Below, piece after piece: positions 1 to 64,000 of a stretch of DNA of 64,000 nucleotides. A program made the translations under genes and the position numbers. Below the pieces are notes generated by a model. That model had not been told where the DNA came from. It was given only the letters and a program-made list of their open reading frames with translations, and did no database searches. This DNA comes from Deltaproteobacteria bacterium (GTDB lineage Bacteria; Myxococcota_A; Polyangia; HGW-17), in assembly GCA_016937155.1 (NCBI GenBank), contig JAFGWM010000032.1, forward strand, positions 1-64,000. The letters are read 5' to 3'. The stretch's first letter is position 1; every line of letters starts with the position of its first letter.

Positions 1-37
1 ACGGGCCACTGTGTGGGAGAGTAGGACATCGCCGGGA
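1..37 (+). rRNA. 5S ribosomal RNA, 3' end only
   Basis: The first 37 bases match the conserved 3' arm of bacterial 5S rRNA: the loop E/helix IV stretch GTGTGGGAGAGTAGGACATC followed by the closing helix I strand GCCGGG. The rest of the gene lies outside the window. A run of eight T follows at 38-45, as expected for transcript release at the end of an rRNA operon, although I see no separate terminator hairpin in what is shown. The strand is given by the match. Confidence 0.85.
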
Positions 38-90
38 TTTTTTTTATTTAAAACAAGGGCATACTCAGAATATAAACGCCAATTCTAATA

Positions 91-178
91 CTCATCACCT
101 CCCTCACGGAAGTAAGATCACCTTTGCGCCGATGGCAGGGCAAAGGGAGTGATGGGAGTACGTTCACTGCGAGATGTG
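91..178 (+). pseudogene. Probable decayed 5S rRNA copy
   Basis: Just downstream of the true 5S end, bases 105-133 (ACGGAAGTAAG ... TTTGCGCCGATGG) resemble the loop B/helix III to helix II part of 5S rRNA, where ACGGAAGTTAAG and GCGCCGATGG are near-universal. A GGGAGTAC...CTGCGAGA stretch at 154-173 resembles the following GGGAGAC...GTGAGAGT part. The flanks CATCACCTCCCT (93-104) and AGGGAGTGATG (144-154) can pair with one bulge, which an intact 5S would not do in this way. I read it as a degenerate second 5S copy; a chance match is possible. Confidence 0.45.
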
Positions 179-222
179 TCATAAAGGCAGACGGAATTAA
201 CGTGGTTAATTGGAGAGGTTAT

Positions 223-654
223 TTAATAATAGCATCTGATATGTTGAGTAAATCCATTATCGTTGGTGTTGCTACCCCAAGTTGTACCAAACCAGGTTGC
301 TCTCGGAATGGAAGAATCGCATGCGTAATAAACTTCAAAAGTACTGGATCCAGTGAGATAATAGCAAAAATTAGCATGTCTAGTAAAATGACTTTCAGTG
401 GTGGACCAGATTGGACCACATGTTACACCATTCGGGAAATAGAGATCTTCCACAGTAAGGTTTTGACATTCAGTGTAAGTTTCGTTTGTATCTACTGAAG
501 TGCAGGTAACTGTTTTGCCTTCTATAATCTGACTTGTTTTAAAACTGAATTGGCCTGGATTCCCGTTGCACACATAAGAGGTGTTGTCGACCTCCGTGGC
601 ATCAAGAGTACCATCTTTATCATCTATCAATACCGGTTTCAATTTTCTGTCCAC
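223..654 (-). pseudogene. Out-of-frame 3' part of the tandem-repeat lipoprotein gene
   Basis: This reading frame continues the lipoprotein gene at 620-1660 after a 4-base insertion. From about 620 downward it encodes the rest of the sixth repeat (DATEVDNTSYVCNG) and then a unique cysteine-containing C-terminal region of about 110 residues. That region contains WSTTESHFTRHANFC and ends in QHIRCYY. The ATG at 654 is only a chance codon inside the out-of-frame repeat and has no ribosome site. Restoring the frame would join both parts into one protein of about 478 residues. The tail therefore looks like the lost C-terminal domain of that lipoprotein, perhaps its surface or ligand-binding end. It would be made only by frameshifting or after a reverting slip. 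Confidence 0.6.
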
Positions 655-1570
655 CGTAAGTACAGTTAGTACCCCATGCTTCAGTTGTTACACTAACAAG
701 AGAAGTTAATCCATCATTGCCATCTGTACCATCAGTTCCGTTACACACATAAGAGGTGTTGTCGACCTCCGTGGCATCAAGAATACCATCAGCATTATCA
801 TCAATACCGGTTTCGATTTTCTGTCCACCATAAGTACAATTAGTGCCCGGAGCTTCAGTTGTTACACTAACAAGAGAAGTTAATCCGTCATTACCATCTA
901 TACCATCAGTGCCGTTACACACATAAGAGGTGTTGTCGACTTCAGTGGCATCAAGAATACCATCAGCATTATCATCAATACCGGTTTCAATTTTCTGTCC
1001 ACCGAAAGCACAATTAGTGCCCGAAGCTTCAGTTGTTACACTAACAAGGGAGTTTAATCCATCATTACCATCTGTACCATCAGTACCGTTACATACATAG
1101 GTGGTGTTGTCGACTTCAGTGGCATCAAGAATACCATCAGCATTATCATCAATACCGGTTTCGATTTTCTGTCCACCATAAGTACAGTTAGTATCCGGAG
1201 CTTCAGTTGTTACACTCACAAGAGAAGTTAATCCATCATTACCATCATTGCCATCTGTACCATCAGTACCGTTACACACATAGGTGGTGTTGTCGACTTC
1301 AGTGGCATCAAGAATACCATCAGCATTATCATCAATACCGGTTTCAATTTTTTGTCCGCCATAAGTACAGTTAGTACCCGGAGCTTCAGTTGTTACACTA
1401 ACAAGTGGTGATGATGTGTTAGTACCATCAGTTCCATTACATACGTAGGTGGTGTTATCGACTTCAGTGGTATCAAGAATACCATCAGCATTATCATCAA
1501 TACCGGTTTCAATTTTTTGTCCGCCATAAGTGCAGTTGGCTCCTGGAGCTTCAGTTGTTACACTCACAAG
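562..1570 (-). repeat. Six tandem coding repeats of about 174 bp
   Basis: Six head-to-tail copies, about 58 codons each, of a unit running LVSVTTEAPGTNC, then YGGQKIETGIDDNADG, then EVDNTTYVCNG, and closing with a TDGNDG linker. Copies differ by few bases, so they probably expanded recently and can recombine. Length varies only in the Gly-Asp-Asn linker (TDGTNTSSP in the first, an extra NDG in the second). The sixth copy carries the frame-breaking insertion at about 620-628. Confidence 0.9.
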
Positions 1571-1660
1571 TGATGAATTTCCGTCACTTCCATTAGAACT
1601 GCTGCAAGATATTATGAGTCCGGAAGTTATGAATAAAAAAAGATAACTGAATTTGATCAT
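620..1660 (-). CDS. Tandem-repeat lipoprotein (DUF7151-like repeats), frame broken
   Basis: The start is the ATG at 1660, preceded by AAGGAG about 7 bases upstream; the in-frame codon at 1705 lacks such a site. The product has a signal peptide ending in lipobox IISC (Cys19), so it should be anchored to a membrane. It then carries five complete repeats of about 58 residues with two cysteines each (the NC of TNCTYGG and the C of YVCNG) and a DDNADGILD stretch resembling a calcium-binding loop. The repeats look like the DUF7151 type (GGxxIDxGxDxNxxGxLDxxEV...YVCNG) found in deltaproteobacterial surface proteins; I name it from memory and the function is unknown. The sixth repeat runs into a stop after GID because of a 4-base insertion, so the 346-residue product lacks the unique C-terminal domain encoded at 223-560. 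Confidence 0.75.
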   Translation of the reverse strand: MIKFSYLFLFITSGLIISCSSSNGSDGNSSLVSVTTEAPGANCTYGGQKIETGIDDNADGILDTTEVDNTTYVCNGTDGTNTSSPLVSVTTEAPGTNCTYGGQKIETGIDDNADGILDATEVDNTTYVCNGTDGTDGNDGNDGLTSLVSVTTEAPDTNCTYGGQKIETGIDDNADGILDATEVDNTTYVCNGTDGTDGNDGLNSLVSVTTEASGTNCAFGGQKIETGIDDNADGILDATEVDNTSYVCNGTDGIDGNDGLTSLVSVTTEAPGTNCTYGGQKIETGIDDNADGILDATEVDNTSYVCNGTDGTDGNDGLTSLVSVTTEAWGTNCTYGGQKIETGIDR

Positions 1661-1822
1661 GATTTTCTCCTTTTGTAGGTTAGCGTTACGGATACCCTTC
1701 GGCACTTTGAAAAAATAGTTTAGACGTTTTAATCATTTTCCAAATTATATGTTCTGAACTTGTAGGGTATAGATAAAAATGTTATGCAGACACGGTCCCG
1801 ATTGCTCAAATGAGGTGTTAAA

Positions 1823-2962
1823 ATGTCAATGGATATCTATGCTGAATCTCTAAAATCCTTTCTTGAACCTGTATGGCGATATGTTGATGATGAGCGCATA
1901 AGTGAAATTCTTATAAATGGCCCGGATAGTATTTGGGTTGAAATGAAGGGAACTTTATATAAAACAAAAGCAAAGTTTACACCTGATGGATTACTTGCAG
2001 CTGCAAGAAATATTGCCCAGTATGTTGGCCGAGTTATAAATGATGACCGTCCGAGGCTTGATGCAAGACTACCGGATGGTTCCAGAATTCACGTTGTTCT
2101 TCCACCTATTGCCAGATGCGGTACTATTGTATCAATTCGAAAATTCTTCCCTGGTGGATTGACTATTGATCAGATGATTAGTTTCGGGTCCATAACAAGT
2201 GAATGTGCTAGATTTATTGAAGCATGTGTTTTGGCAAAAGAAAATGTTGTTGTCAGTGGTGGTACCGGTTCGGGTAAAACAACTCTGTTGAATGTGGTAT
2301 CAAACTATATACCGAACAATGAACGTATCATTACCATTGAGGATAGTGCGGAACTTCAGTTGTCACAGGATCATCTTGTTCCACTAGAGAGCAGACCAGC
2401 TGATGAACAGGGAAGAGGCGCTGTGACAATGAGGGATTTGCTTCATTCTTCACTGCGACTTCGACCTGATCGTATTGTAATCGGTGAGGTTCGAGGTGGT
2501 GAAGCTTTTGATCTTTTGCAGGCAATGAATACAGGTCATGGTGGTAGTATGTGTACTACTCACGCTAACACCCCGAAAGAAACTCTCGCAAGGATTGAAT
2601 CTCTAGCACTTTTCAGTGGAATAGAGCTACCTCTTGTGGCAGTCAGAGCGCAGGTCGCGGCGGCAATTCATGTGGTAATATCATGTGCAAGATTCAGTGA
2701 CGGTTCAAGAAAGGTTACTCATGTGAGCGAAGTTCTTCCTTTGAATGAAAAAGGTGAGTACAGAGTTCAGGATATCTTTATTTATAATCAGACTCATAAG
2801 GATGAAAACGGGAAAATTCACGGTTATCATACCCCTACTGGAATACTGCCAAGAATTCAAAGAAAACTTCTGGCTAACGGTTTTGAAGATATGACAGATG
2901 ACTTTTTCACACCTGGTACATATGGTCTTGAACCTCCAAAATACTTTGAAGATGGTAAATGA
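1823..2962 (+). CDS. cpaF: CpaF/TadA-family secretion ATPase (solitary)
   Basis: A PulE/VirB11-superfamily ATPase that would power pilus assembly or secretion from the cytoplasmic face of the inner membrane. The 379-residue protein has an N-terminal domain with ISEILINGPDSIWVE, typical of CpaF, then Walker A GGTGSGKT (residues 146-153), an acidic box IEDSAELQL, Walker B RIVIGEVRG (about 217-224) and the His box TGHGGSMCTTHAN (about 237-249). All catalytic motifs look intact. The ATG at 1823 has GAGGTG 6 bases upstream. About 40 residues beyond the usual end are not recognisable. No TadB/C, CpaB/C/E, pilin or peptidase gene lies nearby, so its partners must be elsewhere or it works in another system. 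Confidence 0.85.
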   Translation: MSMDIYAESLKSFLEPVWRYVDDERISEILINGPDSIWVEMKGTLYKTKAKFTPDGLLAAARNIAQYVGRVINDDRPRLDARLPDGSRIHVVLPPIARCGTIVSIRKFFPGGLTIDQMISFGSITSECARFIEACVLAKENVVVSGGTGSGKTTLLNVVSNYIPNNERIITIEDSAELQLSQDHLVPLESRPADEQGRGAVTMRDLLHSSLRLRPDRIVIGEVRGGEAFDLLQAMNTGHGGSMCTTHANTPKETLARIESLALFSGIELPLVAVRAQVAAAIHVVISCARFSDGSRKVTHVSEVLPLNEKGEYRVQDIFIYNQTHKDENGKIHGYHTPTGILPRIQRKLLANGFEDMTDDFFTPGTYGLEPPKYFEDGK

Positions 2963-3061
2963 TAATACTCAGGGGATTTTTGTGCAGTGATTTATCTTAT
3001 GCATGTAGCATAGCTGAAAATGTGAAAAAATAACCCAGTGTGAAAATACGATACACTTAAA

Positions 3062-3093
3062 TATAGCTTTTTTAGTAGAAAAAAGTTGCTATA
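3062..3093 (+). terminator. AT-rich hairpin after the cpaF-like gene
   Basis: TATAGCTTTTTT (3062-3073) can pair with AAAAAA (3079-3084) and, after a 3-base bulge, GCTATA (3088-3093), leaving a 5-base loop. It may mark the 3' end of the upstream transcript, but the stem is poor in G+C. The same gap holds a perfect 7-base inverted repeat ATATCAG/CTGATAT at 3122-3140, a possible regulator site, and a small GCCC-TCT-GGGC hairpin at 3184-3194 directly before the ribosome site of the next gene. Confidence 0.25.
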
Positions 3094-3207
3094 CACATAC
3101 TTTGCCTGTAATTTCCACCTGATATCAGTCAGGCTGATATTTGGATCAAAAATTGCTTAAAACACCCCGGTTTTTGAAATTTTGCCCTCTGGGCTTTGAG
3201 GAATAAA

Positions 3208-4560
3208 GTGACTATAAAAGAAAATTATCTGAGAGCAGCAAGTGAGTCTCTGGCAAGACTCGATAATTCATATTCTTATTTTCCGGAAGAGGATACTCCG
3301 GTATTTGTAAAGGGCAAGGGAGTCAGATTATATGATCCCGATGGAAATGAATATCTTGATATGGTTTCCGGCTATGGAGCGCTTAATCAGGGACATACAC
3401 ATCCTAAAATTGTTGCATCCTTGCTGGCTCAGGCAAATCGTCTGACTCACACAAGCGCCACCCTCAGTGATGTTAAAGTGGAACTGGCTGAGAAACTGGC
3501 TACTCTCAGTCCTATTCCCAACACTAAAGTACATTTTGATCTTGGTGGAGCCAGGGTTGTTGAAGGGGCAAAGATTCTTACTAGAGCTTATACCGGAAAA
3601 TCCAAGGTTATTTCATTTCAGAACTCATTCCATGGAAGATCAACAGGTTCTTTATCACTTTACAATGCCGATACATTTCAGCATCTTTTCAATTCTCCCA
3701 GAGATTATTACAGTGCTCCATATCCTTACTGTTACAGGTGTCCTGTTGGTCTGAAAAAGGAAAGCTGTAATTTTGAATGTCTCAAGGGTGTTTATGAGAT
3801 ACTCGATAACAATAATGATATTGGTGGAATAATTGTCGAGCCAGCTCTTGGAGCCAGAGGTTATATAGTTCCCCCAAAGGGATTTTTCAAAAAACTCCGT
3901 AGAATTTGCGATAAATACGGACTTCTGTTTATTGATGATGAAATACAGATGGGTTTGGGCAGACTTGGAACAATGTTCGCCTGTGAATATTATGAGACGG
4001 TTCCTGATATTATTTTACTTTCCAAATCAATTGCAGGAGGTATGTGGCCGCTGAGTGTCATACTTGGAAGGAAAGAAATAATGGAGCGTATACGCCCGGG
4101 GACTCTGGGAAGTACGTTTGCTGGAGCTCCACTGGGTTGTGCCGCCGGTCTTGCCGCAATTGAAGTTATTGAGGAAGAAAAACTCTGTGAGAGAAGCAGA
4201 GACCTCGGTGTATATTTTATGGAAAAACTCAATGAGAGATTTTCAGAGTATTCAATTGTCGGAAATATTGATGGTATAGGACTGGGGATAGGTATTGAAC
4301 TTGTACTCCCGAATGGGGAACCCGCCACAGAAGAAGCACAGATGCTTCAGTTAACAGCTTTAAGGAATGGTCTGCTGCTTCAAAGAGGTGGTCCTGCAAA
4401 GAATATCATCAATTTGATTCCTGCACTTGTTATAACCAAGTCTGAGATAGATGAGGCTATAGACAGAATTGAAGAAAATCTTATAAAAGTACTTCATGAA
4501 CCTGAAATAATTGAACATATTTCTTCAGTTAAATCCTCCAGTGACAGCGAAGTTGTTTAG
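3208..4560 (+). CDS. Class III PLP-dependent aminotransferase
   Basis: A fold-type I aminotransferase of the class III family (4-aminobutyrate, ornithine and acetylornithine aminotransferases), transferring an amino group to a 2-oxo acid in the cytosol. I place the start at the GTG at 3208, 7 bases after TGAGG; an in-frame TTG at 3196 would overlap that site. The 450-residue product shows the N-terminal DPDGNEYLDMVSGYG, the cofactor region FHGRSTGSLS, the IDDEIQMGLGRLGTMFA motif and the Schiff-base lysine in LLSKSIAGGM (about Lys273). A PYPYCYRCP...CNFEC insert adds four cysteines near residues 175-191. The phosphate-binding stretch reads LGGARVVEGA where NSGSEANE-like sequence is usual. The substrate cannot be told. 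It stands alone, 124 bases before a MATE exporter. Confidence 0.85.
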   Translation: MTIKENYLRAASESLARLDNSYSYFPEEDTPVFVKGKGVRLYDPDGNEYLDMVSGYGALNQGHTHPKIVASLLAQANRLTHTSATLSDVKVELAEKLATLSPIPNTKVHFDLGGARVVEGAKILTRAYTGKSKVISFQNSFHGRSTGSLSLYNADTFQHLFNSPRDYYSAPYPYCYRCPVGLKKESCNFECLKGVYEILDNNNDIGGIIVEPALGARGYIVPPKGFFKKLRRICDKYGLLFIDDEIQMGLGRLGTMFACEYYETVPDIILLSKSIAGGMWPLSVILGRKEIMERIRPGTLGSTFAGAPLGCAAGLAAIEVIEEEKLCERSRDLGVYFMEKLNERFSEYSIVGNIDGIGLGIGIELVLPNGEPATEEAQMLQLTALRNGLLLQRGGPAKNIINLIPALVITKSEIDEAIDRIEENLIKVLHEPEIIEHISSVKSSSDSEVV

Positions 4561-4684
4561 TCATCTTCATAGGATGTTTTAGGCGCTGTCAATTATCTTT
4601 TCGTATTGTTGCTATCATTTCTTTACTTAAAATTATCTTTGTTCTAAAAACCATTGGTCTAGTGTGTCTTTTCAGGAAGTGAAT

Positions 4685-6100
4685 ATGTCTTCAACTACCA
4701 ATGAACTACGAACAAAATGGAAATCAATTTTCAGTTTTGACTGGATTTTATCAAAAGAAATTATTTTTATTGCTGCTCCGGTTGTGGGGGCAATGCTTGC
4801 TCAGGCTCTTGTAAATCAAGCAGATTCAATTATGGTGGGAAGACTTCCTGCTTCCGATAGTGTTCCTGGTCAAAGTGCTGTAGGTCTCACAGTAAAAATT
4901 CTCTGGGCAATAGGTGGCTTTTTAAGTGCTATTGCTGTGGGCACACAGGCAATTACCGCAAGAAGAAATGGAGAACACAATCCCCATGCGGCAGGAAATG
5001 TTCTGTCAAGTTCTCTTACAGTTGCTGTAATTACCAGTGGTGTGGCTTCGGTTATTGGTTTTATTCTGGGTCCTGAAATTCTGAGAATCATCAGTGGAAA
5101 TGATCCCGAAATAATGCGTGTGGGAGCACCATTTATCAGAATAAGACTTCTTGGAATATTTACCATGGTTGTAACAACATCATATAAAGCATTTTTTGAT
5201 GGACTTGGGAAAACCACTGTTCATTTCTATGCCTCTATTTTGATGAATGCAACAAATATATTGCTTAACTATATGTTTATATATGGAAAATTTGGAGCTC
5301 CAAGATGGGGAGTTCATGGTGCTGCAACTGCCAGTGTTCTGTCAACAGTGGTGGGTCTTGGAGTGATGGTATATTTCAGTGCTAAAAAAACAAATTATTC
5401 CACTTACAGGTATTATAAGAAATCCAGTATCAGGTCTTCAGTGATGTGGAGTATAGTAAAACTTTCTCTTCCATCAGGTATAGCTACCTTTTTACTTATG
5501 GGTGGATTTCTAATTGTTGACTGGGTTGTAGGCGGTATAGGCACTGGAGAAATGAGAACAATTAATCAGACCGCTAACCAGATTATTATCACAATAATGA
5601 TGCCATTTCTGATGACATGTGTGGCCTTTGGTACAGCGACTTCAACTCTTGTGAGTAGATCCCTAGGAGAAAAGGATACAAGAAAAGCTGAACGATATGG
5701 ATGGGAGAGTGTTAAAATCTGGGGAGGTGTGATGCTTGTTCTCGGGTTACTTGTGGGGATATGGCCTGAGATACTTATTAAACTGTTTAACTCCAGTGAA
5801 GTGCGACTTGTTGAAGCAGCCAGTGGTCCTCTCAGAGTTATAGGATTCATGCTTCCTGTTGCAGCAATGGGAGTTGTCCTGATGCAGGCACATTTCGGAG
5901 CTGGGAACACACTGTTCGTTATGATAGTCGAATTTGTTAGTCAGTTCCTCGTTCTTATACCTATGAGTGTGATTCTTGGAAGAGTGTTGAAACTTGGTCT
6001 TATAGGCGTGTGGGGTCCTATAATTATATACATTTCAATGATTGCATTTTTAATGACAATCACTTTTTTCAGAGGAAAATGGAAAAAAATAAAGATATAA
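4685..6100 (+). CDS. MATE-family multidrug/metabolite exporter
   Basis: An inner-membrane antiporter of the multidrug and toxic compound extrusion family, driven by Na+ or H+. The 471-residue protein has about twelve hydrophobic segments in two similar halves; the first includes AAPVVGAMLAQALVNQADSI, the MATE hallmark, and ALVNQADSIMVGRL. The start is set at the ATG at 4685, which follows AGGAAGTG; an in-frame GTG at 4664 is less likely. Length and topology are normal for the DinF/NorM type. The preceding gene encodes an aminotransferase, but 124 bases separate them and no shared role is evident. Substrate unknown. Confidence 0.9.
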   Translation: MSSTTNELRTKWKSIFSFDWILSKEIIFIAAPVVGAMLAQALVNQADSIMVGRLPASDSVPGQSAVGLTVKILWAIGGFLSAIAVGTQAITARRNGEHNPHAAGNVLSSSLTVAVITSGVASVIGFILGPEILRIISGNDPEIMRVGAPFIRIRLLGIFTMVVTTSYKAFFDGLGKTTVHFYASILMNATNILLNYMFIYGKFGAPRWGVHGAATASVLSTVVGLGVMVYFSAKKTNYSTYRYYKKSSIRSSVMWSIVKLSLPSGIATFLLMGGFLIVDWVVGGIGTGEMRTINQTANQIIITIMMPFLMTCVAFGTATSTLVSRSLGEKDTRKAERYGWESVKIWGGVMLVLGLLVGIWPEILIKLFNSSEVRLVEAASGPLRVIGFMLPVAAMGVVLMQAHFGAGNTLFVMIVEFVSQFLVLIPMSVILGRVLKLGLIGVWGPIIIYISMIAFLMTITFFRGKWKKIKI

Positions 6101-6125
6101 AAGTTGTAATAAAACTGTAATATAT

Positions 6126-6138
6126 TGACAACTTGTCA
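6126..6138. promoter_or_regulatory. Perfect palindrome overlapping a TTGACA box
   Basis: TGACAA-C-TTGTCA is a perfect 6-1-6 inverted repeat, and its left arm overlaps the ideal -35 hexamer TTGACA at 6125-6130. No good -10 follows at the usual distance, so the promoter itself is uncertain. The site lies 26 bases before the lipoprotein gene starting at 6164 and could bind a dimeric repressor. Confidence 0.25.
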
Positions 6139-6163
6139 CTGAATACATTGTCCATTTTGAACC

Positions 6164-6895
6164 ATGAGATATTTTAAGTATTTAATTCCATTAGTTTTAA
6201 CTTTGTTAATTTTTTCCGGAGGCTGTCTGAGAAAGAGAACCTGGAGTATACCCTCATCGGCACATCTTCACTATGAGATTGAGATTGAGAAAAATACAGG
6301 TGAAACAACAGCATTCAGTTATGCTATAACTGATAAGGAAGTCCTGATAAAATTAAAGAAAACTAAAAAATGTAATGAAAATCAGTATGCTGTGGAATCC
6401 TTGAGTATGATTGAGACTGTTCAGTATCCACTTAGCAGATATTATTTTATGATTGGAGCTGTTTTGGCTTCTCTTTCTCTGCCTTCCTATTATATGGCAT
6501 TTTTTCAAAGTGAGGGAACATCAAGTGCTGTTCAGGCAGGAATAGGTACAGGTGTGTTCCTTGCCCCCGGTATAATTTTGGGAAGTTATGGATTTTTAAA
6601 AATGAGTGAGGAGAAAACCGAAAAAAATCATATCGGGAACACCAGAAGAAAAATTAAAACCAGGGAATATATATGTGGAAGTGGTGCCGTTAAAAGTTCC
6701 AGTAGAGTAGAAATTCTTACAGGAACAGGTCATGAAATTATTGGAAAAACAAATAAAAAGGGTGAAATAAGTTTTGTTATTTCCAGATATGAACCACTGC
6801 AGAATGAGAAAAATAAATATAAATATTTTGAACTTGTGGTTGATGGAATATCAATAGGCAAAATTAAACTTGGAAATATTCCTTCAAAAAAATAG
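6164..6895 (+). CDS. Putative lipoprotein, unknown function
   Basis: A 243-residue protein with a lipoprotein signal: basic N-terminus, hydrophobic segment and lipobox FSGGC (Cys21). It is probably membrane-anchored outside the cytoplasm. Two further hydrophobic stretches at about residues 93-115 and 123-145 (MIGAVLASLSLPSYYMAFF and AGIGTGVFLAPGIILGSYGFL) suggest a transmembrane pair in the middle. The C-terminal part has short beta-like segments (EILTGTGHEIIGKTNKKGEISFVI) like a small carboxypeptidase-regulatory-type beta sandwich, an inference. No ribosome site is visible before the ATG. I do not recognise the family. Confidence 0.65.
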   Translation: MRYFKYLIPLVLTLLIFSGGCLRKRTWSIPSSAHLHYEIEIEKNTGETTAFSYAITDKEVLIKLKKTKKCNENQYAVESLSMIETVQYPLSRYYFMIGAVLASLSLPSYYMAFFQSEGTSSAVQAGIGTGVFLAPGIILGSYGFLKMSEEKTEKNHIGNTRRKIKTREYICGSGAVKSSSRVEILTGTGHEIIGKTNKKGEISFVISRYEPLQNEKNKYKYFELVVDGISIGKIKLGNIPSKK

Positions 6896-6983
6896 TTCAT
6901 TATATCCGATTTTTAGTATGTCAGCTTGCATTGATCCGGAAAAAATAGGAAATTAACTGGGTTGCCAGATATGGGGGTTTGAA

Positions 6984-8579
6984 TTGGAAACCATAGATAT
7001 TAGCGGTCAGATCCTGGAACTTGAAGAGGATTATCATAAAAAGCCATGGGATAAGAAACTCATATTACTTCTGATTGATGTATATCAGGAGAATAATATG
7101 TGGGATAAACTTATTGATATGCTTAAAAGATTGGCAGAACTGGAGACAGATGGAAATCTGAAAGCTGGATATTTCAATACAATTGGTCAAATATTTCAAT
7201 TCGAAACAGGAAGTGAACTTGACGCTGTTGATTATTACAATAGAGCTTTGGATGAAAATATCCATATTTCAGGTTCTTATCATAATCTGGTGAATCTTCT
7301 TACATCCAGAGAAAACTGGTTTCTTCTGGAGAGAAATATTAAACGCATGATAACCAGAATTGAGAAAAAGGATCCTGGTAACCATGCTGTATTATTCAAT
7401 CTTTATTATGATCTTGGGGATATTCTTTACAAAAACAGAAATGAAATAGTTCAGGCTGTTGGTGCATACAAGAAATCTCTGGAATATTCACCAGGAGATT
7501 CTCATGTAAAGAAAGACTTATCTGTAATATTTGAACAGCACAATGAAACCTTTCTTGATGATGCAATCTCCCTTTGTGAAGAAATTTCAATAAATACTCC
7601 ACGTGATCCTGATAATCTGGCCAGACTTTTCCGGTTGTATCAGAAGGCTGCTCGTTATGATGAAAGCTGGTGTGTGGCTTCTTTACTCAATTCTCTTGGA
7701 AATACAGATAAATTTACCCGTGATTACTTTGAACGTTATAACACCTCCAGTTCAATCCCATGGAAAAACTTTTCCGGAAATGGTGAATTTGAAAAATTCA
7801 TCTGGAAAAATCCCGGAGATGAGTTTATTGAACCATTGTTTATTATTCTTGCAACAGTTATGGCGGAGAGATTCAGTAAGCCGTGGAAGAAATCCGGTTT
7901 AAGAAAGGAAAACGCAGAAGTTTTTACTCCTGATTCACCAATGTTTACAAGTATTTTCAATAAAATATCTGAAATACTTCTAAAAATGCCTGTAAAACTT
8001 TTTCTTGTTCCTGAACTCGAAGGAGGAATTACCAGAGGAATTGTCAGAGATGATGACAATTCTATTATCCCCGTGGTCAGTGTTGGGGGTGATATGCTTT
8101 CAGGATTATCGGAAAAGGAGCTGGTGTATCATATTTCCAGAGAACTTTTTTACTATCATCCACCAAGATTTTTAATGAAAATAATGGGTTCTCTCAGTGA
8201 GTTATATGGTTTGCTTTTAGGTTCAATCAGATTCGCAGATAAAAACTGTGTTCTGGATGGGGATGAAGAAGTAATTCAAACCATGGCATCCATGATAGAA
8301 TCCTTTATTTCACCGGAAACAGCTTCAATACTTGAATCAGTGGTGAAAAAAATGATATCTGAAACAGGAATACCTTCTTTTCAGAATTACCTGTACAGGA
8401 TTGAGGCTTCTTCTATACGTGTCACCCATGCACTCATAAATGATCCGGCTGTATCCCTGAAACTTCTGGACGATTCCCAGTTAATTGCTAAAAATCAGGC
8501 TGAGAATATACTGATTTCATTTTTAATCAGTGAAAAATATTTTCAGTTCAGGAAAAATTCAGGTATTTCTATTGTTTAG
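6984..8579 (+). CDS. TPR protein with degenerate peptidase-like C-terminal domain
   Basis: A 531-residue cytosolic protein with no signal peptide. The first 230 residues are TPR-like helical pairs (GYFNTIGQIFQFETGSELDA, YYDLGDILYKNRNEIVQAVG). Residues about 330-420 (VPELEGGITRGIVRD... LSEKELVYHISRELFYYHPPRFL) resemble the TPR-plus-domain proteins of myxobacteria. There the LSxxELxxxxxRxLxYxxPxxFL segment looks like an M48 peptidase helix that has lost its HExxH zinc site, and no HExxH is seen here. I start at TTG 6984, about 8 bases after GGGGG; no better start lies close. It leads a tight run with the flavoprotein, ABC-F and SEC-C genes. Likely a scaffold rather than an enzyme. Confidence 0.7.
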   Translation: METIDISGQILELEEDYHKKPWDKKLILLLIDVYQENNMWDKLIDMLKRLAELETDGNLKAGYFNTIGQIFQFETGSELDAVDYYNRALDENIHISGSYHNLVNLLTSRENWFLLERNIKRMITRIEKKDPGNHAVLFNLYYDLGDILYKNRNEIVQAVGAYKKSLEYSPGDSHVKKDLSVIFEQHNETFLDDAISLCEEISINTPRDPDNLARLFRLYQKAARYDESWCVASLLNSLGNTDKFTRDYFERYNTSSSIPWKNFSGNGEFEKFIWKNPGDEFIEPLFIILATVMAERFSKPWKKSGLRKENAEVFTPDSPMFTSIFNKISEILLKMPVKLFLVPELEGGITRGIVRDDDNSIIPVVSVGGDMLSGLSEKELVYHISRELFYYHPPRFLMKIMGSLSELYGLLLGSIRFADKNCVLDGDEEVIQTMASMIESFISPETASILESVVKKMISETGIPSFQNYLYRIEASSIRVTHALINDPAVSLKLLDDSQLIAKNQAENILISFLISEKYFQFRKNSGISIV

Positions 8580-8588
8580 GAGAAAGTA

Positions 8589-9167
8589 ATGAAGGTTATA
8601 GCTTTTTGTGGAAGTCCCAGAGGCAATGGTAACACCATGGCATTGTTAAAAACAGTGTGTGAAAGTCTGGAAAATGAAGGTGTGGAAACTGAGATTATAG
8701 ATCTTTATGAAGGGGATTTATCAGGTTGTCGGGCATGTGATCAGTGTCATGTGAATAAAGATATGAAATGTGTCATTGCCAGAGACAAGCTCAATGAATA
8801 TGTGGAAAAAATGGCAAAAGCCGATGGAATATTAATCGGGTCACCTGTATATTTTGCAAATGTTTCCAGTAATGTAAAAAGTTTTATTGATCGGGCTGGC
8901 AGGGTTGGAAGGGCAAATGGAAATTTGTATAAATATAAAGCTGGAGCTGCTGTTGCTGCTGTTAGACGGGCAGGTGCCCTGAATGTTTTCAACTCAATCA
9001 ATCATTTTTTTCTGATCAGTCAGATGTTTGTTGTGGGCTCCACTTACTGGAACCTTGGTATAGGCAAAAATCGTGGTGATGTTTTGGGAGATGAGGAAGG
9101 TATCAGTAACATGAAGAATCTTGGTCAGAATATGTCCTGGATGTTAAAAAAAATCAGTGATCAATGA
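8589..9167 (+). CDS. NADPH-dependent FMN reductase / iron-sulfur flavoprotein-like
   Basis: A 192-residue flavodoxin-fold protein. The FMN phosphate loop is GSPRGNGNT (residues about 8-16), and the isoalloxazine side is covered by GSPVYFANVSSNVKSFIDR. The CRACDQCHVNKDMKCV motif at about residues 47-62 matches the cysteine pattern of the iron-sulfur flavoprotein branch, which can bind a 4Fe-4S cluster; four cysteines are present. Such enzymes pass electrons from NAD(P)H or ferredoxin to small acceptors in the cytosol. AGGAG precedes the ATG by about 6 bases. The gene begins 9 bases after the TPR gene and overlaps the next by 4 bases (ATGA), so all are probably co-transcribed. Confidence 0.85.
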   Translation: MKVIAFCGSPRGNGNTMALLKTVCESLENEGVETEIIDLYEGDLSGCRACDQCHVNKDMKCVIARDKLNEYVEKMAKADGILIGSPVYFANVSSNVKSFIDRAGRVGRANGNLYKYKAGAAVAAVRRAGALNVFNSINHFFLISQMFVVGSTYWNLGIGKNRGDVLGDEEGISNMKNLGQNMSWMLKKISDQ

Positions 9168-11014
9168 CAATACTGACAGCGAAAAATATTTCAGCAGGAT
9201 TTGGGGGAACAAACCTTTTTGAGGATGTTAATTTTTCAGTATCTGAAGGAGATAGAATAGGTCTTTTAGGAAACAACGGCAGTGGAAAAAGTACACTATT
9301 GAAGATAATTACCGGAAAATTTCCGATGGACAGTGGAGAGCTTATTACATCTCAGGGTTTCAGTGTTGCTTTGCTTAATCAGGAGGTTCCGGATCTTGAG
9401 GGAACAGTCTATGAAAATATGGCAATGGGAATAAGTGGCGGAGAGTATCTTTCCAGGTGGCATAAAATGGATCACAATAAATCCAGCCATGAACTGTCAG
9501 AGCTCCAGATGGAGATTGATACAAGAAATCTCTGGGAAACCGACACAAAACTCAATGAAATTGCAACAAAACTTGGACTTGATGTAGATGCAGATACAAA
9601 AAAACTCAGCGGAGGTTTTAAAAGAAAAGTACTTTTAGGAAAAGCTCTTGTATCTCAGCCATCACTTCTTTTGCTTGATGAGCCCACAAACCATCTGGAT
9701 ATACCATCAATTCTTAAACTTGAAGAGTTAATATATAAATTTCAGGGAGCAGTTTTTTTTGTAACTCATGATAGAGCTTTTCTCAGAAGAATTTCCAATA
9801 AAATAATGGAAATAGATCTGGGCAGGATGAATATCTGGAATATGTCCTATGGTGATTATCTGAAAAGAAGAGAATCCCTTATGGAAAGTGAGAAAAAACA
9901 TCTGGATAGGTTTCAGAAAAAAATACAGAGGGAAGAACAGTGGTTACACAAGGGTATAAGTGCACGACGTACCAGAAATGAAGGAAGACTTAGAAATCTT
10001 CTGAAGATGAGAGAAGAATGGAAATCCCGTCGGAGAGAGAGAAAGGAAGCTGGATTTAGTCTGGAGAACAAAAATTATGGCGGTAAAATTGCGCTCAGGT
10101 GTGAGAATGTGGACTTTTCATGGGGTGACAAAAAAATAATCAATAATTTCAGTACCATTGTAATGAAGGGTGATAAAATAGGAGTTGTTGGTGCCAATGG
10201 AACAGGAAAGACTACTCTGTTAAAAGTACTGCTTGGGGATCTTTCTCCGGAGACTGGAAATATAAAACACGGAAGCAACCTCAGGGTAATATACAGTGAT
10301 CAACTGAGAACAGCTATAGATGATAATAAATCACTCAAGAACAACATATGTGAAGGTACTGACATGGTGGAAGTGAATGGAAAACTGAAGCATGTAATCA
10401 GTTACCTTAGGGAATTCATGTTCAGACCAGAGCAAATGGATTCACCGGCTGGAATTCTTTCGGGAGGCGAGAGAGCCAGATTAGCTCTGGCAAAACTTTT
10501 TTTAATGGAAACAAATTTTCTGGTACTTGATGAACCAACTAATGATCTTGATCTGGAGACTCTTGAACATCTTGAATCTCTTTGTGTTAATTTCAGTGGA
10601 ACAGTGATTCTTGTCAGTCACGATCGTGAATTTCTAAATAATGTTGCAGCAGCAACATTTTATCTGGACGGAACAGGTAATGTTATGGAATTTGCCGGGG
10701 GATATGATGATATTTTTTGGCAACTTGATGAAAATCCGGAAAAAACAGAAAAAAAACAGATAAAACAGCCGAAACGAACTAGGGAAAAAACCAAAAGAAG
10801 TTATCGGGAGGAAGAAGAGTATAAAATTCTACCGGAACAAATTGCTTCTATGGAAAATGAACATATGGAACTCGTCAATCTTATTCAGGATCCTGTTTTC
10901 TATGAGCGCAGGGGACATGAAATTCAGGATATTACAGCGAAAATGCAGAAAATAGAGAAGGAGTTGGAAGTTTTATACGAAAGATGGGTTGAACTGAGTG
11001 AATATGACAACTGA
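9164..11014 (+). CDS. ABC-F family ATPase (Uup-like)
   Basis: A soluble protein with two ABC ATPase domains and no membrane segments, the ABC-F arrangement of ribosome-associated translation factors. Domain 1 has Walker A GNNGSGKST, signature LSGGFKRK and Walker B LLLLDEPTNHLD. Domain 2 has GANGTGKTT, LSGGERARLAL and LVLDEPTNDLD. Between them is the charged P-site/interdomain linker (about residues 240-310, rich in Arg, Glu and Lys). A C-terminal coiled coil (about 520-616) with many Lys and Glu suits the Uup subgroup. The length of 616 is usual. It overlaps the preceding flavoprotein gene by 4 bases and the next gene starts inside its end. Members act on stalled ribosomes or, for Uup, in DNA-linked processes; which applies here is open. 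Confidence 0.88.
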   Translation: MTILTAKNISAGFGGTNLFEDVNFSVSEGDRIGLLGNNGSGKSTLLKIITGKFPMDSGELITSQGFSVALLNQEVPDLEGTVYENMAMGISGGEYLSRWHKMDHNKSSHELSELQMEIDTRNLWETDTKLNEIATKLGLDVDADTKKLSGGFKRKVLLGKALVSQPSLLLLDEPTNHLDIPSILKLEELIYKFQGAVFFVTHDRAFLRRISNKIMEIDLGRMNIWNMSYGDYLKRRESLMESEKKHLDRFQKKIQREEQWLHKGISARRTRNEGRLRNLLKMREEWKSRRRERKEAGFSLENKNYGGKIALRCENVDFSWGDKKIINNFSTIVMKGDKIGVVGANGTGKTTLLKVLLGDLSPETGNIKHGSNLRVIYSDQLRTAIDDNKSLKNNICEGTDMVEVNGKLKHVISYLREFMFRPEQMDSPAGILSGGERARLALAKLFLMETNFLVLDEPTNDLDLETLEHLESLCVNFSGTVILVSHDREFLNNVAAATFYLDGTGNVMEFAGGYDDIFWQLDENPEKTEKKQIKQPKRTREKTKRSYREEEEYKILPEQIASMENEHMELVNLIQDPVFYERRGHEIQDITAKMQKIEKELEVLYERWVELSEYDN

Positions 11015-13046
11015 AAGATTTAATTCAGAACAGCAGATTTATGATAATTGTTTTTTGCAGCAAAACCTGTGTAAACCTGATACAAAAGACTGGTCATATG
11101 AAATTTTTAAGGATCTCCTCCACAAAGGAGTGAAACCGGAGTACATATTCGATATTATTTCCGGTGATTTATTTCAGTTACTTTTTCAGACTGTTGTTCA
11201 CTCCTCATCAGATAAATTATCATCCAGTGATATTTTTAATTTTATAATCAAGTCACATCTAAAGTATCCTGTGGAAGTGGAAGAGTATCTGATAAACTCA
11301 ATTTCTACTGAAAAAGATTTTATACTCCTCCATTTTCCATGGATTCAAAAAGTTGTAAGTGTTCTTGCAGTTGATAAGTTACTGGAAGTATATTTTAAAA
11401 GTTCTGAACTTATAAAGAAGGAAGAAAAAAAAAGCAGAGATCTGCTGGATATTTCGAGACAGTATATTATCTGGCATACAGATGACAACCCAATGTTTGA
11501 ACCGGAAATGTTTTTTAGAAATCCACCGGGCACTGTTAACTATATAGTCAAACTTGAAATGGTGGATATTCTTCTTGAGCCTGCGATCCTGGAAGTGGTT
11601 CTTCAGTTATCCGGATCAATAACATTCAATTACAATCTTATAAATTTCAGTGCCGCATATTCCGTGGCTTTAAGTGATGTATTTCAGAATCGAACAGTCA
11701 AGGAGAAGTATCGTGCCCCAGTTAGCATTATTGCATCACTTGTTATATTGCAGGAGATACTTAATAACCCGATGATTCTCCAGGATGTTGATAAATTCAC
11801 CGGTCTTGAGCTGCTTCTTCCCTTTTATGGGAACTCTCCACTGCTATCGGATTATGTAAAAGTTCTGAAAAGAAATGATGAAAAATTTCAGGAAGTTCTT
11901 TCAGTTGCTCTTGGTTTGAGACGAACCAACAGGGAAATTGTGAATATGGTATTTTCCTTTATGAAGAAATTTCCGGAAAATTCAATAAAGGCTCTTCAGA
12001 AAGCATCATCAAATATTTCTCTGTCAGCACTTATTGATAATTTTGGGTCACTGGATGTTGTGGAGGAATATTTTGATTTTGAAAAATTACCTCCAGTTCT
12101 GAAACTTAATTTTCTCAGCAGATTCAGAAAACCCGAATTTTGCGATGAACTTAAAGAATATGCAGACAAAGTAGATGTATTTGATCTTATATACTATTTT
12201 CTGCTTGAAGAATCTACTGAAATTCAAAATTTATTGATAGATGAGATAAAAAAGAAGGATGATTCATGTGAAGTTAGAGATGTATTTTTAAACTGGATTG
12301 AAAAACCTGATAAGAATAACCCTGTAGTTAAAATAAGATGCCTGAATTGTAACTGTGTGTCAGATGTTGTTATAGAGAAAGCAGCATTTTCCGGTATTGA
12401 TAAAAAATCATCTTCAGTTGCTTTCGTAAAATCATTAAATTACTGTCCCCGTTGTGATGAGATACTTTTGGGTATTATGGAAAATATGGAAGTTTTCAAC
12501 GAATATGAAAATATGGTTTTCAGGGAATCTTTTCTCTCACTGAATCAGAAGAAAATTAAGGATCTTATCAATGAAATCAGGGGAAAGCGATTTCTGAAAA
12601 TGAATCCCCACAGACTTCTTGATGCAGTAAATATTCTGGAACAGGCTGAAAATTTTCTTGGAGCATCCTTCCTCCTTGAATTCTGGCAAATGGAAAATAA
12701 TGTTTATTATTTTGAGTTTCTGGAGAAAAATCTTACCTATGGAACTGATGGAAATAATATAGTCAACCTGACATGGGATCACTGTATAAACAGCAAATAT
12801 TTTTTCAGATTTCTTTCAAAACAGAAAAACCATAGAGAGAAAACTCTGGAAAATATTTTTAAAATGCTTTCAGGAAAAAGATTTTCCGAAACTCTGATGA
12901 ATGAGGAATCATTGCCTCTTCCTGAATATGTTTTCAGGGAAATGGGAATAATGGCTGCTCAGCGATCACCAAATGACCTCTGTTTTTGCGGAAGTGGTAA
13001 AAAGTACAAAAAGTGCTGTCAGAGAAAAGGACAGTTCTGTGTATGA
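11004..13046 (+). CDS. SEC-C motif protein, unknown function
   Basis: A 680-residue, mostly helical cytosolic protein. The last 25 residues hold a SEC-C zinc motif (DLCFCGSGKKYKKCCQ), known from SecA tails and from many otherwise unrelated proteins, where it binds zinc and often nucleic acid or partner proteins. A second metal site is likely in the middle: IRCLNCNCV and YCPRCDE, two CxxC pairs about 45 residues apart near residues 447-495. The rest shows no family I know. The ATG at 11004 overlaps the end of the ABC-F gene (GTG at 10998 is an alternative), implying translational coupling, but no strong ribosome site is seen. Confidence 0.75.
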   Translation: MTTERFNSEQQIYDNCFLQQNLCKPDTKDWSYEIFKDLLHKGVKPEYIFDIISGDLFQLLFQTVVHSSSDKLSSSDIFNFIIKSHLKYPVEVEEYLINSISTEKDFILLHFPWIQKVVSVLAVDKLLEVYFKSSELIKKEEKKSRDLLDISRQYIIWHTDDNPMFEPEMFFRNPPGTVNYIVKLEMVDILLEPAILEVVLQLSGSITFNYNLINFSAAYSVALSDVFQNRTVKEKYRAPVSIIASLVILQEILNNPMILQDVDKFTGLELLLPFYGNSPLLSDYVKVLKRNDEKFQEVLSVALGLRRTNREIVNMVFSFMKKFPENSIKALQKASSNISLSALIDNFGSLDVVEEYFDFEKLPPVLKLNFLSRFRKPEFCDELKEYADKVDVFDLIYYFLLEESTEIQNLLIDEIKKKDDSCEVRDVFLNWIEKPDKNNPVVKIRCLNCNCVSDVVIEKAAFSGIDKKSSSVAFVKSLNYCPRCDEILLGIMENMEVFNEYENMVFRESFLSLNQKKIKDLINEIRGKRFLKMNPHRLLDAVNILEQAENFLGASFLLEFWQMENNVYYFEFLEKNLTYGTDGNNIVNLTWDHCINSKYFFRFLSKQKNHREKTLENIFKMLSGKRFSETLMNEESLPLPEYVFREMGIMAAQRSPNDLCFCGSGKKYKKCCQRKGQFCV

Positions 13047-13068
13047 ACAGTATATGAATCTTTGATGT

Positions 13069-13512
13069 CTATTCTTTGTTTTCCGAAATTCTTTCCAAAA
13101 ATCCGTTGATATGTTTTTTTAGTTCCAGTCCAAGAATCTCAAAATATCTGTCCACAAAAAGTTCAGAAATTTTTTCCACGTTGAAATTAATTTCTATGGA
13201 CATGGAGTCATCCTTCTTCATCATTTCGTCGTTCATCAGCATGAGTTTGATTATCAGACTGCTTATGGAATTTACACTGTCTAGGAAAACCATTGAATAG
13301 ATATCCTCAAACCGGTTTATTCCTTTGTTGTCGCTGATAAGTTCAGGATAGTGGGTGTGAAAAAAACTTAATACAACACTATGGTATTCTTCTCTGAATA
13401 GAAGAATAGTTTTATCGACAATTTTCTGCTGTATCAGTTCATCAAGGTCGCTGAAAAACATTGATGGCAACTTATCAGGTAAGGAAGGATAAGGAAATAA
13501 AAAATTTTCCAT
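13069..13512 (-). CDS. Small helical protein, unknown
   Basis: A 147-residue reading frame convergent with the SEC-C gene and divergent from ftsK. I choose the ATG at 13512 (MENFLFPYPSLPDK). A longer frame to 13599 would run through the ftsK start and is rich in codons that look untranslated. No clear ribosome site precedes either. The product is rich in Leu, Ile, Asp and Glu, predicted helical (FFSDLDELIQQKIVDKTILLFREEYHSVVL; VEKISELFVDRYFEILGLELKKHI), without signal peptide, cysteine or membrane segment. The amino acid mix looks like a real protein, but the family is unknown and the call depends on coding character alone. Confidence 0.55.
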   Translation of the reverse strand: MENFLFPYPSLPDKLPSMFFSDLDELIQQKIVDKTILLFREEYHSVVLSFFHTHYPELISDNKGINRFEDIYSMVFLDSVNSISSLIIKLMLMNDEMMKKDDSMSIEINFNVEKISELFVDRYFEILGLELKKHINGFLERISENKE

Positions 13513-13591
13513 AAGGATATGGCCGGTTTTTTGCGAAAACCCATTGGGTGGTATATATTTGCGTAGATACGTGTAGGTATGGGTAGGTAAA

Positions 13592-16042
13592 ATGAGCACA
13601 GCAAGTCAGAGAGCAAGAACGCCACAGTCCCGGGAATTGAATATAAAAAGAGAAATGTGGGGGATTGTTTTATTAGGAATATCATTACTGCTTGGGGGGG
13701 CACTTTTTTCTCTGCAGATGGGTGACGGAAAACTCATGGGGCCTTTTGGACAGCTCATGGCTCTCGGTTTGTATGCAGTTTTTGGTATGGGAAGTTATCT
13801 TGTTATAGGAGCAGTTTTTTCTATCTCATGGGGTATTTTTACCAGGAGATTTAATTTAAGAGATGCAAGATTATGGCTGGGTTATTCAGGTGCAACATTA
13901 TCCGGTACCGTTCTGATGTTTCTGATGTTTCCTTCATATAGACTTCAGGGGTTGTCAAGTGGTGGTAAAACCGGGGAGTATATAGGAACTCTGGGAATAA
14001 GTCTTTTTTCAAAAGTGGGAACTTTTCTGGTCACAGGAATTTTGATGGTTCTTTTTTTGGTTGTTGCAACTCAGACTTCTCCCACTAGAGCTGTGAAATT
14101 AATATTTAAATGGGTTCTCACAGTTTCCATTTCTGTTGCTGCAGGTCTTGGTGTCTTTTTCAGATGGCTGGGTTCTCTTTTTACATGGGAACCCCTTGAT
14201 GAATATGAAGAAACAGATGAAGATGATGAGCGCCTTGTGTCAGATATTGAAGACAAGAAAAAAGAAATTGATATTTCAGTAAAATCTTCTGATGCAGAAA
14301 CTGATATTTTAACTGATGAGAAAGAGTCATCAGAAAGTGTTAAAAAAGTAAAATCAGACGAGAAAAAGCTTCCGAAACCTGCTGTTGATGATTTATGCGA
14401 TGCTGCTGATACCGGAGAAAAAGAATCAGATCAGTATAAAGAAGTTGTAGAGGAAGAAAAAACATTTGAAATTGCAGTCAAGGACGAGGATTCTGATGAG
14501 GTGGAAACAGCCATAGCTGCGAAGGATATACTTACGGGAATTAAAATACACGAAGTAGTTAAAACAGAGGTTAAGAAAATTTCAATTCCGGAAAATGAAA
14601 ATTCAGATGAATTTTCCGGTGAATTTATTCTTCCTGATATTGATATGCTTCATTATGAGGCTCCGGAAAATGAAAATTCTGATCATCAGGCAATGATTGA
14701 TCTTGCCGACAGGCTTGTTACCAGTATGTCTGACTATAAGATTCGTGGAAAGGTGGAAGAAATCCATCCTGGTCCCGTGGTCACAATGTATGAGTTTGTT
14801 CCTGAAGCTGGAATCAGGGTTTCAAAAATAGAGTCTCTTGACAAGGATCTGGCTTTATCACTGGCTGCCACCAGAGTCAGAATAGTTGCTCCCATCCCTG
14901 GAAAAGGAGCTGTTGGAATAGAGGTTCCCAATGATATCAGACAGACAGTATTTCTCAAGGAACTCATAACTGCTGATGTTTTTACAAAATCAAAAAGTAA
15001 ACTGACAATGGTTCTCGGTAAGGATATTAAAGGAAGACCAATTATCTGTGATCTTGCGAAAGCTCCTCATTTGCTTGTGGCCGGTTCAACCGGAAGTGGA
15101 AAAAGTGTGGGGATAAATACCATGATTATGAGCATACTGTTTCGGGCAACACCAGAGGATGTAAAGTTTATTTTTATCGATCCAAAGATGGTTGAATTGA
15201 GTATTTACAATGATATTCCACATCTTCTCCTTCCAGTTGTCACTGATCCAGGTAAGGCTTCTCTTGCTCTTCAGTGGGCAGTTAAAGAAATGGAACGAAG
15301 ATATCAACTTCTGGCTGATCTCCATGTGAGAAATCTGGCGGATTATAACCGGAGAATTGAGAGTATTGCCCAGAGAGGTATTGAAGAAATTCCAGAGCAT
15401 CTTCCGGCAATAGTTATTGTTATTGATGAGTTTGCTGATCTCATGATGGTTGCGGCAAAGGAAGTTGAAATTGCAGTGGCAAGAATTGCACAAAAAGCAA
15501 GAGCAGTTGGAATTCATCTCATAGTTGCAACTCAGAGACCTTCAACTGATGTTATCACCGGCCTGATTAAAAGTAATTTTCCCACAAGAATAGCATTTAT
15601 GGTTTCTTCCAGAATAGATTCCAAGGTTGTTTTAGATAAGCACGGTGCAGAAACACTTCTTGGAAATGGAGATATGCTCTATGCTGATAGAGGGCTTGCT
15701 CCTGTCAGAGTTCATGGTAGCTTTGTCAGTACTTCTGAAGTTCAAAAAGTTGTTGAGCATCTCAGAACCCAGGGTTTACCTTCCTATGATATGAGTATTG
15801 TGAAAAATCCCGATGAGGAGCTCTTGGACGCAAGTGACGAACCTCTTGACAGTAAATGGGATCTTGCAGTTGATATTGTCAGCCGTGATAGGATAGCCTC
15901 AATATCATACCTTCAGAGAAAATTAAAAATAGGTTATAACCGTGCCGCGAGAATAGTCGAACGAATGGAAATTGAGGGAGTTGTGTCCAGACCGAATCAT
16001 CAGAATCAAAGGGAAGTGCTTATCAGTGCTCCTCCTGATTGA
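13592..16042 (+). CDS. ftsK: DNA translocase FtsK/SpoIIIE
   Basis: A septum-located hexameric motor that pumps chromosomal DNA and helps XerCD resolve dimers. The 816-residue protein has a membrane domain (about residues 22-190, four hydrophobic segments), an acidic Lys/Glu linker (200-345), a RecA-like motor with Walker A GSTGSGKS (about 497-504) and Walker B IVIVIDEFADLMM, and a C-terminal winged-helix gamma domain (ISYLQRKLKIGYNRAARIVERME) that reads KOPS-like guide sequences. The linker is short, so it resembles SpoIIIE more than the long E. coli FtsK. The ATG at 13592 follows TAGGTAA. The Bacillus-like order with other division genes is absent; the gene stands alone. Confidence 0.95.
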   Translation: MSTASQRARTPQSRELNIKREMWGIVLLGISLLLGGALFSLQMGDGKLMGPFGQLMALGLYAVFGMGSYLVIGAVFSISWGIFTRRFNLRDARLWLGYSGATLSGTVLMFLMFPSYRLQGLSSGGKTGEYIGTLGISLFSKVGTFLVTGILMVLFLVVATQTSPTRAVKLIFKWVLTVSISVAAGLGVFFRWLGSLFTWEPLDEYEETDEDDERLVSDIEDKKKEIDISVKSSDAETDILTDEKESSESVKKVKSDEKKLPKPAVDDLCDAADTGEKESDQYKEVVEEEKTFEIAVKDEDSDEVETAIAAKDILTGIKIHEVVKTEVKKISIPENENSDEFSGEFILPDIDMLHYEAPENENSDHQAMIDLADRLVTSMSDYKIRGKVEEIHPGPVVTMYEFVPEAGIRVSKIESLDKDLALSLAATRVRIVAPIPGKGAVGIEVPNDIRQTVFLKELITADVFTKSKSKLTMVLGKDIKGRPIICDLAKAPHLLVAGSTGSGKSVGINTMIMSILFRATPEDVKFIFIDPKMVELSIYNDIPHLLLPVVTDPGKASLALQWAVKEMERRYQLLADLHVRNLADYNRRIESIAQRGIEEIPEHLPAIVIVIDEFADLMMVAAKEVEIAVARIAQKARAVGIHLIVATQRPSTDVITGLIKSNFPTRIAFMVSSRIDSKVVLDKHGAETLLGNGDMLYADRGLAPVRVHGSFVSTSEVQKVVEHLRTQGLPSYDMSIVKNPDEELLDASDEPLDSKWDLAVDIVSRDRIASISYLQRKLKIGYNRAARIVERMEIEGVVSRPNHQNQREVLISAPPD

Positions 16043-16167
16043 TTAAAATGCTGCTGCCCAATTACAGATTAAACCCTGTTTAATAAAAAAGTCATTCCTT
16101 TAAAAAAAGTAATAAGTTACATTATAAAAATTAATTAAAATAAAATTGAATTTTTTGAATTTACACC

Positions 16168-16196
16168 TTGGAAAAGAGTGTTCACTCAATTAATAT
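16168..16196 (+). promoter_or_regulatory. Sigma-70-type promoter with internal palindrome
   Basis: TTGGAA (16168-16173) and TAATAT (16191-16196) are 17 bases apart, 20 bases before the phosphatase start at 16216. The spacer contains the palindrome GAGTG-TT-CACTC at 16176-16187, placed where a bound repressor would block polymerase. This suggests regulated expression of the three-gene operon that follows. Confidence 0.5.
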
Positions 16197-16215
16197 TGTA
16201 CAGACAGGAGAAATT

Positions 16216-17943
16216 ATGGCTGGACCAAGAATATCTATTGCATGGCGAATTATTATCGGAACACTTTTTTTAATTCTGGTACTTCTGGGCGGGTTTGGTT
16301 TTCTCAGCACCAAACGTCTTGAAAAAGTTTATCTGGAAACTGGTAAGGAACAAAAAGAACAGTATATCAAAAACCTTCGGTTTGCCGGTAAAGCACAGGT
16401 TTTTACATTAGGAAAGCTTTCATCAAAATTTTTAAAATCTTCTGAGTTTAATGAACTGGCAATAAGTGTTCCACCTGTGGGCAGAGAAGATAGTAAAATA
16501 GATGCGATAAGTGTTTTTGATGAGAGAGGAAATCTTATAGGTTTTTATGATTCCCGGTATCCAGGTGCAGTTGTTAAAAAAGAAGATAAAACATATCTGG
16601 TGGGCGATCGTACCCTTGGTAAAAAAGAAGTTAATTTCAGCGGATTTCCATGGAGTGAATTTCTTGTTAAAAGAGGTGATGCGCTGGCAAAAATGAAAGG
16701 TGCTGTAAAACGTCCTGACCAGATAGGTCTTCCCAAGGACAGGGATGTTCTTAGTTCCGGCCTTGATGGTATTATTAAAAACAGTGCAGAGGATCAGCAG
16801 ATAATGTTGTTTTCTACTCCAATAATTGAGGAAAATCAATATATTGGAACAATTGCCATGATTTATAACCTGAAGTCTCTTCAGGAATATGAAAAAAGAT
16901 TAATCAAAGCGTTGAAGAAGGAACAGCAGGATTCACTAAAAAAAATAATTATTTTCGGTGGTATTTTACTCTTATTAGGAGCGATTATTGCAGTTTTTCA
17001 GGGTCTCCGAATAACCCGTCCCATCAAAAGTCTGGTGAGAAGTTTTTCCACATTTGCTCAGGGGGATCTTGGTCATAGAGTTCAGATTAAAACCAATGAT
17101 GAAATTCAGATACTTGGTGAAGGTTTTAACTTTATGGCGGATAATCTGGTAATTCTTCTACAGGAAACGGAAAAGAAAGCCGTTATGGCGAAAGAACTTG
17201 AAGTTGCCAGAACAATACAGGAAACACTGGTTCCTGAGGATAAGGTGCATCGTTTTCCATTTATTGATCTTGTTGGCTATTTTCAGCCTGCATCAGAAAC
17301 TGGTGGTGACTGGTGGTCTTATTATAAATTGAAAAATGATAGAATTCTTGTGATTATAGGGGATGTAACCGGACATGGAGTTCCCGCGGCAATGATTACT
17401 GCGGCAGCAAATAGTGCATTTGATACTATTTTGGCAATTGAAGAAAAAATACCTGATCTTAATTATGTAATGAGTGTTCTTAATCAGGTTATTGCTGCCA
17501 GTGGAAAAGGGCAGTTTTTTATGACGTGTTTTGCATCAATTATAGATCCCAACAAGAGTAATATAGTTTTTGCAAATGCCGGGCACAATTTTCCTTATAT
17601 GTACAGACCGTCCGAGGATAAATTTGTGCAGATGATGGCCAGAGGATCAAGACTTGGTGAAGTTTCTGAATCAGGAGCATATGAAATAAAGGAAATGGAG
17701 CTTCTTCCTGAAGATATAATCGTCTGGTATACAGACGGAATAATTGAAGATGAGAATCCAGAAGGTATGGAGTATGGTGAAAAAAGATTCAGAAGAATCA
17801 TTAAGGCTGAGTATACAAAACCGCTGATACAACTGAGAGATAACGTAGTAAAGGATGCTAATGATTTTTATGATGGAATTCCACATCAGGATGATCATAC
17901 TATGGTGTTTGGTAGGGTAAAATCAAAGAATCAACCCGAATAA
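16216..17943 (+). CDS. Membrane sensor PP2C/SpoIIE-type serine phosphatase with HAMP
   Basis: A 575-residue inner-membrane signalling phosphatase of the RsbU/SpoIIE group. It has a first membrane helix at about residues 10-32, a periplasmic sensor of about 200 residues, a second helix (IIIFGGILLLLGAIIAVFQGL), a HAMP domain (TRPIKSLVRSF...GDLGHRVQIKTNDEIQILGEGF) and the PP2C domain with metal-site motifs ETGGDWW and GDVTGHGVPAAM and the late aspartate in YTDGI. Relatives dephosphorylate anti-anti-sigma (STAS) proteins in partner-switch control. No STAS or HATPase partner lies here. The start ATG at 16216 follows CAGGAGAAATT; an in-frame TTG at 16168 falls in the promoter. It leads an operon with an exported TPR protein and a periplasmic binding protein, which may supply its signal. 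Confidence 0.88.
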   Translation: MAGPRISIAWRIIIGTLFLILVLLGGFGFLSTKRLEKVYLETGKEQKEQYIKNLRFAGKAQVFTLGKLSSKFLKSSEFNELAISVPPVGREDSKIDAISVFDERGNLIGFYDSRYPGAVVKKEDKTYLVGDRTLGKKEVNFSGFPWSEFLVKRGDALAKMKGAVKRPDQIGLPKDRDVLSSGLDGIIKNSAEDQQIMLFSTPIIEENQYIGTIAMIYNLKSLQEYEKRLIKALKKEQQDSLKKIIIFGGILLLLGAIIAVFQGLRITRPIKSLVRSFSTFAQGDLGHRVQIKTNDEIQILGEGFNFMADNLVILLQETEKKAVMAKELEVARTIQETLVPEDKVHRFPFIDLVGYFQPASETGGDWWSYYKLKNDRILVIIGDVTGHGVPAAMITAAANSAFDTILAIEEKIPDLNYVMSVLNQVIAASGKGQFFMTCFASIIDPNKSNIVFANAGHNFPYMYRPSEDKFVQMMARGSRLGEVSESGAYEIKEMELLPEDIIVWYTDGIIEDENPEGMEYGEKRFRRIIKAEYTKPLIQLRDNVVKDANDFYDGIPHQDDHTMVFGRVKSKNQPE

Positions 17944-17953
17944 GGGCTATATC

Positions 17954-20395
17954 ATGAATAAATTATTAAAGTTTTCAGTCATCATTATTCTCACTACAAT
18001 TGCTTCTATTGCAGGTGCTCAGAATACCGGTGGAGCCGCCAGAGATGCCATCAACCAGTTAAAAAAAGGTGAGCGGGCACTTGATGCGGGGAATACCAAA
18101 GAAGCATATGACAGATTTAAAAGAGCCAGTGAAATAGATAAATCATTGATTGCCGCCTGGGAAAAAATGGCTTCTCTCGATTATGCTGAAGGTCGTTTTG
18201 ATAGTGTCATAAGTAATTGCAAAAAGGGTTTGAATTCAAACTCCGGGGATGCAGATCTTATGATGTGGATGGGTCTGGCTCTTCAGTACAAGGGAAATGT
18301 AAAAGAGGGTACTGATTTTCTGAAAAAAGCAGTTAGCAGCAAACCGTCCCTTGCCCTGGCATATTTTGAACCGGCAAGAAGAATTGGGCTTGGAGTGTAC
18401 TATCGTAAAATCAACGACTGGAAAAAAGCTCTTGATGCATACACAAAATTTATAAAATATCGTCCATCTGAAATCAGTAAAGATACCGATTATATGGTTT
18501 TTTTCCGAACAGGGGAAATGTATCTTAAACTTGGTAATTCCGCCAGAGCTCTTGAATTCTGTGATAAATCGCTGAAAAAGAAAAATCGTTATCCAAGTGC
18601 ACAGTGGTGTAAGGCTGAGGCACTTCGGGGTTTAGGACGGTACATTGAATCTCTCCCATATTTTAAAAGAGTTGCATCCTATGGAGGTAAAAATCCGCGT
18701 GTGTTTCTGGGTTTGAGTGTTGCTCTTTTCTACAGTGGAAGTGCCAGTCAGAGTCTTAGTTATGCCAAAAGATATCTGGGTTTCAGACCTCAGGATCATG
18801 AAGGACACATTCTTTTGGGGGATCTTTTTTATGCAATGGGTAAAAAACCTGACAGTATAAGAAGTTATCAGAGAGCAATTAAACTAAATCCGGAAATGAA
18901 AAAGGTGTACATCAAAACCGGGGTTACCTATATTTCCATGAAACAGTATTTCAAAGCAATTGATATTCTTGAGAGAGCTCTTAAAAAGTGGCCTGGTGAT
19001 GAAAAAATACTGGTTCCCCTTACACATGCATTTTTACTTGAGAAAAAACCTGAACTTGCATGGAAACTCCTGAGTTCAATGGATATGAATAAGATGGGAG
19101 AGAAACTTCTATCTGTTTATGGTATGACTGCGGTGGAGTTTAATAAAATTGATGAAGGTGTGAAAATTCTGGATATGGCTTTATCCAAAAGACCGGGGCA
19201 TATTAAAACAAAGGAGTATGCAGTCAGGAATCTTCTCAAAGTGGGATACAGAAATATCAAAGTTCGAAAATTTGATGAAACACTTGGTATTCTTAAAAGA
19301 GCAAGAGAACTTCAGCCTTCCAATGTTGATGTTCTTAGAAATATGGCACTTATTAATATTTTACTTGGAAAATCAGATATAGCTGAAAAAAATATAATTG
19401 AAGGACTGAAATCCATTCCTAATGATTTCAACTTTAACCATCTTCTTGGAAGAATCAGGCTTGATCAGGGAAAATATAAAGAAGCTGTCAAATTACTTGT
19501 GAAAATAAGAGAAAAGGCAAGAGCCAGAACGAGCGGTATTCAGGCAAGAGTGGAGATGGATCTCGGTGTTGCCTATATGTTGGACAACGATCCTGAAAAT
19601 GCTGTGGATGTTTTAAAGGAAGCCTACTCAAATTCACTTAATGAACCAAATCTAGCTAAAAAAATTGAAATAAACCTCGTAAGAGCAATACTTGCAAGAG
19701 CTACTCAGCGACTGGGTAACGGAAAAGGACGTGATGCTCTCACCGATCTTGAAAGTCTTGATGAATACAAGGTTAAATTATCCGATACAGAAAACAGACA
19801 GAAGGATTTTCTGATTGCTCTTGCACATGTTGATCTGGGTAATTATAAGGAAAGTTCTAAATATATGAATAGATTGAAGAAAAAAGGAAGTATCAAGGAT
19901 CTTTTTAAATCCCCATGGGATAAATTTGGTCAGGATCTTCTCACTGCGTATTTGGCATACAGGCAGGGAAAATATGATGTTGCAAAATTTAATTTTTATA
20001 AAACCTATAAAAATGCACCTGTAAAAATTAAGGTTCAGATAAGTAACTTCATCAGATCCTGTGATGAAATAGCTGGAAGTTCCATGCTTAAGGCAGGGAA
20101 AGCAGCTCTTGCATTGCAGTATTTCAAAAATATACCTGATCAGGGTTTGAGTGTTGCTTCCAGAATGAATAAGGCACTGGCTCTCTATAAAACAGGGCAG
20201 CAACTGGCAGCTATTGGTATGTGGAAAGCCCTGAATACTCCTATGGCTGCATGTAATCTGGGTGCCCATTATCACAACGCAGGGAACAGTGCGGAATCCT
20301 TTAAATATCTTAAGAAATGTTCATCAGCAGGTCTGGGAGGGAAGAAAATTAAATCCCTTATAAAAATTAAAAGTCTCATTTTTGGATACAAATAG
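17954..20395 (+). CDS. Exported TPR-repeat protein, 813 residues
   Basis: An N-terminal signal peptide (MNKLLKFSVIIILTTIASIAGAQ, cleavage likely after AGA) is followed by TPR units almost to the end, for example AYDRFKRASEIDKSLIAAWE, SIRSYQRAIKLNPEMKKVYI and AIDILERALKKWPGDEKILV. I estimate 13 or more units. It should be periplasmic or outer-membrane associated and serve as a protein-docking scaffold. It begins 10 bases after the phosphatase gene and ends 9 bases before the binding-protein gene, so the three are one operon. A role linking the phosphatase sensor to the binding protein is inference. No enzyme motif is seen. Confidence 0.8.
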   Translation: MNKLLKFSVIIILTTIASIAGAQNTGGAARDAINQLKKGERALDAGNTKEAYDRFKRASEIDKSLIAAWEKMASLDYAEGRFDSVISNCKKGLNSNSGDADLMMWMGLALQYKGNVKEGTDFLKKAVSSKPSLALAYFEPARRIGLGVYYRKINDWKKALDAYTKFIKYRPSEISKDTDYMVFFRTGEMYLKLGNSARALEFCDKSLKKKNRYPSAQWCKAEALRGLGRYIESLPYFKRVASYGGKNPRVFLGLSVALFYSGSASQSLSYAKRYLGFRPQDHEGHILLGDLFYAMGKKPDSIRSYQRAIKLNPEMKKVYIKTGVTYISMKQYFKAIDILERALKKWPGDEKILVPLTHAFLLEKKPELAWKLLSSMDMNKMGEKLLSVYGMTAVEFNKIDEGVKILDMALSKRPGHIKTKEYAVRNLLKVGYRNIKVRKFDETLGILKRARELQPSNVDVLRNMALINILLGKSDIAEKNIIEGLKSIPNDFNFNHLLGRIRLDQGKYKEAVKLLVKIREKARARTSGIQARVEMDLGVAYMLDNDPENAVDVLKEAYSNSLNEPNLAKKIEINLVRAILARATQRLGNGKGRDALTDLESLDEYKVKLSDTENRQKDFLIALAHVDLGNYKESSKYMNRLKKKGSIKDLFKSPWDKFGQDLLTAYLAYRQGKYDVAKFNFYKTYKNAPVKIKVQISNFIRSCDEIAGSSMLKAGKAALALQYFKNIPDQGLSVASRMNKALALYKTGQQLAAIGMWKALNTPMAACNLGAHYHNAGNSAESFKYLKKCSSAGLGGKKIKSLIKIKSLIFGYK

Positions 20396-20404
20396 GAGCT
20401 TCAT

Positions 20405-21268
20405 ATGAAAGCCATTCTTTTTTCATTAATTTTTATGTTCACTGGAATAAGCGGTGTAAATGCTCAGAGTAAAATTAAAAAGTTGCGTTTTGGAATATAT
20501 GCACCCAATACCGCATTCAGTTCGAACTCGGAACGATGGAGTTATATCAAGCGTATAGCCACATATGTGCAGGGTGTAACAAAGATTCCATGCTCAGGTG
20601 CTGCTTATGCTCAGTCTGGTGCTTTTGCTGGAAGTTCGGGAGCACTTGACTTTGCACTTGTTGATGGTGTTTATATGGCTACCAGAGGTGGATATAAAGT
20701 TCTTGCAACATCGGTTTATGGTGGTAGCAGTAGAGCAGCATGGGGTTTATACAGTCGTCTGGGAAACAGTTTTCAGGCTCTTCGTGGGAAAACACTGGTT
20801 ATTTCAAGAGCTGGAGGGAATGAAATTTCTCTTGTTGAAGGTCTTTTATATGGTGAAGTTCAGGTTAAAAAGTACTTTGGAAATGTAAAAATTGTTCCTG
20901 ATCTTGCGAGCGCTATTCAGACTGTCAGAAATGGTGGTGGTGATGCCGTTTTTGCACCTATGAAAATGGCAGGTGGTCTTTCCCTTGTATTTCCGGCTGG
21001 AAGTGTTCCAAATGCATCCTTTGTTCAGATAAACCGGAAAATACCTGCCGATATAGTAGCCAAGGTAAGAAGTGCAGTTTTGTCCATCGGCAGTGGTGGT
21101 CTTGGGGGTATGGGAGGACCGGCCAGAGGCGGTATCATGATGGGGAAACCAAAAGCAGTGTTTATGAGTAGTTTCCCTGGTATACTTGGTTTTCAGTTTA
21201 AAGGATTTTTAAAACCCTTTAAGGGTAATTTTGAAAAAGCACCTCTTTTAAAAACATTTATTCACTAA
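20405..21268 (+). CDS. PhnD-like periplasmic substrate-binding protein
   Basis: A 287-residue exported protein. The signal peptide ends in GVNAQ, and the mature part starts KIKKLRFGIYAPNTAF, the typical first strand of phosphonate/phosphate-type (PhnD) binding proteins. Further family-like stretches are GALDFALVDGVYMATRGGYKVLAT, LRGKTLVISRAGGNEIS and AIQTVRNGGGDAVFAP, matching the two-lobed binding fold. A Gly/Met-rich insert (SGGLGGMGGPARGGIMMGKP) near residues 233-253 is unusual. No ABC permease or ATPase accompanies it. It sits 9 bases after the TPR gene, with AGGAG overlapping that gene's stop. I infer a sensory binding protein for the phosphatase encoded upstream rather than an importer part. 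Ligand unknown. Confidence 0.75.
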   Translation: MKAILFSLIFMFTGISGVNAQSKIKKLRFGIYAPNTAFSSNSERWSYIKRIATYVQGVTKIPCSGAAYAQSGAFAGSSGALDFALVDGVYMATRGGYKVLATSVYGGSSRAAWGLYSRLGNSFQALRGKTLVISRAGGNEISLVEGLLYGEVQVKKYFGNVKIVPDLASAIQTVRNGGGDAVFAPMKMAGGLSLVFPAGSVPNASFVQINRKIPADIVAKVRSAVLSIGSGGLGGMGGPARGGIMMGKPKAVFMSSFPGILGFQFKGFLKPFKGNFEKAPLLKTFIH

Positions 21269-21325
21269 CATTAAAAAACTATTGATTATCATTCCTTCAT
21301 CTAGTGATTGAACAGGGTATTTTTA

Positions 21326-21365
21326 TTGACACAAGTGATCAATCATCTAAAGTGGTGCCACTTTA
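21326..21365 (+). promoter_or_regulatory. thiC promoter with palindromic operator candidate
   Basis: TTGACA (21326-21331), a 16-base spacer and TAAAGT (21348-21353) form a plausible sigma-70 promoter. The -10 box is the left arm of a perfect 8-base inverted repeat, TAAAGTGG-TG-CCACTTTA (21348-21365), and the right arm ends 12 bases before the thiC ATG. A regulator bound here would cover the -10 and start site. Alternatively the repeat forms an RNA hairpin next to the ribosome site. Confidence 0.5.
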
Positions 21366-21377
21366 TGGAGGTGCCAG

Positions 21378-22661
21378 ATGGCTACACAGTTAAGCGCCGC
21401 AAGAGACGGTATAATTACAGATGAAATGAAGCAGGTAGCTCAGGATGAGGGTTATGCCCCTGAATATATACGAGAAGAAGTTGCCCGTGGAAGAATAGTA
21501 ATACCCAAGAATGTACATAGAAAATTCAGAGCTGTTGGTATTGGAAAAGGACTTAGTACCAAGATAAATGCCAACATTGGTGCCAGCAATCTTAGAAATT
21601 TTGAATCGGAAGAAGTTAAAAAACTTGATACGGCGGTGCTTTATGGAGCTCACGCTGTTATGGATCTCTCCACTGGTGGTGATCTTGATGAAATCAGAAC
21701 CACCATAATAAAACATTCACCGGTTATGATAGGAACTGTCCCCATTTATGAGCTTGCAACCAAATATGAACCCACTGATTTTACAGGGGATGTTCTTTTT
21801 GATGTGATAGAAAAACAGGCCCGTCAGGGTGTTGATTTTGTAACGGTTCACTGTGGAATAACTAAAAAAACACTTGAAATTATGGATAATAATCCATCCC
21901 CGAGGATTGGTGGTATTGTCAGCAGAGGTGGTTCCCTGCTGGCTGCTTATATAACTAAAACAGGAAATGAAAATCCTCTTTATGAGGAATTTGATCGTTT
22001 ATGTGATATTTGTTTTGAACATGATGTTACTCTCAGCCTTGGCGATGGTTTCAGACCTGGTGCACTGGCCGATGCAAGTGATGCAGGACAGTTATCTGAA
22101 CTTATGGTACTTGGGGAATTGACCATTCGTGCCCGTAATCGGGGAGTTCAGGTGATGATAGAAGGTCCCGGACATGTTCCTCTGGATCAGATAGAAGCTA
22201 ATGTTAAACTGGAAAAAAGACTTTGCGATGAGGCACCATTTTATGTCCTCGGGCCTATAGTTACTGATGTTGCTCCGGGATATGATCATATCACCAGTGC
22301 TATTGGTGGAGCTATGGCAGCTTCTTTCGGTGTGGATTTTCTGTGTTATGTAACTCCAGCTGAACATCTCAGACTTCCCGATGTTAATGATGTGCGTGAT
22401 GGTGTGATTGCCAGCAGAATTGCAGCCCATGCCGGTGATATTGTTAAAAAAGTCCCCGGAGCATTTGAATGGGATAAAGCCATGAGCAGAGCTAGGAAAA
22501 AGCTTGACTGGGATGCCATGTATCAACTGGCAATGGACCCTGTGAAGGCACAGTCCTATAAGATGGGAAGTGAGGCCTCTTCAGAGGATGTATGTACAAT
22601 GTGCGGAAAACTTTGTGCAGTAAAGACCGATACTGAAAGAAAGAATAATCCTCTTTTATAA
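21378..22661 (+). CDS. thiC: Phosphomethylpyrimidine synthase ThiC (short form)
   Basis: A radical SAM-type enzyme converting aminoimidazole ribotide to hydroxymethylpyrimidine phosphate for thiamine synthesis. The 427 residues cover the whole TIM-barrel core: [47 protein letters not shown] and [21 protein letters not shown]. The long N-terminal extension of enterobacterial ThiC is absent. The C-terminal cluster motif reads CTMCGKLC (Cys406, 409, 413), CX2CX3C, against CX2CX4C in the well-studied enzymes. The closely related BzaF, which makes hydroxybenzimidazole for cobamides, is an alternative. The ribosome site is TGGAGGTG. No TPP riboswitch is seen upstream, and no other thi gene is nearby. 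Confidence 0.88.
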
Positions 22662-22758
22662 ATTCCACTGGAAAATATATTCTGCACCTTAATTTTCATG
22701 TAAAAGATGCTATATTTCACAATTCAGGTGCGTCCGTGTATTTATTATGGAGAAAAAA

Positions 22759-24525
22759 ATGATAAAATCTTTTGATATCTCAAGAAGAACATTTATTGCT
22801 TCAACTTCTGCTGCAATTATAGTGGGTGGATGTGATGATACGACTTCATCAACCAATAATGATGGAGGAATTGACGTTATTGAGGATATTGAAGACTATG
22901 TTGATACTCAACAGGATATTGAAGATATCACTGATATTGAAGATACATCTGATATAGTAGATGATGGTGATGTGGTAGTTATTGATGAACGTCCTCCCAC
23001 AACGGTATCAGAAACTCTGGTTGGTGTTCTTGCGGAAACAGCTCAATTTGAAGATGGTCGTCCACTGTTTGGAAAAACAAAAAAAGGACCTGGCGAAGAT
23101 TATATTTCACGGGATGATCTGGGTGGAGCTTCAGTGTCAAATGGTACAGTTGCAACTGCATCATCACTGGCATATTTTGCCCAACTTACTGATATTCATA
23201 TTGTGGATGAAGAAAGTCCTGCAAGAGCTATTCATTCCCCTTTCAGTGCTGAGAGTGCATGGAGACCTCAGGAATCATACTCTATGCATATGCTGGATAG
23301 TGCATTGAAAACAATAAATAATTTTGCAGACTATAGGAAACATGATTTTGTACTGTTTTCCGGTGACCTGACTGATAATCATCTTAACATTGAGTTGTCT
23401 TCATTTTTAGGTGTAGTAGAAGGATCAACAGTTGACCCCGATACCGGAAATGATGATGACCCTCGCTTACCTGGTTTAAACGATCCTCATGATCCATTTG
23501 AAGCAATAGGGCTCAGGAATGATATTCCATGGTATGCATGTCTTGGAAATCACGATTACTGGGCACTGGGAAGTGTTATGACAAGTCTTATAGCTGATCC
23601 CACCTCATCTTCAGCTACTCTCTGGCTGTCAGACAGTGTGACTCCTGTGTGCTTTGATGAACCGCCATGTATTGGTGGTTACTGTTACAGTGCGGAACCT
23701 GATAGATGTCATGTTCCTGTTGATGATGATTATTTTTCTGAATCAAGTCTGGTGAGTGATCCCCAGAGAGCATATCTCGGAATGAATGAATTTATGGCAA
23801 AAATAATTGCCTCTGATATGCATGAACCTCCTGGTCATGGCTTTTCTCAGTCCAATATAGATCAGGGTGTGGGTTATTGGGTTTCAGAAAATGTAGTGGA
23901 TGGCCTCGGTGTTGCAATGGTAGCTCTTGATTCAACCTCGGACTGTTCAAATACAACGGATAAAAGTATTGGTGAGATTTCTCAGGAGCAACTGAACTGG
24001 CTTGATGACAGGCTGACTTTTCTCGAGAGTCAGAATAAAATAATTATCGTTACCAGTCATCATCCGTCAGGAGATATTCCAAATGGTGGAAATGAATTAA
24101 AATCGATTCTAATGTCTCATCCCAATGTGGTATTGCATGTTGTGGGGCATGGTCATATGAATTCTGTTTATTCTCATCCGGATTCCAATGATGAACCATG
24201 GAATGGATACTGGGAAGTTCAATCACCCTCAACCCTTGACTGGCCTCAGCAGTTGAGATTTTTCGAAATAGTTGATAATGGTGATGCCACAGGTAGTATT
24301 TATGCCACTGTTGTTGATTTCATGATTGAACCGGGTGATATTTCTGAAGCTGGCAGGTTTTATGCTCTTTTGGATGTCCATGAGGGAAGAAGCGCTGATT
24401 TCAGAAGAGGAAATCCTGAAGATCGTAATGTTATTCTAAAATTTGCATGGCCCCCGGCTCTTCTGGAAACCTTGTCACTGCTCCCAAAAAGACCTGTGGA
24501 ATCGGAAAATTTCAGAAATAAATAA
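22759..24525 (+). CDS. Tat-exported metallophosphoesterase lipoprotein
   Basis: A calcineurin-like phosphoesterase of 588 residues. The start ATG at 22759 has GGAG 8 bases before it; the ATG at 22747 contains that site. The N-terminus has a twin-arginine signal (ISRRTFIA, Arg9-Arg10) ending in lipobox VGGC (Cys25), then an Asp/Ile-rich low-complexity linker to about residue 80. Metal ligands follow in the family order: LTDIH, SGDLTDN, GNHDYW, SHHPSG and GHGHMNS. Tat export suggests folding with metal in the cytoplasm before anchoring. The overall plan resembles the large PPA1498-type (TIGR03767) actinobacterial and myxobacterial proteins, named from memory. Likely substrate is a phosphate ester outside the cell. 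It converges with the RCC1 lipoprotein gene 15 bases away. Confidence 0.85.
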   Translation: MIKSFDISRRTFIASTSAAIIVGGCDDTTSSTNNDGGIDVIEDIEDYVDTQQDIEDITDIEDTSDIVDDGDVVVIDERPPTTVSETLVGVLAETAQFEDGRPLFGKTKKGPGEDYISRDDLGGASVSNGTVATASSLAYFAQLTDIHIVDEESPARAIHSPFSAESAWRPQESYSMHMLDSALKTINNFADYRKHDFVLFSGDLTDNHLNIELSSFLGVVEGSTVDPDTGNDDDPRLPGLNDPHDPFEAIGLRNDIPWYACLGNHDYWALGSVMTSLIADPTSSSATLWLSDSVTPVCFDEPPCIGGYCYSAEPDRCHVPVDDDYFSESSLVSDPQRAYLGMNEFMAKIIASDMHEPPGHGFSQSNIDQGVGYWVSENVVDGLGVAMVALDSTSDCSNTTDKSIGEISQEQLNWLDDRLTFLESQNKIIIVTSHHPSGDIPNGGNELKSILMSHPNVVLHVVGHGHMNSVYSHPDSNDEPWNGYWEVQSPSTLDWPQQLRFFEIVDNGDATGSIYATVVDFMIEPGDISEAGRFYALLDVHEGRSADFRRGNPEDRNVILKFAWPPALLETLSLLPKRPVESENFRNK

Positions 24526-24540
24526 TTCTTTCAAATGTTT

Positions 24541-26346
24541 TTATTCCAGAAGAGTTGGGGTGGACTTTGATTCAGTATCTCCCGTTCCCAGTTGACCGCT
24601 GTAATTAGAACCCCAGCAGTAGATTTCTCTCTCCTTGTAAATACACCCATGATTTTCTCCACCATCAATAGATGAAGGATTTTGAATCTGATTCTGAGCA
24701 ACCGGTTCCATATGTGAAACATCATCCCCCGTTCCCAGTTGAAAATCATCATTTCTGCCAAAACAGTAAACTGTGGAATTACTTAACGCACATGAAAAAT
24801 ATGAACCACAGCCTGTTCGTGTGACATTACTCAGGGAAGAAATGTGATATGGCGTAAAATGTCCTGTGGTATCACCACTTCCAAGTTGGCCCCAGTTATT
24901 ATATCCCCAACAGAAAAGCTCTCCGGATTTAATGGCACAAGTGTGATTCATTCCTGAGCATACGGCTTCCCATGTGGAATCAGTACCGATTTTAACTGGA
25001 GAATATCGTGGATCGGTATCATCCAGTCCAAGTTCTCCGTATTCATTGTATCCCCAACAGTAAATTTCTCCTGAGAGTCTTATTCCGCAGCTGTGTCCAA
25101 ATCCCGTTGTAAGTTCAACCCAGTCTGAAAAAGTACCGATTTTAACCGGATATGTTTTCTGAGCAGTGTCACCAGTTCCCAGTTGTCCAAAAATATTTCC
25201 ACCCCAGCAAAAGAGTTCCCCTGTAGTTTTTATACCGCAAGTATGAGAAATACCTGCTTTAACATAAAACCAGTTGGAATCAGAACCAATTTTAATCGGA
25301 ATATTCTGATCCACAGTATCACCTGCACCCAGCTGCCCGTAATAATTCTTTCCCCAGCAGAAGAGTTCCCCGTCCGAAATGGCACATGTGTGATTTCCTC
25401 CTGCACTTACATTTGTAACATGACTAAAAGAAATAACTTTTTCAGGTATTAACCGATCCTGAAAATCTCCAAGTCCCAGTTGTCCATTAAGATTTTCACC
25501 CCAGCAGAAAAGTTCTCCACTTACTATTGCGCAGGTATGGTGATTTCCTGCACTTACTCCTTCCCACCCTCTGATATCCTGAATATTCACGTCAAAAGAA
25601 AGAGTGTCCTCATCAATGGTATCGCTGCAACTCAAACTTACACGGCAATTCCCAGGGGATCCTGGTTCGAAAGAATATATTGCTGTTCCTGCAATTTGAG
25701 AGTGTATGGTACCATTGCATGTGTCATCTGCCCCCTTGGTGAGTTGAAGGAGATCTCCATCTCCATCCTGACACTGAAACGGAAAATCAAAAACACTGAA
25801 GACAGTTGCATCAGTTGAGGGGGTTGTTATAAATACAGGAGAATGATTTATGCACTGAATGGTCAGAAATTCTGTTTCATAAATCTCTTCATCATCAGCC
25901 ATTTCAACAGTTACTTCCTGAGAGCATATTTCAGGTTCTCCACATGTCCAGTAAATTGAACCATCAGTGTTCATGCTCACAGGAAATGAGCAGTCAGTTT
26001 CACCGGTAGTTAAAACAACGTCAGTTCCATCGTCGTTTTCATATTCGGGTATAAATGATCCATCACGTCCCCATGAAATCGATATATTCGCAGGTAAATT
26101 AGTAAAATATAAGGAATCCGATAGACAGATTTCTCCCTGTAAAGAGTATCCATTGTCACATTCGCAGACAGGAGAATTTTCTACTACAATACAGTGAGAG
26201 TGAATGGAACATGTAATACTATCACACAGATCTGTATTGTTTGAAGAGGTGTTGTTAACATTGTTGTTGTTATTTGAACTGGCGGAAGTTGTATCGTCAC
26301 ATCCAAAAATGAACACCATTGATATAAGTATTAAAAATTTATACAT
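24541..26346 (-). CDS. RCC1-repeat lipoprotein with EGF-like domain
   Basis: A 601-residue surface lipoprotein. The start ATG at 26346 lies 10 bases after GAGGGAG, and the signal peptide ends in FGC (Cys16). After an Asn/Ser linker comes an EGF-like module with six cysteines (CDSITCSIHSHC...CECDNGYSLQGEIC, about residues 40-74). A beta-rich region with disulfide-type cysteines follows (75-265). From about 270 to the end there are seven RCC1 repeats of about 48 residues, each with HxCAI...GELFCWGxNxxGQLGxGD. Seven copies are enough for a closed seven-bladed propeller. Such proteins are frequent in Myxococcota; the role is presumably adhesion or binding. The last repeats are more divergent (FGRNDDFQLG). 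Confidence 0.85.
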   Translation of the reverse strand: MYKFLILISMVFIFGCDDTTSASSNNNNNVNNTSSNNTDLCDSITCSIHSHCIVVENSPVCECDNGYSLQGEICLSDSLYFTNLPANISISWGRDGSFIPEYENDDGTDVVLTTGETDCSFPVSMNTDGSIYWTCGEPEICSQEVTVEMADDEEIYETEFLTIQCINHSPVFITTPSTDATVFSVFDFPFQCQDGDGDLLQLTKGADDTCNGTIHSQIAGTAIYSFEPGSPGNCRVSLSCSDTIDEDTLSFDVNIQDIRGWEGVSAGNHHTCAIVSGELFCWGENLNGQLGLGDFQDRLIPEKVISFSHVTNVSAGGNHTCAISDGELFCWGKNYYGQLGAGDTVDQNIPIKIGSDSNWFYVKAGISHTCGIKTTGELFCWGGNIFGQLGTGDTAQKTYPVKIGTFSDWVELTTGFGHSCGIRLSGEIYCWGYNEYGELGLDDTDPRYSPVKIGTDSTWEAVCSGMNHTCAIKSGELFCWGYNNWGQLGSGDTTGHFTPYHISSLSNVTRTGCGSYFSCALSNSTVYCFGRNDDFQLGTGDDVSHMEPVAQNQIQNPSSIDGGENHGCIYKEREIYCWGSNYSGQLGTGDTESKSTPTLLE

Positions 26347-26513
26347 AATAGAAAACTCCCTCATTAGTTTCTAATCGGTATTTTTTTTTAATTTTTAAAT
26401 CTCTTTAAACGAAGTTCTTATCTTTGATAAAAAATCAGATTAGATGATGCATTTTCCGTATAGTCATGAACAGATAAGTAAGATATACAGAGTGAATCAG
26501 GAGAGAGGTATTG

Positions 26514-27986
26514 ATGAAAATTTTAAATTTACTGGTGATGTTTATAGTTCTTTCTTCATGTGGTGGCGAAAAAAAAGAAACGCCTGTAAAAACAGAAAAT
26601 CAGCCAAATTCAGTTGATGTTAAAAATACAAAAACAAAAGAAGAGGTTGATTCCAAAAATAATCAACTTCAAATTAAAAAAGATCTTTCAACTCCAAAAA
26701 TTATAAAAAAAATCAAGGTACCTAAGACATATGATGAGAAGTTTGACGATCTTGCAAAAATCATTTCAGGTCTGAGGGTATCTGAAAACAGTCCCTATGC
26801 CGTGGTTATGAAAGAGAAATCATGGAAAGCTTATGAATATCGTATAAATGATCTGTGGAAATCAACTGTAGAGAAAAAAATGGGGATTATGCAAAAATGG
26901 TCTCAGCAGGAACTGTCTGATATTCATAAGGAGTCTGGTGTTCTCTTTTATCCCTTCTCGGGCCCTGACTTTCTTCATGCCCAGATTTTATTTCCATCTG
27001 CTGATGAAACTGTAATGATTGGTCTTGAACCGATTGGCTCAGTTCCGGATATCAATGAAATAAATAAAAACGGTCTGAGATCCTATCTTAAAAAAGTTGA
27101 AGCCACTCTGGAACATATTCTTAAATTATCATTTTTCAGAACAGTTTCCATGAAAGCTCAAATGTTTAATAAGGATTACAAGGAAATAGACGGAACTCTT
27201 CCAACCCTGATGTTTTTTATGGCAAGGATGGGAAATAAAATACTGAATATTGAAAAAGTTGTTATAAATTCAGATGGTAAGTTGGTTGCTGCTGCACAAA
27301 TGAAGTGGGATCGTCATGAAGCACTTGGAGAAAAATCTGATGTTTCAAATAAAAAATCACAAGTTACCGGTGATGACTCTGTTAAAAAATCTGAAAAACT
27401 GAAAGTTAAAAAAAATAAAAAAGCCGGAAAGACTCACAAGAAATATAAAAGAAAGAAAGGAAAATCCAGGAGAAGGAAGAAAAGAAAATCACGTGTAGTT
27501 GTTGCACCTGTATATGGAAACAGAATTACTTTTGAATCACCCGATGGAAAAACAAGAACACTGGTTTATTTCAGTATGAATCTATCAGATGGTGAATTTC
27601 ATAACATCGAGGGTCTTCAGAAACGTAAAGATGTTATGAATTACCTTAATTCCTTAAAAATTATAACCACATATGTAAAATCAGCTTCATATCTCATGTA
27701 CAAAAGTTATTTTGTGGTAATAAGAGATTTTATTCTTTCCAAAACAAAATATTTCCTTCAGGATGATTCTGGAATGCCAATAAAGTATATTTCCGGGGAT
27801 AAATTTACATCCACATTTTATGGGACATATTCCAAACCGATAAAATTATTTAAAATGTATACTCAAAAAGACCTCAAGAAAATATACCGGGAAAACAAAA
27901 ATATTAAGCGTCTTCCATTTGGAATTGGATATCATATTGTGAGGGGAAATTCCAATCTTCAGTTGTTTAAGCGAAAAAATAAATAA
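26514..27986 (+). CDS. Putative lipoprotein with Lys/Arg-rich segment
   Basis: A 490-residue protein with a lipoprotein signal (lipobox LSSC, Cys16). The start ATG at 26514 follows AGGAGAGAGGT; an in-frame TTG lies one codon earlier. After a Lys/Glu linker, residues about 75-260 look globular (FYPFSGPDFLHAQILFPSADETVMIGLEP). Next comes a very basic stretch at about 285-325 (KKSEKLKVKKNKKAGKTHKK, then KGKSRRRKKRKSR), and a second globular part with KTRTLVYFSMNLSDGEFHNI. The basic stretch could contact peptidoglycan, lipopolysaccharide or nucleic acid. I do not recognise a named family. Confidence 0.7.
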   Translation: MKILNLLVMFIVLSSCGGEKKETPVKTENQPNSVDVKNTKTKEEVDSKNNQLQIKKDLSTPKIIKKIKVPKTYDEKFDDLAKIISGLRVSENSPYAVVMKEKSWKAYEYRINDLWKSTVEKKMGIMQKWSQQELSDIHKESGVLFYPFSGPDFLHAQILFPSADETVMIGLEPIGSVPDINEINKNGLRSYLKKVEATLEHILKLSFFRTVSMKAQMFNKDYKEIDGTLPTLMFFMARMGNKILNIEKVVINSDGKLVAAAQMKWDRHEALGEKSDVSNKKSQVTGDDSVKKSEKLKVKKNKKAGKTHKKYKRKKGKSRRRKKRKSRVVVAPVYGNRITFESPDGKTRTLVYFSMNLSDGEFHNIEGLQKRKDVMNYLNSLKIITTYVKSASYLMYKSYFVVIRDFILSKTKYFLQDDSGMPIKYISGDKFTSTFYGTYSKPIKLFKMYTQKDLKKIYRENKNIKRLPFGIGYHIVRGNSNLQLFKRKNK

Positions 27987-28088
27987 TCTGATTCATCTTT
28001 TGTAATGCAAATTATCAGTGGGTATTGAACAGGATTCATGTGTGATTTTGAAATCTATGGTATGCTTTAGAAATATTGGGAGATTATA

Positions 28089-29399
28089 ATGAAATTATTA
28101 TATGGAGCATTGGTATTTTTTTTGTTTCCATCTCAGGCCCTTGGTAGAAATTATATAGAGGTAGGAAAGAAAGTAGGTGGAATTAAACGGTTTGACCCTT
28201 ATGCTATTTCTTCAGGAAGATATGTAAGCAGTCAAACCAGTGACGGTTTATATTTACCTGTAATTATTGATCTTAAAACAAACACCAGAACTGTATTGAA
28301 AAAACTTCATGAATATCTGAAAAATTCTAAAGATTCTGGCACTCTTTCTTACGCTGAACAGTTAAAACTGAAACTAGATGGAAAATGGAAAAAATGGTAT
28401 TCATCAAAAATTATTTCATTTGATGGTTTGAATATTGTTGGCCTTTTGCATCAGGGTGTTTCTCAGGGATTGAATGGTAATCCCTCATGTAAAAAATGCG
28501 GAGCGACAGCATTGAAGCATAAGAGAACCGGAAAATATTATTGTCCTGTCTGTAACAGATACCTTCTTCCTTCGAGTTATCTTAAAATAGTTGATAATTA
28601 CTATCTGGCCAGAGTAAATCTAAAATCAAAAAAATCAGAAACCATTAAAGTTGAAGGATCATGGCAAACCGGTGCAACTGATTTCAGAAAAAAAATAGTC
28701 TACATATGGAAAGAAAAAAAAATAAAATCAAAGAGGAAAAGAAAGATAAAAATTCTTCAAATAGATTTTGAAAATATGAAAAAACTTTCTGCAACTGAAA
28801 TTGATATGCCATACAGAGATAAAAATGGACATCTGACGGTGATGCTTTCGCGTACTGGGAAATATCTGGTGTTTTTCGAGTATGATGAATACTCAGATAC
28901 AAAAAAGAAAACAGGCTATCTTTCTTCTCCAACAGGACGTGCATTAATAATTAATACCTCTGAAATGAAATCTAGGAAAGTTGAAATACCGGTAACACCT
29001 TATGGCTTTGATATTGACGAAAGTACTAATCTCCTTGCAGTAGGGAGTAATCAAGCTGGTGAATTATGGATTATTAATCTGATCAAAGGAAAAACCATCA
29101 AAAAAATAAAAATTGCGAGGGGTGTTTTTCACATGGTATTCAGCAGAAATTATAAGTACCTGTATGTCTTCAATAAAAGAACTTTTGATACATACCTCTG
29201 GAAAAACCTGAAAAAAACTAATAGTTTTAAGGTATCCAAATTATGCAACGGTGTTGAAAAATTTCTGGCATCTGAAAAAATGATTTCATTTGGTGATTCA
29301 GGAAAGGCCATAATAGGAGTCATAAAAAAAAGTAAATATGGTCCCTGGGGATCCTCATCTTTTGATGACGGTTTTCAGATTTTGAATTTGAAAGAGTAA
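28089..29399 (+). CDS. Exported beta-propeller-like protein with zinc ribbon
   Basis: A 436-residue protein with a signal peptide (MKLLYGALVFFLFPSQALG). Residues 134-155 form a two-CxxC knuckle (CKKCGAT...KYYCPVCNRYL), typical of a zinc ribbon, which is rare in exported proteins. The C-terminal half carries blade-like repeats of the propeller type (YLVFFEYDEYSD, LLAVGSNQAGELWIINLIKG, YLYVFNKRTFDTYLWKNL). It follows the lipoprotein gene by 102 bases, and the Nudix gene starts one base after its stop. The promoter and partners are unclear. The function is unknown. Confidence 0.7.
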   Translation: MKLLYGALVFFLFPSQALGRNYIEVGKKVGGIKRFDPYAISSGRYVSSQTSDGLYLPVIIDLKTNTRTVLKKLHEYLKNSKDSGTLSYAEQLKLKLDGKWKKWYSSKIISFDGLNIVGLLHQGVSQGLNGNPSCKKCGATALKHKRTGKYYCPVCNRYLLPSSYLKIVDNYYLARVNLKSKKSETIKVEGSWQTGATDFRKKIVYIWKEKKIKSKRKRKIKILQIDFENMKKLSATEIDMPYRDKNGHLTVMLSRTGKYLVFFEYDEYSDTKKKTGYLSSPTGRALIINTSEMKSRKVEIPVTPYGFDIDESTNLLAVGSNQAGELWIINLIKGKTIKKIKIARGVFHMVFSRNYKYLYVFNKRTFDTYLWKNLKKTNSFKVSKLCNGVEKFLASEKMISFGDSGKAIIGVIKKSKYGPWGSSSFDDGFQILNLKE

Positions 29400-29400
29400 A

Positions 29401-29787
29401 ATGATAGATGTAGTTGCGGGAATAATTTTCAGAAACAAAAAAATATTTATTTCAAGAAGACCTGAGTCATCTCACATGGGCGGATACTGGGAATTCCCCG
29501 GAGGAAAGATTAATCATCTGGAGACACCGGAAGCCGCTCTGGAAAGAGAATTAGTTGAAGAACTTGGTATTAAAACAAGAATAAAAGATTTTATTCTTGA
29601 GACCAGATGGAAATACCCGGAAAAGGAAGTGAATCTGATGTTTTTTGAAGTTGAATGGCTTGAGGGTCAGATCATTCTTTCTTTTCATTCAGAATACAAA
29701 TGGGTTTCTCCAGAGGATTTGAATAACTTTGAGTTTCCTCCTCCGGATAGAGAAATCGTTGAATATCTGGAAAAATCCAACTTCTGA
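29401..29787 (+). CDS. mutT: MutT-type Nudix hydrolase
   Basis: A 128-residue Nudix protein with the box GX5EX7REUXEEXGU intact (GGKINHLETPEAALERELVEELGI, residues about 39-62). The start has VVAGIIFRNKKIFISRRPESSHMGGYWEFPGGK, which fits the MutT/8-oxo-dGTP diphosphatase group, and the TRWKYPEKEVNLMFFEVEW strand also fits. It would remove oxidised nucleotides in the cytosol. The start codon is one base after the upstream stop, so translation is probably coupled. It converges with the radical SAM gene 4 bases away. Other Nudix substrates cannot be excluded. Confidence 0.85.
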   Translation: MIDVVAGIIFRNKKIFISRRPESSHMGGYWEFPGGKINHLETPEAALERELVEELGIKTRIKDFILETRWKYPEKEVNLMFFEVEWLEGQIILSFHSEYKWVSPEDLNNFEFPPPDREIVEYLEKSNF

Positions 29788-29791
29788 GATT

Positions 29792-30889
29792 CTAAGTGGT
29801 TTTGTTTTGTGGGTGGAGTATTTTGTAATGGCACCATACAGGTTCATTTTTTTCAGTGTCCCGTATGTGCAGAGAATTACCCTGACATACAGAAAACTGA
29901 TTACAGTCCTTGCAAATTCCAGTTCTTAGCCACTCCCGGTTTCTGAATATTTCATATCTGTTTTCCCAAACTGTTACAAAAGAATCAGTATTTATATTTC
30001 CCTGTGACATCCATTCAGGAAGGTTTGGACAGGCACTGATGGAACCATCTGCCATAATTCCTGAAATATTTATTCCTGCCCTGCAAAAATATGGTGTATC
30101 TCTCAGTTGTTTCTCATATTCCCATCCTAGCCATCCCTCCTCACTCAGGTTTACTACAACATTTTCCTCTTTACCACGCAACTGGAGTTTTATCATTTTT
30201 TCCACAAGAATTCTAAATTCGTCCTCTGAAAGAAGAACTTCCCTGTTGAGCGCTGCTCTTCCAGATGGAAAGATGTTAAATACTCTCCAGTATTTTGCTC
30301 CGGAATTTTTTACTATTTCATATGTTTCTTCCATATGCTCAAGTGATCTGGGAGTTACACATGTTATTGCTTCCACAACTGGAATTTTTTGTTCAGTTAG
30401 AAATGAAAGTGCGTCAACAGCCCTTTTATAACTTCCTTTTCTATTTCTAAGCCAGTCATGAATTGCTTCTGGCCCATCAAGAGAAACGACAATACTTGAT
30501 ATACCGGTTTGTATTATTTTTATGGCAGCTTTTTTGTTCAGGATATAACCATTTGTAACCATACCTGTTCTGTATCCAAGTTGTGATGCATAGCCAAGAA
30601 CTTCAAAAAGGTCTTTTCTGACAAGTGGTTCGCCACCTGTAACCACAAGCATAATTCCTCTGGGATCCCACCTTTGAGCAATTTCATAAAAAACACTTTT
30701 AATTTTTTCTGTCTCCACTCCTTTTATTTCAGGATCTGCTGAGCAATCACTTCCACAGTGTAGACAGGATAGATTACATTCCCTTGTTGTTTCCCAGAAA
30801 AGATATCTCAATTCATGAAGATCAGTTTCAAATTTAGAATATAATTTCCACTTCATATCTAAAAAAGAATGTACAAGATTTCCAAACAT
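29792..30889 (-). CDS. Radical SAM/SPASM-domain protein
   Basis: A 365-residue radical SAM enzyme. The cluster motif CNLSCLHC (Cys38, 42, 45) is followed by MLVVTGGEPLVRKDLFEV, the GGEP SAM-binding motif. The C-terminus has SPASM cysteines (FCRAGINISGIMADGSISACPNLP; CKDCNQFSVCQGN), which would hold auxiliary Fe-S clusters. This plan is shared by PqqE, anSME and peptide-modifying enzymes and by the haem enzymes AhbC/NirJ, so the target may be a protein or peptide. No precursor peptide is obvious nearby. The start follows AGGAAG. It is the last gene of the grpE-dnaK operon, 8 bases after the zinc ribbon gene. That link to chaperones is unusual. Confidence 0.85.
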   Translation of the reverse strand: MFGNLVHSFLDMKWKLYSKFETDLHELRYLFWETTRECNLSCLHCGSDCSADPEIKGVETEKIKSVFYEIAQRWDPRGIMLVVTGGEPLVRKDLFEVLGYASQLGYRTGMVTNGYILNKKAAIKIIQTGISSIVVSLDGPEAIHDWLRNRKGSYKRAVDALSFLTEQKIPVVEAITCVTPRSLEHMEETYEIVKNSGAKYWRVFNIFPSGRAALNREVLLSEDEFRILVEKMIKLQLRGKEENVVVNLSEEGWLGWEYEKQLRDTPYFCRAGINISGIMADGSISACPNLPEWMSQGNINTDSFVTVWENRYEIFRNREWLRTGICKDCNQFSVCQGNSLHIRDTEKNEPVWCHYKILHPQNKTT

Positions 30890-30897
30890 TGTTCTTC

Positions 30898-31479
30898 CTA
30901 ACTGTATTTATACTGTAAAATCCAGATGAAAAAAATAGCCACAAGAACCATAAAAAAAATAAAAATCCAATTGGTTCCCTTTTTTTTTGATTTTTCTCCC
31001 ACAGGAACCATGGACATCTGAGATAAAATAGTCAGTTGACGAATTCGTCTGGTGGTGTCGACACCATTTTTAATCTTCAGGTTTCTGTAGGCAATGGCAG
31101 CATCATTTAATGCTCCTTCGTTGAAGCATTTTTCCAGAAAATTATCATGGGATTCATCTGATACCGGTATGTTTTTTATGAGTTCCCACTCTGTTTTTAA
31201 ATTTGGAAAATTATTAAAAAAATCGGATGGTTCCACCCAGTTATTAAAAATCAGTCCACACTTGGTACATGAATTTTCATTGAGTTTTTTCCACCCGCAC
31301 CGTGGACAGATTTCTTCGGATTTTTCCAGAGACTTTACTGTCTGTTTTGAACCTGGATAATTAAACGAAGCGCTACAGTTATTACATATCAGATAGATTT
31401 CACCATCAATGGAATTAATCTCAGGATTTGTGGATTCAGATGAGCATTCCGGACATTTGAATTTTATTTCCAGATTCAT
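30898..31479 (-). CDS. Zinc-ribbon protein with C-terminal membrane anchor
   Basis: A 193-residue protein. The N-terminal half has four CxxC pairs in two ribbons: FKCPECSSE...LICNNCSA (residues about 8-36) and EICPRCGWKK...SCTKCGLIF (about 57-80). These look like MJ0042/DZR-type zinc modules. A helical region follows (GALNDAAIAYRNLKIKNGVDTTRRIRQL), and the last 25 residues form a membrane helix (WIFIFFMVLVAIFFIWIL), so the zinc part faces the cytoplasm. It overlaps the site-2 protease gene by 4 bases (ATGA), which suggests coupled synthesis and perhaps a complex with that protease. Function unknown. Confidence 0.75.
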   Translation of the reverse strand: MNLEIKFKCPECSSESTNPEINSIDGEIYLICNNCSASFNYPGSKQTVKSLEKSEEICPRCGWKKLNENSCTKCGLIFNNWVEPSDFFNNFPNLKTEWELIKNIPVSDESHDNFLEKCFNEGALNDAAIAYRNLKIKNGVDTTRRIRQLTILSQMSMVPVGEKSKKKGTNWIFIFFMVLVAIFFIWILQYKYS

Positions 31480-32447
31480 GTCATTCTCATGGGTACAGGC
31501 ATAAAAATTATAATAAAAATAACAAGTATAACTGTAACTGTAACTTTATTTCTGTGTTTCAGTGGTTCGTTATTAACCGGTGGATGGGAAATTCCACCGG
31601 ATAATTTTGATAATATGTATATCACTAACGGCCAGACAAACCATGGTGCGGCAGCATTTAAACCGGAGAAAAAAGCATCAGCAAATGAAATTCCACCGTT
31701 TATATTTCCAGAAAGAAGAAGTACCCTGAATTTCATTCTTACATAAGTGTCAAAAGCAATAAAACTTGCTATTACAGTACCAAACACAGGAAGAAATTTA
31801 TGAAGTAATGTACTGAATTTATTATATTTATTACCGAACCATCCGTGAGCGATATGTCCACCATCAAGTTGACCAATCGGTATAAGATTTATCATAGTTA
31901 TCAGCAAACCAATCCATCCGGCAAATGCTACTGGATGCATCATAAGGTCCCTGTTTCCTGAAGGCAGGTATTCCCCTTTTATGAAAAATTTCAATGAAAT
32001 ATACAATATACTGTTTCCTTCAGTCATCAGTTGATGTTCACGTTCCAAAGGAATGGAGGATACATCAGACATGGAAATTCCAATAATGAGAACTATAACG
32101 GCAACAATAAGTCCGGAAAGAGGTCCTGCAGCACCCACGTCGATCAGTGCTGAAGGTTTTGAAATTGGTTCCCTTATTTTAATTACAGCACCAAGGGTGC
32201 CTAACCCAAAGGGCGGAGGAAGAGGAATGAAGTATGGTGGCGATACATCAATGTTGTGTTTTCTGGCAGCTATGTAATGTCCCATCTCATGTGTGAGAAG
32301 TATAAGAAGAAGTGGAATAGAGAAAAACAGACCCTGATACCACTGATTAAGATTCACTCCGGCATAATTCATTCCCGTGACAGTTGTAGTCACTAAAGTG
32401 ACAAAAAATAAAATCACAGGGATTCGCCACTGAGAATTCTTAATCAT
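31476..32447 (-). CDS. Site-2 (M50) intramembrane metalloprotease
   Basis: A 323-residue polytopic membrane protein of the M50 family. The zinc site is HEMGH (residues 53-57) within a hydrophobic helix, and the third ligand is in [12 protein letters not shown] (about 190-203). Between them lie [21 protein letters not shown] and [16 protein letters not shown], typical of the group that includes plant EGY and bacterial relatives. There is no PDZ domain. It cleaves membrane-spanning segments of regulators or leftover peptides. It overlaps dnaK by 4 bases, so it belongs to the chaperone operon. I infer a role in a heat or envelope stress response, perhaps together with the zinc ribbon protein. 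Confidence 0.88.
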
Positions 32448-34270
32448 TTATCTCCGTCATCGGAAAATTCCCTGTAAATTACTTCACTGAACAGGTGAGC
32501 ACTGGTTTCAAGCCGCATAACAGCATCCTTCAGCGTTTCAATATTCTGGGATTCAATTTTATTCCTGCACCATTCAAGATCATCCTTGATATCCTGAATT
32601 TCCTGAGGGCCGAGAAGATCCATATACTCTTCAAGGGCTTTTTCTGTTGTATATACAAGAGTTTCAGCCTGATTTCTCAGTTCAACAATCTGTTTTTTCT
32701 TTCTGTCATCATCGGCATAAAGTTCAGATTCTGTTTTAATTCTATCTATTTCATCCTGAGTCAAGCCACTGGTTGGAGTAACCTTAATTTTCTGTTCTTT
32801 ACCGGTACCAAGATCCTTGGCAGAAACATTTAAAATCCCATTTGCATCCACTTCAAATGTAACCTGAATTTGTGGAACGCCTCTTGGTGCAGGTGGAATC
32901 CCAAGAAGCTGGAAATGCGCAAGGCTTTTATTGTCTTCAACCATCTCTCTTTCACCCTGCACAACATGAATATTTACGAATGGCTGGTTATCCATAGCTG
33001 TTGTGAATATCATGCTTTTTCGGGTGGGAATGGGAGTGTTTTTAGAAATGACTCTTGTGAAAATACCTCCGGAAGTTTCAACACCTATGGAAAGAGGAAC
33101 AACGTCAAGAAGAAGTATGTCTTCCACCTGTCCTTCAAGAATACCTCCCTGAATACATGCACCAATAGCTACAACTTCATCAGGATTAACACCCTTGAAA
33201 AGTTTTTTACCGAAGAACTGTTCCACCTTTTTCTGAACGAGAGGCATACGTGTCTGACCACCAACAAGGAGAATCTGGCTGATTTCCTTTATTGATACGC
33301 CGGCATCAATTATAGCCTGTTCACAGGGTTCAAGAGTTTTATCCACAAGATCAACGGTAAGTTCTTCAAAATCGGATCTTGTAATAGTTGTGATAAGGTG
33401 CTGAGGTCCTGATTCGTTTACAGTGAGAAATGGCAGATTTATATCAGTCTCATCTGTTGCACTTAATTCCATTTTAGCTTTTTCTGCAGACTCTTTAATC
33501 CGCTGTAAAGCCATATCCTGCCCCGAAAGATCAATACCGGTGTTTTCTTTGAAAATATTCATAAGATATTCCACCAGTCTTTGATCAAAGTCTTCTCCAC
33601 CCAGAAATGTGTTTCCATTAGTGGATCTTACCTGAAACATACCCATACTTATTTCCAGAATAGAAATATCGAAAGTACCACCACCAAGATCATATACAGC
33701 GATAATTTCATTATCCACATCGTTGTGAAGTCCATATGCCAGAGCAGCTGCAGTGGGCTCGTTCACGATACGTTTAACATCCAGACCGGCGATTTTACCT
33801 GCATCTCTTGTTGCCTGTCTTTGCGCATCATTAAAGTAGGCAGGAACAGTAATTACCGCTTCTGTAACCTCTTCTCCAAGATACTCCTCAGCTATTTCCT
33901 TCATTTTCGCCAGAATTATTGAACTTACTTCAATTGCACTGAAACTTTTTCCCCTGATTACAACCTGAGCATCCCCATTGTCCGAAGAAGTAATTCTGAA
34001 AGGAGATGTTTTTGCCATCTTCTGAACTTCAGAATCATCAAATTTTCTACCCATTAGACGCTTGACACTGTATACGGTATGCTCAGCATTGGCAACGTGA
34101 GCTCTTTTGGCCAGCTGTCCAACGAGTCTTTCACCACTCTCATTATAACTCAGCATTGAAGGTGTGGTTCTGGAGCCTTCCTTGTTTGGTATCACCACAG
34201 CTTTATCATGCTGCATCACAGCAACGCAGGAGTTCGTTGTTCCCAGATCTATTCCAATGAGTGTTCCCAT
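32444..34270 (-). CDS. dnaK: Chaperone DnaK (Hsp70)
   Basis: A cytosolic Hsp70 that binds unfolded peptides under ATP control with GrpE and DnaJ. Motifs are standard: [64 protein letters not shown] and [10 protein letters not shown], then the substrate domain ([34 protein letters not shown]). It has 608 residues, some 30 fewer than E. coli DnaK, and ends REFSDDGDK without the Gly-rich tail and EEVD-like end, so the lid is shortened. Its ATG directly follows the grpE stop (TAAATG). No dnaJ lies in the window. It overlaps the site-2 protease gene. Confidence 0.97.
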
Positions 34271-35002
34271 TTATTCTTCTCCGGGTGTTTCAGATGGTAC
34301 ATCGTCAGATTTTTCCTTAGTAACAGCAGGTCCTGGTCCTTTTGAAACCACTACTCTGGCGGGTCTGATTAATCTTTCCCCCAGTATATATCCTTTCTGC
34401 CACTGACTGATGACAATACCACTTTCGTAAAGATTGCTTTCCTCCTGAGCCATTGCTTCATGTACATTGGGATCAAACCGTTTTCCCAACGCATCCACTG
34501 GTAGAACATTCCATTTTTCAAGTGCTGTTCTGAACTGCTTCATCACCATCTCTATACCATTGAGCAGTGATTCAATATTTGCACTTTTCTGTGCGTGATC
34601 CATAGCCATTTCAAGATGATCCAAAACAGGTATAAATGAATCAAGAAGATCACTCTGTGCTCTGAAAATTCCTAATTCAGATGTTTTGCCGGATCTTTTT
34701 CTGAAATTTTCAAATTCAGCTGCAATCCTGAGTTTCTGATCTGTTTCAAATGCAAGTTTGGATTCAAGAGATGTTATTTTTTCCTGAAGTTCTTTAATCT
34801 CAGTATTTTCGGGTATATCATCAACCAGCAATTCTGAATCACTTATATCATTTTCATCAAAATTGTCCAGCTCATCAAGAACTTCTTTCTCAATTTTCGC
34901 AGTAAGATTAATATCTTGAGATTTTTCAACTACGCCATCAGTCTCAAAATTCTGCATCTGTGTCATTTCATCAGGAAAATCTTTATCATCAAAATCGGAC
35001 AT
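34271..35002 (-). CDS. grpE: Nucleotide exchange factor GrpE
   Basis: The DnaK co-chaperone that releases ADP. The 243-residue protein has a long acidic N-terminal extension (to about residue 70) of Asp/Glu-rich sequence, then a dimer coiled coil (ELQEKITSLESKLAFETDQKLRIAAEFENFRKRS). The beta-domain carries DSFIPVLDHLEMAMDHA, GIEMVMKQFRTALEKW and VLPVDALGKRFDPNVHEAMAQEES...GYILGERLIRPARVVVSKG, the GrpE signature. GGAGG lies 10 bases before the ATG at 35002 and 7 before a GTG at 35005; either could start it. It is the first gene of a five-gene operon: grpE, dnaK, protease, zinc ribbon, radical SAM. Confidence 0.95.
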   Translation of the reverse strand: MSDFDDKDFPDEMTQMQNFETDGVVEKSQDINLTAKIEKEVLDELDNFDENDISDSELLVDDIPENTEIKELQEKITSLESKLAFETDQKLRIAAEFENFRKRSGKTSELGIFRAQSDLLDSFIPVLDHLEMAMDHAQKSANIESLLNGIEMVMKQFRTALEKWNVLPVDALGKRFDPNVHEAMAQEESNLYESGIVISQWQKGYILGERLIRPARVVVSKGPGPAVTKEKSDDVPSETPGEE

Positions 35003-35025
35003 CACTTAGAATCCTCCATAATTAA

Positions 35026-35081
35026 AAATATTGTATACAAATAACATCGGGTTGATAATGTGGCAACAAAATACAATATTT
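35026..35081 (-). promoter_or_regulatory. grpE-dnaK promoter flanked by 11-base inverted repeats
   Basis: On the minus strand TTATCA (35058-35053), 17 bases, and TACAAT (35035-35030) form a likely promoter 28 bases before grpE. The arms AAATATTGTAT (35026-35036) and ATACAATATTT (35071-35081) are perfect inverted repeats, one over the -10 box and one upstream of the -35. The inner TTGTATACAA (35031-35040) is itself a 10-base palindrome. No CIRCE element is present. The layout suits a dimeric regulator binding both sides of the promoter. Confidence 0.5.
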
Positions 35082-35144
35082 CATACAGGCGAAATTTAAA
35101 ACACTAAAAAAATTACATAGAAAAATCAACTACTGGAAAGTGTC

Positions 35145-35705
35145 TCAGGGAATATATTTCAGGTGAACATCAATATTATCATCAGTTTGATTTATAACAG
35201 AGAAAACAATAACTCCCGAGGTAATGGCAACCACTCCTGTCCAGAAAATCCAGTTTTTCCACCACGGGGTTTTTTCATATTTATCCTTATTCTCTCTTTT
35301 AACCGGAGCCTGGTTTTTTTTCAGAAAAATATCGGTGAGGGAGACATTGAGGGCACCTCTTGGAGCCGGTGGCTGGAATGGACCGTGGATTGTTTTTTTA
35401 CCCACCACAAAAATTCCCTTTCCAGTGAGGATCACAAGCCAGTCAAGTCTGCGATTATGGAGTTGTTTTCTGATAAGACTTTCGGCCAATTTTCCAGGAA
35501 ATGAACAACAGCTTTTCAGCGTGGTTTCCAGTGCTTTTTTTTCTTTTTCCGGAAAGACAGCCTCTCCTCCCGTTGTGACTGTCGTAAGAACTCTCAGTCC
35601 AACAACAGTTCTTTCTGCAGCTCCGGAATCTTTCATATCAATGTTTATTGTTTCAATCACAGGGAGAGTTATAACATTTGTCAGTAAAAGAAATAAATAT
35701 GTCAT
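35145..35705 (-). CDS. Small exported protein with C-terminal membrane helix
   Basis: A 186-residue protein with a hydrophobic N-terminus (MTYLFLLLTNVITLPVI) that may be a signal peptide and a membrane helix near the C-terminus (WIFWTGVVAITSGVIVFSVI). The middle is alpha/beta (LKSCCSFPGKLAESLIRKQLHNRRLDWLVILTGKGIFVVG), ending in a short basic and Pro-rich loop. Its ATG overlaps the stop of the upstream FG-GAP-like lipoprotein gene (TAATG), so it is translated with it. It completes a three-gene unit with the PEGA protein. Family unknown. Confidence 0.65.
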   Translation of the reverse strand: MTYLFLLLTNVITLPVIETINIDMKDSGAAERTVVGLRVLTTVTTGGEAVFPEKEKKALETTLKSCCSFPGKLAESLIRKQLHNRRLDWLVILTGKGIFVVGKKTIHGPFQPPAPRGALNVSLTDIFLKKNQAPVKRENKDKYEKTPWWKNWIFWTGVVAITSGVIVFSVINQTDDNIDVHLKYIP

Positions 35706-36985
35706 TATTCAATGTTTCTGGGATCGTCATCTGTTGAAGAATCCCCTTCAAAACCTGTAATATAAAAAAGATATAATGTATTGAGTCCACCAACAATGAG
35801 TTCTTCTCGATCAGGCATTTCTGAACTCGGAACGCCAGCAAGACTGGAACCAAAAAGTTTTTCGTTTTCAGGTGTTCCTATTGTTACTGCAGGTGAAATT
35901 TTGGAAATAGTGAAAGGCATCTTGAAAATATAGACTTCACCACTGCTTCCGTTAGTTTCAATTCCAGGATCGGTGGAAATCAGTTCCATAGTTCCATCTC
36001 CATCCAGGTCAATAATTTCTATGGATTTACCAAGAGATCTGTCTGTGGAATACAATTCAACATCCGGAACACTGCTGTATGAAATAGAGTCGTTTTCAGA
36101 CTGAAAAACAAAAATACTGTCTCCACATCCGGCAATAATATCCGGAATATCATCGTTATTAATATCAAACAGTCTGATTGTGGAAACTTCATCCCCGGGA
36201 TAAGCTTCTGAACCTTTCAGAATAATTCGTTCCTCCGGAACTACTTCAAGCAATGAAGAATACACTGAAAAAATCTGGATTGACCAGAAATTGGTGTCAG
36301 TTTCCGTTCCACCAACTATCAGATGCGGTATATCATCAAATTCAGTTATTTTAATAAAATCACTACTGAATGTGTTATTTTCAGTGGAAGTAAGATTGAA
36401 ATCTCCGAGAGAGACATCAACTCCAGCCGAATCCATTGTTTCAAAATAGTGAATATGATTATCACTTGCTGCAATCACTGAGTAGGTTCTGTTCGAATTC
36501 TGATAGATGTCGAGAGCTCTGCCAAATCCTGAGATATTCTCCATCTCATCAATAGATTTTTCCACAGTTCCAGTATATTCGTTTTCAGCATCAGGATTTT
36601 TATCGATGGAAACTATATAAATTTTACCAAGACTGGAGAGCCCTAAAAGAAATTCAGAATTATATGGCACTAGAGGAATGATATTACTTACTTCCAGTCC
36701 ATCCACACCAGGAAGTTTTACAGGATGCTTGGAAATTTCACCATTGGAGAAGTTAATGATAAAAAGAGGAATATCGCCACTGCCTCCGATTATCAGAATA
36801 TTCTGATACTTATTTCCGGAAGAGTCCAGTAGATGGGAAGAAATCTGGCCGAAGTTTGCATCACCAAAGTTTTCCGGTGCATTAATCACCTGAACCGTAG
36901 CTTCGCTTTTGAGATCATCAAAAACCCTCCAGTCACAGGAAATAACAGCCAGAGAGGACAGTAGTATAAATAATAAATTTTTCAT
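35705..36985 (-). CDS. Lipoprotein with FG-GAP/VCBS-like repeats
   Basis: A 426-residue lipoprotein (lipobox VISC, Cys17). The body is a beta-propeller-like series: GQISSHLLDSSGNKYQNILIIGG, IRLFDINNDDIPDIIAGCGDSIFVF and IEIIDLDGDGTMELISTDPGI. The DxNxDxxxD and DxDGDG loops are the calcium sites of integrin-type FG-GAP repeats. It ends in a short acidic tail (GDSSTDDDPRNIE). It follows the PEGA protein gene by 7 bases. Likely an anchored extracytoplasmic binding or structural protein; the partner is not known. Confidence 0.78.
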   Translation of the reverse strand: MKNLLFILLSSLAVISCDWRVFDDLKSEATVQVINAPENFGDANFGQISSHLLDSSGNKYQNILIIGGSGDIPLFIINFSNGEISKHPVKLPGVDGLEVSNIIPLVPYNSEFLLGLSSLGKIYIVSIDKNPDAENEYTGTVEKSIDEMENISGFGRALDIYQNSNRTYSVIAASDNHIHYFETMDSAGVDVSLGDFNLTSTENNTFSSDFIKITEFDDIPHLIVGGTETDTNFWSIQIFSVYSSLLEVVPEERIILKGSEAYPGDEVSTIRLFDINNDDIPDIIAGCGDSIFVFQSENDSISYSSVPDVELYSTDRSLGKSIEIIDLDGDGTMELISTDPGIETNGSSGEVYIFKMPFTISKISPAVTIGTPENEKLFGSSLAGVPSSEMPDREELIVGGLNTLYLFYITGFEGDSSTDDDPRNIE

Positions 36986-36992
36986 GTTATCC

Positions 36993-38519
36993 TCAGAATT
37001 TTACGGTCAACGAAATACCAGTCTGATTTCCGGACAGAACAGGGTCAAGACTGACGCTAGTTGTTCCTATGTTGATGGACTGGTTTATTGTGGAATCCGG
37101 TCCTGAATCTGAAAATGTCCTTATAACAGCAATAACCAGAGATAAAGCACTGAGCCCGTACAAAACATCAGCTGCAATGGAATAAATTTTACCATCCTGC
37201 AGTCTGGGATCATTACTGTATACAGGAACACCGTTTTTTATGTCATTGTTGAAATCGTCCTCTATTTTTTTTGACATTCCCCCAAGCCATATTCCGCCAC
37301 CAAGGGATGCCAGACCAATAACATACGCTGTTATGGCTCCAGCTCTGTTTGGTGATTTGTGAAGTGTAACATTAAAATTTTTATGATCACCAGGAGCAAA
37401 ATTAAGTTTTTTCTCAACGCTCTTCATTCCCTTTTTTGAAATCTCAAGTCTGTGTGTTCCACTTTTTATTTTGACTTTAAGGCATGGGGCAACACATACA
37501 GTTCGTCCATCAATTTTAATTTTTGCATTTCTTACATTTTTACCAAACACACTCAGATATGCTATGGGAGTTTTTTTCAGTTTAAAATCAAACTGATTAG
37601 TTTCTCCTGCTTTGGCATTTATGACAGTTTTAATTTCATCAAATCCTTCTTTTGAAATAATCAACTGATGTTTTCCCGGTTTAAGAAAACCGCTCCAGGG
37701 TGTTTTTCCAATAGCTCCAACGGATTTGGATCCTGGATAAATGTATGCATCAGGTGAATCGGTTGTTATTTGAACCCAGGCAAGTTTTGCATCCTTGTTT
37801 AAATTTATGAAAATATCTGTAAACCTGTTTTTTGTAATGGTGATTTCTTTTTTTATAGTTTGAAATCCTTTTTGTTTGATGATTATTACATGTTTCCCAT
37901 CAGAGATAACACCTTCCCATGGAGTTTTTCCAAGTTTGTTTTTTTCATCATCAAGAAAAAGTTCACTCCCGGGAGGCTCTGTACTGATTGATGTAACATT
38001 CTTTGTTTCAATAGGTGGAAGAGGTGGTTTCTTTATTATAATGATTTTTGTTTTTTCGGGTATCGGTTTTTTATCAGGATTTTTTTTACCATCAGGATTT
38101 TTTTTGTTGGCATTCTCTAGGTTTTTTTTATTTTCCGCGTCTTTTTTTTCTGCATCAATTCTTCTTTTTTCATTTTCTTTTTGAATGGATATCAATTTAT
38201 TCAGTAGACGTATTCTTGCCTGAATAGCTGAAATACCTTTAGCACTTGGAGATTTTGCAACATACTCCACAAAAAACTTTTTCGCCTGGGTGTAATCTTC
38301 AATTTTTTCAAAACATACAGCGGCATTGTATAAAAAAGCAGCAAGAGGTTTTTGTTTGTATGCTTCCAAAAATTTTTCTGCAGCTTTTTTATATTCTCCT
38401 GCCCCAAAAAGTGCCTGACCCGCATTGAAACTTTCCCTGGCCTTTTTTGTGGATATCCCGTGAGAAACTGAAGGAGAAAAAGTCATTAATAAAAAAATCA
38501 GAGTAAATATTTTAGCCAT
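36993..38519 (-). CDS. TPR and PEGA-repeat envelope protein
   Basis: A 508-residue protein with a signal peptide (MAKIFTLIFLLMTFSPSVSHG), here started at the ATG at 38519; ATG 38528 is also possible. Residues about 20-100 hold two TPR units (ARESFNAGQALFGAGEYKKAAEKFLEAY; AVCFEKIEDYTQAKKFFVEYV). A Lys/Asn/Pro-rich stretch follows, then three PEGA modules of about 70 residues (STEPPGSELFLDDEKNKLGKTPWEG; TDSPDAYIYPG...GKTPWSG; KIKIDGRTVCVAPC). Two hydrophobic segments sit near the C-terminus. PEGA modules occur in surface and S-layer-like proteins of deltaproteobacteria. It is the first gene of a three-gene operon with its own promoter at 38570-38597. Confidence 0.82.
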   Translation of the reverse strand: MAKIFTLIFLLMTFSPSVSHGISTKKARESFNAGQALFGAGEYKKAAEKFLEAYKQKPLAAFLYNAAVCFEKIEDYTQAKKFFVEYVAKSPSAKGISAIQARIRLLNKLISIQKENEKRRIDAEKKDAENKKNLENANKKNPDGKKNPDKKPIPEKTKIIIIKKPPLPPIETKNVTSISTEPPGSELFLDDEKNKLGKTPWEGVISDGKHVIIIKQKGFQTIKKEITITKNRFTDIFINLNKDAKLAWVQITTDSPDAYIYPGSKSVGAIGKTPWSGFLKPGKHQLIISKEGFDEIKTVINAKAGETNQFDFKLKKTPIAYLSVFGKNVRNAKIKIDGRTVCVAPCLKVKIKSGTHRLEISKKGMKSVEKKLNFAPGDHKNFNVTLHKSPNRAGAITAYVIGLASLGGGIWLGGMSKKIEDDFNNDIKNGVPVYSNDPRLQDGKIYSIAADVLYGLSALSLVIAVIRTFSDSGPDSTINQSINIGTTSVSLDPVLSGNQTGISLTVKF

Positions 38520-38569
38520 ATTGACCATCCATTGGAGAAAATCGAATCTGTTCCAAGAATATTGATACC

Positions 38570-38597
38570 ATTATACTCTGAAACTGCAATGATTGAA
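38570..38597 (-). promoter_or_regulatory. Promoter for the PEGA gene operon
   Basis: On the minus strand TTCAAT (38597-38592), 16 bases, and a perfect TATAAT (38575-38570). The gene starts 51 bases beyond the -10 box. It is divergent from the promoter at 38643-38670. Confidence 0.5.
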
Positions 38598-38642
38598 TTT
38601 CAGACAATGTGTTTTCATCGTTACTGATAAAGCATTGCAGTG

Positions 38643-38670
38643 TTGACTGACAAAAAAGCTGAAGTAAAAT
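38643..38670 (+). promoter_or_regulatory. Promoter for the LDLa lipoprotein gene
   Basis: TTGACT (38643-38648), a 16-base spacer and TAAAAT (38665-38670) precede the ATG at 38695, with AGGAG in between. The fit to a sigma-70 promoter is good. Confidence 0.55.
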
Positions 38671-38694
38671 GTTCATTTGAAAAAGGAGACAGTT

Positions 38695-39126
38695 ATGAAA
38701 AAGTATATTTTAATTTCATTGATAATTTTTGCGGGTTGTGATGATTCCAGTTCAACGATTCCTTCAAATTCAGCTATTGCAGAATCGTTGTGCACCAAAC
38801 AGTTGGAATGTGATCCGGAAATGCTCGAAGAGGAATACCCTTCATGCGTTGAAGATATCAAGGAAGTTCTTGATATAAACAGTGATGCATGTTCTGTAGC
38901 TTTCAATGATTTGAAAAACTGTGGGAATTCACATACATGTGAGGAAATAAGCAATGGTGACTGTAATGCTTACTATCCGGAAGTCATGGCGAACTGCACA
39001 GTTGAAGTATGCGGGGACACAGATTTTGAGTGTAATGACGGCAGTTGTATAGATTCTGAGTGGACATGCGATGGTGAATGCGACTGTGGTGAGTGTGAAG
39101 ATGAGGAAATATGTGACGCTGTTTAA
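38695..39126 (+). CDS. Small lipoprotein with LDL-receptor class A-like module
   Basis: A 143-residue lipoprotein (lipobox FAGC, Cys15). The ATG at 38695 has GGAG about 7 bases upstream; the in-frame TTG at 38677 overlaps that region. Residues about 30-105 contain six cysteines in a helical region (CTKQLECDPEMLEEEYPSC...CGNSHTCEEISNGDC) seen in other myxobacterial-type lipoproteins. The C-terminus (CGDTDFECNDGSCIDSEWTC...ECDCGECEDEEIC) has the six-cysteine and acidic calcium-site pattern of an LDLa module. In eukaryotes these bind ligands. The role here is unknown, though exported disulfide-rich adhesion is plausible. Confidence 0.78.
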   Translation: MKKYILISLIIFAGCDDSSSTIPSNSAIAESLCTKQLECDPEMLEEEYPSCVEDIKEVLDINSDACSVAFNDLKNCGNSHTCEEISNGDCNAYYPEVMANCTVEVCGDTDFECNDGSCIDSEWTCDGECDCGECEDEEICDAV

Positions 39127-39249
39127 AACATCATAGAATCAGGTGATCTTTTCCCGTTATGAGACTCTGACTGGATCTTATTTTTTCAATAAAAAATAAA
39201 AGTGGCTTCAAAACAGTGTTATTTCAGTGGATTGAAATCTATCCTACAT

Positions 39250-39278
39250 TTGACTTCATTTGCTTACTTGTATATACT
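39250..39278 (+). promoter_or_regulatory. Near-consensus promoter of the PilZ gene
   Basis: TTGACT (39250-39255), a 17-base spacer and TATACT (39273-39278) lie 18 bases before the ATG at 39297. The leader would be about 12 bases and starts with the ribosome site ATAGGAG. Upstream, an AT-only hairpin TTATTTTTT/AAAAAATAA (39178-39199) may end the previous transcript. Confidence 0.65.
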
Positions 39279-39296
39279 TGTAGTATAGGAGCTGAT

Positions 39297-39629
39297 ATGA
39301 AAAACAGAAGACACTCCAGATTTCAGATAATGGCTACAGTGGTTGTCACAACAGAAGAGTTTGGTACTTTTGATGCGGTGGCTGTAAACATTTCAAGAGG
39401 CGGAATTTTTATCCAGACATTTGATCCCCTCCCCCTAGGAACATCTGTCATTATTGAATTGGGCACTGATACTCCTTTCTATGCTACTGGAGTTGTCAGA
39501 AGCCATTATTACATGACCTACAGAGCCACACCTGAACAGAGTTCCTATACCGGAATGGGGATTGTATTCACGGATTTTCATGATAACGAGGCTACACAGT
39601 CTCTTCTTTCAAGCGTACCTGTAAATTGA
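39297..39629 (+). CDS. PilZ domain protein (cyclic-di-GMP binding)
   Basis: A stand-alone 110-residue PilZ domain. The c-di-GMP site is complete: the basic motif RRHSR near residue 4-8 and the second motif NISRGGIFIQ at about 33-42. The remaining barrel strands (ATGVVRSHYY and GMGIVFTDF) also fit. It would be a cytosolic effector passing a c-di-GMP signal to a motility, polysaccharide or kinase target. The ATG at 39297 lies 7 bases after AGGAG; the longer frame from 39216 would read through the promoter. It is probably a single-gene transcript. Confidence 0.9.
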   Translation: MKNRRHSRFQIMATVVVTTEEFGTFDAVAVNISRGGIFIQTFDPLPLGTSVIIELGTDTPFYATGVVRSHYYMTYRATPEQSSYTGMGIVFTDFHDNEATQSLLSSVPVN

Positions 39630-39772
39630 TATTATTAAATAATCTTTATTTATCTTAATTGTTGACGGTATCTTCCTTTATTTTCCCTTTAATTCATATA
39701 TTATTCAGACGATAGTTTATTTGCATATGTCGGAATTTTTTTTGTGGATACCTGAAAGAGGTTTGTTTTAAG

Positions 39773-40957
39773 ATGTTCTCCAGAATTAACACAGTGGTTA
39801 ATGTTTTTATGCTGATTTTACTTTTTTCATGCAGCGGTGGAGATGCGAAAAATGAGGACCAACCTCAGAAGGAAGCAGTTGTTCCTCCCATAAACACTGA
39901 TGCGGGAAAGGATACTGTATCCAAAGATGCATCTTCAGATAAAACAGATAAAGCAAAAAAGCCTACTGTGGATACTGTTCGTCCCGATAGACTTGTGGAT
40001 CAGATCAACAGGCTAAACAAGTGTCTTCAGCGTTCTGTAAAAAGCATAAAAAAAGAAATTGATGCAAATCATGCTGTTATTTCCAGGACATCTACTGCAG
40101 AACTGAAAAAAATGGGAAAAATATGTGAACGAAATTATTTTGACATAATAAATAACTATAATGATCTGACTTTCTACTATCGTAAATACTTTCTTGCCGC
40201 AGCACATTTTCTGGATAGTTATTTTCTCGGAACTGAAAACTTGTCTCTCCCAATGGATGCTCCGGGAAAGCAGAGTGTACTTGAAGTTGAAAAATCTGTC
40301 CTGAATATTTATAATAAATATGCTTTAAAAAACAACGATCTTGTTGGTGTCAGTATTCTGGAGAAATATCCAAAACAGGAAAAATCAACGGTAGATCTAA
40401 GAACCTATAGTGATGAATCTGCCAGACTTGGAGAATTTATCACTAAAGAAATCAGAAAATGGAACAGAGATCACTCTTTTGATCTGGTACCCGGTGCTGA
40501 CAGACCAAGCTGGATGTTTTCACTTCGCAGAGAATTTACAGCAATTGTTTTTCTTGAAACTCAACTTAAGAAAAAATCGGAGTATTTTAAGACAATTTCT
40601 TGCATCAGAGGATTTGCAAAACTGGAAGAAAAAAAAGAAGTTTCAACTGATATTAAGAGAGTAAATGAAGTGAAAAAGATTCCTGCAAAAGTGGATTCTC
40701 CTGCAAATTTGAATTCTGCAAAAGAAAAACCCGCATCTAAAAAATCTGAAGATCCTGTTCTGACATGTAAAGCAGTGGAAGTGAAGACAGGAATGGTTAT
40801 AAAGAATCTGGATAACTGGGTAAAAGAATGGAAAAAGCAACTGAGTAATTCAATCAGAACATGGCCAGTGGTTGATCAGGGGTTCAAAAATAAAACATTT
40901 CTTCAGTATTCAACCCTGAACAGCTCTCTTTCCTCTCTTCCCCCAAAATTAAAATGA
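39773..40957 (+). CDS. Putative lipoprotein, helical (DUF3829-like)
   Basis: A 394-residue lipoprotein (lipobox LFSC, Cys20). After a Lys/Asp-rich linker the protein is helical: DRLVDQINRLNKCLQRSVKS resembles the start of the DUF3829/YiiG family, named from memory, and later segments such as SARLGEFITKEIRKWNRDHSF continue it. A further Lys/Glu-rich low-complexity linker occupies about residues 285-325. Two cysteines near 338 and 284 may pair. Ribosome site AAAGAGG is 11 bases before the ATG. It converges with the ArsA-like gene. Function unknown. Confidence 0.7.
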   Translation: MFSRINTVVNVFMLILLFSCSGGDAKNEDQPQKEAVVPPINTDAGKDTVSKDASSDKTDKAKKPTVDTVRPDRLVDQINRLNKCLQRSVKSIKKEIDANHAVISRTSTAELKKMGKICERNYFDIINNYNDLTFYYRKYFLAAAHFLDSYFLGTENLSLPMDAPGKQSVLEVEKSVLNIYNKYALKNNDLVGVSILEKYPKQEKSTVDLRTYSDESARLGEFITKEIRKWNRDHSFDLVPGADRPSWMFSLRREFTAIVFLETQLKKKSEYFKTISCIRGFAKLEEKKEVSTDIKRVNEVKKIPAKVDSPANLNSAKEKPASKKSEDPVLTCKAVEVKTGMVIKNLDNWVKEWKKQLSNSIRTWPVVDQGFKNKTFLQYSTLNSSLSSLPPKLK

Positions 40958-40970
40958 TTCTGTAAATAAT

Positions 40971-41828
40971 TTAAATAATTTTTTTAAATACTGTTTTGTT
41001 GATTTCCAGAACATCTTCAAGAAGTTTTATACCGGATATATGAGAACCATAATTTTCAATTGAGAGTAAATCTTCTCCAATATTACTTTCCTTACTGGAA
41101 AAGTTTTGAAGTGAAATAAAATTTGAGACAGTTTTTCCAAGATTTTCAGAAAAAAGTTTTTCTTCTGAAATCGAAAGTGGACTGGAATTTCTCACAAAAA
41201 TAAATCTGGCGGTTTTTATGAAGTTATCAACAATCAATGCTCTCTTTAAAGCCTTTTGAGTAATTTTTTTTGTTTCAGTCCCTGATGAAAGTTGATCATG
41301 TGAAATATTCTGAAGGTTTGTCCACATTCTGGACAATTCATTTTGCAGATCTGAAAATTCTTTTGTCCACTTAACAGTGTGGATTGCATTTTTTATCAGT
41401 TTTATCGCCTGTCCAGTGGGTGGAGCATCAATAACGACGCTTCCTGTGTGTTTTTTTATTTCATCTGCAGCAGCTTCCCAGATGGCCTGATCCTCGATTC
41501 CGGGAGAGTTAACCAGTAAATCGATGAATTTTCCCACTGAGAAAGCATCAAGAAAACGATATTTTTTTTTAAGTAATCTTTTTGATTTTTGAGAAGTTTT
41601 TTTAATCCAAAGATCAAAATCAGGTTCAAAAATGCGGATTGATCCACCGGGTTCAACGGATTTTTCGGGGATTTTGTCAGTCTCCCATATGGATGAAAGG
41701 GAATGTGCACTATCCATGCTTATGAGAAGAACGGGATTCTTTTTTGAAAGTTCAAGTGCCAGTAAACTGGAAATAGTACTTTTTCCTGATCCCCCTTTTC
41801 CCGTAATGAAAAAAAAATTGTTTTTCAT
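40971..41828 (-). CDS. ArsA/Get3-family ATPase
   Basis: A 285-residue cytosolic P-loop ATPase. The deviant Walker A ITGKGGSGKSTIS (residues 8-20) begins the protein, followed by LLISMDSAHSLSSIW (the DxAHSL switch), SVVIDAPPTGQAIKL (DAPPTG) and FVRNSSPLSI. These features place it in the ArsA/Get3 group. It is a single domain without the arsenite-binding cysteine triad, so arsenite transport is unlikely and a Get3-like or regulatory role may apply. It is the last gene of a five-gene operon behind two kinases and a glycosyltransferase, 5 bases after the latter. Related proteins sit beside secreted-protein or motility genes in deltaproteobacteria. Confidence 0.82.
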   Translation of the reverse strand: MKNNFFFITGKGGSGKSTISSLLALELSKKNPVLLISMDSAHSLSSIWETDKIPEKSVEPGGSIRIFEPDFDLWIKKTSQKSKRLLKKKYRFLDAFSVGKFIDLLVNSPGIEDQAIWEAAADEIKKHTGSVVIDAPPTGQAIKLIKNAIHTVKWTKEFSDLQNELSRMWTNLQNISHDQLSSGTETKKITQKALKRALIVDNFIKTARFIFVRNSSPLSISEEKLFSENLGKTVSNFISLQNFSSKESNIGEDLLSIENYGSHISGIKLLEDVLEINKTVFKKII

Positions 41829-41833
41829 AATAT

Positions 41834-42724
41834 TCAGGAACTGGTTCGTCTGACAATAAGTTCTGCTAAAAGACCCATTGCAAGAGTCTGAACACTTGTC
41901 ATTATAAGTACAGCAGAAGTTGAATCCATTATTCTCCCCGTGACAAAATAACTGCCAAAAAGTACAATGATTCCGGCAAGAAGAAGAAAAAGTGAGAAGG
42001 GAAAAAATACCCTCAACGGTCTGAAATACATAATTGTCCTGACGATCAGTGACATAAAATTTAAAGTGTCATAAATTGGTCTTATTTTGGATTTGCCCTT
42101 CCTGTGATGATAGTCAATGGGTATATATTTTACTCTGTAGCCATCAACGATCATTGCAATGGATATTGTTGACGTAAAAGAAAATCCATCAGGAAGAAGG
42201 CGTATATACTTAAGAACCACCTCTCTTCTCATTAAACGTAATCCACTGTTCAGATCCGGAATTTTTCTGCCACTGACATATGATGCCAGAGAGGTGATAA
42301 AAGCCTTTGCTGGACGTCTTACAAGGGGAATGTGAACGCTGTTTCCTGTTCTTGAACCAATTATCATATCGGATTCATCCATGTATCTGGATAAATTAAG
42401 TAATTCAGTTTCAGGATAAGTCCCATCGGCATCAATTATTGCAAACCATTTGGTTTTAATGGAATGAACCCCGGTTTTAAGGGCTGCTCCATATCCTCTG
42501 TTTTCAGCATGACTTATAGTTTTTACACCGGATTTTTTTACAATTTCACTGGTTCCATCAGTGGAACCATCATCAACCACTAAAATTTCCCATGGAAAAT
42601 CAGCATCTTTCATAGCATCCTGAAGTCTGCTTAATACTTTTTCAATACCTGTTGCTTCATTGTATGCAGGCATTATTATGGTTAAATCGTTTATTTCCTG
42701 TTCAGGTTCTTTAGACAAATTCAT
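41834..42724 (-). CDS. Family 2 glycosyltransferase (DPM1-like) with membrane anchor
   Basis: A 296-residue GT2 enzyme. The nucleotide-sugar domain has IIMPAYNEATGIEKVL, VVDDGSTDGT (DDGS motif) and AIIDADGTYPE (DxD). SDMIIGSRTGNSV and ISIAMIVDGYRVKYIPIDYHHRKGKSKI fit the dolichyl/undecaprenyl-phosphate mannosyl- or glucosyltransferase group. Two hydrophobic segments at the C-terminus (VFFPFSLFLLLAGIIVLF and SVQTLAMGLLAELIV) anchor it to the inner membrane. It overlaps the upstream kinase gene by 4 bases. Its product, a lipid-linked sugar, probably feeds a glycan or glycoprotein pathway; the sugar is not determinable. Confidence 0.85.
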   Translation of the reverse strand: MNLSKEPEQEINDLTIIMPAYNEATGIEKVLSRLQDAMKDADFPWEILVVDDGSTDGTSEIVKKSGVKTISHAENRGYGAALKTGVHSIKTKWFAIIDADGTYPETELLNLSRYMDESDMIIGSRTGNSVHIPLVRRPAKAFITSLASYVSGRKIPDLNSGLRLMRREVVLKYIRLLPDGFSFTSTISIAMIVDGYRVKYIPIDYHHRKGKSKIRPIYDTLNFMSLIVRTIMYFRPLRVFFPFSLFLLLAGIIVLFGSYFVTGRIMDSTSAVLIMTSVQTLAMGLLAELIVRRTSS

Positions 42725-43998
42725 TTACCCTTCACCAGTAAGAGAATTATAATTATGATTATTATGAAAACAGTGGCTCCGATCATCATATAAATATACT
42801 TCATAAGATCCGCTGTCTTTGGTTCTTCAACAGGGGGCTCCTTAATTTGATTGATGAGATTATCTGTTTTTATGTCAACTTCCTCATCCATGTCAGAATC
42901 ATCAATATCCAGTTCCAGTTCCATAACTTCTTGAAGATTAAAGTCTTTTTTTACAATGGTATCAAAGGATTCGTGTCTTCCGCTATCCTGAGGATTCATA
43001 TTAAAATCAAGTGTTGATGCAACACGGGAAATATCCATTTCCGCCTGAAATTCATCCGGAAAAATTCTTTTCATAAGATCAGATAATTCCTGAGGCTTAA
43101 ATTTATAGGGTTCTAAAAGTCTGTCTATATCTTCCGAAAATTCTCTGGCTGTCTGGTATCTGTCTTCACGTTCTCTGGCAAGAGCTTTCATAACAACAGC
43201 ATCAAGTTCAGGGCTTATTCTTCTGTTGATTGATGATGGAGGATTAATCTCGGATTTCCGAACTTTCTCCATCAGAACAGTTTCACTTTCGCCCTTAAAC
43301 AGTCTCTCCATTGTCAGCATTTCGTACAGAATAATACCGAGGCTGAAAATATCAGTTCTTCCATCAAGTGGAAGTCCACGAATCTGCTCCGGTGACATAT
43401 AACTGAATTTTCCCTTTAATGTGCCTATTTCAGAAGTAAAGCGTGCTTTTGTTTTAGCAATTCCAAAGTCAATAAGTTTAACATCTCCGTCATAGGCAAC
43501 TCTTATATTTGATGGGCTTACATCACGATTAACTATGTTGAGAAGTTTTCCCTCTTCATCCTTGAGATTGTGGGCATAATCAAGTCCCTTTGCTGCCTCA
43601 GAGGTTATAAAAAGAGTCACTGGAATTGGAATACGCTGACCATTTAGCTGAACTTTCCTGAGAATGTGATTAAGATCTTTTCCACAGATGTAATCCATAG
43701 TGAAATAACAGGTGTTTCTGTACCTTCCACCTTCATATGTTTTGACAATATTGGGATGGTCGAGCATACTTGCCAGTTTCCCCTCAGCCATGAACATATC
43801 AACATACTTTTGTTCTCTTGCCAGTCTATTGCGCATGCATTTAAGAGCAATCATCTTATCCTCTTTCATACGCTTGGCTCTGTACACTTCAGCCATTCCA
43901 CCTTTGGCTACAAGACCCAGCATCAGATATTTTCCGAACATTGCAGGATTTTCAGGTGATCCAGGATCCAGTGCTAAGGAATCTGCTTTTTTAGTCAT
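42721..43998 (-). CDS. Membrane Ser/Thr protein kinase
   Basis: A 425-residue Hanks-type kinase with a C-terminal membrane helix (YIYMMIGATVFIIIIIIILLL). The kinase domain has the Gly loop AKGGMAEVYR, the ATP lysine Lys53 in ALKCM, and IDFGIAKT with Asp177. SYMSPEQIRG and TDIFSLGIILYEML are conserved. The catalytic loop reads NRDVSPSN (Asn157-Arg-Asp159) where HRD is usual; the catalytic Asp remains, so it may still be active. The region between kinase and anchor (300-400) is acidic, and the external part is only a few residues. It overlaps the glycosyltransferase gene by 4 bases and follows the larger kinase gene by 98 bases. Confidence 0.88.
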   Translation of the reverse strand: MTKKADSLALDPGSPENPAMFGKYLMLGLVAKGGMAEVYRAKRMKEDKMIALKCMRNRLAREQKYVDMFMAEGKLASMLDHPNIVKTYEGGRYRNTCYFTMDYICGKDLNHILRKVQLNGQRIPIPVTLFITSEAAKGLDYAHNLKDEEGKLLNIVNRDVSPSNIRVAYDGDVKLIDFGIAKTKARFTSEIGTLKGKFSYMSPEQIRGLPLDGRTDIFSLGIILYEMLTMERLFKGESETVLMEKVRKSEINPPSSINRRISPELDAVVMKALAREREDRYQTAREFSEDIDRLLEPYKFKPQELSDLMKRIFPDEFQAEMDISRVASTLDFNMNPQDSGRHESFDTIVKKDFNLQEVMELELDIDDSDMDEEVDIKTDNLINQIKEPPVEEPKTADLMKYIYMMIGATVFIIIIIIILLLVKGK

Positions 43999-44096
43999 TT
44001 TGTTAGATAACTCCTGAAGGTGGTGAGAGAATAATTTCGGACACTATAGGACATCGCTTCAATGTGTTCCAGAAAAAATATTTCATAGTTTTAAAT

Positions 44097-46529
44097 TTAT
44101 CTGTACCGCTTATGAAACCAGTTCAACCAGTTGAATCTCATTTTTTCAAATGAAAGGGAATCCATTCCTGAAAGATTCAAAGCTTTTTCCATGAATTTTT
44201 TTTCAGAAAGCGGCATCTCGATAGCCCTGACATTACCCGTAGATGAATGAAGTTTTCCTGATTTATTCAGTCTGACTAAAGAGGTGTGGGTATCAATAAC
44301 TGCACTTCTCAGGAGGATACTCAGAAGTTTTTTCCTTTTTGTCGCAATGTCCGGTCGAAAATTTATTTTATTTTTAATTTCAAACGGGTTTGTATAAAAG
44401 ACCGCGTTTTTATTTGAATAAAGCTTACTGTTGACAGGTAATCTTGGAATTGATTTCTTTACGGGTCCCTGCTTTGAACCTGGAGGAAGAATAAATATAT
44501 TCTGGCCTTCTCCGAGAATGAATTCAACAAACTTTTCTGCCAGCTCTTTTCTTGGTGAAAATCTGAGAACACTAACCGGATCAGGTGTGAAAACAGCTGT
44601 TTCCGGGGGAAGAATAAAAATCATTTTCTGAGTCAGGGAAGCATCAGATTCAGTTTTCCAAAGGAAGTATAGAAAATCAATGAGTATCCCACAGACTGCA
44701 TTTTTATCTTCGACTAAATGATGCATAATTCCACTGGAACTTCTGAGGAAGTGTCCGGAAATATTCGATGAAATTCCTGTTATTACTTCCCATCCCTTTT
44801 TCCATCCTAAAGACTGGAGGATCATTTCATAGATCATTAGAGTGGATGAAGATAGAGTAGGATCAGCACTTACCAGTGAATTAAAAAATGTTCTTTTTGA
44901 AAGATCAGTCCATGATGCCGGAAGTCTGATTTTTTTCGCCGCCAGTTTTTCCTTGTTACAGACAATGCCGAATCCACTTAGTGCAGTGGCAAACCATTTT
45001 TTCTGAGGATCTATCAGATTGATTCCCTGAAGAGTAGATGGAATATTCTCAGTAATTTGAGGGTCCGGATTAATTTTGACTGAACATGATTTTTTTTCTC
45101 CGTTTATGGAAACACAGTTTGAAGATGCAAGTTTGCGATGGAGCTGCTGGCCACCTCCAAGCATTACATCAACCATTTTGTTCGGATTTTTCTTTGTGGA
45201 AGACAACCTCATTCTTAGAAGAAAAAGTTCATCCTTGCTGGTAACCCATTTGATTGAAACATTTCTGCCAAATTTACGGTTCATGTATCTTTTAAAACCC
45301 TCTTCATATTCGGAATTAAGATCTGGCGGGTGGGCACTTAGCACATGAAGTGTTTCAATATTAAGATTTTCAACTTTATCTGTTTCGATCTTTTCAGATT
45401 TTTTTTGATTGGCATAAAAGTATATACCGATTCCAAGTAATGCAGTAATTCCCATAAAGAGAATAGGACCAAACCAGGTTTTGCGGTTTTTTGGTTGAGG
45501 CTCCGAATTAATATCAAATAGAACCTGCCTGATTTCCATATTCAGGGATGAAGCACTTTCAAATCTTTCAAATGGTTCTTTGGAAAGACAACGAAAAATA
45601 ATATCAGCCAGTTTTTTATCAATGCCATGCTCATCAGAAATAGCAGGAGGTGGATCCTTTAAATGACCACTTATAACATCCATTGGAGTGGTGCCTAAAA
45701 ATGGTTCATGACCTTTAAAACATCTGTATAAAATAACACCAAAACTATAAATATCACTGGATGTTGTAATATCCCTTCCTCTGCACTGTTCAGGTGACAT
45801 ATATAGCGGTGATCCCTTGATGACTCCCTGAACAGTCTGATTGTTGGTGTATCCCTCTTCCTTGAATTTTGCTATTCCAAAATCAAGTAGTTTTACATGA
45901 AAATCTCCATGGGAATTTCGCCCAAGAAAAATATTTTCAGGTTTAAGATCTCTGTGAATAATATTTTTTTTATGAGCAGCATCCAGTGCAAGTAAAATCT
46001 GAGGAAGAATCTCGTATGCTTCCGTATAACTCAACGTTGAATGTTTTTTGAGAAAATCTCCAAGATTTTCTCCTTCAAGAAGTTCCATTACAAAGAAAAA
46101 ATTGCCTGATGGCAGTTGTCCAAAAGAGAAAATATCAATGATATGTTCAGAGCGGATTTCATTTGCCGCCTTTGCTTCATTTTTAAAAGCCTGTACAATA
46201 TCAGTATCTTTACTGTATTTGGTTTTTAGTACTTTAACAGCAACTTTTTTCCCTATAATGGGATGTTCTCCGCTGTAGACCCAACCCATTCCTCCTTTTC
46301 CAATGATTCCGGTAATAATATACTCTCCTGCCATTTGTCCTATAAGATTTTCAGGGATGTTACTCAGGGAATCAGGTTTGATTATATCTTCCTGATTATC
46401 CGGAGAAATATTTTTACCGGACACCGGCATTTTTAGAGTTGATGAAGTGGCAATATCCTGTCCGCAAAAACCACAGAATTTAGCATTGTTTTCATAGGAA
46501 CGGCCACATTTGAGGCATTTTTTCGTCAT
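44097..46529 (-). CDS. Ser/Thr kinase fused to a periplasmic solute-binding domain
   Basis: An 810-residue receptor kinase. It starts with a zinc ribbon (CLKCG...CGFCG, Cys5, 8, 19, 22). The kinase domain (about 70-340) has GKGGMGWVY, Lys99, HRDLKPEN (192-199), DFGIA (216-220) and MSPEQ, and looks active. A membrane helix at 353-372 is followed by about 430 residues outside. Residues about 390-720 resemble an iron/polyamine-type binding protein: VDVMLGGGQQLHRKL, WFATALSGFGIVCNKEKL, LPASWTDLSKRTFFNSLVSADPTLSSST, GWEVITGISSNI. A helical tail ends the protein. A ligand outside should steer the kinase inside. It follows the Na+ symporter gene by 12 bases. Confidence 0.88.
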   Translation of the reverse strand: MTKKCLKCGRSYENNAKFCGFCGQDIATSSTLKMPVSGKNISPDNQEDIIKPDSLSNIPENLIGQMAGEYIITGIIGKGGMGWVYSGEHPIIGKKVAVKVLKTKYSKDTDIVQAFKNEAKAANEIRSEHIIDIFSFGQLPSGNFFFVMELLEGENLGDFLKKHSTLSYTEAYEILPQILLALDAAHKKNIIHRDLKPENIFLGRNSHGDFHVKLLDFGIAKFKEEGYTNNQTVQGVIKGSPLYMSPEQCRGRDITTSSDIYSFGVILYRCFKGHEPFLGTTPMDVISGHLKDPPPAISDEHGIDKKLADIIFRCLSKEPFERFESASSLNMEIRQVLFDINSEPQPKNRKTWFGPILFMGITALLGIGIYFYANQKKSEKIETDKVENLNIETLHVLSAHPPDLNSEYEEGFKRYMNRKFGRNVSIKWVTSKDELFLLRMRLSSTKKNPNKMVDVMLGGGQQLHRKLASSNCVSINGEKKSCSVKINPDPQITENIPSTLQGINLIDPQKKWFATALSGFGIVCNKEKLAAKKIRLPASWTDLSKRTFFNSLVSADPTLSSSTLMIYEMILQSLGWKKGWEVITGISSNISGHFLRSSSGIMHHLVEDKNAVCGILIDFLYFLWKTESDASLTQKMIFILPPETAVFTPDPVSVLRFSPRKELAEKFVEFILGEGQNIFILPPGSKQGPVKKSIPRLPVNSKLYSNKNAVFYTNPFEIKNKINFRPDIATKRKKLLSILLRSAVIDTHTSLVRLNKSGKLHSSTGNVRAIEMPLSEKKFMEKALNLSGMDSLSFEKMRFNWLNWFHKRYR

Positions 46530-46541
46530 TTAAACGCACAA

Positions 46542-47906
46542 TCAGGAAAGTGTTTTTCCTGTGAATAAAATAAAACCAAGAACCAGTGCAATAGCAGCCG
46601 GTGCAGCAAACCATATTAACGGTCTGAGAATATATCTCAAATATTTTAGTTTTTCACTATTTCGAAAAAGTTCCTTCTCAGTATTCTTTATTCCCCATTT
46701 AAATACAACAAAGAGTATCAGCAGCAATCCACCCAGAGCAAGAGATACGTTTCCGAAAAGAAAATCCATTATACCTAAAAAGCCTGTTTTTTGTCCACCA
46801 ATTGAGATCATGGAAGTAAGTGATTTATTTGCTCCAAGACTGAGAGCACTGGGAATACCTACAATAAAGGTAATGAATGTCACTATTGTTGCAGCTTTTT
46901 TTCTGGGAATCTTATGTTCATCCATAAGGTAGGAAGCCGCCACCTCAAGCAGTGAAATTGTTGAGGTTAGAGCAGCTACGGTGAGGAGGAGAAAAAACAA
47001 CGCCGCAAGTATTCTTCCTCCAGGCAGTTTTGTAAAAAGATCAGTTATAACAACAAAAACCAGACCGGCACCACTCTTTTGTGGTGCTCCACCCAGTACT
47101 GGAAATATGATCAGTCCGGACATCAATGCAATTACAGTGTCAAAAATTACAACGAGAAATCCTGCTTTAACCAGATTTTCTTTCTTCTTCAGGTAACTTC
47201 CATATGTCATCATTGCTCCCATTCCAAGACTCAGGGAGAAAAAAGCCTGTCCGAGAGCAAAAATAAAAGTTGTCTTTGTGAAATCTGATGATTTAGGAAC
47301 CAGATAATATTTGAGCCCTGAGGTGGCCCCCTTAAGTGTCATTGAATAAATAATAAGTCCTGTGAGAAGAAGAAGAAGAATCGGCATGAGAATGGAACTT
47401 ACTTTCTCTATTCCACCCTTGATTCCGGAAATTACTATTCCACCTGTAAGAGCCAGAAAAATATACAGCAACGCAATCTGATGAGGGCCTGATGCAACAA
47501 ATTCACCGAAAAGTTCATTGGTTTTTCCTGATGGAAAACCATGAAAGACAGCCTTAAAAAAATACCACACTGTCCATCCGGCTACCACACCATAGAAGGA
47601 AAGAATACCTATGCCGGTGATAACTGCGAGATATCCCATGAATTTCCAGAATGATCCTGGAGCAATACTCTCCACGGCTCCAACCGGACCCCTTTTTGAA
47701 AATCTCCCCATTGACAGTTCAAGATACATTACCGGTAAACCAATCAGGAGTACAATTGAAACATATAAAAGAACAAAGGTTCCACCTCCATTTTGCCCGG
47801 TAATATATGGAAATCTCCATATATTACCCAGTCCTATAGCACTACCCGCCGCTGCCAGAATAAAACCAAGCGAGGAATTCCACTGTTCTCTTTTAGGTGC
47901 GCTCAT
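46542..47906 (-). CDS. Neurotransmitter:sodium symporter (SNF) family transporter
   Basis: A 454-residue Na+-coupled amino acid-type transporter of the LeuT/MhsT fold. The N-terminus EQWNSSLGFILAAAGSAIGLGNIWRFPYITGQNGGGTFVLLY includes the unwound TM1 GSAIGLGNIWRFPY that carries the substrate and Na+ sites. I count about eleven or twelve membrane helices. TM6-like ALGQAFFSLSLGMGAMMTYGSY is present too. Substrates in the family are amino acids; the exact one is unknown. GGAGGAGA lies just before the ATG. It begins an operon with the SBP-fused kinase, a second kinase, a glycosyltransferase and the ArsA-like ATPase. The kinase may sense the same ligand. Confidence 0.9.
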   Translation of the reverse strand: MSAPKREQWNSSLGFILAAAGSAIGLGNIWRFPYITGQNGGGTFVLLYVSIVLLIGLPVMYLELSMGRFSKRGPVGAVESIAPGSFWKFMGYLAVITGIGILSFYGVVAGWTVWYFFKAVFHGFPSGKTNELFGEFVASGPHQIALLYIFLALTGGIVISGIKGGIEKVSSILMPILLLLLTGLIIYSMTLKGATSGLKYYLVPKSSDFTKTTFIFALGQAFFSLSLGMGAMMTYGSYLKKKENLVKAGFLVVIFDTVIALMSGLIIFPVLGGAPQKSGAGLVFVVITDLFTKLPGGRILAALFFLLLTVAALTSTISLLEVAASYLMDEHKIPRKKAATIVTFITFIVGIPSALSLGANKSLTSMISIGGQKTGFLGIMDFLFGNVSLALGGLLLILFVVFKWGIKNTEKELFRNSEKLKYLRYILRPLIWFAAPAAIALVLGFILFTGKTLS

Positions 47907-48066
47907 TTTCTCCTCCCGATTTTGAGCATCCTTTTATCACAAATAAAGTTGTATTATCAATTCCCAAAATGAAAAAATCATTTTTTTGCCTTGTATTACA
48001 CTGATTTTAGTATTAAGTCTTCATTGAATAAAATCGGGTACAATGGTGCCCTTATGGGAGTAGAAT

Positions 48067-48306
48067 ATGACCTCAGAAGATTTAAAAGTCAAAGTACAGG
48101 CAGCACTGGAAAAAGTAAGACCATCACTTCAACAGGATGGTGGAGATGTGGAACTTCTTGAAGTTACCGAGGAAGGCGATGCCAAAGTGAGACTTCAGGG
48201 ACATTGTTACGGTTGTCCCTTTTCTACAATGACAGTTAAAAATCTCGTTGAAAGAGTTGTAAGACAGGAAGTTCCTGAAATTCAGAGAGTAATTAATGTA
48301 AGTTAA
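48067..48306 (+). CDS. NifU C-terminal-like Fe-S scaffold protein (Nfu type)
   Basis: A 79-residue single-domain NifU-like protein. The sequence SEDLKVKVQAALEKVRPSLQQDGGDVELLEV and the cluster motif CYGCPFS (CxxC) are diagnostic of the Nfu domain, which carries a 4Fe-4S cluster between two subunits for delivery to target enzymes. The gene has its own leader with GGGAG at the right distance and is followed by a weak terminator. No isc or suf genes are in the window. Small size is normal for stand-alone members. Confidence 0.92.
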   Translation: MTSEDLKVKVQAALEKVRPSLQQDGGDVELLEVTEEGDAKVRLQGHCYGCPFSTMTVKNLVERVVRQEVPEIQRVINVS

Positions 48307-48314
48307 GCACTGGT

Positions 48315-48338
48315 TACGGTATTTTAGTCCGTATTTTT
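48315..48338 (+). terminator. Weak rho-independent terminator after the Nfu gene
   Basis: TACGG (48315-48319) and CCGTA (48329-48333) can pair around a 9-base loop, followed by five T (48334-48338). The stem is short, so the call is tentative. Confidence 0.35.
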
Positions 48339-48353
48339 ATATGAAATACTTTC

Positions 48354-48383
48354 TTGACCATATCACTTAACTGGATTTATACT
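48354..48383 (+). promoter_or_regulatory. Promoter of the small lipoprotein gene
   Basis: TTGACC (48354-48359), an 18-base spacer and TATACT (48378-48383) lie 26 bases before the ATG at 48410, which follows a strong GGAGGAAGAA ribosome site. Confidence 0.55.
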
Positions 48384-48409
48384 TTCACCAAATTATTTCG
48401 GAGGAAGAA

Positions 48410-48793
48410 ATGAACAGACTGTTAGCCATTGTACTAGTTTCTGTAGTTTTTACATGGGGATGTAGTGATCCGTGTGAGAAAGCAGTCAAAAAAGCTCAGA
48501 GTTGTCTGGAAAAAGAAGGTAAAAAAGAAAACAAAGCTGATCCACCGGTTTTTTTGCAGATTTGTAAACAGAACAGAGATAAATTTAAAAAATGTCTTTC
48601 TATCAATGACTGTGTAAAATACAGGGAGTGTATCAGCAAAGCTGGAACCGATGAGAAAGCTGAAAAGGAATTGAATAAATCTGATTCTTCCGAAAAGGAA
48701 GAAAAAAAGACGGATAAAGTGGAAGCGAAATCTCCTGAAAAATCTGAAAAAAATACCGAATCTGAACCGAAAAAACCACCTGAGAAGAAGTAA
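48410..48793 (+). CDS. Small cysteine-containing lipoprotein
   Basis: A 127-residue lipoprotein (lipobox TWGC, Cys18). Residues 20-70 are helical with six cysteines spaced as in coiled-coil helix-helix (CX9C-like) folds (PCEKAVKKAQSCLEK; ICKQNRDKFKKCLSINDCVKYRECIS). The rest is a Lys/Glu/Ser/Pro tail of low complexity, perhaps spanning the periplasm or contacting the wall. Strong expression is suggested by its promoter and ribosome site. It converges with the Fe-S gene 10 bases away. Function unknown. Confidence 0.72.
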   Translation: MNRLLAIVLVSVVFTWGCSDPCEKAVKKAQSCLEKEGKKENKADPPVFLQICKQNRDKFKKCLSINDCVKYRECISKAGTDEKAEKELNKSDSSEKEEKKTDKVEAKSPEKSEKNTESEPKKPPEKK

Positions 48794-48803
48794 CTGTTCT
48801 TTT

Positions 48804-49859
48804 TTATTCCGTTGATGTTCTGATAAACTTCAAAAGATCCGTAAAATTATTCCGGGGGAGAATTTTATTTATCAGATATGTAATTAGTGGCCCTGTGGTT
48901 ATAATCTGATGATATTTTTCAATGGAAATTTGTTCAAGTACGGTGTTAACTGTTTTATGAATAATATTTTCACTAAGACCTGTTATTATACCGGATCCTG
49001 ACAGGCAATGATGTTTTTCATCTGGAAAATCAACTTTTTCAGCAAGATATTCGAGAATTCGTAATGGAGTCTCTTTAAGTCCAAGATGATTTATCATGGA
49101 GCATTCAGGTATATAGTAAACAGATTCGTTTTTACATCTGACATCATTCCATTTCCAGTGATATCTGTAGAAGAACTCCGAATAATGAATCAGTTCCGGC
49201 TGATTACCTGAATTTTGACCATAAATATTTTTAAACATATATAGATCTTTTTCATCAAGAAAAACAATAAGTTTATATTTTTTCATCCATTCTGTATTTT
49301 TCTTTTTAATGGAATTATATAATTCATATCTTCCGTTAATCCAGTTTTCGTATCCTGAAGAAAAAGGAGTGGAATCAACTAAAGAAATCTTTTCAATTTT
49401 AAAAGTTCTGCAAATGTGCATAAAATCCTCAAGGGCCACCGGATTGTAATTGAGAGTCATGCTGCCAGGAAAAATACCTGTGGTTTGGAAGGTTTTTATT
49501 CCCTGGGGAATATCCTGAAGAAAATTTTCAGGAATCATGTTCTTTTCATCGGAAATCATAAAACTATTTTTTTTTGTATTTATAGATTCCCTTAAGGATA
49601 TCATATTTTTTCCTGTTTTAATTGAATAACAGCAAAATTCTGTACAGTTTCCACAGTTTATACAGAAAGAATAGATTTCTTCTGCGGTTTCAGTTGAAAG
49701 TTGTGAATTGCAAAACAGAAATTGAATTTTATTAAGAGAAGATGGAGAGTGAGAGTGCTTTTTTGTGGCATTAAAAACCGGACAGACAAATCTACAAAGT
49801 CCAGGACAGAGTGAACAAAGTTTCATTGAATTTAAATTGTCTTCGTCTATTTTACTCAT
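48804..49859 (-). CDS. Two-[4Fe-4S] ferredoxin-type oxidoreductase subunit (GlcF-like)
   Basis: A 351-residue protein with two cluster motifs near the N-terminus: Cys15, 18, 22 and 26 (CSLCPGLCRFVCP) and Cys66, 69, 72 and 76 (CINCGNCTEFC). These resemble the ferredoxin part of GlcF, LldE and GlpC proteins. The C-terminal half is weakly like their CCG domain; only HHCLSGSGI near residue 283 recalls the CCG motif, so the usual CCG cluster site is mostly lost. Its start overlaps the end of the FAD protein gene by 8 bases. It likely passes electrons from the FAD subunits to the membrane pool. Exact role unknown. Confidence 0.78.
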   Translation of the reverse strand: MSKIDEDNLNSMKLCSLCPGLCRFVCPVFNATKKHSHSPSSLNKIQFLFCNSQLSTETAEEIYSFCINCGNCTEFCCYSIKTGKNMISLRESINTKKNSFMISDEKNMIPENFLQDIPQGIKTFQTTGIFPGSMTLNYNPVALEDFMHICRTFKIEKISLVDSTPFSSGYENWINGRYELYNSIKKKNTEWMKKYKLIVFLDEKDLYMFKNIYGQNSGNQPELIHYSEFFYRYHWKWNDVRCKNESVYYIPECSMINHLGLKETPLRILEYLAEKVDFPDEKHHCLSGSGIITGLSENIIHKTVNTVLEQISIEKYHQIITTGPLITYLINKILPRNNFTDLLKFIRTSTE

Positions 49860-50832
49860 CTAAAACCTCGATGGATCTCATAATCTGTGTATTATCATGG
49901 GTGTATTCCTTGAATTCAATTGCCTCATGAGTTCCATGCACACAGTAAATACCTGGTTTAACAATATCATCCATTGTTGCTGATGAAGGTATCAGGTTTC
50001 TTCCAGATAGAAAAACATCTCTTGAATTCCATAGATTTTCTTTTGGATTCTCGAATAGGACATTTCTGAATTTCTGCGCATGGTTTAGTTTTGTTCGTGT
50101 AACTGCAGTGTTTCCTGTAAAAAAACAGTGAATTTCAATATTACCATTATTGTTCATCACAAGACTGGTAAGAGGTTCCATCTCTGTAGTTGACGCTGTG
50201 TGTATGAGAAATTTTTTAACATCATCCTTTTTTTTTGGATGAACAATCAGTGGTTGAACTGGAGTTTCCAGATGATTTACCCTCAGATAAATATCAGTGA
50301 TAATTCCAAACTTTCCTTTTTTACCAAGGAACAGATCAAAAAAATCAATTCCATAATTTCTTTCAGGAACTACCCGAGAAGTAATGACATCGCCTGAAAG
50401 CATTATTCCGTTAAATCCGGCAATAACTCCTCTTGGTCCGAAAAACTGGAATCCGGGGAGTGAATATCCATTACTGATAACTTCCCATAATGTCATCTCT
50501 GATATACCAGGAAAAAAACAATTGAGTGTAAGCCCTTCTTTTCTTAATGTATTTTCAAGAGATCCCAGTTTAACTCCTGTTTGAACCTGAATTATAAGAC
50601 TTTTTTTGTCTCTATAAAGGATAGAATCAAGTGCAGTAAGATCAATCAGTAGACCTTCTGAATTCAATGGTTTCTTATGTGTTGCGAGTAGGGGAATATT
50701 TCGTCTGCTGCATTCTCTCATCAATCGAGAAAGTTCAATTGTTGAATCAGGTTTTGCAGTAATTGTTTTGTTGTTAGAAAAAATATCGATATTTTGGAAT
50801 AGATTTTTAATGATACTATAAGTTAATTCCAT
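49852..50832 (-). CDS. FAD-binding oxidoreductase, short (GlcE-like)
   Basis: A 326-residue protein of the vanillyl-alcohol oxidase/PCMH-type FAD family. Conserved stretches are IELSRLMRECSRRNIPLLATHKKP, VQTGVKLGSLENTLRKEGLTLN, FFGPRGVIAGFNGIML and DLFLGKKGKFGIITDIYLRV, matching the FAD domain of GlcE. The large substrate-binding cap of GlcD proteins is reduced. It ends one base into the start of the GlcD-like gene's stop, so the three genes form a tight operon (GlcD-like, GlcE-like, GlcF-like). As in glycolate oxidase, the short FAD protein may be a companion subunit. Confidence 0.78.
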   Translation of the reverse strand: MELTYSIIKNLFQNIDIFSNNKTITAKPDSTIELSRLMRECSRRNIPLLATHKKPLNSEGLLIDLTALDSILYRDKKSLIIQVQTGVKLGSLENTLRKEGLTLNCFFPGISEMTLWEVISNGYSLPGFQFFGPRGVIAGFNGIMLSGDVITSRVVPERNYGIDFFDLFLGKKGKFGIITDIYLRVNHLETPVQPLIVHPKKKDDVKKFLIHTASTTEMEPLTSLVMNNNGNIEIHCFFTGNTAVTRTKLNHAQKFRNVLFENPKENLWNSRDVFLSGRNLIPSSATMDDIVKPGIYCVHGTHEAIEFKEYTHDNTQIMRSIEVLDE

Positions 50833-52397
50833 TAGAAATTATCCTCAATACTTTTAAACAGTTGTGACGTGAATCCCATATTTCCGGGATTCATAATATT
50901 TTCAGGATCAAAAATCCTTTTTACTGAATTTGAAAGCCAGAAACTATCACTGGTGTCTTTTTTGAAAAAATTGCCTTTTACCCGACCTATTCCATGATGA
51001 TGAGTGATTGTTCCCCCAAGCCTGATTATTTCATCGGCAGCTTCTTTCCAGATTTCCCGGAAAAGTCTAATGGTTTGGTCATAGTCTGATATTACCTGTG
51101 CAAAAGTAAAATAAATGCAGCAGCCATCTTTCCACGCATGACTGAAATGTGCAGTTACAAATGCTTTTCTGGATAAAATATTATTTATATTGTTGTAAAT
51201 CTTATCTATTTTGGACCATGTTGAATTTATTTCTATTGTGTCAACAAAAATGCCATTTTTAAAAACACTGGCTCTTTTAAAGGAATAGTTGGCATAGGCT
51301 TCAAACCATTTTTTACCCTGAGAATAGCTGCTTTTTTTAAAATTTATATCTTTACCAATGGATTCTACATATGCGTGGGAAATTGCGTTATCCTCATCAG
51401 AACCTTCAAATCCAGCGAGCAACAGGTAGTTCTGTTTTATAATGTATGGAAATTTTTTATTTATTATTCCGGACATGGAGTTATAAAATTTGAGTAATCC
51501 GGGAAGAGATTTATGACTCAACTGAGAAAGGGGTGTTACTCCCTTGATGGAATGTAAAATCCTTGATAAATAACCATTATCTAAATCACAATTTCCTGAA
51601 TTCATTGCTATAATTGAAGAAATCGGATCATAAAGTCTGAGAATAGAGGGGAACGTGTCAGTCTGCATAATCCTCTTCATCAGTTCGAAACCATCTTCCA
51701 GTGAATTCAGGTAAATTGCTCTGACTGACATGGTACTTTTTAAGGGTATGATTCGGAGTTTTACTGAAGTAATAAAACCCATTGTTCCTTCACTTCCAAT
51801 AATCAGAGACATATAATTTGTTTCTTGGGAATTTTTGCTGAAATGATATTTTTTACCACATCCTCCTATAAAATTCATCTCCAGACACATATCCTGAATT
51901 TTTCCATATCTGCTTGAGTATACTCCTGCACTTCCAGTGGATAACCATCCACCAGGAGTTGAAATGTTGATACTGGAAGGAATATGACCGATGGTGAATC
52001 CATGTTTTTTTAGATGAGACATCAATTTGTTACCGGAAATTCCTGCTTCACATGTAACAGTCATATTTTCTGAATCAAAATCAATAATTCTGTTCATTGA
52101 AACCATGCTGACCTGAATAGTTTTCGACGGAGCGGTAGCACTTCCTGTTACACTTGAAAGTCCACCGGAAGGAACAAGACCAATGTGGTATTTGGAAGCC
52201 CAACTGCATAATTTGGATAATTGTTCTTCATTCTCAGGCCATACCACTGCATCAGGTCCGTGAGGAGGTCTTCCAGTAGTAAATTCAATTGAATTCTGTG
52301 TCCATAAATCATGTCCTTCACATATCAGATCTGTAAGAGAGGTTGAAAATGGAATTTCCAGTTTCTGGAGCTGGTCAGATAAATGTTTCTTGTCCAT
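50832..52397 (-). CDS. FAD-linked oxidase resembling alkylglycerone-phosphate synthase
   Basis: A 521-residue PCMH-type FAD enzyme. The FAD domain has PDAVVWPENEEQLSKLCSWA, PSGGLSSVTGSA, VTCEAGISGNKLMSHL and IIGSEGTMGFITSVKLRI. Near the end, His466-His468 in ITHHHGIGR form the triple histidine typical of alkyldihydroxyacetonephosphate synthase (AGPS), the ether-lipid enzyme; lactate and glycolate GlcD-type enzymes lack this exact motif. The protein could thus make ether lipid intermediates, or oxidise a 2-hydroxy acid with an electron chain through the two partner proteins. It is first in the three-gene operon, with no acyltransferase for ether lipids nearby. Confidence 0.82.
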   Translation of the reverse strand: MDKKHLSDQLQKLEIPFSTSLTDLICEGHDLWTQNSIEFTTGRPPHGPDAVVWPENEEQLSKLCSWASKYHIGLVPSGGLSSVTGSATAPSKTIQVSMVSMNRIIDFDSENMTVTCEAGISGNKLMSHLKKHGFTIGHIPSSINISTPGGWLSTGSAGVYSSRYGKIQDMCLEMNFIGGCGKKYHFSKNSQETNYMSLIIGSEGTMGFITSVKLRIIPLKSTMSVRAIYLNSLEDGFELMKRIMQTDTFPSILRLYDPISSIIAMNSGNCDLDNGYLSRILHSIKGVTPLSQLSHKSLPGLLKFYNSMSGIINKKFPYIIKQNYLLLAGFEGSDEDNAISHAYVESIGKDINFKKSSYSQGKKWFEAYANYSFKRASVFKNGIFVDTIEINSTWSKIDKIYNNINNILSRKAFVTAHFSHAWKDGCCIYFTFAQVISDYDQTIRLFREIWKEAADEIIRLGGTITHHHGIGRVKGNFFKKDTSDSFWLSNSVKRIFDPENIMNPGNMGFTSQLFKSIEDNF

Positions 52398-52508
52398 AAA
52401 GACTCCGGCATGGCCATGGCTGATTATTGTGCTTCAATAAGTTTCTGGCCAAAAAATCTATGACGGCTATACTCGCGTCACTCCAAGGGGTACCTGTTTG
52501 GTGATAAC

Positions 52509-53423
52509 ATGGAAATAAAAAAAATAGTAAATGAACTTAATATATCCTTTCCTGATATGAAAATTATTGAAGATTTTGATATGTCACAGGTAAGTTCATA
52601 TAAAACAGGGGGGAAATCGGAGGTATCGGTATTTCCCCGTGATTCCGAACAGATTTCACAGATAATCAGATTTTTGAATGATAGAGACGTGAATCCTTTA
52701 GTTTTAGGAGGGTGTACCAATATACTGGTTTCAGACAGAGGGATCAGTGGAGTAACAATTTTTTTATCCGGCCTGAATAATTTTCAGATAAATGAAACAG
52801 AATTGAAAGTGTCAGCTGGAATATCATCCAGTAAATTGTCAGATATTGCTCTTGAAAATCAATTATCCGGTCTGGAATTTCTTTCAGGTCTTCCAGGGTT
52901 TGTTGGAGGAGCAGCATATATGAATGCAAGGGCATTTGGTTCTGAGATGGGGAATGTTATTTCCACGGCTGTGGTGGTGAATAAAAAAGGGGATATCTTT
53001 ACCAGAAAATGTTTTCCTTCAGAATTCTCTTATAAATCAAGTCCTTTCAGGAAAGAGGAGTTAATTGTTGTTTCTTTGGATTTTAACCTGATCAGGGGTA
53101 TTAAAGAGGATATCCGTGAGAAAATGGAAAATAATCGTAATCACAGGATAAAGAATGGAGAAAACATGTTTCCATCATGTGGTTGCGTTTTTAAAAATTC
53201 ATCAGAATACAGTGCTGGCAGATTGATTGATTCGTGTCAACTTAAGGGCTTTGTTATGGGCAATATAAAAGTCTCTCCTCTTCACGCAAATTTTATTGTT
53301 TACGAAAAGAACGCCACTTCCTCGGAAATAAGATCTCTTATGAGTTTTGTAAGAAAAAAAGTCCTTGATGATACCGGGTTTCTTATGGATTATGAGGTTG
53401 AATTTGTGGGGGACTGGGATTGA
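52509..53423 (+). CDS. murB: UDP-N-acetylenolpyruvoylglucosamine reductase MurB
   Basis: The second MurA/MurB step of peptidoglycan synthesis, reducing the enolpyruvyl group with NADPH and FAD. The 304-residue protein has SSYKTGGKSEV, LVLGGCTNILVSDRGISGVTI (FAD site), LEFLSGLPGFVGGAAYMNARAFG and the C-terminal MurB domain (PSCGCVFKNSSEYSAGRLID; SPLHANFIVYEKNAT). It lacks the loop of type I MurB. The catalytic position in PSxGSxFK is normally a serine; here it reads PSCGCVFKN with cysteine at residue 226, which may still donate a proton. The gene is not in a mur cluster. Start ATG 52509 follows GGTGATAAC, a weak ribosome site. Confidence 0.93.
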   Translation: MEIKKIVNELNISFPDMKIIEDFDMSQVSSYKTGGKSEVSVFPRDSEQISQIIRFLNDRDVNPLVLGGCTNILVSDRGISGVTIFLSGLNNFQINETELKVSAGISSSKLSDIALENQLSGLEFLSGLPGFVGGAAYMNARAFGSEMGNVISTAVVVNKKGDIFTRKCFPSEFSYKSSPFRKEELIVVSLDFNLIRGIKEDIREKMENNRNHRIKNGENMFPSCGCVFKNSSEYSAGRLIDSCQLKGFVMGNIKVSPLHANFIVYEKNATSSEIRSLMSFVRKKVLDDTGFLMDYEVEFVGDWD

Positions 53424-53485
53424 TGCATAATATATTTGATTTTATGTTTGTTGCTCAGGTGATGAAATCGGAGTATAGAAACTGA

Positions 53486-54076
53486 ATGTTCAGGTATGTT
53501 CTGATTTATTTTATTTTATTTTCAGGTTGTTTCACAACTGTGGCATATTCTCCAAATGCCTCTGCTCAGGGAATTACCAGACGTTTTTCCTTTGGCGCCG
53601 GGACTCAACTTGGGTTTGGAGATCAGGCAGTGGTTGGGATACTGGGCAGTGCAAGGTTTATGGGTGTAGCTGGATTTGATCTTGAGTATGATTTCAATAG
53701 AGTTACTTCAACTCCACCTAGGAATCCCCGGGAAATCAATGCGCTGCATTTTGTTCCTAATCTAAAACTTTCCGGAGCTGTTTATTTCTTTCGAAAAAGA
53801 AGATATGCAACCTATGCACTGGGCGGAATCGGTATTGATATGGGAGCCGATTATAACCGTTCCAATTTATTTACCGGTGCTGCTGTTGAATTTACCTTTC
53901 TGAAAAACACTCTTACGCTGAATGTTGGTCTGAGATTTTATTTTCCACGTCCTGTGGATGTTGAAAAACAAAGAGAGCGTCTGGTTATGGATGGAACTCC
54001 GGTTCTTCCTTCTTATACAGATTATTATAATTTTGATACCTATCAACTGTTTATCTCCTTACGATACTATTATTGA
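53486..54076 (+). CDS. Probable outer-membrane beta-barrel protein
   Basis: A 196-residue exported protein with a signal segment MFRYVLIYFILFSGCF that could be cleaved after ASAQ or lipidated at FSGC (Cys15). The mature part has alternating hydrophobic strands with aromatic ends (FSFGAGTQLGFGDQAVVGILGSARFMGVAGFDLEYDF; RRYATYALGGIGIDMGA) and finishes in LFISLRYYY, a C-terminal aromatic as needed by the BAM insertase. Small barrels of about eight strands fit. It starts after CGGAG. It belongs to no recognised named family, and the next genes are unrelated housekeeping. Confidence 0.75.
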   Translation: MFRYVLIYFILFSGCFTTVAYSPNASAQGITRRFSFGAGTQLGFGDQAVVGILGSARFMGVAGFDLEYDFNRVTSTPPRNPREINALHFVPNLKLSGAVYFFRKRRYATYALGGIGIDMGADYNRSNLFTGAAVEFTFLKNTLTLNVGLRFYFPRPVDVEKQRERLVMDGTPVLPSYTDYYNFDTYQLFISLRYYY

Positions 54077-54140
54077 AAACGAGATAAAGAATTTCTATTA
54101 TTTCAGAAGGCTTAAGCAGAATGTCTGAAATACATTTAAT

Positions 54141-54168
54141 TTGACACTGAAGCGTATTTGCGTAAAGT
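54141..54168 (+). promoter_or_regulatory. Promoter of the small conserved gene and rluD
   Basis: TTGACA (54141-54146), a 16-base spacer and TAAAGT (54163-54168), the same pair as before thiC. The ATG at 54219 lies 50 bases on. The transcript would cover the overlapping genes to 56924 or further. Confidence 0.5.
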
Positions 54169-54218
54169 TGGATTGTTGACTGAATTCAAAGTAACTCTTA
54201 CTTCATGTGTGGTGTAAT

Positions 54219-54485
54219 ATGATTAAAAAATTTGATAATCCCGATCGTGCCCGGAGATATGCGAAAACTGTAGCTTCAGATATAAAGCTCTACAACATGA
54301 AGGTTCTTGAAAAAGCTATTATGGAAGATAATGTTTTTGAAGCTTTAGGTGATCAGATCAATGAGGCAAGGGAAATATTTAAAGGAAAAGTAACTGATGA
54401 GATTTTTCAGATGAATATTCTGGATCGTGTTCTTGTTGATGTTCTTTTATATGAAATGCGACATGTAAAATCGCCCATATGGTAA
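54219..54485 (+). CDS. Small conserved helical protein
   Basis: An 88-residue protein (MIKKFDNPDRARRYAKTVASDIKLYNMKV...). It is helical, charged and without signal peptide or membrane segment. The opening resembles a small family found before pseudouridine synthases in deltaproteobacteria, an impression from memory. The ATG at 54219 is preferred; a GTG at 54207 gives four more residues. Its stop overlaps the RluD start (54479). The role is unknown; coupling with RluD suggests a link to ribosome maturation. Confidence 0.7.
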   Translation: MIKKFDNPDRARRYAKTVASDIKLYNMKVLEKAIMEDNVFEALGDQINEAREIFKGKVTDEIFQMNILDRVLVDVLLYEMRHVKSPIW

Positions 54486-55453
54486 TGCCCTCCGAAGAAA
54501 ATTTCAGTTGTTCCGAAACTGAGCCGGTGTTTTTTGATTGCGTTGGGGGTGGAGTAAGACTTGATAGATATCTTGTTGAAAATGTTGATGAAAGCAGGGA
54601 AAAAATCAAGGAAAGTATTGTTGAAGGGTTAACTCTGGTTAATGGTGTAAGAGTAAAACCATCATACAAAATAAAAAAGGGAGATTCTATTTCCTTTATT
54701 CCTGTTCCTCCTCCTCTTACGACTGCAATTCCTGAGAATATTCCGCTTAAAATAGTATACAGTGATGAAAGTCTCGTTGTGGTTGACAAGGAAGCTGGAA
54801 TGGTCGTTCATCCCGCTCCTGGTCATGAAACCGGTACACTTGTAAACGCCCTTCTGGGAATGAAATTTTTTAGAGTAGAAGAAGGAGATCTCAGACCCGG
54901 TATTGTTCACAGGATTGATATGGATACAAGTGGTTTACTGGTTGTGAGCAGGACGGATACAGCCAGAGACTATTTTGTCAGTCTTTTCAAGGAACACAAT
55001 ATAGTCAGGGAGTACACAGCTCTTGTTTTCGGGATAATGGATTCCTTAGAGGGAACATTTTCCTCTCTTCATGGAAGAAATCCCGGAAACAGATTCATGT
55101 TTTCAAGTCTCGTGAAATCTGGAAAAAAAGCTGTTACTCATTACAGGGTTATTGAGACATATGGAGATCAGGCTTCACTTTTAAAGGTGACTCTGGAAAC
55201 TGGAAGAACACATCAGATCAGGGTTCATTTTTATGATAACAGCCACCCTTTACTTGGAGATAAACTTTATCGGAGGAATAACAACTTTCTTATTGCAAGA
55301 AGTGCTTCTGAAAGACTTGGGAGACAGGCTTTACATGCATCAAAACTCGGTTTCATCCATCCTGTAACAGGTGAAGAAATTATTTTTGAATCAGATCTCC
55401 CTCAGGATATGGCAGAAACAATTGAATTCTTAAGAAGAGAGATTTACCAGTGA
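54479..55453 (+). CDS. rluD: Ribosomal large subunit pseudouridine synthase RluD
   Basis: A 324-residue RluA-family enzyme that makes pseudouridine in 23S rRNA helix 69. It has an N-terminal S4 domain (VRLDRYLVENVDESREKIKESIVEGLTLVNGVRVKPSYKIKKGD) and the catalytic domain with IVHRIDMDTSGLLVV, where the Asp after HRI is the catalytic aspartate of HRLDxxTSG. The conserved LKVTLETGRTHQIRVHF completes it. It overlaps the small gene before it and the pgeF gene after it (GTGA). The order RluD then YfiH/PgeF is common. An ATG two codons later is an equally possible start. Confidence 0.92.
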   Translation: MVMPSEENFSCSETEPVFFDCVGGGVRLDRYLVENVDESREKIKESIVEGLTLVNGVRVKPSYKIKKGDSISFIPVPPPLTTAIPENIPLKIVYSDESLVVVDKEAGMVVHPAPGHETGTLVNALLGMKFFRVEEGDLRPGIVHRIDMDTSGLLVVSRTDTARDYFVSLFKEHNIVREYTALVFGIMDSLEGTFSSLHGRNPGNRFMFSSLVKSGKKAVTHYRVIETYGDQASLLKVTLETGRTHQIRVHFYDNSHPLLGDKLYRRNNNFLIARSASERLGRQALHASKLGFIHPVTGEEIIFESDLPQDMAETIEFLRREIYQ

Positions 55454-56220
55454 AACATTCGGTCATTTTTGAGAGATTTACAGTTTTTCCTGATTTTATC
55501 AATGCTGTTACAACAACCAGACTTGGTGGAGTCAGCGAAAAACCATGGGATACCGCAAATATGCAGTATAGACATGGTGATACAAAAGAGAATGTGATTG
55601 AAAACAGAAATCGTGTTCTTGATGCAGCAATGTTTAAATCCAATGATATTTTTTTTGTTAATCAAATTCATGGAACAGATATTGTATGTGCTGATCAGAA
55701 AACCCCTGAGGAAACCTACAATATTGACGCTGATGGTATTTATACCACTGAAGTGAACAAAATATGTGGAGTATATACAGCTGACTGTATTCCTCTGATT
55801 TTATCAACACCATCAATAGTTGGCGCTTTTCATTGTGGTTGGAGATCCATCGCCAAGGGGATTGTAAAAAAAGCTGTGAATATTTATAAAAATAATTATG
55901 GAGTTATATCAGAAGAAATTTTTGCTGCTACAGGTGCAGGAATAAGCCTCTGTTGTTTTGAAACAGGAATGGAGGTTGTAGAAATATTTGAAAAACTTGG
56001 TTACAGCGCATTTGTTCAGGATGTTGGAAAAAAAGAAAAAATGCACATAGATCTTCAGGGAATTATCCAAAATCAACTCGTTGAAGCTGGAGTTGTACCG
56101 AAAAACATCAGTATATCGGATGAATGTACCTATTGTGGTAATAATAAATATTTTTCCTATCGAAGAAATGGTTGGCCTACAGGGCAGATGATGAGTATTA
56201 TAGCTCGTGAAGAAAAGTGA
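55450..56220 (+). CDS. pgeF: PgeF/YfiH laccase-domain purine nucleoside phosphorylase family protein
   Basis: A 256-residue multicopper-like protein, now known in the family as a purine-nucleoside phosphorylase or, for E. coli, a cell-wall precursor editor (PgeF). The zinc and active-site residues are present: QIHG (His), YTADCIPLI (Cys), GAFHCGWRSIAKGI (His), and the arginine and serine regions ATGAGISLCCFETG. It starts at a GTG overlapping the RluD stop (GTGA). The next gene follows by 8 bases, or by overlap if its GTG is used. Its link to peptidoglycan suits the nearby MurB only loosely. Confidence 0.9.
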   Translation: MKHSVIFERFTVFPDFINAVTTTRLGGVSEKPWDTANMQYRHGDTKENVIENRNRVLDAAMFKSNDIFFVNQIHGTDIVCADQKTPEETYNIDADGIYTTEVNKICGVYTADCIPLILSTPSIVGAFHCGWRSIAKGIVKKAVNIYKNNYGVISEEIFAATGAGISLCCFETGMEVVEIFEKLGYSAFVQDVGKKEKMHIDLQGIIQNQLVEAGVVPKNISISDECTYCGNNKYFSYRRNGWPTGQMMSIIAREEK

Positions 56221-56228
56221 GACAGGGT

Positions 56229-56924
56229 ATGACAGAGGAAAATAAAAAATCGAAAAATTCAGATGATGTTTCATTGCAGGAAAAGAAGAATAATATTCTG
56301 TGGGATATTATCAAAGCAATAATGAAAAATACGTGGGGAATGAGAATAAGTCTGGGTATGTTAGGTTTTTTACTCTTCATTATTGGATATTTTATGGGCA
56401 ACTGGGGGACGTCCCACCTGGAGTCGGAAATAAAAAACAGAGAATCAGATGTTGTTCAATGCAAGAGGGAAAAAAATCAACTGAAGGATCAGTTGCAAAA
56501 AACAGAAAATGAGAAAACAAAACTTCATATGAAGCTTTCAGAAAGTAAAGAAAAAATTAATTTTATACAGCAAAGAGAAAAAATTCGCAAACCATTGAGT
56601 CAGGCGTTAATAAGCTGGAAAAATAAAAAATCAAAGGATACTGTGGAAAAAATATATGCTTCATTAATAAATCTAAAACAGGAATCAAAAAATTCCATGG
56701 GGCTATCAAAGTTTTTTTACAAAACCACAATCAGCAGACTTAACAGAGCCATCGTTTTGATAAATAATGGCTGTACTGATACAGAGAAAAAACTCAATTC
56801 TGATGATGAAACTTCTAAAAAAAATGAAAATTCTGAAAATAATCTGAAAGAGGTGGAATGTCACAACAGAATTGCAGAGATTCTATCAAGTGCACTAGAT
56901 GTTCTTCCTCCTCCAAAGGATTAA
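56229..56924 (+). CDS. Coiled-coil membrane protein
   Basis: A 231-residue protein with an N-terminal cytoplasmic part of about 35 residues, one membrane helix (MRISLGMLGFLLFIIGYFMG) and a long coiled coil outside or inside (HLESEIKNRESDVVQCKREKNQLKDQLQK and onwards). It ends in a helical domain with a pair of cysteines. The start ATG at 56229 is after AGACAGGG; a GTG at 56217 overlaps the pgeF stop. The next gene starts one base after its stop. It may be a helper of the large TPR protein encoded next; not recognised otherwise. Confidence 0.65.
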   Translation: MTEENKKSKNSDDVSLQEKKNNILWDIIKAIMKNTWGMRISLGMLGFLLFIIGYFMGNWGTSHLESEIKNRESDVVQCKREKNQLKDQLQKTENEKTKLHMKLSESKEKINFIQQREKIRKPLSQALISWKNKKSKDTVEKIYASLINLKQESKNSMGLSKFFYKTTISRLNRAIVLINNGCTDTEKKLNSDDETSKKNENSENNLKEVECHNRIAEILSSALDVLPPPKD

Positions 56925-56925
56925 A

Positions 56926-59900
56926 ATGATGAAGTTTTTTGTTACAATTATTTCTACAGTAATTCTTCTGGGACCTAATTATTCACTGGCCTGGAAGGTT
57001 AAACGAAATCAGTTTAATCCTGCAATGATATCACGATACAAAGGAATGCTTTCCTCTGCACCGGATGATGGCTTTGCTTTTCGTAAACTTGTGGGCCTTT
57101 ATACAACATATTCAAGTATGGATGCACTGATAATAGAGTATCGTCGTGCTTTAAAAAGAGACCCTGAAAATTACAGTCTCAATGTTGTGATTGGGCGTCT
57201 TTATTTGAAAATAGATAGGTTTGATGAAGCTGTTTCCCATCTGGAAAAAGCTCAGAAAAAAGATCCGGCAAGGTTTGAATCTTATAAAAATCTTGGAAAT
57301 GTATTTGTCAGAAAAAGAAAGTTTATAAAAGCAAAGGGATATCTCGATAAGGCTCTCTCCCGCGTTAAGGGAAAAGTAATCAGGCAGAGACTTCTGAAGG
57401 AGCTTGTCAGACTTACGGTTATTGGGGGTGATATAAAAAATGGTGTCAGGTATTTTGACATGCTTTTAGCTCTACGCCCCGGGGATTTTCAGACAAGATG
57501 GGATTTCGCCTCACTTCTTGTACAGGGAATGCATTTCGAAAAAGCCATGAAGCAGTATAAAAAGTTGTACACTATGTCTTATGGTGATTCACGGCGAAAA
57601 GTGGAAATTCTTAAAGCGATGGGAGATACATCCGAAAGGATGGGAGAAGATAAAAAAGCTGTAAAAACTTACTGGAAAGCTATGAGTATGACGGCAAGTG
57701 GTCACTGGATACGAAGAGAACTCGTAAATAAACTGGTGAGTATTTCCCGAAGAAGAGACGAGCTTCATCTGCTGATAAATGATTTTAAAAGAAGATGGGG
57801 TAAACCAACAGGTTTTCAGTATTCCATAATGGCCAAAATATACGGCGAAATAGGGCAGTTTGATAAGGCTGCGGAACTATATCGGAGGGCTATCCGAAAT
57901 GAACCTTCAAATGTTGATTATCGTTCTGAATTAATTGCTCTCCTTGAAAAAAGCGGGGCATCTCCAGAAGTTATAATCAGAGAACAGAAAGCTCTGGCGG
58001 ATGCTGCTCCCGGACAGATAAAGTTTTCAATAGAACTTGCCAAACGATATGAAAAAGCCGGAAATAAAAATAAAGCCCTTAGTATAACCCGTAATTTACT
58101 CGCTAAAAATCCTTCAGATGCAGGTCTTTATCTTGCTTTAGCTGATCTGTATGCTCAATGGAATAAACCAGATAAAGTAATAAAAATGTATGAAAAACTG
58201 GTTGTGCTTGAACCTTTGGATTATGAACATTACGTCAATCTGGGACAGCAGTACTGGGGAAGAGGTAAAAGAAAAAAAGCGATTTCAACCTGGAAAAAGA
58301 TTCTTAAAAAAGGAATGTTCCCTGTAAAAGAGGATGGATTTTTTATCATTTCGGGTCTTTTTCTAGAGACCCAGCAGTTTAATGAAGCCAAGAACTACGT
58401 TGAAATGGCAATTTCCGGGAATCCCCAAAATACGAAATATCTGTTTTTAAGATCACAGGTTGAAATAAAACTTAGACAACCGGAAAAAGCTCTTCTTACG
58501 CTGGAAAAAGCGTTGAAAATAAGTCTGAAGAGCAATGATGTGGTTACTGTTAAAAAAATCAGGAAAAATCTTCTTAAATTATGGAAAGATATGGGAGTTC
58601 TGGAAAAGAAACTTTCTGAAAGACTTCGAAAATGGAGAACCTCGAACATCTCTCAGGGAATGTTTCTAGCTGAGGGGTTTACAACTGCTGGAAATGTAAC
58701 TAGGGCAGAAAAAATTTATTTGAGGATGAGAAAAGCAAATGGAGCAATGAGTGAACCACTATTGGGATTGATTTCACTTTATGAATCAATTGGAAAGTAT
58801 GGTGCACTGATAAAACTTCTGGAAGAAGCTGTGAAACTCATACCTCATCGTGCGAGGGATTTTTATGAGCAACTGAGCAATACGTGGGCAATTCTTGGAA
58901 ATGATATTAAAGCCAGACAATATCTTCGTAAAGCTCTTGAAAAAGGTGCTAGGGATTCCAAGTCATGGGCAAAAGCAGGAGATCTTGCAATCAAACTTGA
59001 GGATTACCGAGGTGCAATAAAAGCTTTTCTGGAAGCCATACGTCTTGATCCTTATGAAATGGATTATTATTTTTCGCTGGCCAGTTTATACGTACAGTTA
59101 GCTGAAGTAACCAGTGCATCAAAGGTGTATTACTCAGTCATCAGTAGATCAAGTGAAGATGACCTTGTTGAGAAGGCTGCCAGAGCTGCCTGTGATCTTG
59201 ATGAACTTACAGGAAATCTGGGAAAGCTAGAGAAAGTTCTTCATCCTCTTTCATTTGTTTATGCACACAGAAGTGTTTTCGGGAAAATGCTTCTGGAAGT
59301 TTATAAAAGATATGTTCCCTGGCTTTACAGTCAAATCAGGAATTCAACTTCTATTAAGGAAAAGAAATACTTAACCAGAGAAATTCATAGATTGAGAACC
59401 AGAGCCTTAAAGCCTCTTCTCGAGAGCCTTACCGGAGAGGAATCTCTTGCAGATAAAGAGATTGCAAGATCTCTTCTTGCACAGTTGGGAAATCCAAATA
59501 GTGCAGTGCCTATTATCAGACTGGCAAAAAGAATGTTTGAACAGGGTAATAAGAAAAATATACAGGGTAAACCGACAAAACTGAGTTCAGGTGAAAAGGA
59601 TTTTATTCGCAAGTCTGTTTATATTGCCAGTGAATTTAAAACAAATGAGATTTCCAGAGAACTGAAATTTTTTGCATCTCAGGAAACTGATAAAGTGATA
59701 CAGGTTATTGCTCTCAGAGGATTATCTCTGATAAATACTTCACCCTCCTGGTTTGCAACGTTTCTAAATAAATATCCAAGTGTTTCACATGCGACCGCAG
59801 GATGTGCTGTTGCCGCAAGAGAAAAACGATATCATAGTAAAATTTATTCAATTATCAGGGATACAAAAATTCCGCCCATGATAAGAATAGGTTGTATGAA

Positions 59901-60969
59901 GGGTATAATTGCCTATGGTGATTCTTCAAAAAACTCTGAGTTGATGAAAATAATTTCAGATACAGATCCTGATTACTACATTCGAAAAAATACTGAGAAA
60001 CTATTGAGTTTTGTTATTGGTAAAAAAGATCTTCCATTTTTAATAAGTCATTATTTGAACGAAAAAAATGAAAGTAAATCACGTTGGCTTAGAGGAATTC
60101 TGGAGACTTCAGGAGTAATAAAATCTGCCCAAAAAAATTTGCAGTTAGGACTTGATTTTAATTCATCATCCCTTGAGTCTGAGGTCTTTAATCTGATTAA
60201 ATCTCAGACGGGCAAAAAACTGATTGAACATGGTAATTTTATTAATATTTCAGGAAAAATTCAATCAGTCAGGCTGATTACGGAAATTGTTGAAAAATCC
60301 CATCGAAACTGTCCGGATTTGACTGGATATTTAAATCTTATGGAAAAGCAACTGACATCGAAGAATTTAAAAAATTTTATTTCCATTTGGAATGATGATC
60401 TAAGTTTAAGGGGTATGGATCGTATATGCAACAGTGATACAAGAAAGTATGGAATCCAGTTATGGAATAAAATGAGGAAACAAATAATTTCCAGTATTTA
60501 TATTTCAGAGTGGTCAGTGAAAAGACGACTGTTTTTAAGTGACCTGGTTTCCGGCAATATTACTCTCATGCAGTTTGTAAACTCCAATGAAAGTATTATG
60601 TTTAAAAAAAGTGTACTGACATCATTGGGATATATAAAGTCTGATTATAAAACAGGTGGTTTCTCCGGATTAAAAAATACACCACCTGAATTGAAATTTA
60701 TTGTTTATAAACTTTATCTCGCAAAGAACTTTGACAGAAAAATTGTTGAGCAAATTCTTAAGGGAGAAGATTTCCCACTTTCTATTGCAGTAATGGAAAT
60801 GATTTCAGAAAGGAAAAGAGGTTTTGATCTTCTGCAGGGAGTTTTATCAGGAAATTCTACCACCCTTGCAACCAAAGCTTATGAAATCCTGAAAAAGAAC
60901 AATAAAAAAGAGCTGTTGTTAAAAGTATCACCAAAACAGATATATTTTCTTGAATCATTAAAGAATTAA
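56926..60969 (+). CDS. Very large exported TPR and HEAT-like protein, 1347 residues
   Basis: An exported scaffold (signal peptide MMKFFVTIISTVILLGPNYSLA) of 1347 residues, the longest gene in the window. The first 850 residues are TPR units such as ALIIEYRRALKRDPENYSLNVVIGRLY, AVSHLEKAQKKDPARFESYKNLG, ALLTLEKALKISLKSN and AIKAFLEAIRLDPYEMDYYFSLASLY. From about 870 the pattern shifts to HEAT-like helical repeats (KEIARSLLAQLGNPNSAVPIIRLAKRMF; DKVIQVIALRGLSLI; PPMIRIGCMKGIIAYG). The ATG at 56926 follows AAAGGA. It follows the coiled-coil gene by one base and its stop overlaps the convergent RluA-like gene by 4 bases. A periplasmic assembly platform is inferred; the cargo is unknown. Confidence 0.8.
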   Translation: MMKFFVTIISTVILLGPNYSLAWKVKRNQFNPAMISRYKGMLSSAPDDGFAFRKLVGLYTTYSSMDALIIEYRRALKRDPENYSLNVVIGRLYLKIDRFDEAVSHLEKAQKKDPARFESYKNLGNVFVRKRKFIKAKGYLDKALSRVKGKVIRQRLLKELVRLTVIGGDIKNGVRYFDMLLALRPGDFQTRWDFASLLVQGMHFEKAMKQYKKLYTMSYGDSRRKVEILKAMGDTSERMGEDKKAVKTYWKAMSMTASGHWIRRELVNKLVSISRRRDELHLLINDFKRRWGKPTGFQYSIMAKIYGEIGQFDKAAELYRRAIRNEPSNVDYRSELIALLEKSGASPEVIIREQKALADAAPGQIKFSIELAKRYEKAGNKNKALSITRNLLAKNPSDAGLYLALADLYAQWNKPDKVIKMYEKLVVLEPLDYEHYVNLGQQYWGRGKRKKAISTWKKILKKGMFPVKEDGFFIISGLFLETQQFNEAKNYVEMAISGNPQNTKYLFLRSQVEIKLRQPEKALLTLEKALKISLKSNDVVTVKKIRKNLLKLWKDMGVLEKKLSERLRKWRTSNISQGMFLAEGFTTAGNVTRAEKIYLRMRKANGAMSEPLLGLISLYESIGKYGALIKLLEEAVKLIPHRARDFYEQLSNTWAILGNDIKARQYLRKALEKGARDSKSWAKAGDLAIKLEDYRGAIKAFLEAIRLDPYEMDYYFSLASLYVQLAEVTSASKVYYSVISRSSEDDLVEKAARAACDLDELTGNLGKLEKVLHPLSFVYAHRSVFGKMLLEVYKRYVPWLYSQIRNSTSIKEKKYLTREIHRLRTRALKPLLESLTGEESLADKEIARSLLAQLGNPNSAVPIIRLAKRMFEQGNKKNIQGKPTKLSSGEKDFIRKSVYIASEFKTNEISRELKFFASQETDKVIQVIALRGLSLINTSPSWFATFLNKYPSVSHATAGCAVAAREKRYHSKIYSIIRDTKIPPMIRIGCMKGIIAYGDSSKNSELMKIISDTDPDYYIRKNTEKLLSFVIGKKDLPFLISHYLNEKNESKSRWLRGILETSGVIKSAQKNLQLGLDFNSSSLESEVFNLIKSQTGKKLIEHGNFINISGKIQSVRLITEIVEKSHRNCPDLTGYLNLMEKQLTSKNLKNFISIWNDDLSLRGMDRICNSDTRKYGIQLWNKMRKQIISSIYISEWSVKRRLFLSDLVSGNITLMQFVNSNESIMFKKSVLTSLGYIKSDYKTGGFSGLKNTPPELKFIVYKLYLAKNFDRKIVEQILKGEDFPLSIAVMEMISERKRGFDLLQGVLSGNSTTLATKAYEILKKNNKKELLLKVSPKQIYFLESLKN

Positions 60970-61937
60970 AATTCATTTACTTCTGAAAAATGTCTATAAA
61001 AATTGTAACGTACCAGCAGGTCATGCCAGGATTTTGCAAGTGTACTGGATGAAATTGAAATTTTTCTTCGAGTCTGAGGATGTGACTGAGGATCCGGAAT
61101 GATTATCTGCTGAGCCCACAGGAAGTGGTCAGAAAAACCTTCTGTTTTTTCTCCCCCGTAAATGATATCTCCCACTATAGGTGTTCCAAGATGAGCCAGT
61201 TGAACCCTAATCTGGTGACGCCTTCCAAATTTAGTTACCATTTTTACCAGAGAATGATTTTTAGAGTGATCAATAACTTCCAGATAACTTACACAACGTT
61301 TTCCTTCTGCATCAGAACCCGGATTATATTTCACTCTATCTTTTGAAGACGGATAATTACTTATGGCACCTTCCAGCCAGGTATCTGAACCCGGATGTCC
61401 TGTAACAACGGCATAATATGTTTTTTGTATATGATGATTTGCATAATATTTTCGATAGCGTTCTATTATTTCATGGTTTTTTCCAACTAAAATCAATCCG
61501 CTTGTAAGGTTATCTAGACGATTAATTATTCCTCCTTCTCTAGGGAGTGCAAGTTCTCCAACAAGATCGGGAAGTAATTTTGTTACAGCACCTGCAAGGG
61601 AAGGAAAATCACCTGGATATCTTGGAAGTGTTGGAAGTCCAGGGGGTTTTTCTATAACCATAAAATTAGTTCCATCCATTACAATCTTCAACTCAGGGGC
61701 TTTTTCAACAGATGGGACCCATCCGGAATCATCAGGGGGGATACGGGCAACACAAATAAGAGAATCTTTTTTTATGCGCTGACCTTTCTTAAGACTTTTA
61801 CTGTTCAGAGTGATGTAATTTCTTTCCAGATACAGTTTGATGATCTGGTTTGTAACACCTGGAAAATGTTTTTTTAGAATATCTTCAATACGTTTTCCAT
61901 GCTCAGATTCAGATGTAATAAAATTGTTGGATGTCAT
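60966..61937 (-). CDS. RluA-family pseudouridine synthase with NRLD motif
   Basis: A 323-residue protein with an S4-like N-terminal domain (RIEDILKKHFPGVTNQIIKLYLERNYITLNSKSLKKG) and an RluA catalytic domain. The start is the ATG at 61937, 7 bases after GGAGG. The catalytic motif reads INRLDNLTSGLIL, with Asn in place of His in HRLDxxTSG; the catalytic Asp is kept. KMVTKFGRRHQIRVQLAHLGTPIVGD is standard. Two RluA-type genes are thus in the window. Upstream it has a 327-base gap with strong secondary structure. The RNA target is not known. Confidence 0.86.
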   Translation of the reverse strand: MTSNNFITSESEHGKRIEDILKKHFPGVTNQIIKLYLERNYITLNSKSLKKGQRIKKDSLICVARIPPDDSGWVPSVEKAPELKIVMDGTNFMVIEKPPGLPTLPRYPGDFPSLAGAVTKLLPDLVGELALPREGGIINRLDNLTSGLILVGKNHEIIERYRKYYANHHIQKTYYAVVTGHPGSDTWLEGAISNYPSSKDRVKYNPGSDAEGKRCVSYLEVIDHSKNHSLVKMVTKFGRRHQIRVQLAHLGTPIVGDIIYGGEKTEGFSDHFLWAQQIIIPDPQSHPQTRRKISISSSTLAKSWHDLLVRYNFYRHFSEVNEF

Positions 61938-61973
61938 CAAATCCTCCGGATTAAAGGATGATAATAACAAAAC

Positions 61974-62152
61974 TAAAAAAAAGAAAGGTAACCCCGGTCC
62001 GGCTCTCGAATAAAATCTACATACTCCGGAGGAGAGGAGAAAAAAGAAGAATCGAGATTGAAGAAGGTAAGAGCCTTCTGGACCGGGGGTAAAGAAGAAT
62101 TGAGATTGAGAAGATCAATCGTGCGAAGTTTTTTCTCCTCCGGAGAGAAAAT
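61974..62152 (-). ncRNA. Candidate structured leader RNA or small RNA before the RluA-like gene
   Basis: Between rsmI and the RluA-like gene a 293-base gap (327 to the chosen start) has no reading frame but strong complementarity. Read on the minus strand, ACCCCCGGTCC (62090-62080) pairs with GGACCGGGGT (62000-61991) with one bulge. GGCTC (62075-62071) pairs with GAGCC (62005-62001). Eight U follow at 61982-61975, as in a terminator. Earlier hairpins are at 62151-62131 (TTTTCTC/GAGAAAA) and 62120-62104 (GATTGA/TCAATC). A direct repeat AGAAGAATYGAGATTGA occurs at 62046 and 62094. This looks like a leader ending in an attenuator or a terminated small RNA; the family is not recognised. Confidence 0.45.
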
Positions 62153-62264
62153 GCAATCGCCAAAGAGTGGATATTTCCACCATCTTCACCCGATACTTAA
62201 AGTTATAGTTATTATTCTACGGTAAGTCAAGTATTTTTGGAAAATTATATCCACACTGGATTTT

Positions 62265-63110
62265 TTAATTTTCTTTAATGAATTCTAAGCATTTTTGATA
62301 TATTTCTCTTTTACTCACATCATAAAAATCCACTAAAAGTGAAGAAATTGTTTTTGGAGAGACTCCTGATTCAAGAAACTTGATTACCTGATTATTTAAT
62401 GGTGGCAAGATGTTTTGAGTTTGTTGCTGTTTGTTTTCAATGATTATTACAAACTCGCCCTTTTTTGTAATTCCACTCAGAGTGTAATTTAATTCGGAGC
62501 ATTTACAGTGGATGAATTCTTCATATAACTTTGTGAGTTCTCTTCCAATCGTTATTTTAGTATCAGGGTGGAAAACAGAAACAATATCAGTTACGGTTTT
62601 TTCTATTCTATGGGGTGATTCATAAAGAACAATGGTTTCACCGATGCCTGAAATTTGTTTTAACCGTTTCTGGCGTTCTCCGCTTTTTGGAGGAAGAAAA
62701 CCTTCAAAGTGGAAATGGCTGCTGTCAAGACCACTTCCGCATAAAGCAGCTGTTAGTGCACTTGGACCTGGAATTACTGCATATTTTAAACCTCTGTTTA
62801 TAATTTCTCTGACGATAATGTATCCGGGATCTGATATTGCCGGGGTTCCAGCGTCTGAGATTAAAGCAATCTTCTTTCCGGTTTCAATCAGATCACATAT
62901 TTCATGAGATCTTTTGACCTCATTTCCTTCAAAGCATGAAATTATTTCCGGAAACTTAATTTGGAGATGAGATAACAGCATTCTGGCAACTCTGGTATCT
63001 TCAGCTGCAATTAAATCCACTGAGCTAAGAACCTCAACCAGTCTTGAAGAAACATCTGCAATGTTTCCTATTGGTGTGGCGCAGATATAAAGGCATCCTT
63101 CTTCTGACAT
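62265..63110 (-). CDS. rsmI: 16S rRNA 2'-O-ribose C1402 methyltransferase RsmI
   Basis: A SAM-dependent methyltransferase of the tetrapyrrole methylase fold that modifies 16S rRNA C1402. The 281-residue protein has LYICATPIGNIADVSSRLVEVL, IAAEDTRVARMLLSHL, IALISDAGTPAISDPGYIIVREI (SAM site), VIPGPSALTAALCGSGL, FEGFLPPKSGERQKRL and VLYESPHRIEKTV, all typical. The ATG at 63110 follows GGAG (7 bases); a longer frame starts at 63122. It lies 40 bases after rpoH, so the two may be transcribed together. Downstream is the structured gap. Confidence 0.95.
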   Translation of the reverse strand: MSEEGCLYICATPIGNIADVSSRLVEVLSSVDLIAAEDTRVARMLLSHLQIKFPEIISCFEGNEVKRSHEICDLIETGKKIALISDAGTPAISDPGYIIVREIINRGLKYAVIPGPSALTAALCGSGLDSSHFHFEGFLPPKSGERQKRLKQISGIGETIVLYESPHRIEKTVTDIVSVFHPDTKITIGRELTKLYEEFIHCKCSELNYTLSGITKKGEFVIIIENKQQQTQNILPPLNNQVIKFLESGVSPKTISSLLVDFYDVSKREIYQKCLEFIKEN

Positions 63111-63150
63111 TATGTGCTCCATATTTGAAAATTTGAAAATTTAGGCGGTT

Positions 63151-64000
63151 TTATTCGAAGCCCAGAGCTATATTAACATTTTCTCCCAACTGATCTTCAA
63201 GAAACTCCCTGAGTTTGGTAAGAAGGCGTTTTTCCAACTGTCTGGCTCTTTCTCTACTGATACCGTATCTGTCTCCAATCTCCTTCAGTGTGAGAGGTTC
63301 ATCACTGAGAAGCCGTTCTCTCATAATAACAAGATCTCTTCCGCTGAGATCTTTGGCAAACAGTTGAATTTTTTCAGAAACAAGTTTATGAATTTCGTTC
63401 GCTCCGGCAATTTCATCAGGTGTTTCTATGGGGTCTGGCATGACATCCATCATGGATCTGGAATCACCCTCACTGCTATCAAGTGGAGTGGAAAGACTCA
63501 GATCAGAAGATCCCAGTCTTTTTTGCATTTCCTTAACTTCTCTTTCAGGGACATCCAGAGCCGTTGCAAGTGCCTGAGATGTAGGCACAATGCCCTTTGC
63601 TGTGAGAGCTTCCTGTTGTTTATAAAGGTTGAAAAACAGTTTTCTTTGAGCCTGTGTTGTTCCGATTTTTACAAGACGCCAGTTGTTCAGAAGATATTTG
63701 AGAATATATGCTCTTATCCACCAGCTTGAGTATGTGGAAAGCTTAACACCCCGGTATGGATCATATTTATCAACAGCCTGTATAAGACCTACGTTACCTT
63801 CCTGAATCAGATCTAGAAGATTGTAATGAGCTTTTGCATATTCATGGGCAATTTTCACGACAAGTCGGAGATTTGAGGTAACCAGTTTACTGGCACTGGC
63901 AGGATTCTTATTGTCATAATAATCACTGGCAATTCTAAATTCCTCATCAGGAGTTAAAAGAGGATATCTTCTTACCTGATGTATATATGCTCTAAGAGGA
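63151..64000 (-). CDS. rpoH: RNA polymerase sigma-32 factor RpoH (5' end outside window)
   Basis: The heat-shock sigma factor, directing RNA polymerase to chaperone and protease genes. Reading from the window edge, the frame is open to 64000 and continues outside: YIHQVRRYPLLTPDEEFRIA (region 1.2/2.1, the RpoH-type YRRYPLL), TSNLRLVVKIAHEYAKAHYNLLDLIQEGNVGLIQAVDKYDPYRGVKLSTYSSWWIRAYILKYLL (region 2) and LTLKEIGDRYGISRERARQLEKRLLTKLREFL (region 4.2). The ATG/GTG-like codons further inside are not starts. The partial 283 residues lack only the first few tens of residues. It could regulate the grpE-dnaK operon in this window. No rpoE- or anti-sigma partner is seen. Confidence 0.95.
   Translation of the reverse strand, partial: PLRAYIHQVRRYPLLTPDEEFRIASDYYDNKNPASASKLVTSNLRLVVKIAHEYAKAHYNLLDLIQEGNVGLIQAVDKYDPYRGVKLSTYSSWWIRAYILKYLLNNWRLVKIGTTQAQRKLFFNLYKQQEALTAKGIVPTSQALATALDVPEREVKEMQKRLGSSDLSLSTPLDSSEGDSRSMMDVMPDPIETPDEIAGANEIHKLVSEKIQLFAKDLSGRDLVIMRERLLSDEPLTLKEIGDRYGISRERARQLEKRLLTKLREFLEDQLGENVNIALGFE

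Follow-up and report, generated by a model that had tools for sequence, protein, structure and literature searches.

What does a membrane-bound phosphatase sense when its gene is followed directly by genes for an exported tetratricopeptide-repeat protein and an exported solute-binding protein? We studied this question at a locus in a 64,000-nucleotide stretch of bacterial DNA (contig JAFGWM010000032.1; the whole stretch is referred to here as the window) from a genome of 4.1 Mb. Relatives carrying the same protein are metagenome-assembled genomes labelled Myxococcota, Deltaproteobacteria or Polyangiaceae. We put at about 0.6 the probability that the operon forms the input side of a partner-switching Ser/Thr module, in which the solute-binding protein (BP) drives the phosphatase (PP) via the TPR scaffold (TPR).

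A three-gene operon without transporter genes

All three open reading frames of the order phosphatase, TPR protein, binding protein given in a preliminary description of this DNA were confirmed on the + strand (Table 1). The intergenic spacers are likewise 10 bases (17944-17953) and 9 bases (20396-20404), and the operon contains no ABC transporter genes. The start of PP is more likely the ATG at 16216 than the TTG at 16168, since GGAGAA lies just upstream of the former and this start agrees with those of homologues. The operon is flanked by ftsK- and thiC-like genes, names given from their translations. These flanks are also kept within the window's own family and gene order there thus carries little weight. 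An Rfam scan of the window at gathering scores gave no match, and promoter- and terminator-like patterns showed no clear excess over shuffles. Away from the operon, the window also encodes a TPR-rich protein of 1356 aa (56899-60969, + strand).

Table 1. Coordinates of the operon's genes and of the two parts of the phosphatase in the window.
Feature	Position	Strand	Description
PP	16216..17943	+	membrane-bound HAMP-PP2C (SpoIIE/RsbU-type) phosphatase, 575 aa
PP periplasmic sensor part	16321..16929	+	residues about 36-238, between two hydrophobic segments
PP2C/SpoIIE catalytic domain	17335..17916	+	residues 374-567
TPR	17954..20395	+	exported, 813 aa, built of tetratricopeptide repeats
BP	20405..21268	+	exported PhnD-fold (type II) solute-binding protein, 287 aa

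PP has an intact catalytic domain and a variable sensor part

PP matches the SpoIIE/PP2C (PF07228, E 1.1e-38) and HAMP (PF00672, E 2.6e-12) families and has hydrophobic segments at residues 4-35 and 239-268. The part between them is thus about 200 residues long, in agreement with the periplasmic sensor of that size first ascribed to PP. It is modelled as a long helix and a beta-rich domain, and is very variable from clade to clade. The metal-binding acidic residues that a PP2C/SpoIIE phosphatase of a partner-switching module should have are intact, D365, D383, D507, D559 and D560 being invariant in all 22 aligned members. The nearest solved PP2C domain to the PP model is that of SiaA (Z 25.7), in structural alignment rows (VIA-align) that span mainly residues 333-571. 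PP scores 80.5 bits against the SiaA equivalog NF038263, for which the cut-off is 700 bits. PF07228 matches three places in the genome, the PP of the window at 136.7 bits and the others at 32.4 and 23.1. HAMP-bearing SpoIIE phosphatases of myxobacteria have been noted earlier (PMC2887360), in an account whose relevant sections do not feature the partners found here.

BP is predicted to have a PhnD fold

TPR has many TPR matches, and its sole hydrophobic segment is N-terminal. The N-termini of both TPR and BP are predicted to be of the export type, without a lipobox as judged by eye. BP itself matched no Pfam or NCBIfam model at E<=1, and its own genome, searched with the PhnD-type model PF12974 at 1e-3, gave no match. 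Relatives do match PF12974, 17 of 36 aligned BP family members doing so at E<=0.1 (best 1.2e-9). Against solved structures, the BP family profile matched the PhnD-fold protein BstB (7t1m, E 3.5e-6) and, weakly, PtxB (0.054). The AlphaFold model of BP has a mean pLDDT of 84.9, with the C-terminal part poorly predicted, and keeps a complete two-lobed PhnD fold. It aligns to PtxB, ArrX, AioX and PhnD at Z of about 17-19 (PtxB 5lq1: Z 18.8, rmsd 2.8, 220 aligned; ArrX: Z 18.5). The label "PhnD-like", a guess in that BP has no Pfam match of its own, is borne out by the PF12974 matches of its relatives, the BstB match and the modelled fold. The top two Foldseek matches of the model are ArrX and AioX, both of which signal in partnership with histidine kinases (PMC5908839). 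As a hint that BP also senses, this modelled likeness is suggestive only, as a common fold proves no function.

Gene order is conserved across Myxococcota

Of 59 genomes searched, the window's own included, 25 have BP homologues, and 58 BP loci from 19 Myxococcota families were gathered. TPR lies directly upstream of BP at 53 of the 58 loci by script and at 55 by eye (19 families), two loci (L042 and L110) having been missed by the script only through overlapping partial matches. The three true exceptions (L065, L066 and L068) all come from one many-copy genome. PP is present within the stretch at 33 of the 58 loci, in 17 families, and at 25 of these 33 it lies just upstream of TPR, ending 2.0-4.2 kb before BP (16 families). 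The gap is wider in five loci (L052, L058, L059, L060 and L115), the order is TPR-BP-PP in L061 and L063, and PP is divergent in L065. Six of the 25 stretches without PP have less than 3 kb of sequence upstream.

The preliminary description had staked its reading on two points, that the triple order is conserved and that BP homologues do not always sit with ABC permeases. The order is conserved, as counted above, and an ABC-ATPase motif was matched in only 2 of the 58 stretches, both times about 6 kb from BP. BP thus lacks the co-encoded permease and ATPase genes of an ABC substrate-binding protein, and we rejected a role as an ABC transporter component. Chance neighbourhood or local synteny was also rejected, given that the direct order is found in 16 families and that BP and PP co-occur even when apart. 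Possible gene fusions, suggested by long open frames at BP in genomes rich in G+C, proved to be overlapping frames; no natural fusion among the parts was found. Evolutionary distances of PP, TPR and BP are correlated (Spearman 0.70-0.75, 20 loci) but are explained by shared ancestry, and we do not take them as evidence of contact.

BP is present in two to eight copies in some genomes. Genome G017 (L043, L044, L057 and L064-L068) has eight BP matches, some without adjacent PP or TPR, a paralogue expansion. The variable sensor part of PP and the multiple BP copies are as expected if the modules serve different ligands.

BP and PP co-occur even when apart

Profile surveys were extended to 377 genomes of the phylum, with up to six candidates scored per genome for BP and three for PP. 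BP was found in at least 48 genomes at E<=1e-10 and in at least 39 at E<=1e-30, and PP in at least 40 at E<=1e-100. At the two stricter thresholds both proteins occur together in 37 genomes, with BP only in two (G243 and G245) and PP only in three (G020, G221 and G273; Fisher p 3e-45). Nine more genomes have weaker BP matches without such a PP; counting them gives a table of 37/11/3/326 (p 8e-38). These p-values ignore shared ancestry and are descriptive. Outside the window's class, among genomes that contributed no row to the profiles, PP is present in 22 of the 24 genomes with BP, and BP in 22 of the 24 with PP.

Eleven genomes with BP loci lacking PP were searched whole, and PP was found elsewhere in ten of them (G002, G022, G030, G046, G029, G187, G206, G276, G155 and G119). 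In the last two it lies on the contig of BP, about 10 kb off. A whole-genome search of G243 (82% complete) gave no PP, and the BP-less genomes G024, G032 and G048 gave none at 1e-40. The three genomes with PP only have a STAS gene just upstream of PP and no BP at 1e-10; their assemblies are incomplete to differing degrees.

A STAS protein with two Cys pairs accompanies PP

Clustering the neighbouring genes and reading the clusters revealed a protein with a STAS core carrying an INSxGVRxW loop, followed by two Cys pairs. One type of this protein ends in a C-terminal hydrophobic anchor. To our knowledge, the STAS proteins of RsbV/SpoIIAA systems have neither the Cys pairs nor the anchor. All 19 aligned rows share the loop serine, which lines up with the DSAG-loop serine of the antagonist TM1442 in a weak match (E 0.0034). 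Phosphorylation of the conserved loop serine is the canonical STAS mechanism, as set out in the passages on it in PMC8256260. Judged by its sequence, the protein would thus be a STAS antagonist with a phosphorylatable loop serine, as a partner-switching module requires.

Counting part of the STAS matches, at least 20 of 48 PPs have a STAS gene less than 2.5 kb upstream on the same strand, and in L121 the two genes abut. A short STAS type is encoded within about 120 bases after BP at eight loci. In L038 it is followed by a PAS/HisKA/HATPase histidine kinase, and related genes are present in other loci.

A STAS gene does exist elsewhere in the genome, where the preliminary description had suggested looking for one with an anti-anti-sigma role. 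It lies on another contig in the window's own genome and inside the operon in relatives. The own-genome protein is of the anchored type (G000:C25:91838-92725, 268 bits), has the loop serine and is encoded directly after a TPR protein of 1446 aa. This TPR protein is 26.1% and 24.8% identical to the TPR proteins of L041 and L043 that precede the STAS gene upstream of PP. Since this pairing resembles that of other clades, the block seems to have been split in the window's lineage, with the large TPR and STAS on one contig and PP-TPR-BP in the window.

Surveyed at thresholds of 1e-6 and 1e-20, the STAS profile matched 50 of the 51 genomes positive for BP or PP and 3 of the 46 other genomes tested, a comparison that is partly circular, several alignment rows having come from these genomes. 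The one exception among the 51 (G007) is 70% complete, and in G004 and G006 just a 733-aa double-STAS protein was matched at that strength. The three positives among the 46 are G037, G052 and G118, the last of which has a weak BP match. The window's own genome also has, at G000:C51:97580-98548, a 754-aa frame that encodes two STAS/Cys domains belonging to this family, with a weak PF13581 match about 5 kb from the gene. Similar double-STAS proteins of 733-844 aa recur in relatives.

Other neighbours of the operon

In five families (f43, f50, f59, f61 and f67) the gene after BP encodes an ATPase whose N-box and GGAG(M/L)G motifs are RsbW-like, as read by eye. In one fetched subset of 20 loci, 15 have such an ATPase directly after BP, and six of these 15 were seeds of the search model. 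Its Pfam scores are below the cut-offs, and the f50 gene after BP, which had no Pfam match at 0.001, was recognised as an RsbW-like ATPase later. The window's own genome has five PF13581 matches, of which one exceeds the cut-off; none could be linked to the operon.

The neighbours of the BP-TPR pair in f50 are the ATPase and an Omp85-type gene, not PP; the Omp85-type gene follows TPR, BP and ATPase in L118 (4918-6552), L120 (7609-9396) and L122 (5451-7073). One f6 genome has an MlaD-domain gene just upstream of TPR-BP (L050, 12651-14300, - strand). Within the window, a gene on the - strand (44097-46529) encodes a fusion of a protein kinase (PF00069) with a solute-binding domain (PF13343, SBP_bac_6, E 5.8e-16), and a second kinase gene adjoins it (42721-43998, - strand). 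By its domain matches, the fusion gene is a second site in the window that joins a predicted binding-protein fold to Ser/Thr phosphorylation.

A model for ligand control of PP, and its rivals

In the model that we favour, exported BP would sample a small molecule in the periplasm and TPR would hold it against the periplasmic part of PP. A ligand-dependent rearrangement would then reach the PP2C domain by way of the second membrane helix and HAMP, and this domain would take phosphate off the loop serine of the STAS protein. The Cys pairs of this putative substrate may be zinc-ribbon-like, and it would usually be anchored to the membrane at its C-terminus. The RsbW-like ATPase, or in other families the histidine kinase, encoded beside BP could be the opposing or downstream partner. 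Speaking for this reading are the operon and its conserved order, the co-occurrence of BP, PP and STAS, the lack of ABC permease partners, the modelled PhnD fold with ArrX and AioX as nearest matches, the intact PP2C residues, the invariant STAS serine and the RsbW-like ATPase after BP. What we infer is the contacts between BP, TPR and PP, the ligand, the role of STAS as substrate, which way control runs, and the output. Counting against this reading are the stretches without PP, the absence of STAS from the operon of the window's own family, the own genome's want of an RsbW-like partner beyond the five PF13581 matches, the f50 loci where ATPase and Omp85 genes take the place of PP, and the low Pfam scores of the ATPase.

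The TPR-BP pair could instead act as a carrier in the periplasm or in envelope assembly, handling lipids for example as proposed for BstB/BstC, and be co-regulated with the phosphatase without being its input. The best sequence match of the BP profile is indeed the sterol-binding BstB, Omp85 and MlaD-domain genes adjoin the pair in f50 and L050, and PP is not nearby in 25 of 58 loci. However, the Omp85 and MlaD neighbours are each confined to one family, whereas the neighbours that recur encode signalling proteins (PP, STAS, RsbW-like ATPase and histidine kinase), and BP and PP co-occur tightly. We therefore regard a carrier pair as unlikely.

It is also rather improbable that PP senses directly by its own periplasmic domain, with BP and TPR as ligand-free effectors or modulators and BP a degenerate structural part. 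PP does have its own folded periplasmic part in the model, BP is too diverged for PF12974 and its C-terminal part is poorly predicted. Yet the modelled BP retains the full two-lobed PhnD fold, and the TPR-BP pairing is more constant than that of PP with TPR.

Very improbable is a role of PP in opposing the eukaryote-like Ser/Thr kinases common in these genomes in place of a STAS partner: two protein-kinase genes do lie in the window, with homologues of them in 6 of 38 loci of one subset, but kinase genes, unlike STAS, have no fixed place beside the operon, and SpoIIE-type phosphatases are known partners of STAS proteins in the systems treated in the relevant parts of PMC8256260 and PMC2887360.

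Taken more widely, the input-module reading raises the prospect of a widespread, hitherto undescribed Myxococcota signalling system. BP and a periplasmic TPR would form the sensor of a PP2C phosphatase, and this enzyme would determine how far a Cys-pair STAS protein anchored in the membrane is phosphorylated, in a type of partner switching driven by a binding protein. Genomes have as many as eight BP copies, which might differ in ligand. We advance this generalisation tentatively, at a little under even odds. If it is true, the ligand, the scaffold, the phosphatase and the STAS partner each become open to separate testing in a defined set of proteins, and Myxococcota SpoIIE and STAS proteins that are now orphans would be tied to outside signals.

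Comparison with known systems

A search of open-licence papers returned no title or abstract describing binding-protein sensing for partner-switching phosphatases. Histidine kinases and PknG are known to sense with the help of binding proteins, and the nearest precedents for our loci are AioX/ArrX, GlnH-GlnX-PknG and SiaABC.

The sterol proteins BstB and BstC of Methylococcus capsulatus resemble the pair described here in that a PhnD-fold protein shares one locus with a second, TatT-type binding protein. They differ in their proposed role, lipid transport beside sterol synthesis genes, and in the absence of a phosphatase from the locus as outlined in PMC10942540.

On the output side, RsbU-RsbV-RsbW and SpoIIE-SpoIIAA-SpoIIAB share with our loci a SpoIIE-type phosphatase and the STAS loop serine, and their GHKL-type kinase may have a counterpart in the RsbW-like ATPase, but they have no periplasmic binding-protein input in the description that PMC8256260 gives of their core components. 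SiaABC(D) of Pseudomonas aeruginosa is a partner switch with the kinase SiaB and the substrate SiaC, and its phosphatase SiaA shares two membrane segments, HAMP and PP2C with PP (PMC7647112). SiaC is instead phosphorylated on threonine, and siaABCD, as presented in the main account of that paper, has no binding-protein or TPR gene.

On the input side, GlnH-GlnX-PknG of Actinobacteria runs, as proposed for our loci, from a periplasmic binding protein through a membrane protein to Ser/Thr phosphorylation, with a TPR domain involved. In the outline given in PMC9769921, however, both the enzyme, a kinase, and the TPR domain are cytoplasmic, and GlnH is of the amino-acid-binding type. In AioX/ArxX/ArrX with AioS/AioR, a PhnD-fold periplasmic sensor is, like BP, encoded with a membrane signalling protein and without ABC genes. 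The output of these three-component systems is a histidine kinase and a response regulator, with no TPR protein, PP2C or STAS in the overview of them in PMC5908839. At our loci a histidine kinase is encoded downstream in some relatives only, and the partner of BP would be a PP2C phosphatase.

Follow-up and report, generated by a model that had tools for sequence, protein, structure and literature searches.

How bacterial Ser/Thr kinases are activated is an open question, and few of them have a known small-molecule ligand. The window, that is, the whole 64,000-nucleotide stretch of DNA that was analysed, contains a gene that bears on this question. One open frame with an ATG start fills positions 44097..46529 on the minus strand and encodes an 810-aa protein, in which a zinc ribbon is followed by a Ser/Thr kinase, a single membrane helix, and a type 2 solute-binding domain; five further genomes carried the same architecture. 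With a small-molecule-binding fold and a kinase in one polypeptide, and a transport paralogue for comparison elsewhere in that genome, the ligand, the pocket change, and the kinase response become directly testable. Is the fusion real, where did its sensor come from, and what might it sense?

The zinc ribbon named in the original prediction (residues 4-25; 46455..46520, minus strand) showed the CxxC...CxxC pattern, although its Pfam Zn_Ribbon_1 score of 19.9 bits fell below the cut-off of 25; the cysteines were invariant in the alignment of relatives. The kinase domain (residues 72-329; 45543..46316, minus strand) matched Pfam Pkinase with an E value of 3.5e-47. It had been described as apparently active, and the VAVK (K99), HRDLKPEN (D194), and DFG (D216) motifs were all intact, with K99, D194, and D216 invariant in the relatives. 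Judged by these catalytic residues (Lys, HRD-Asp, and DFG-Asp), the domain belongs to the Hanks-type Ser/Thr kinases, and the closest PDB structures found by phmmer were StkP, PknA, and PknB. The hydropathy profile contained a single hydrophobic segment from about residue 351, in agreement with the one membrane helix claimed earlier; the helix was predicted at about residues 351-371 (45417..45479, minus strand) and appeared at 354-380 in a low-confidence full-length model. The ~440 residues C-terminal to it are predicted to lie outside. The stretches VDVMLGGGQ, LSGFGIVCNKEKL, and DPTLSSST, previously cited as signs of a binding protein, were all found in the protein.

Among the 59 relatives searched and the source genome, six genomes, all belonging to one uncultured Myxococcota family, carried the kinase fusion; no match came from two other members of the family (70-73% complete). 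The fusion frames encode 816 aa in G001, 836 aa in G002, and 822 aa in G006, whereas in G004 the kinase and binding parts share one frame except for one in-frame stop, and the G003 copy is interrupted by two contig ends. Because it is present in five other genomes, the fusion is not an artefact, and the observed gene is confirmed as genuine. The relatives are draft metagenome assemblies and one copy contains a stop, which could point to an assembly artefact or a pseudogene, but four independent assemblies carry the fusion intact and a fifth is split merely by contig ends, leaving this explanation a negligible probability. The stop lies in the kinase part of the G004 fusion (locus L024, about 4019-4021), and the near-identical G006 copy is without it; it represents either recent decay or an assembly error.

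The predicted extracellular type 2 solute-binding domain (residues 392-810; 44100..45356, minus strand) matched Pfam SBP_bac_6 at residues 490-674 (E 5.8e-16; 59.1 bits versus a curated cut-off of 24.6). An AlphaFold2 model of residues 390-810, based on an alignment of 43 sequences from the window and related loci, had a mean pLDDT of 91.7 and a pTM of 0.90, and its predicted two-lobed architecture was that of solved type 2 binding proteins. In the Foldseek search against the PDB, almost all matches were type 2 binding proteins (FbpA, VcA0625, P5PA, FutA, and AfuA), and the best TM-score listed was that of open apo AfuA (0.81 over the target, 3.7 Å). These results support the claim that a complete binding-protein domain is present. 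The type 2 fold anticipated for residues 390-810 was thus recovered, but the closed cleft was not, since the open form of AfuA matched best; the open or closed state of a predicted structure is no evidence in either direction. The C-terminal extension of the domain was also present in stand-alone relatives.

By sequence profile, the nearest solved proteins were P5PA, AfuA, and VcA0625, all phosphate-ester binders (PMC4546632, PMC8427247). Neither iron nor polyamine was favoured, contrary to the ferric/polyamine specificity that had been assigned to the domain. In the FbpA group the iron ligands at the cleft are His/Glu/Tyr-Tyr; a paired aromatic site reads IDYY or IDFY in stand-alone kin versus IDFL or IDYF in the fusions. 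The original prediction is partly supported: it is right in large part, but its ligand class is unsupported.

A binding protein had been called an uncommon sensor for such a kinase, and the kinome of the source genome agrees with this. The genome contains ~58 kinase-like places, and a Pfam scan of 30 of its other long kinases detected a binding-protein domain in none of them; their extra domains were of the TPR, PEGA, LRR, HEAT, and sulfatase-modifying-factor types. The usual partner domains were TPR, PASTA, WD40, GAF, PD40, and APH in a survey of prokaryotic kinases (PMC2877116) and TPR, WD40, the sulfatase-modifying domain, and DUF1080 in a survey of Planctomycetota kinases (PMC11032199). 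One membrane Ser/Thr kinase of the source genome (L108, 1521-3557) bears an external formylglycine-generating-enzyme-like (FGE-sulfatase) domain, comparable to those in the Planctomycetota surveys. A plasmid search with the kinase domain named no kinase-binding-domain fusion among the best 60 of 901 records, and a literature search on kinase/binding-domain fusions found none described in such terms.

The source genome has one other SBP_bac_6 protein, a stand-alone protein of 456 aa that is 35% identical to the sensor. Its operon runs binding protein, ATPase, double permease and thus forms a complete ABC importer; the same operon is carried by G001. ABC ATPase and permease genes were present beside this paralogue, and none were found beside the fusions. 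In the tree, the six fusions formed one clade (100/100) that joined the stand-alone proteins of the same family (98/96), and the stem branch of the fused clade was long (1.3 changes per column). A ten-residue insertion bracketed by C472 and C482 (45084..45116, minus strand) was, among the sequences aligned, common only to the fusions and the same-family stand-alone paralogues; this insertion is a mark of common descent, with a possible disulfide between its cysteines. The tree and the common insertion together show that the sensor was captured once from the importer lineage. The simplest history consistent with these sequences is that the importer's binding protein was duplicated once, fused once to a zinc-ribbon Hanks-type kinase, and then inherited vertically.

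The wider distribution was in line with a single family. Binding-domain identity among the six fusions was 36-55%, save one near-identical pair, and 36-42% between genera. A GTDB pattern scan, which can miss distant kin, returned 73 loci, and kinase fusions occurred only in four outside records of the fusion family; other kinds of binding domain were sought within the source genome. The remaining loci of the scan were stand-alone binding proteins, mostly of Poribacteria, Verrucomicrobiota, Planctomycetota, Omnitrophota, and Myxococcota, and when 379 genomes of the phylum were searched with a profile, no further fusion emerged. Two candidates were rejected: a stop-free stretch of 795 aa in G067 proved to be a long high-GC frame before an ordinary binding protein, permease, and ATPase operon, and the 776-aa frame of L030 gives a stand-alone protein of 516 aa from its true start. 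Many Poribacteria loci (for example, L053 and L048) contain a stand-alone relative of the binding domain with no adjacent ATPase or permease gene; any transport partner would be encoded at another site. In L040 (Planctomycetota, Brocadiaceae), a Ser/Thr kinase gene at about 540-1350, with no obvious membrane helix, lies on the same strand directly upstream of the gene for a stand-alone binding protein of this SBP family (1421-2857), which is accompanied by its permease and ATPase genes; this may be a kinase link of independent origin.

The neighbouring genes were considered with regard to what the sensor might serve. The Na+ symporter gene reported 12 bases upstream of the fusion was indeed there: it encodes an SNF-family (Na+:neurotransmitter-type) symporter of 454 aa (46542..47906, minus strand; Pfam SNF, E 1.4e-63) and adjoins the fusion in 6/6 genomes. 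Next downstream, again in 6/6, is a second Ser/Thr kinase of 425 aa (42721..43998, minus strand; Pfam Pkinase, E 1.6e-39), with a membrane helix at its extreme C terminus by hydropathy. A family 2 glycosyltransferase gene (41834..42724, minus strand; Pfam Glycos_transf_2, E 5.2e-29) directly follows and is likewise kept in all six. The order symporter, fusion, second kinase, glycosyltransferase was therefore fixed in every fusion genome (the G003 order spans two contig ends). Only 2/6 fusion genomes yielded the importer's binding protein; it was not found in G002, G004, and G006 (87-92% complete), all of which keep the fusion, and the fusion never occurred without the symporter. By this contrast, 2/6 for the importer's binding protein versus 6/6 for the symporter, the sensor follows the symporter and not the importer. 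A role for the fusion in sensing on behalf of its paralogous importer was set aside on the basis of the three genomes that keep the fusion and in which that binding protein was not found.

It had been proposed that ligand uptake and sensing could be linked. Conserved synteny in all six genomes strengthens this proposal, but co-location is no proof of regulation, and a link to the symporter would have as its main support the retention of the symporter beside the fusion, also in genomes that yielded no binding protein of the importer. A different reading of the same operon is that the protein is a transport subunit and not a receptor, the domain handing its solute to the symporter or to an ABC permease and the kinase modulating transport locally. 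The fusion does share an operon with the SNF symporter, and its paralogue is a transport subunit; however, none of the four fusion loci from the GTDB scan contains the ABC permease, three fusion genomes yielded no copy of the importer's binding protein, and no SNF-family symporter is known to use a binding protein. A transport subunit is thus very improbable.

Other genes near the fusion were also noted. A small cysteine-rich lipoprotein gene lies beside the SNF symporter in the window (48410-48793, plus strand), in L022 (8218-8526), and in L023 (6259-6588), the L022 and L023 relatives being 53% and 47% identical; the product is a possible periplasmic partner. A single-domain ArsA/Get3-like ATPase gene (40971-41828, minus strand) is located two genes after the second kinase (42721-43998) and in the same order in G001 (L022). 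The sole membrane helix of the second kinase, at its C-terminal extreme, resembles a tail anchor, and this kinase may be a client of the Get3-like factor. Genes with Fe-S (Fer4_8) and FAD-binding (FAD_binding_4) domains that resemble glycolate-oxidase-type subunits adjoin the symporter region (48804-50832, minus strand).

The binding pocket was compared with those of AfuA and P5PA, in which the phosphate of the ligand is held by the starts of three helices, through Ser/Thr37, Ser-Gly-Thr 148-150 (147-149 in P5PA), and Gly185/Ser183 (PMC4546632, PMC8427247). A HMMER alignment mapped these residues onto the GGT, SGS, and xSS loops of the SBP family studied here, and GGT and SGS were nearly invariant among the stand-alone relatives. 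The first loop of the fusion (KDEL, residues 432-435; 45225..45236, minus strand), equivalent to AfuA Ser37 and P5PA Thr37, was [KR]D[DE]L in 6/6 fusions versus GG[T/S/A/G] in stand-alone proteins, and D433 (domain column 44) was Asp in 6/6 fusions versus Gly in 35/37 stand-alone rows. The second loop (SSS, residues 560-562; 44844..44852, minus strand), equivalent to AfuA Ser148-Gly149-Thr150, had Ser at S561 (domain column 172) in 6/6 fusions versus the middle Gly in 37/37 stand-alone relatives. The third loop (SS, residues 597-598; 44736..44741, minus strand), near AfuA Gly185 and P5PA Ser183, follows a one-residue insertion seen in fusions only. Thus, none of the six fusions matches the AfuA/P5PA phosphate-site pattern, since the first loop is replaced and the Gly of the second is Ser in each. 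D433, L435, S561, S597, and S598 were invariant across the fusions, and the cleft-side residues D618 and D650 remained invariant. As the fusions share just 36-42% identity between genera, these pocket positions are held by selection.

Since the three loops are altered alike in 6/6 fusions, the ligand probably differs from that of the importer and is probably not a phosphate ester. The domain might nevertheless have kept the phosphate-ester or phosphonate binding of AfuA, P5PA, and VcA0625, with the kinase reporting the importer's substrate; these proteins are its nearest solved relatives by profile, and S560, S562, and S598 are still Ser at two phosphate loops. This is improbable, because an Asp at the start of an anion-site helix, in the loop that bears Ser37/Thr37, is evidence against phosphate esters, and G002, G004, and G006 retain the fusion although they yielded no binding protein of the importer. 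The replacement of all three anion-site loops could also mean that small-solute binding was lost and that the captured domain became a protein-docking module for another periplasmic protein. A loaded binding protein, the outer loops of the symporter, and the conserved small lipoprotein next door, whose gene adjoins the symporter in three genomes, would be candidate partners. Such a docking role is unlikely, although less so than a retained phosphate ester: the new loop residues are fixed despite the low identity and the cleft aspartates D618 and D650 are kept, a pattern more in keeping with a new ligand than with decay. We therefore favour a new ligand over a docking role for the cleft by about 3:1, and our first guess for that ligand is an amino acid or amine that the SNF symporter would transport.

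Taken together, we consider the fusion to be a receptor Ser/Thr kinase that crosses the membrane once and responds to a small solute, with a probability of about 65%. The binding domain would lie outside the membrane and bind the solute between its lobes, which would close on it. The membrane helix could then change how the kinase domains pair or are oriented, and these domains would trans-autophosphorylate and relay the signal to targets in the cytoplasm; the leading candidates would be the second kinase encoded next door and, in activity or amount, the SNF symporter. Several points weigh against this receptor model. The conserved loop changes could equally reflect lost ligand binding, the position beside the symporter does not establish regulation, the stem branch of the fused clade is long, and signal transfer through the helix is an assumption, the full-length model (4 sequences) having a pLDDT of only 56. 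A more specific version is tentative and rather doubtful, namely that the importer-derived domain was re-specialised for the substrate of the adjacent Na+ symporter and sets symporter activity through Ser/Thr phosphorylation and the second kinase. If true, it would provide a direct, ligand-defined receptor for Ser/Thr kinases. In either form, the fusion probably enables the cell to sense one particular dissolved molecule, through ligand binding and signalling by a sensor that derives from an old capture out of a transporter of the same lineage.

Binding proteins have been described as sensors for Ser/Thr kinases in the actinobacterial GlnH-GlnX-PknG system, which its authors termed a new role (PMC6069109). 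As a solute-binding protein there informs a Ser/Thr kinase of an extracellular nutrient, so may the sensor of the fusion by analogy. However, that system consists of three proteins (the lipoprotein GlnH, the membrane protein GlnX, and the soluble, TPR-bearing PknG) and uses an aspartate/glutamate-binding domain of another family, whereas the fusion is a single polypeptide with an SBP_bac_6 sensor and falls outside it. AfuA, P5PA, and VcA0625 share the fold and a detectable sequence kinship with this sensor, but they are free periplasmic subunits of phosphate-ester ABC importers with no kinase, and their three phosphate-binding loops are all changed in the fusion. The PASTA-type receptor kinases (PknB, StkP, and PrkC) have the same order of kinase, membrane helix, and external sensor and the nearest kinase domains in the PDB; unlike them, the fusion has no PASTA repeats by Pfam, and it scored 261.8 bits versus a cut-off of 450 for the PASTA receptor kinase family NF033483, the match being limited to the kinase part. 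In BvgS-type histidine kinases, a binding-protein-like external domain is fused directly to the kinase, which belongs to another superfamily with another signalling chemistry. The annotation name "bifunctional serine/threonine-protein kinase/ABC transporter substrate-binding protein" may apply to actinobacterial proteins with type 1 (Peripla_BP_6) domains; if real, these would likewise combine a Ser/Thr kinase with a binding domain and represent an independent fusion. The fusion is not categorically new, as some histidine kinases are known to carry binding-protein sensors and PknG is known to be served by one in trans; it is a well-marked case of a transporter part turned receptor, with the altered pocket residues pinpointed.
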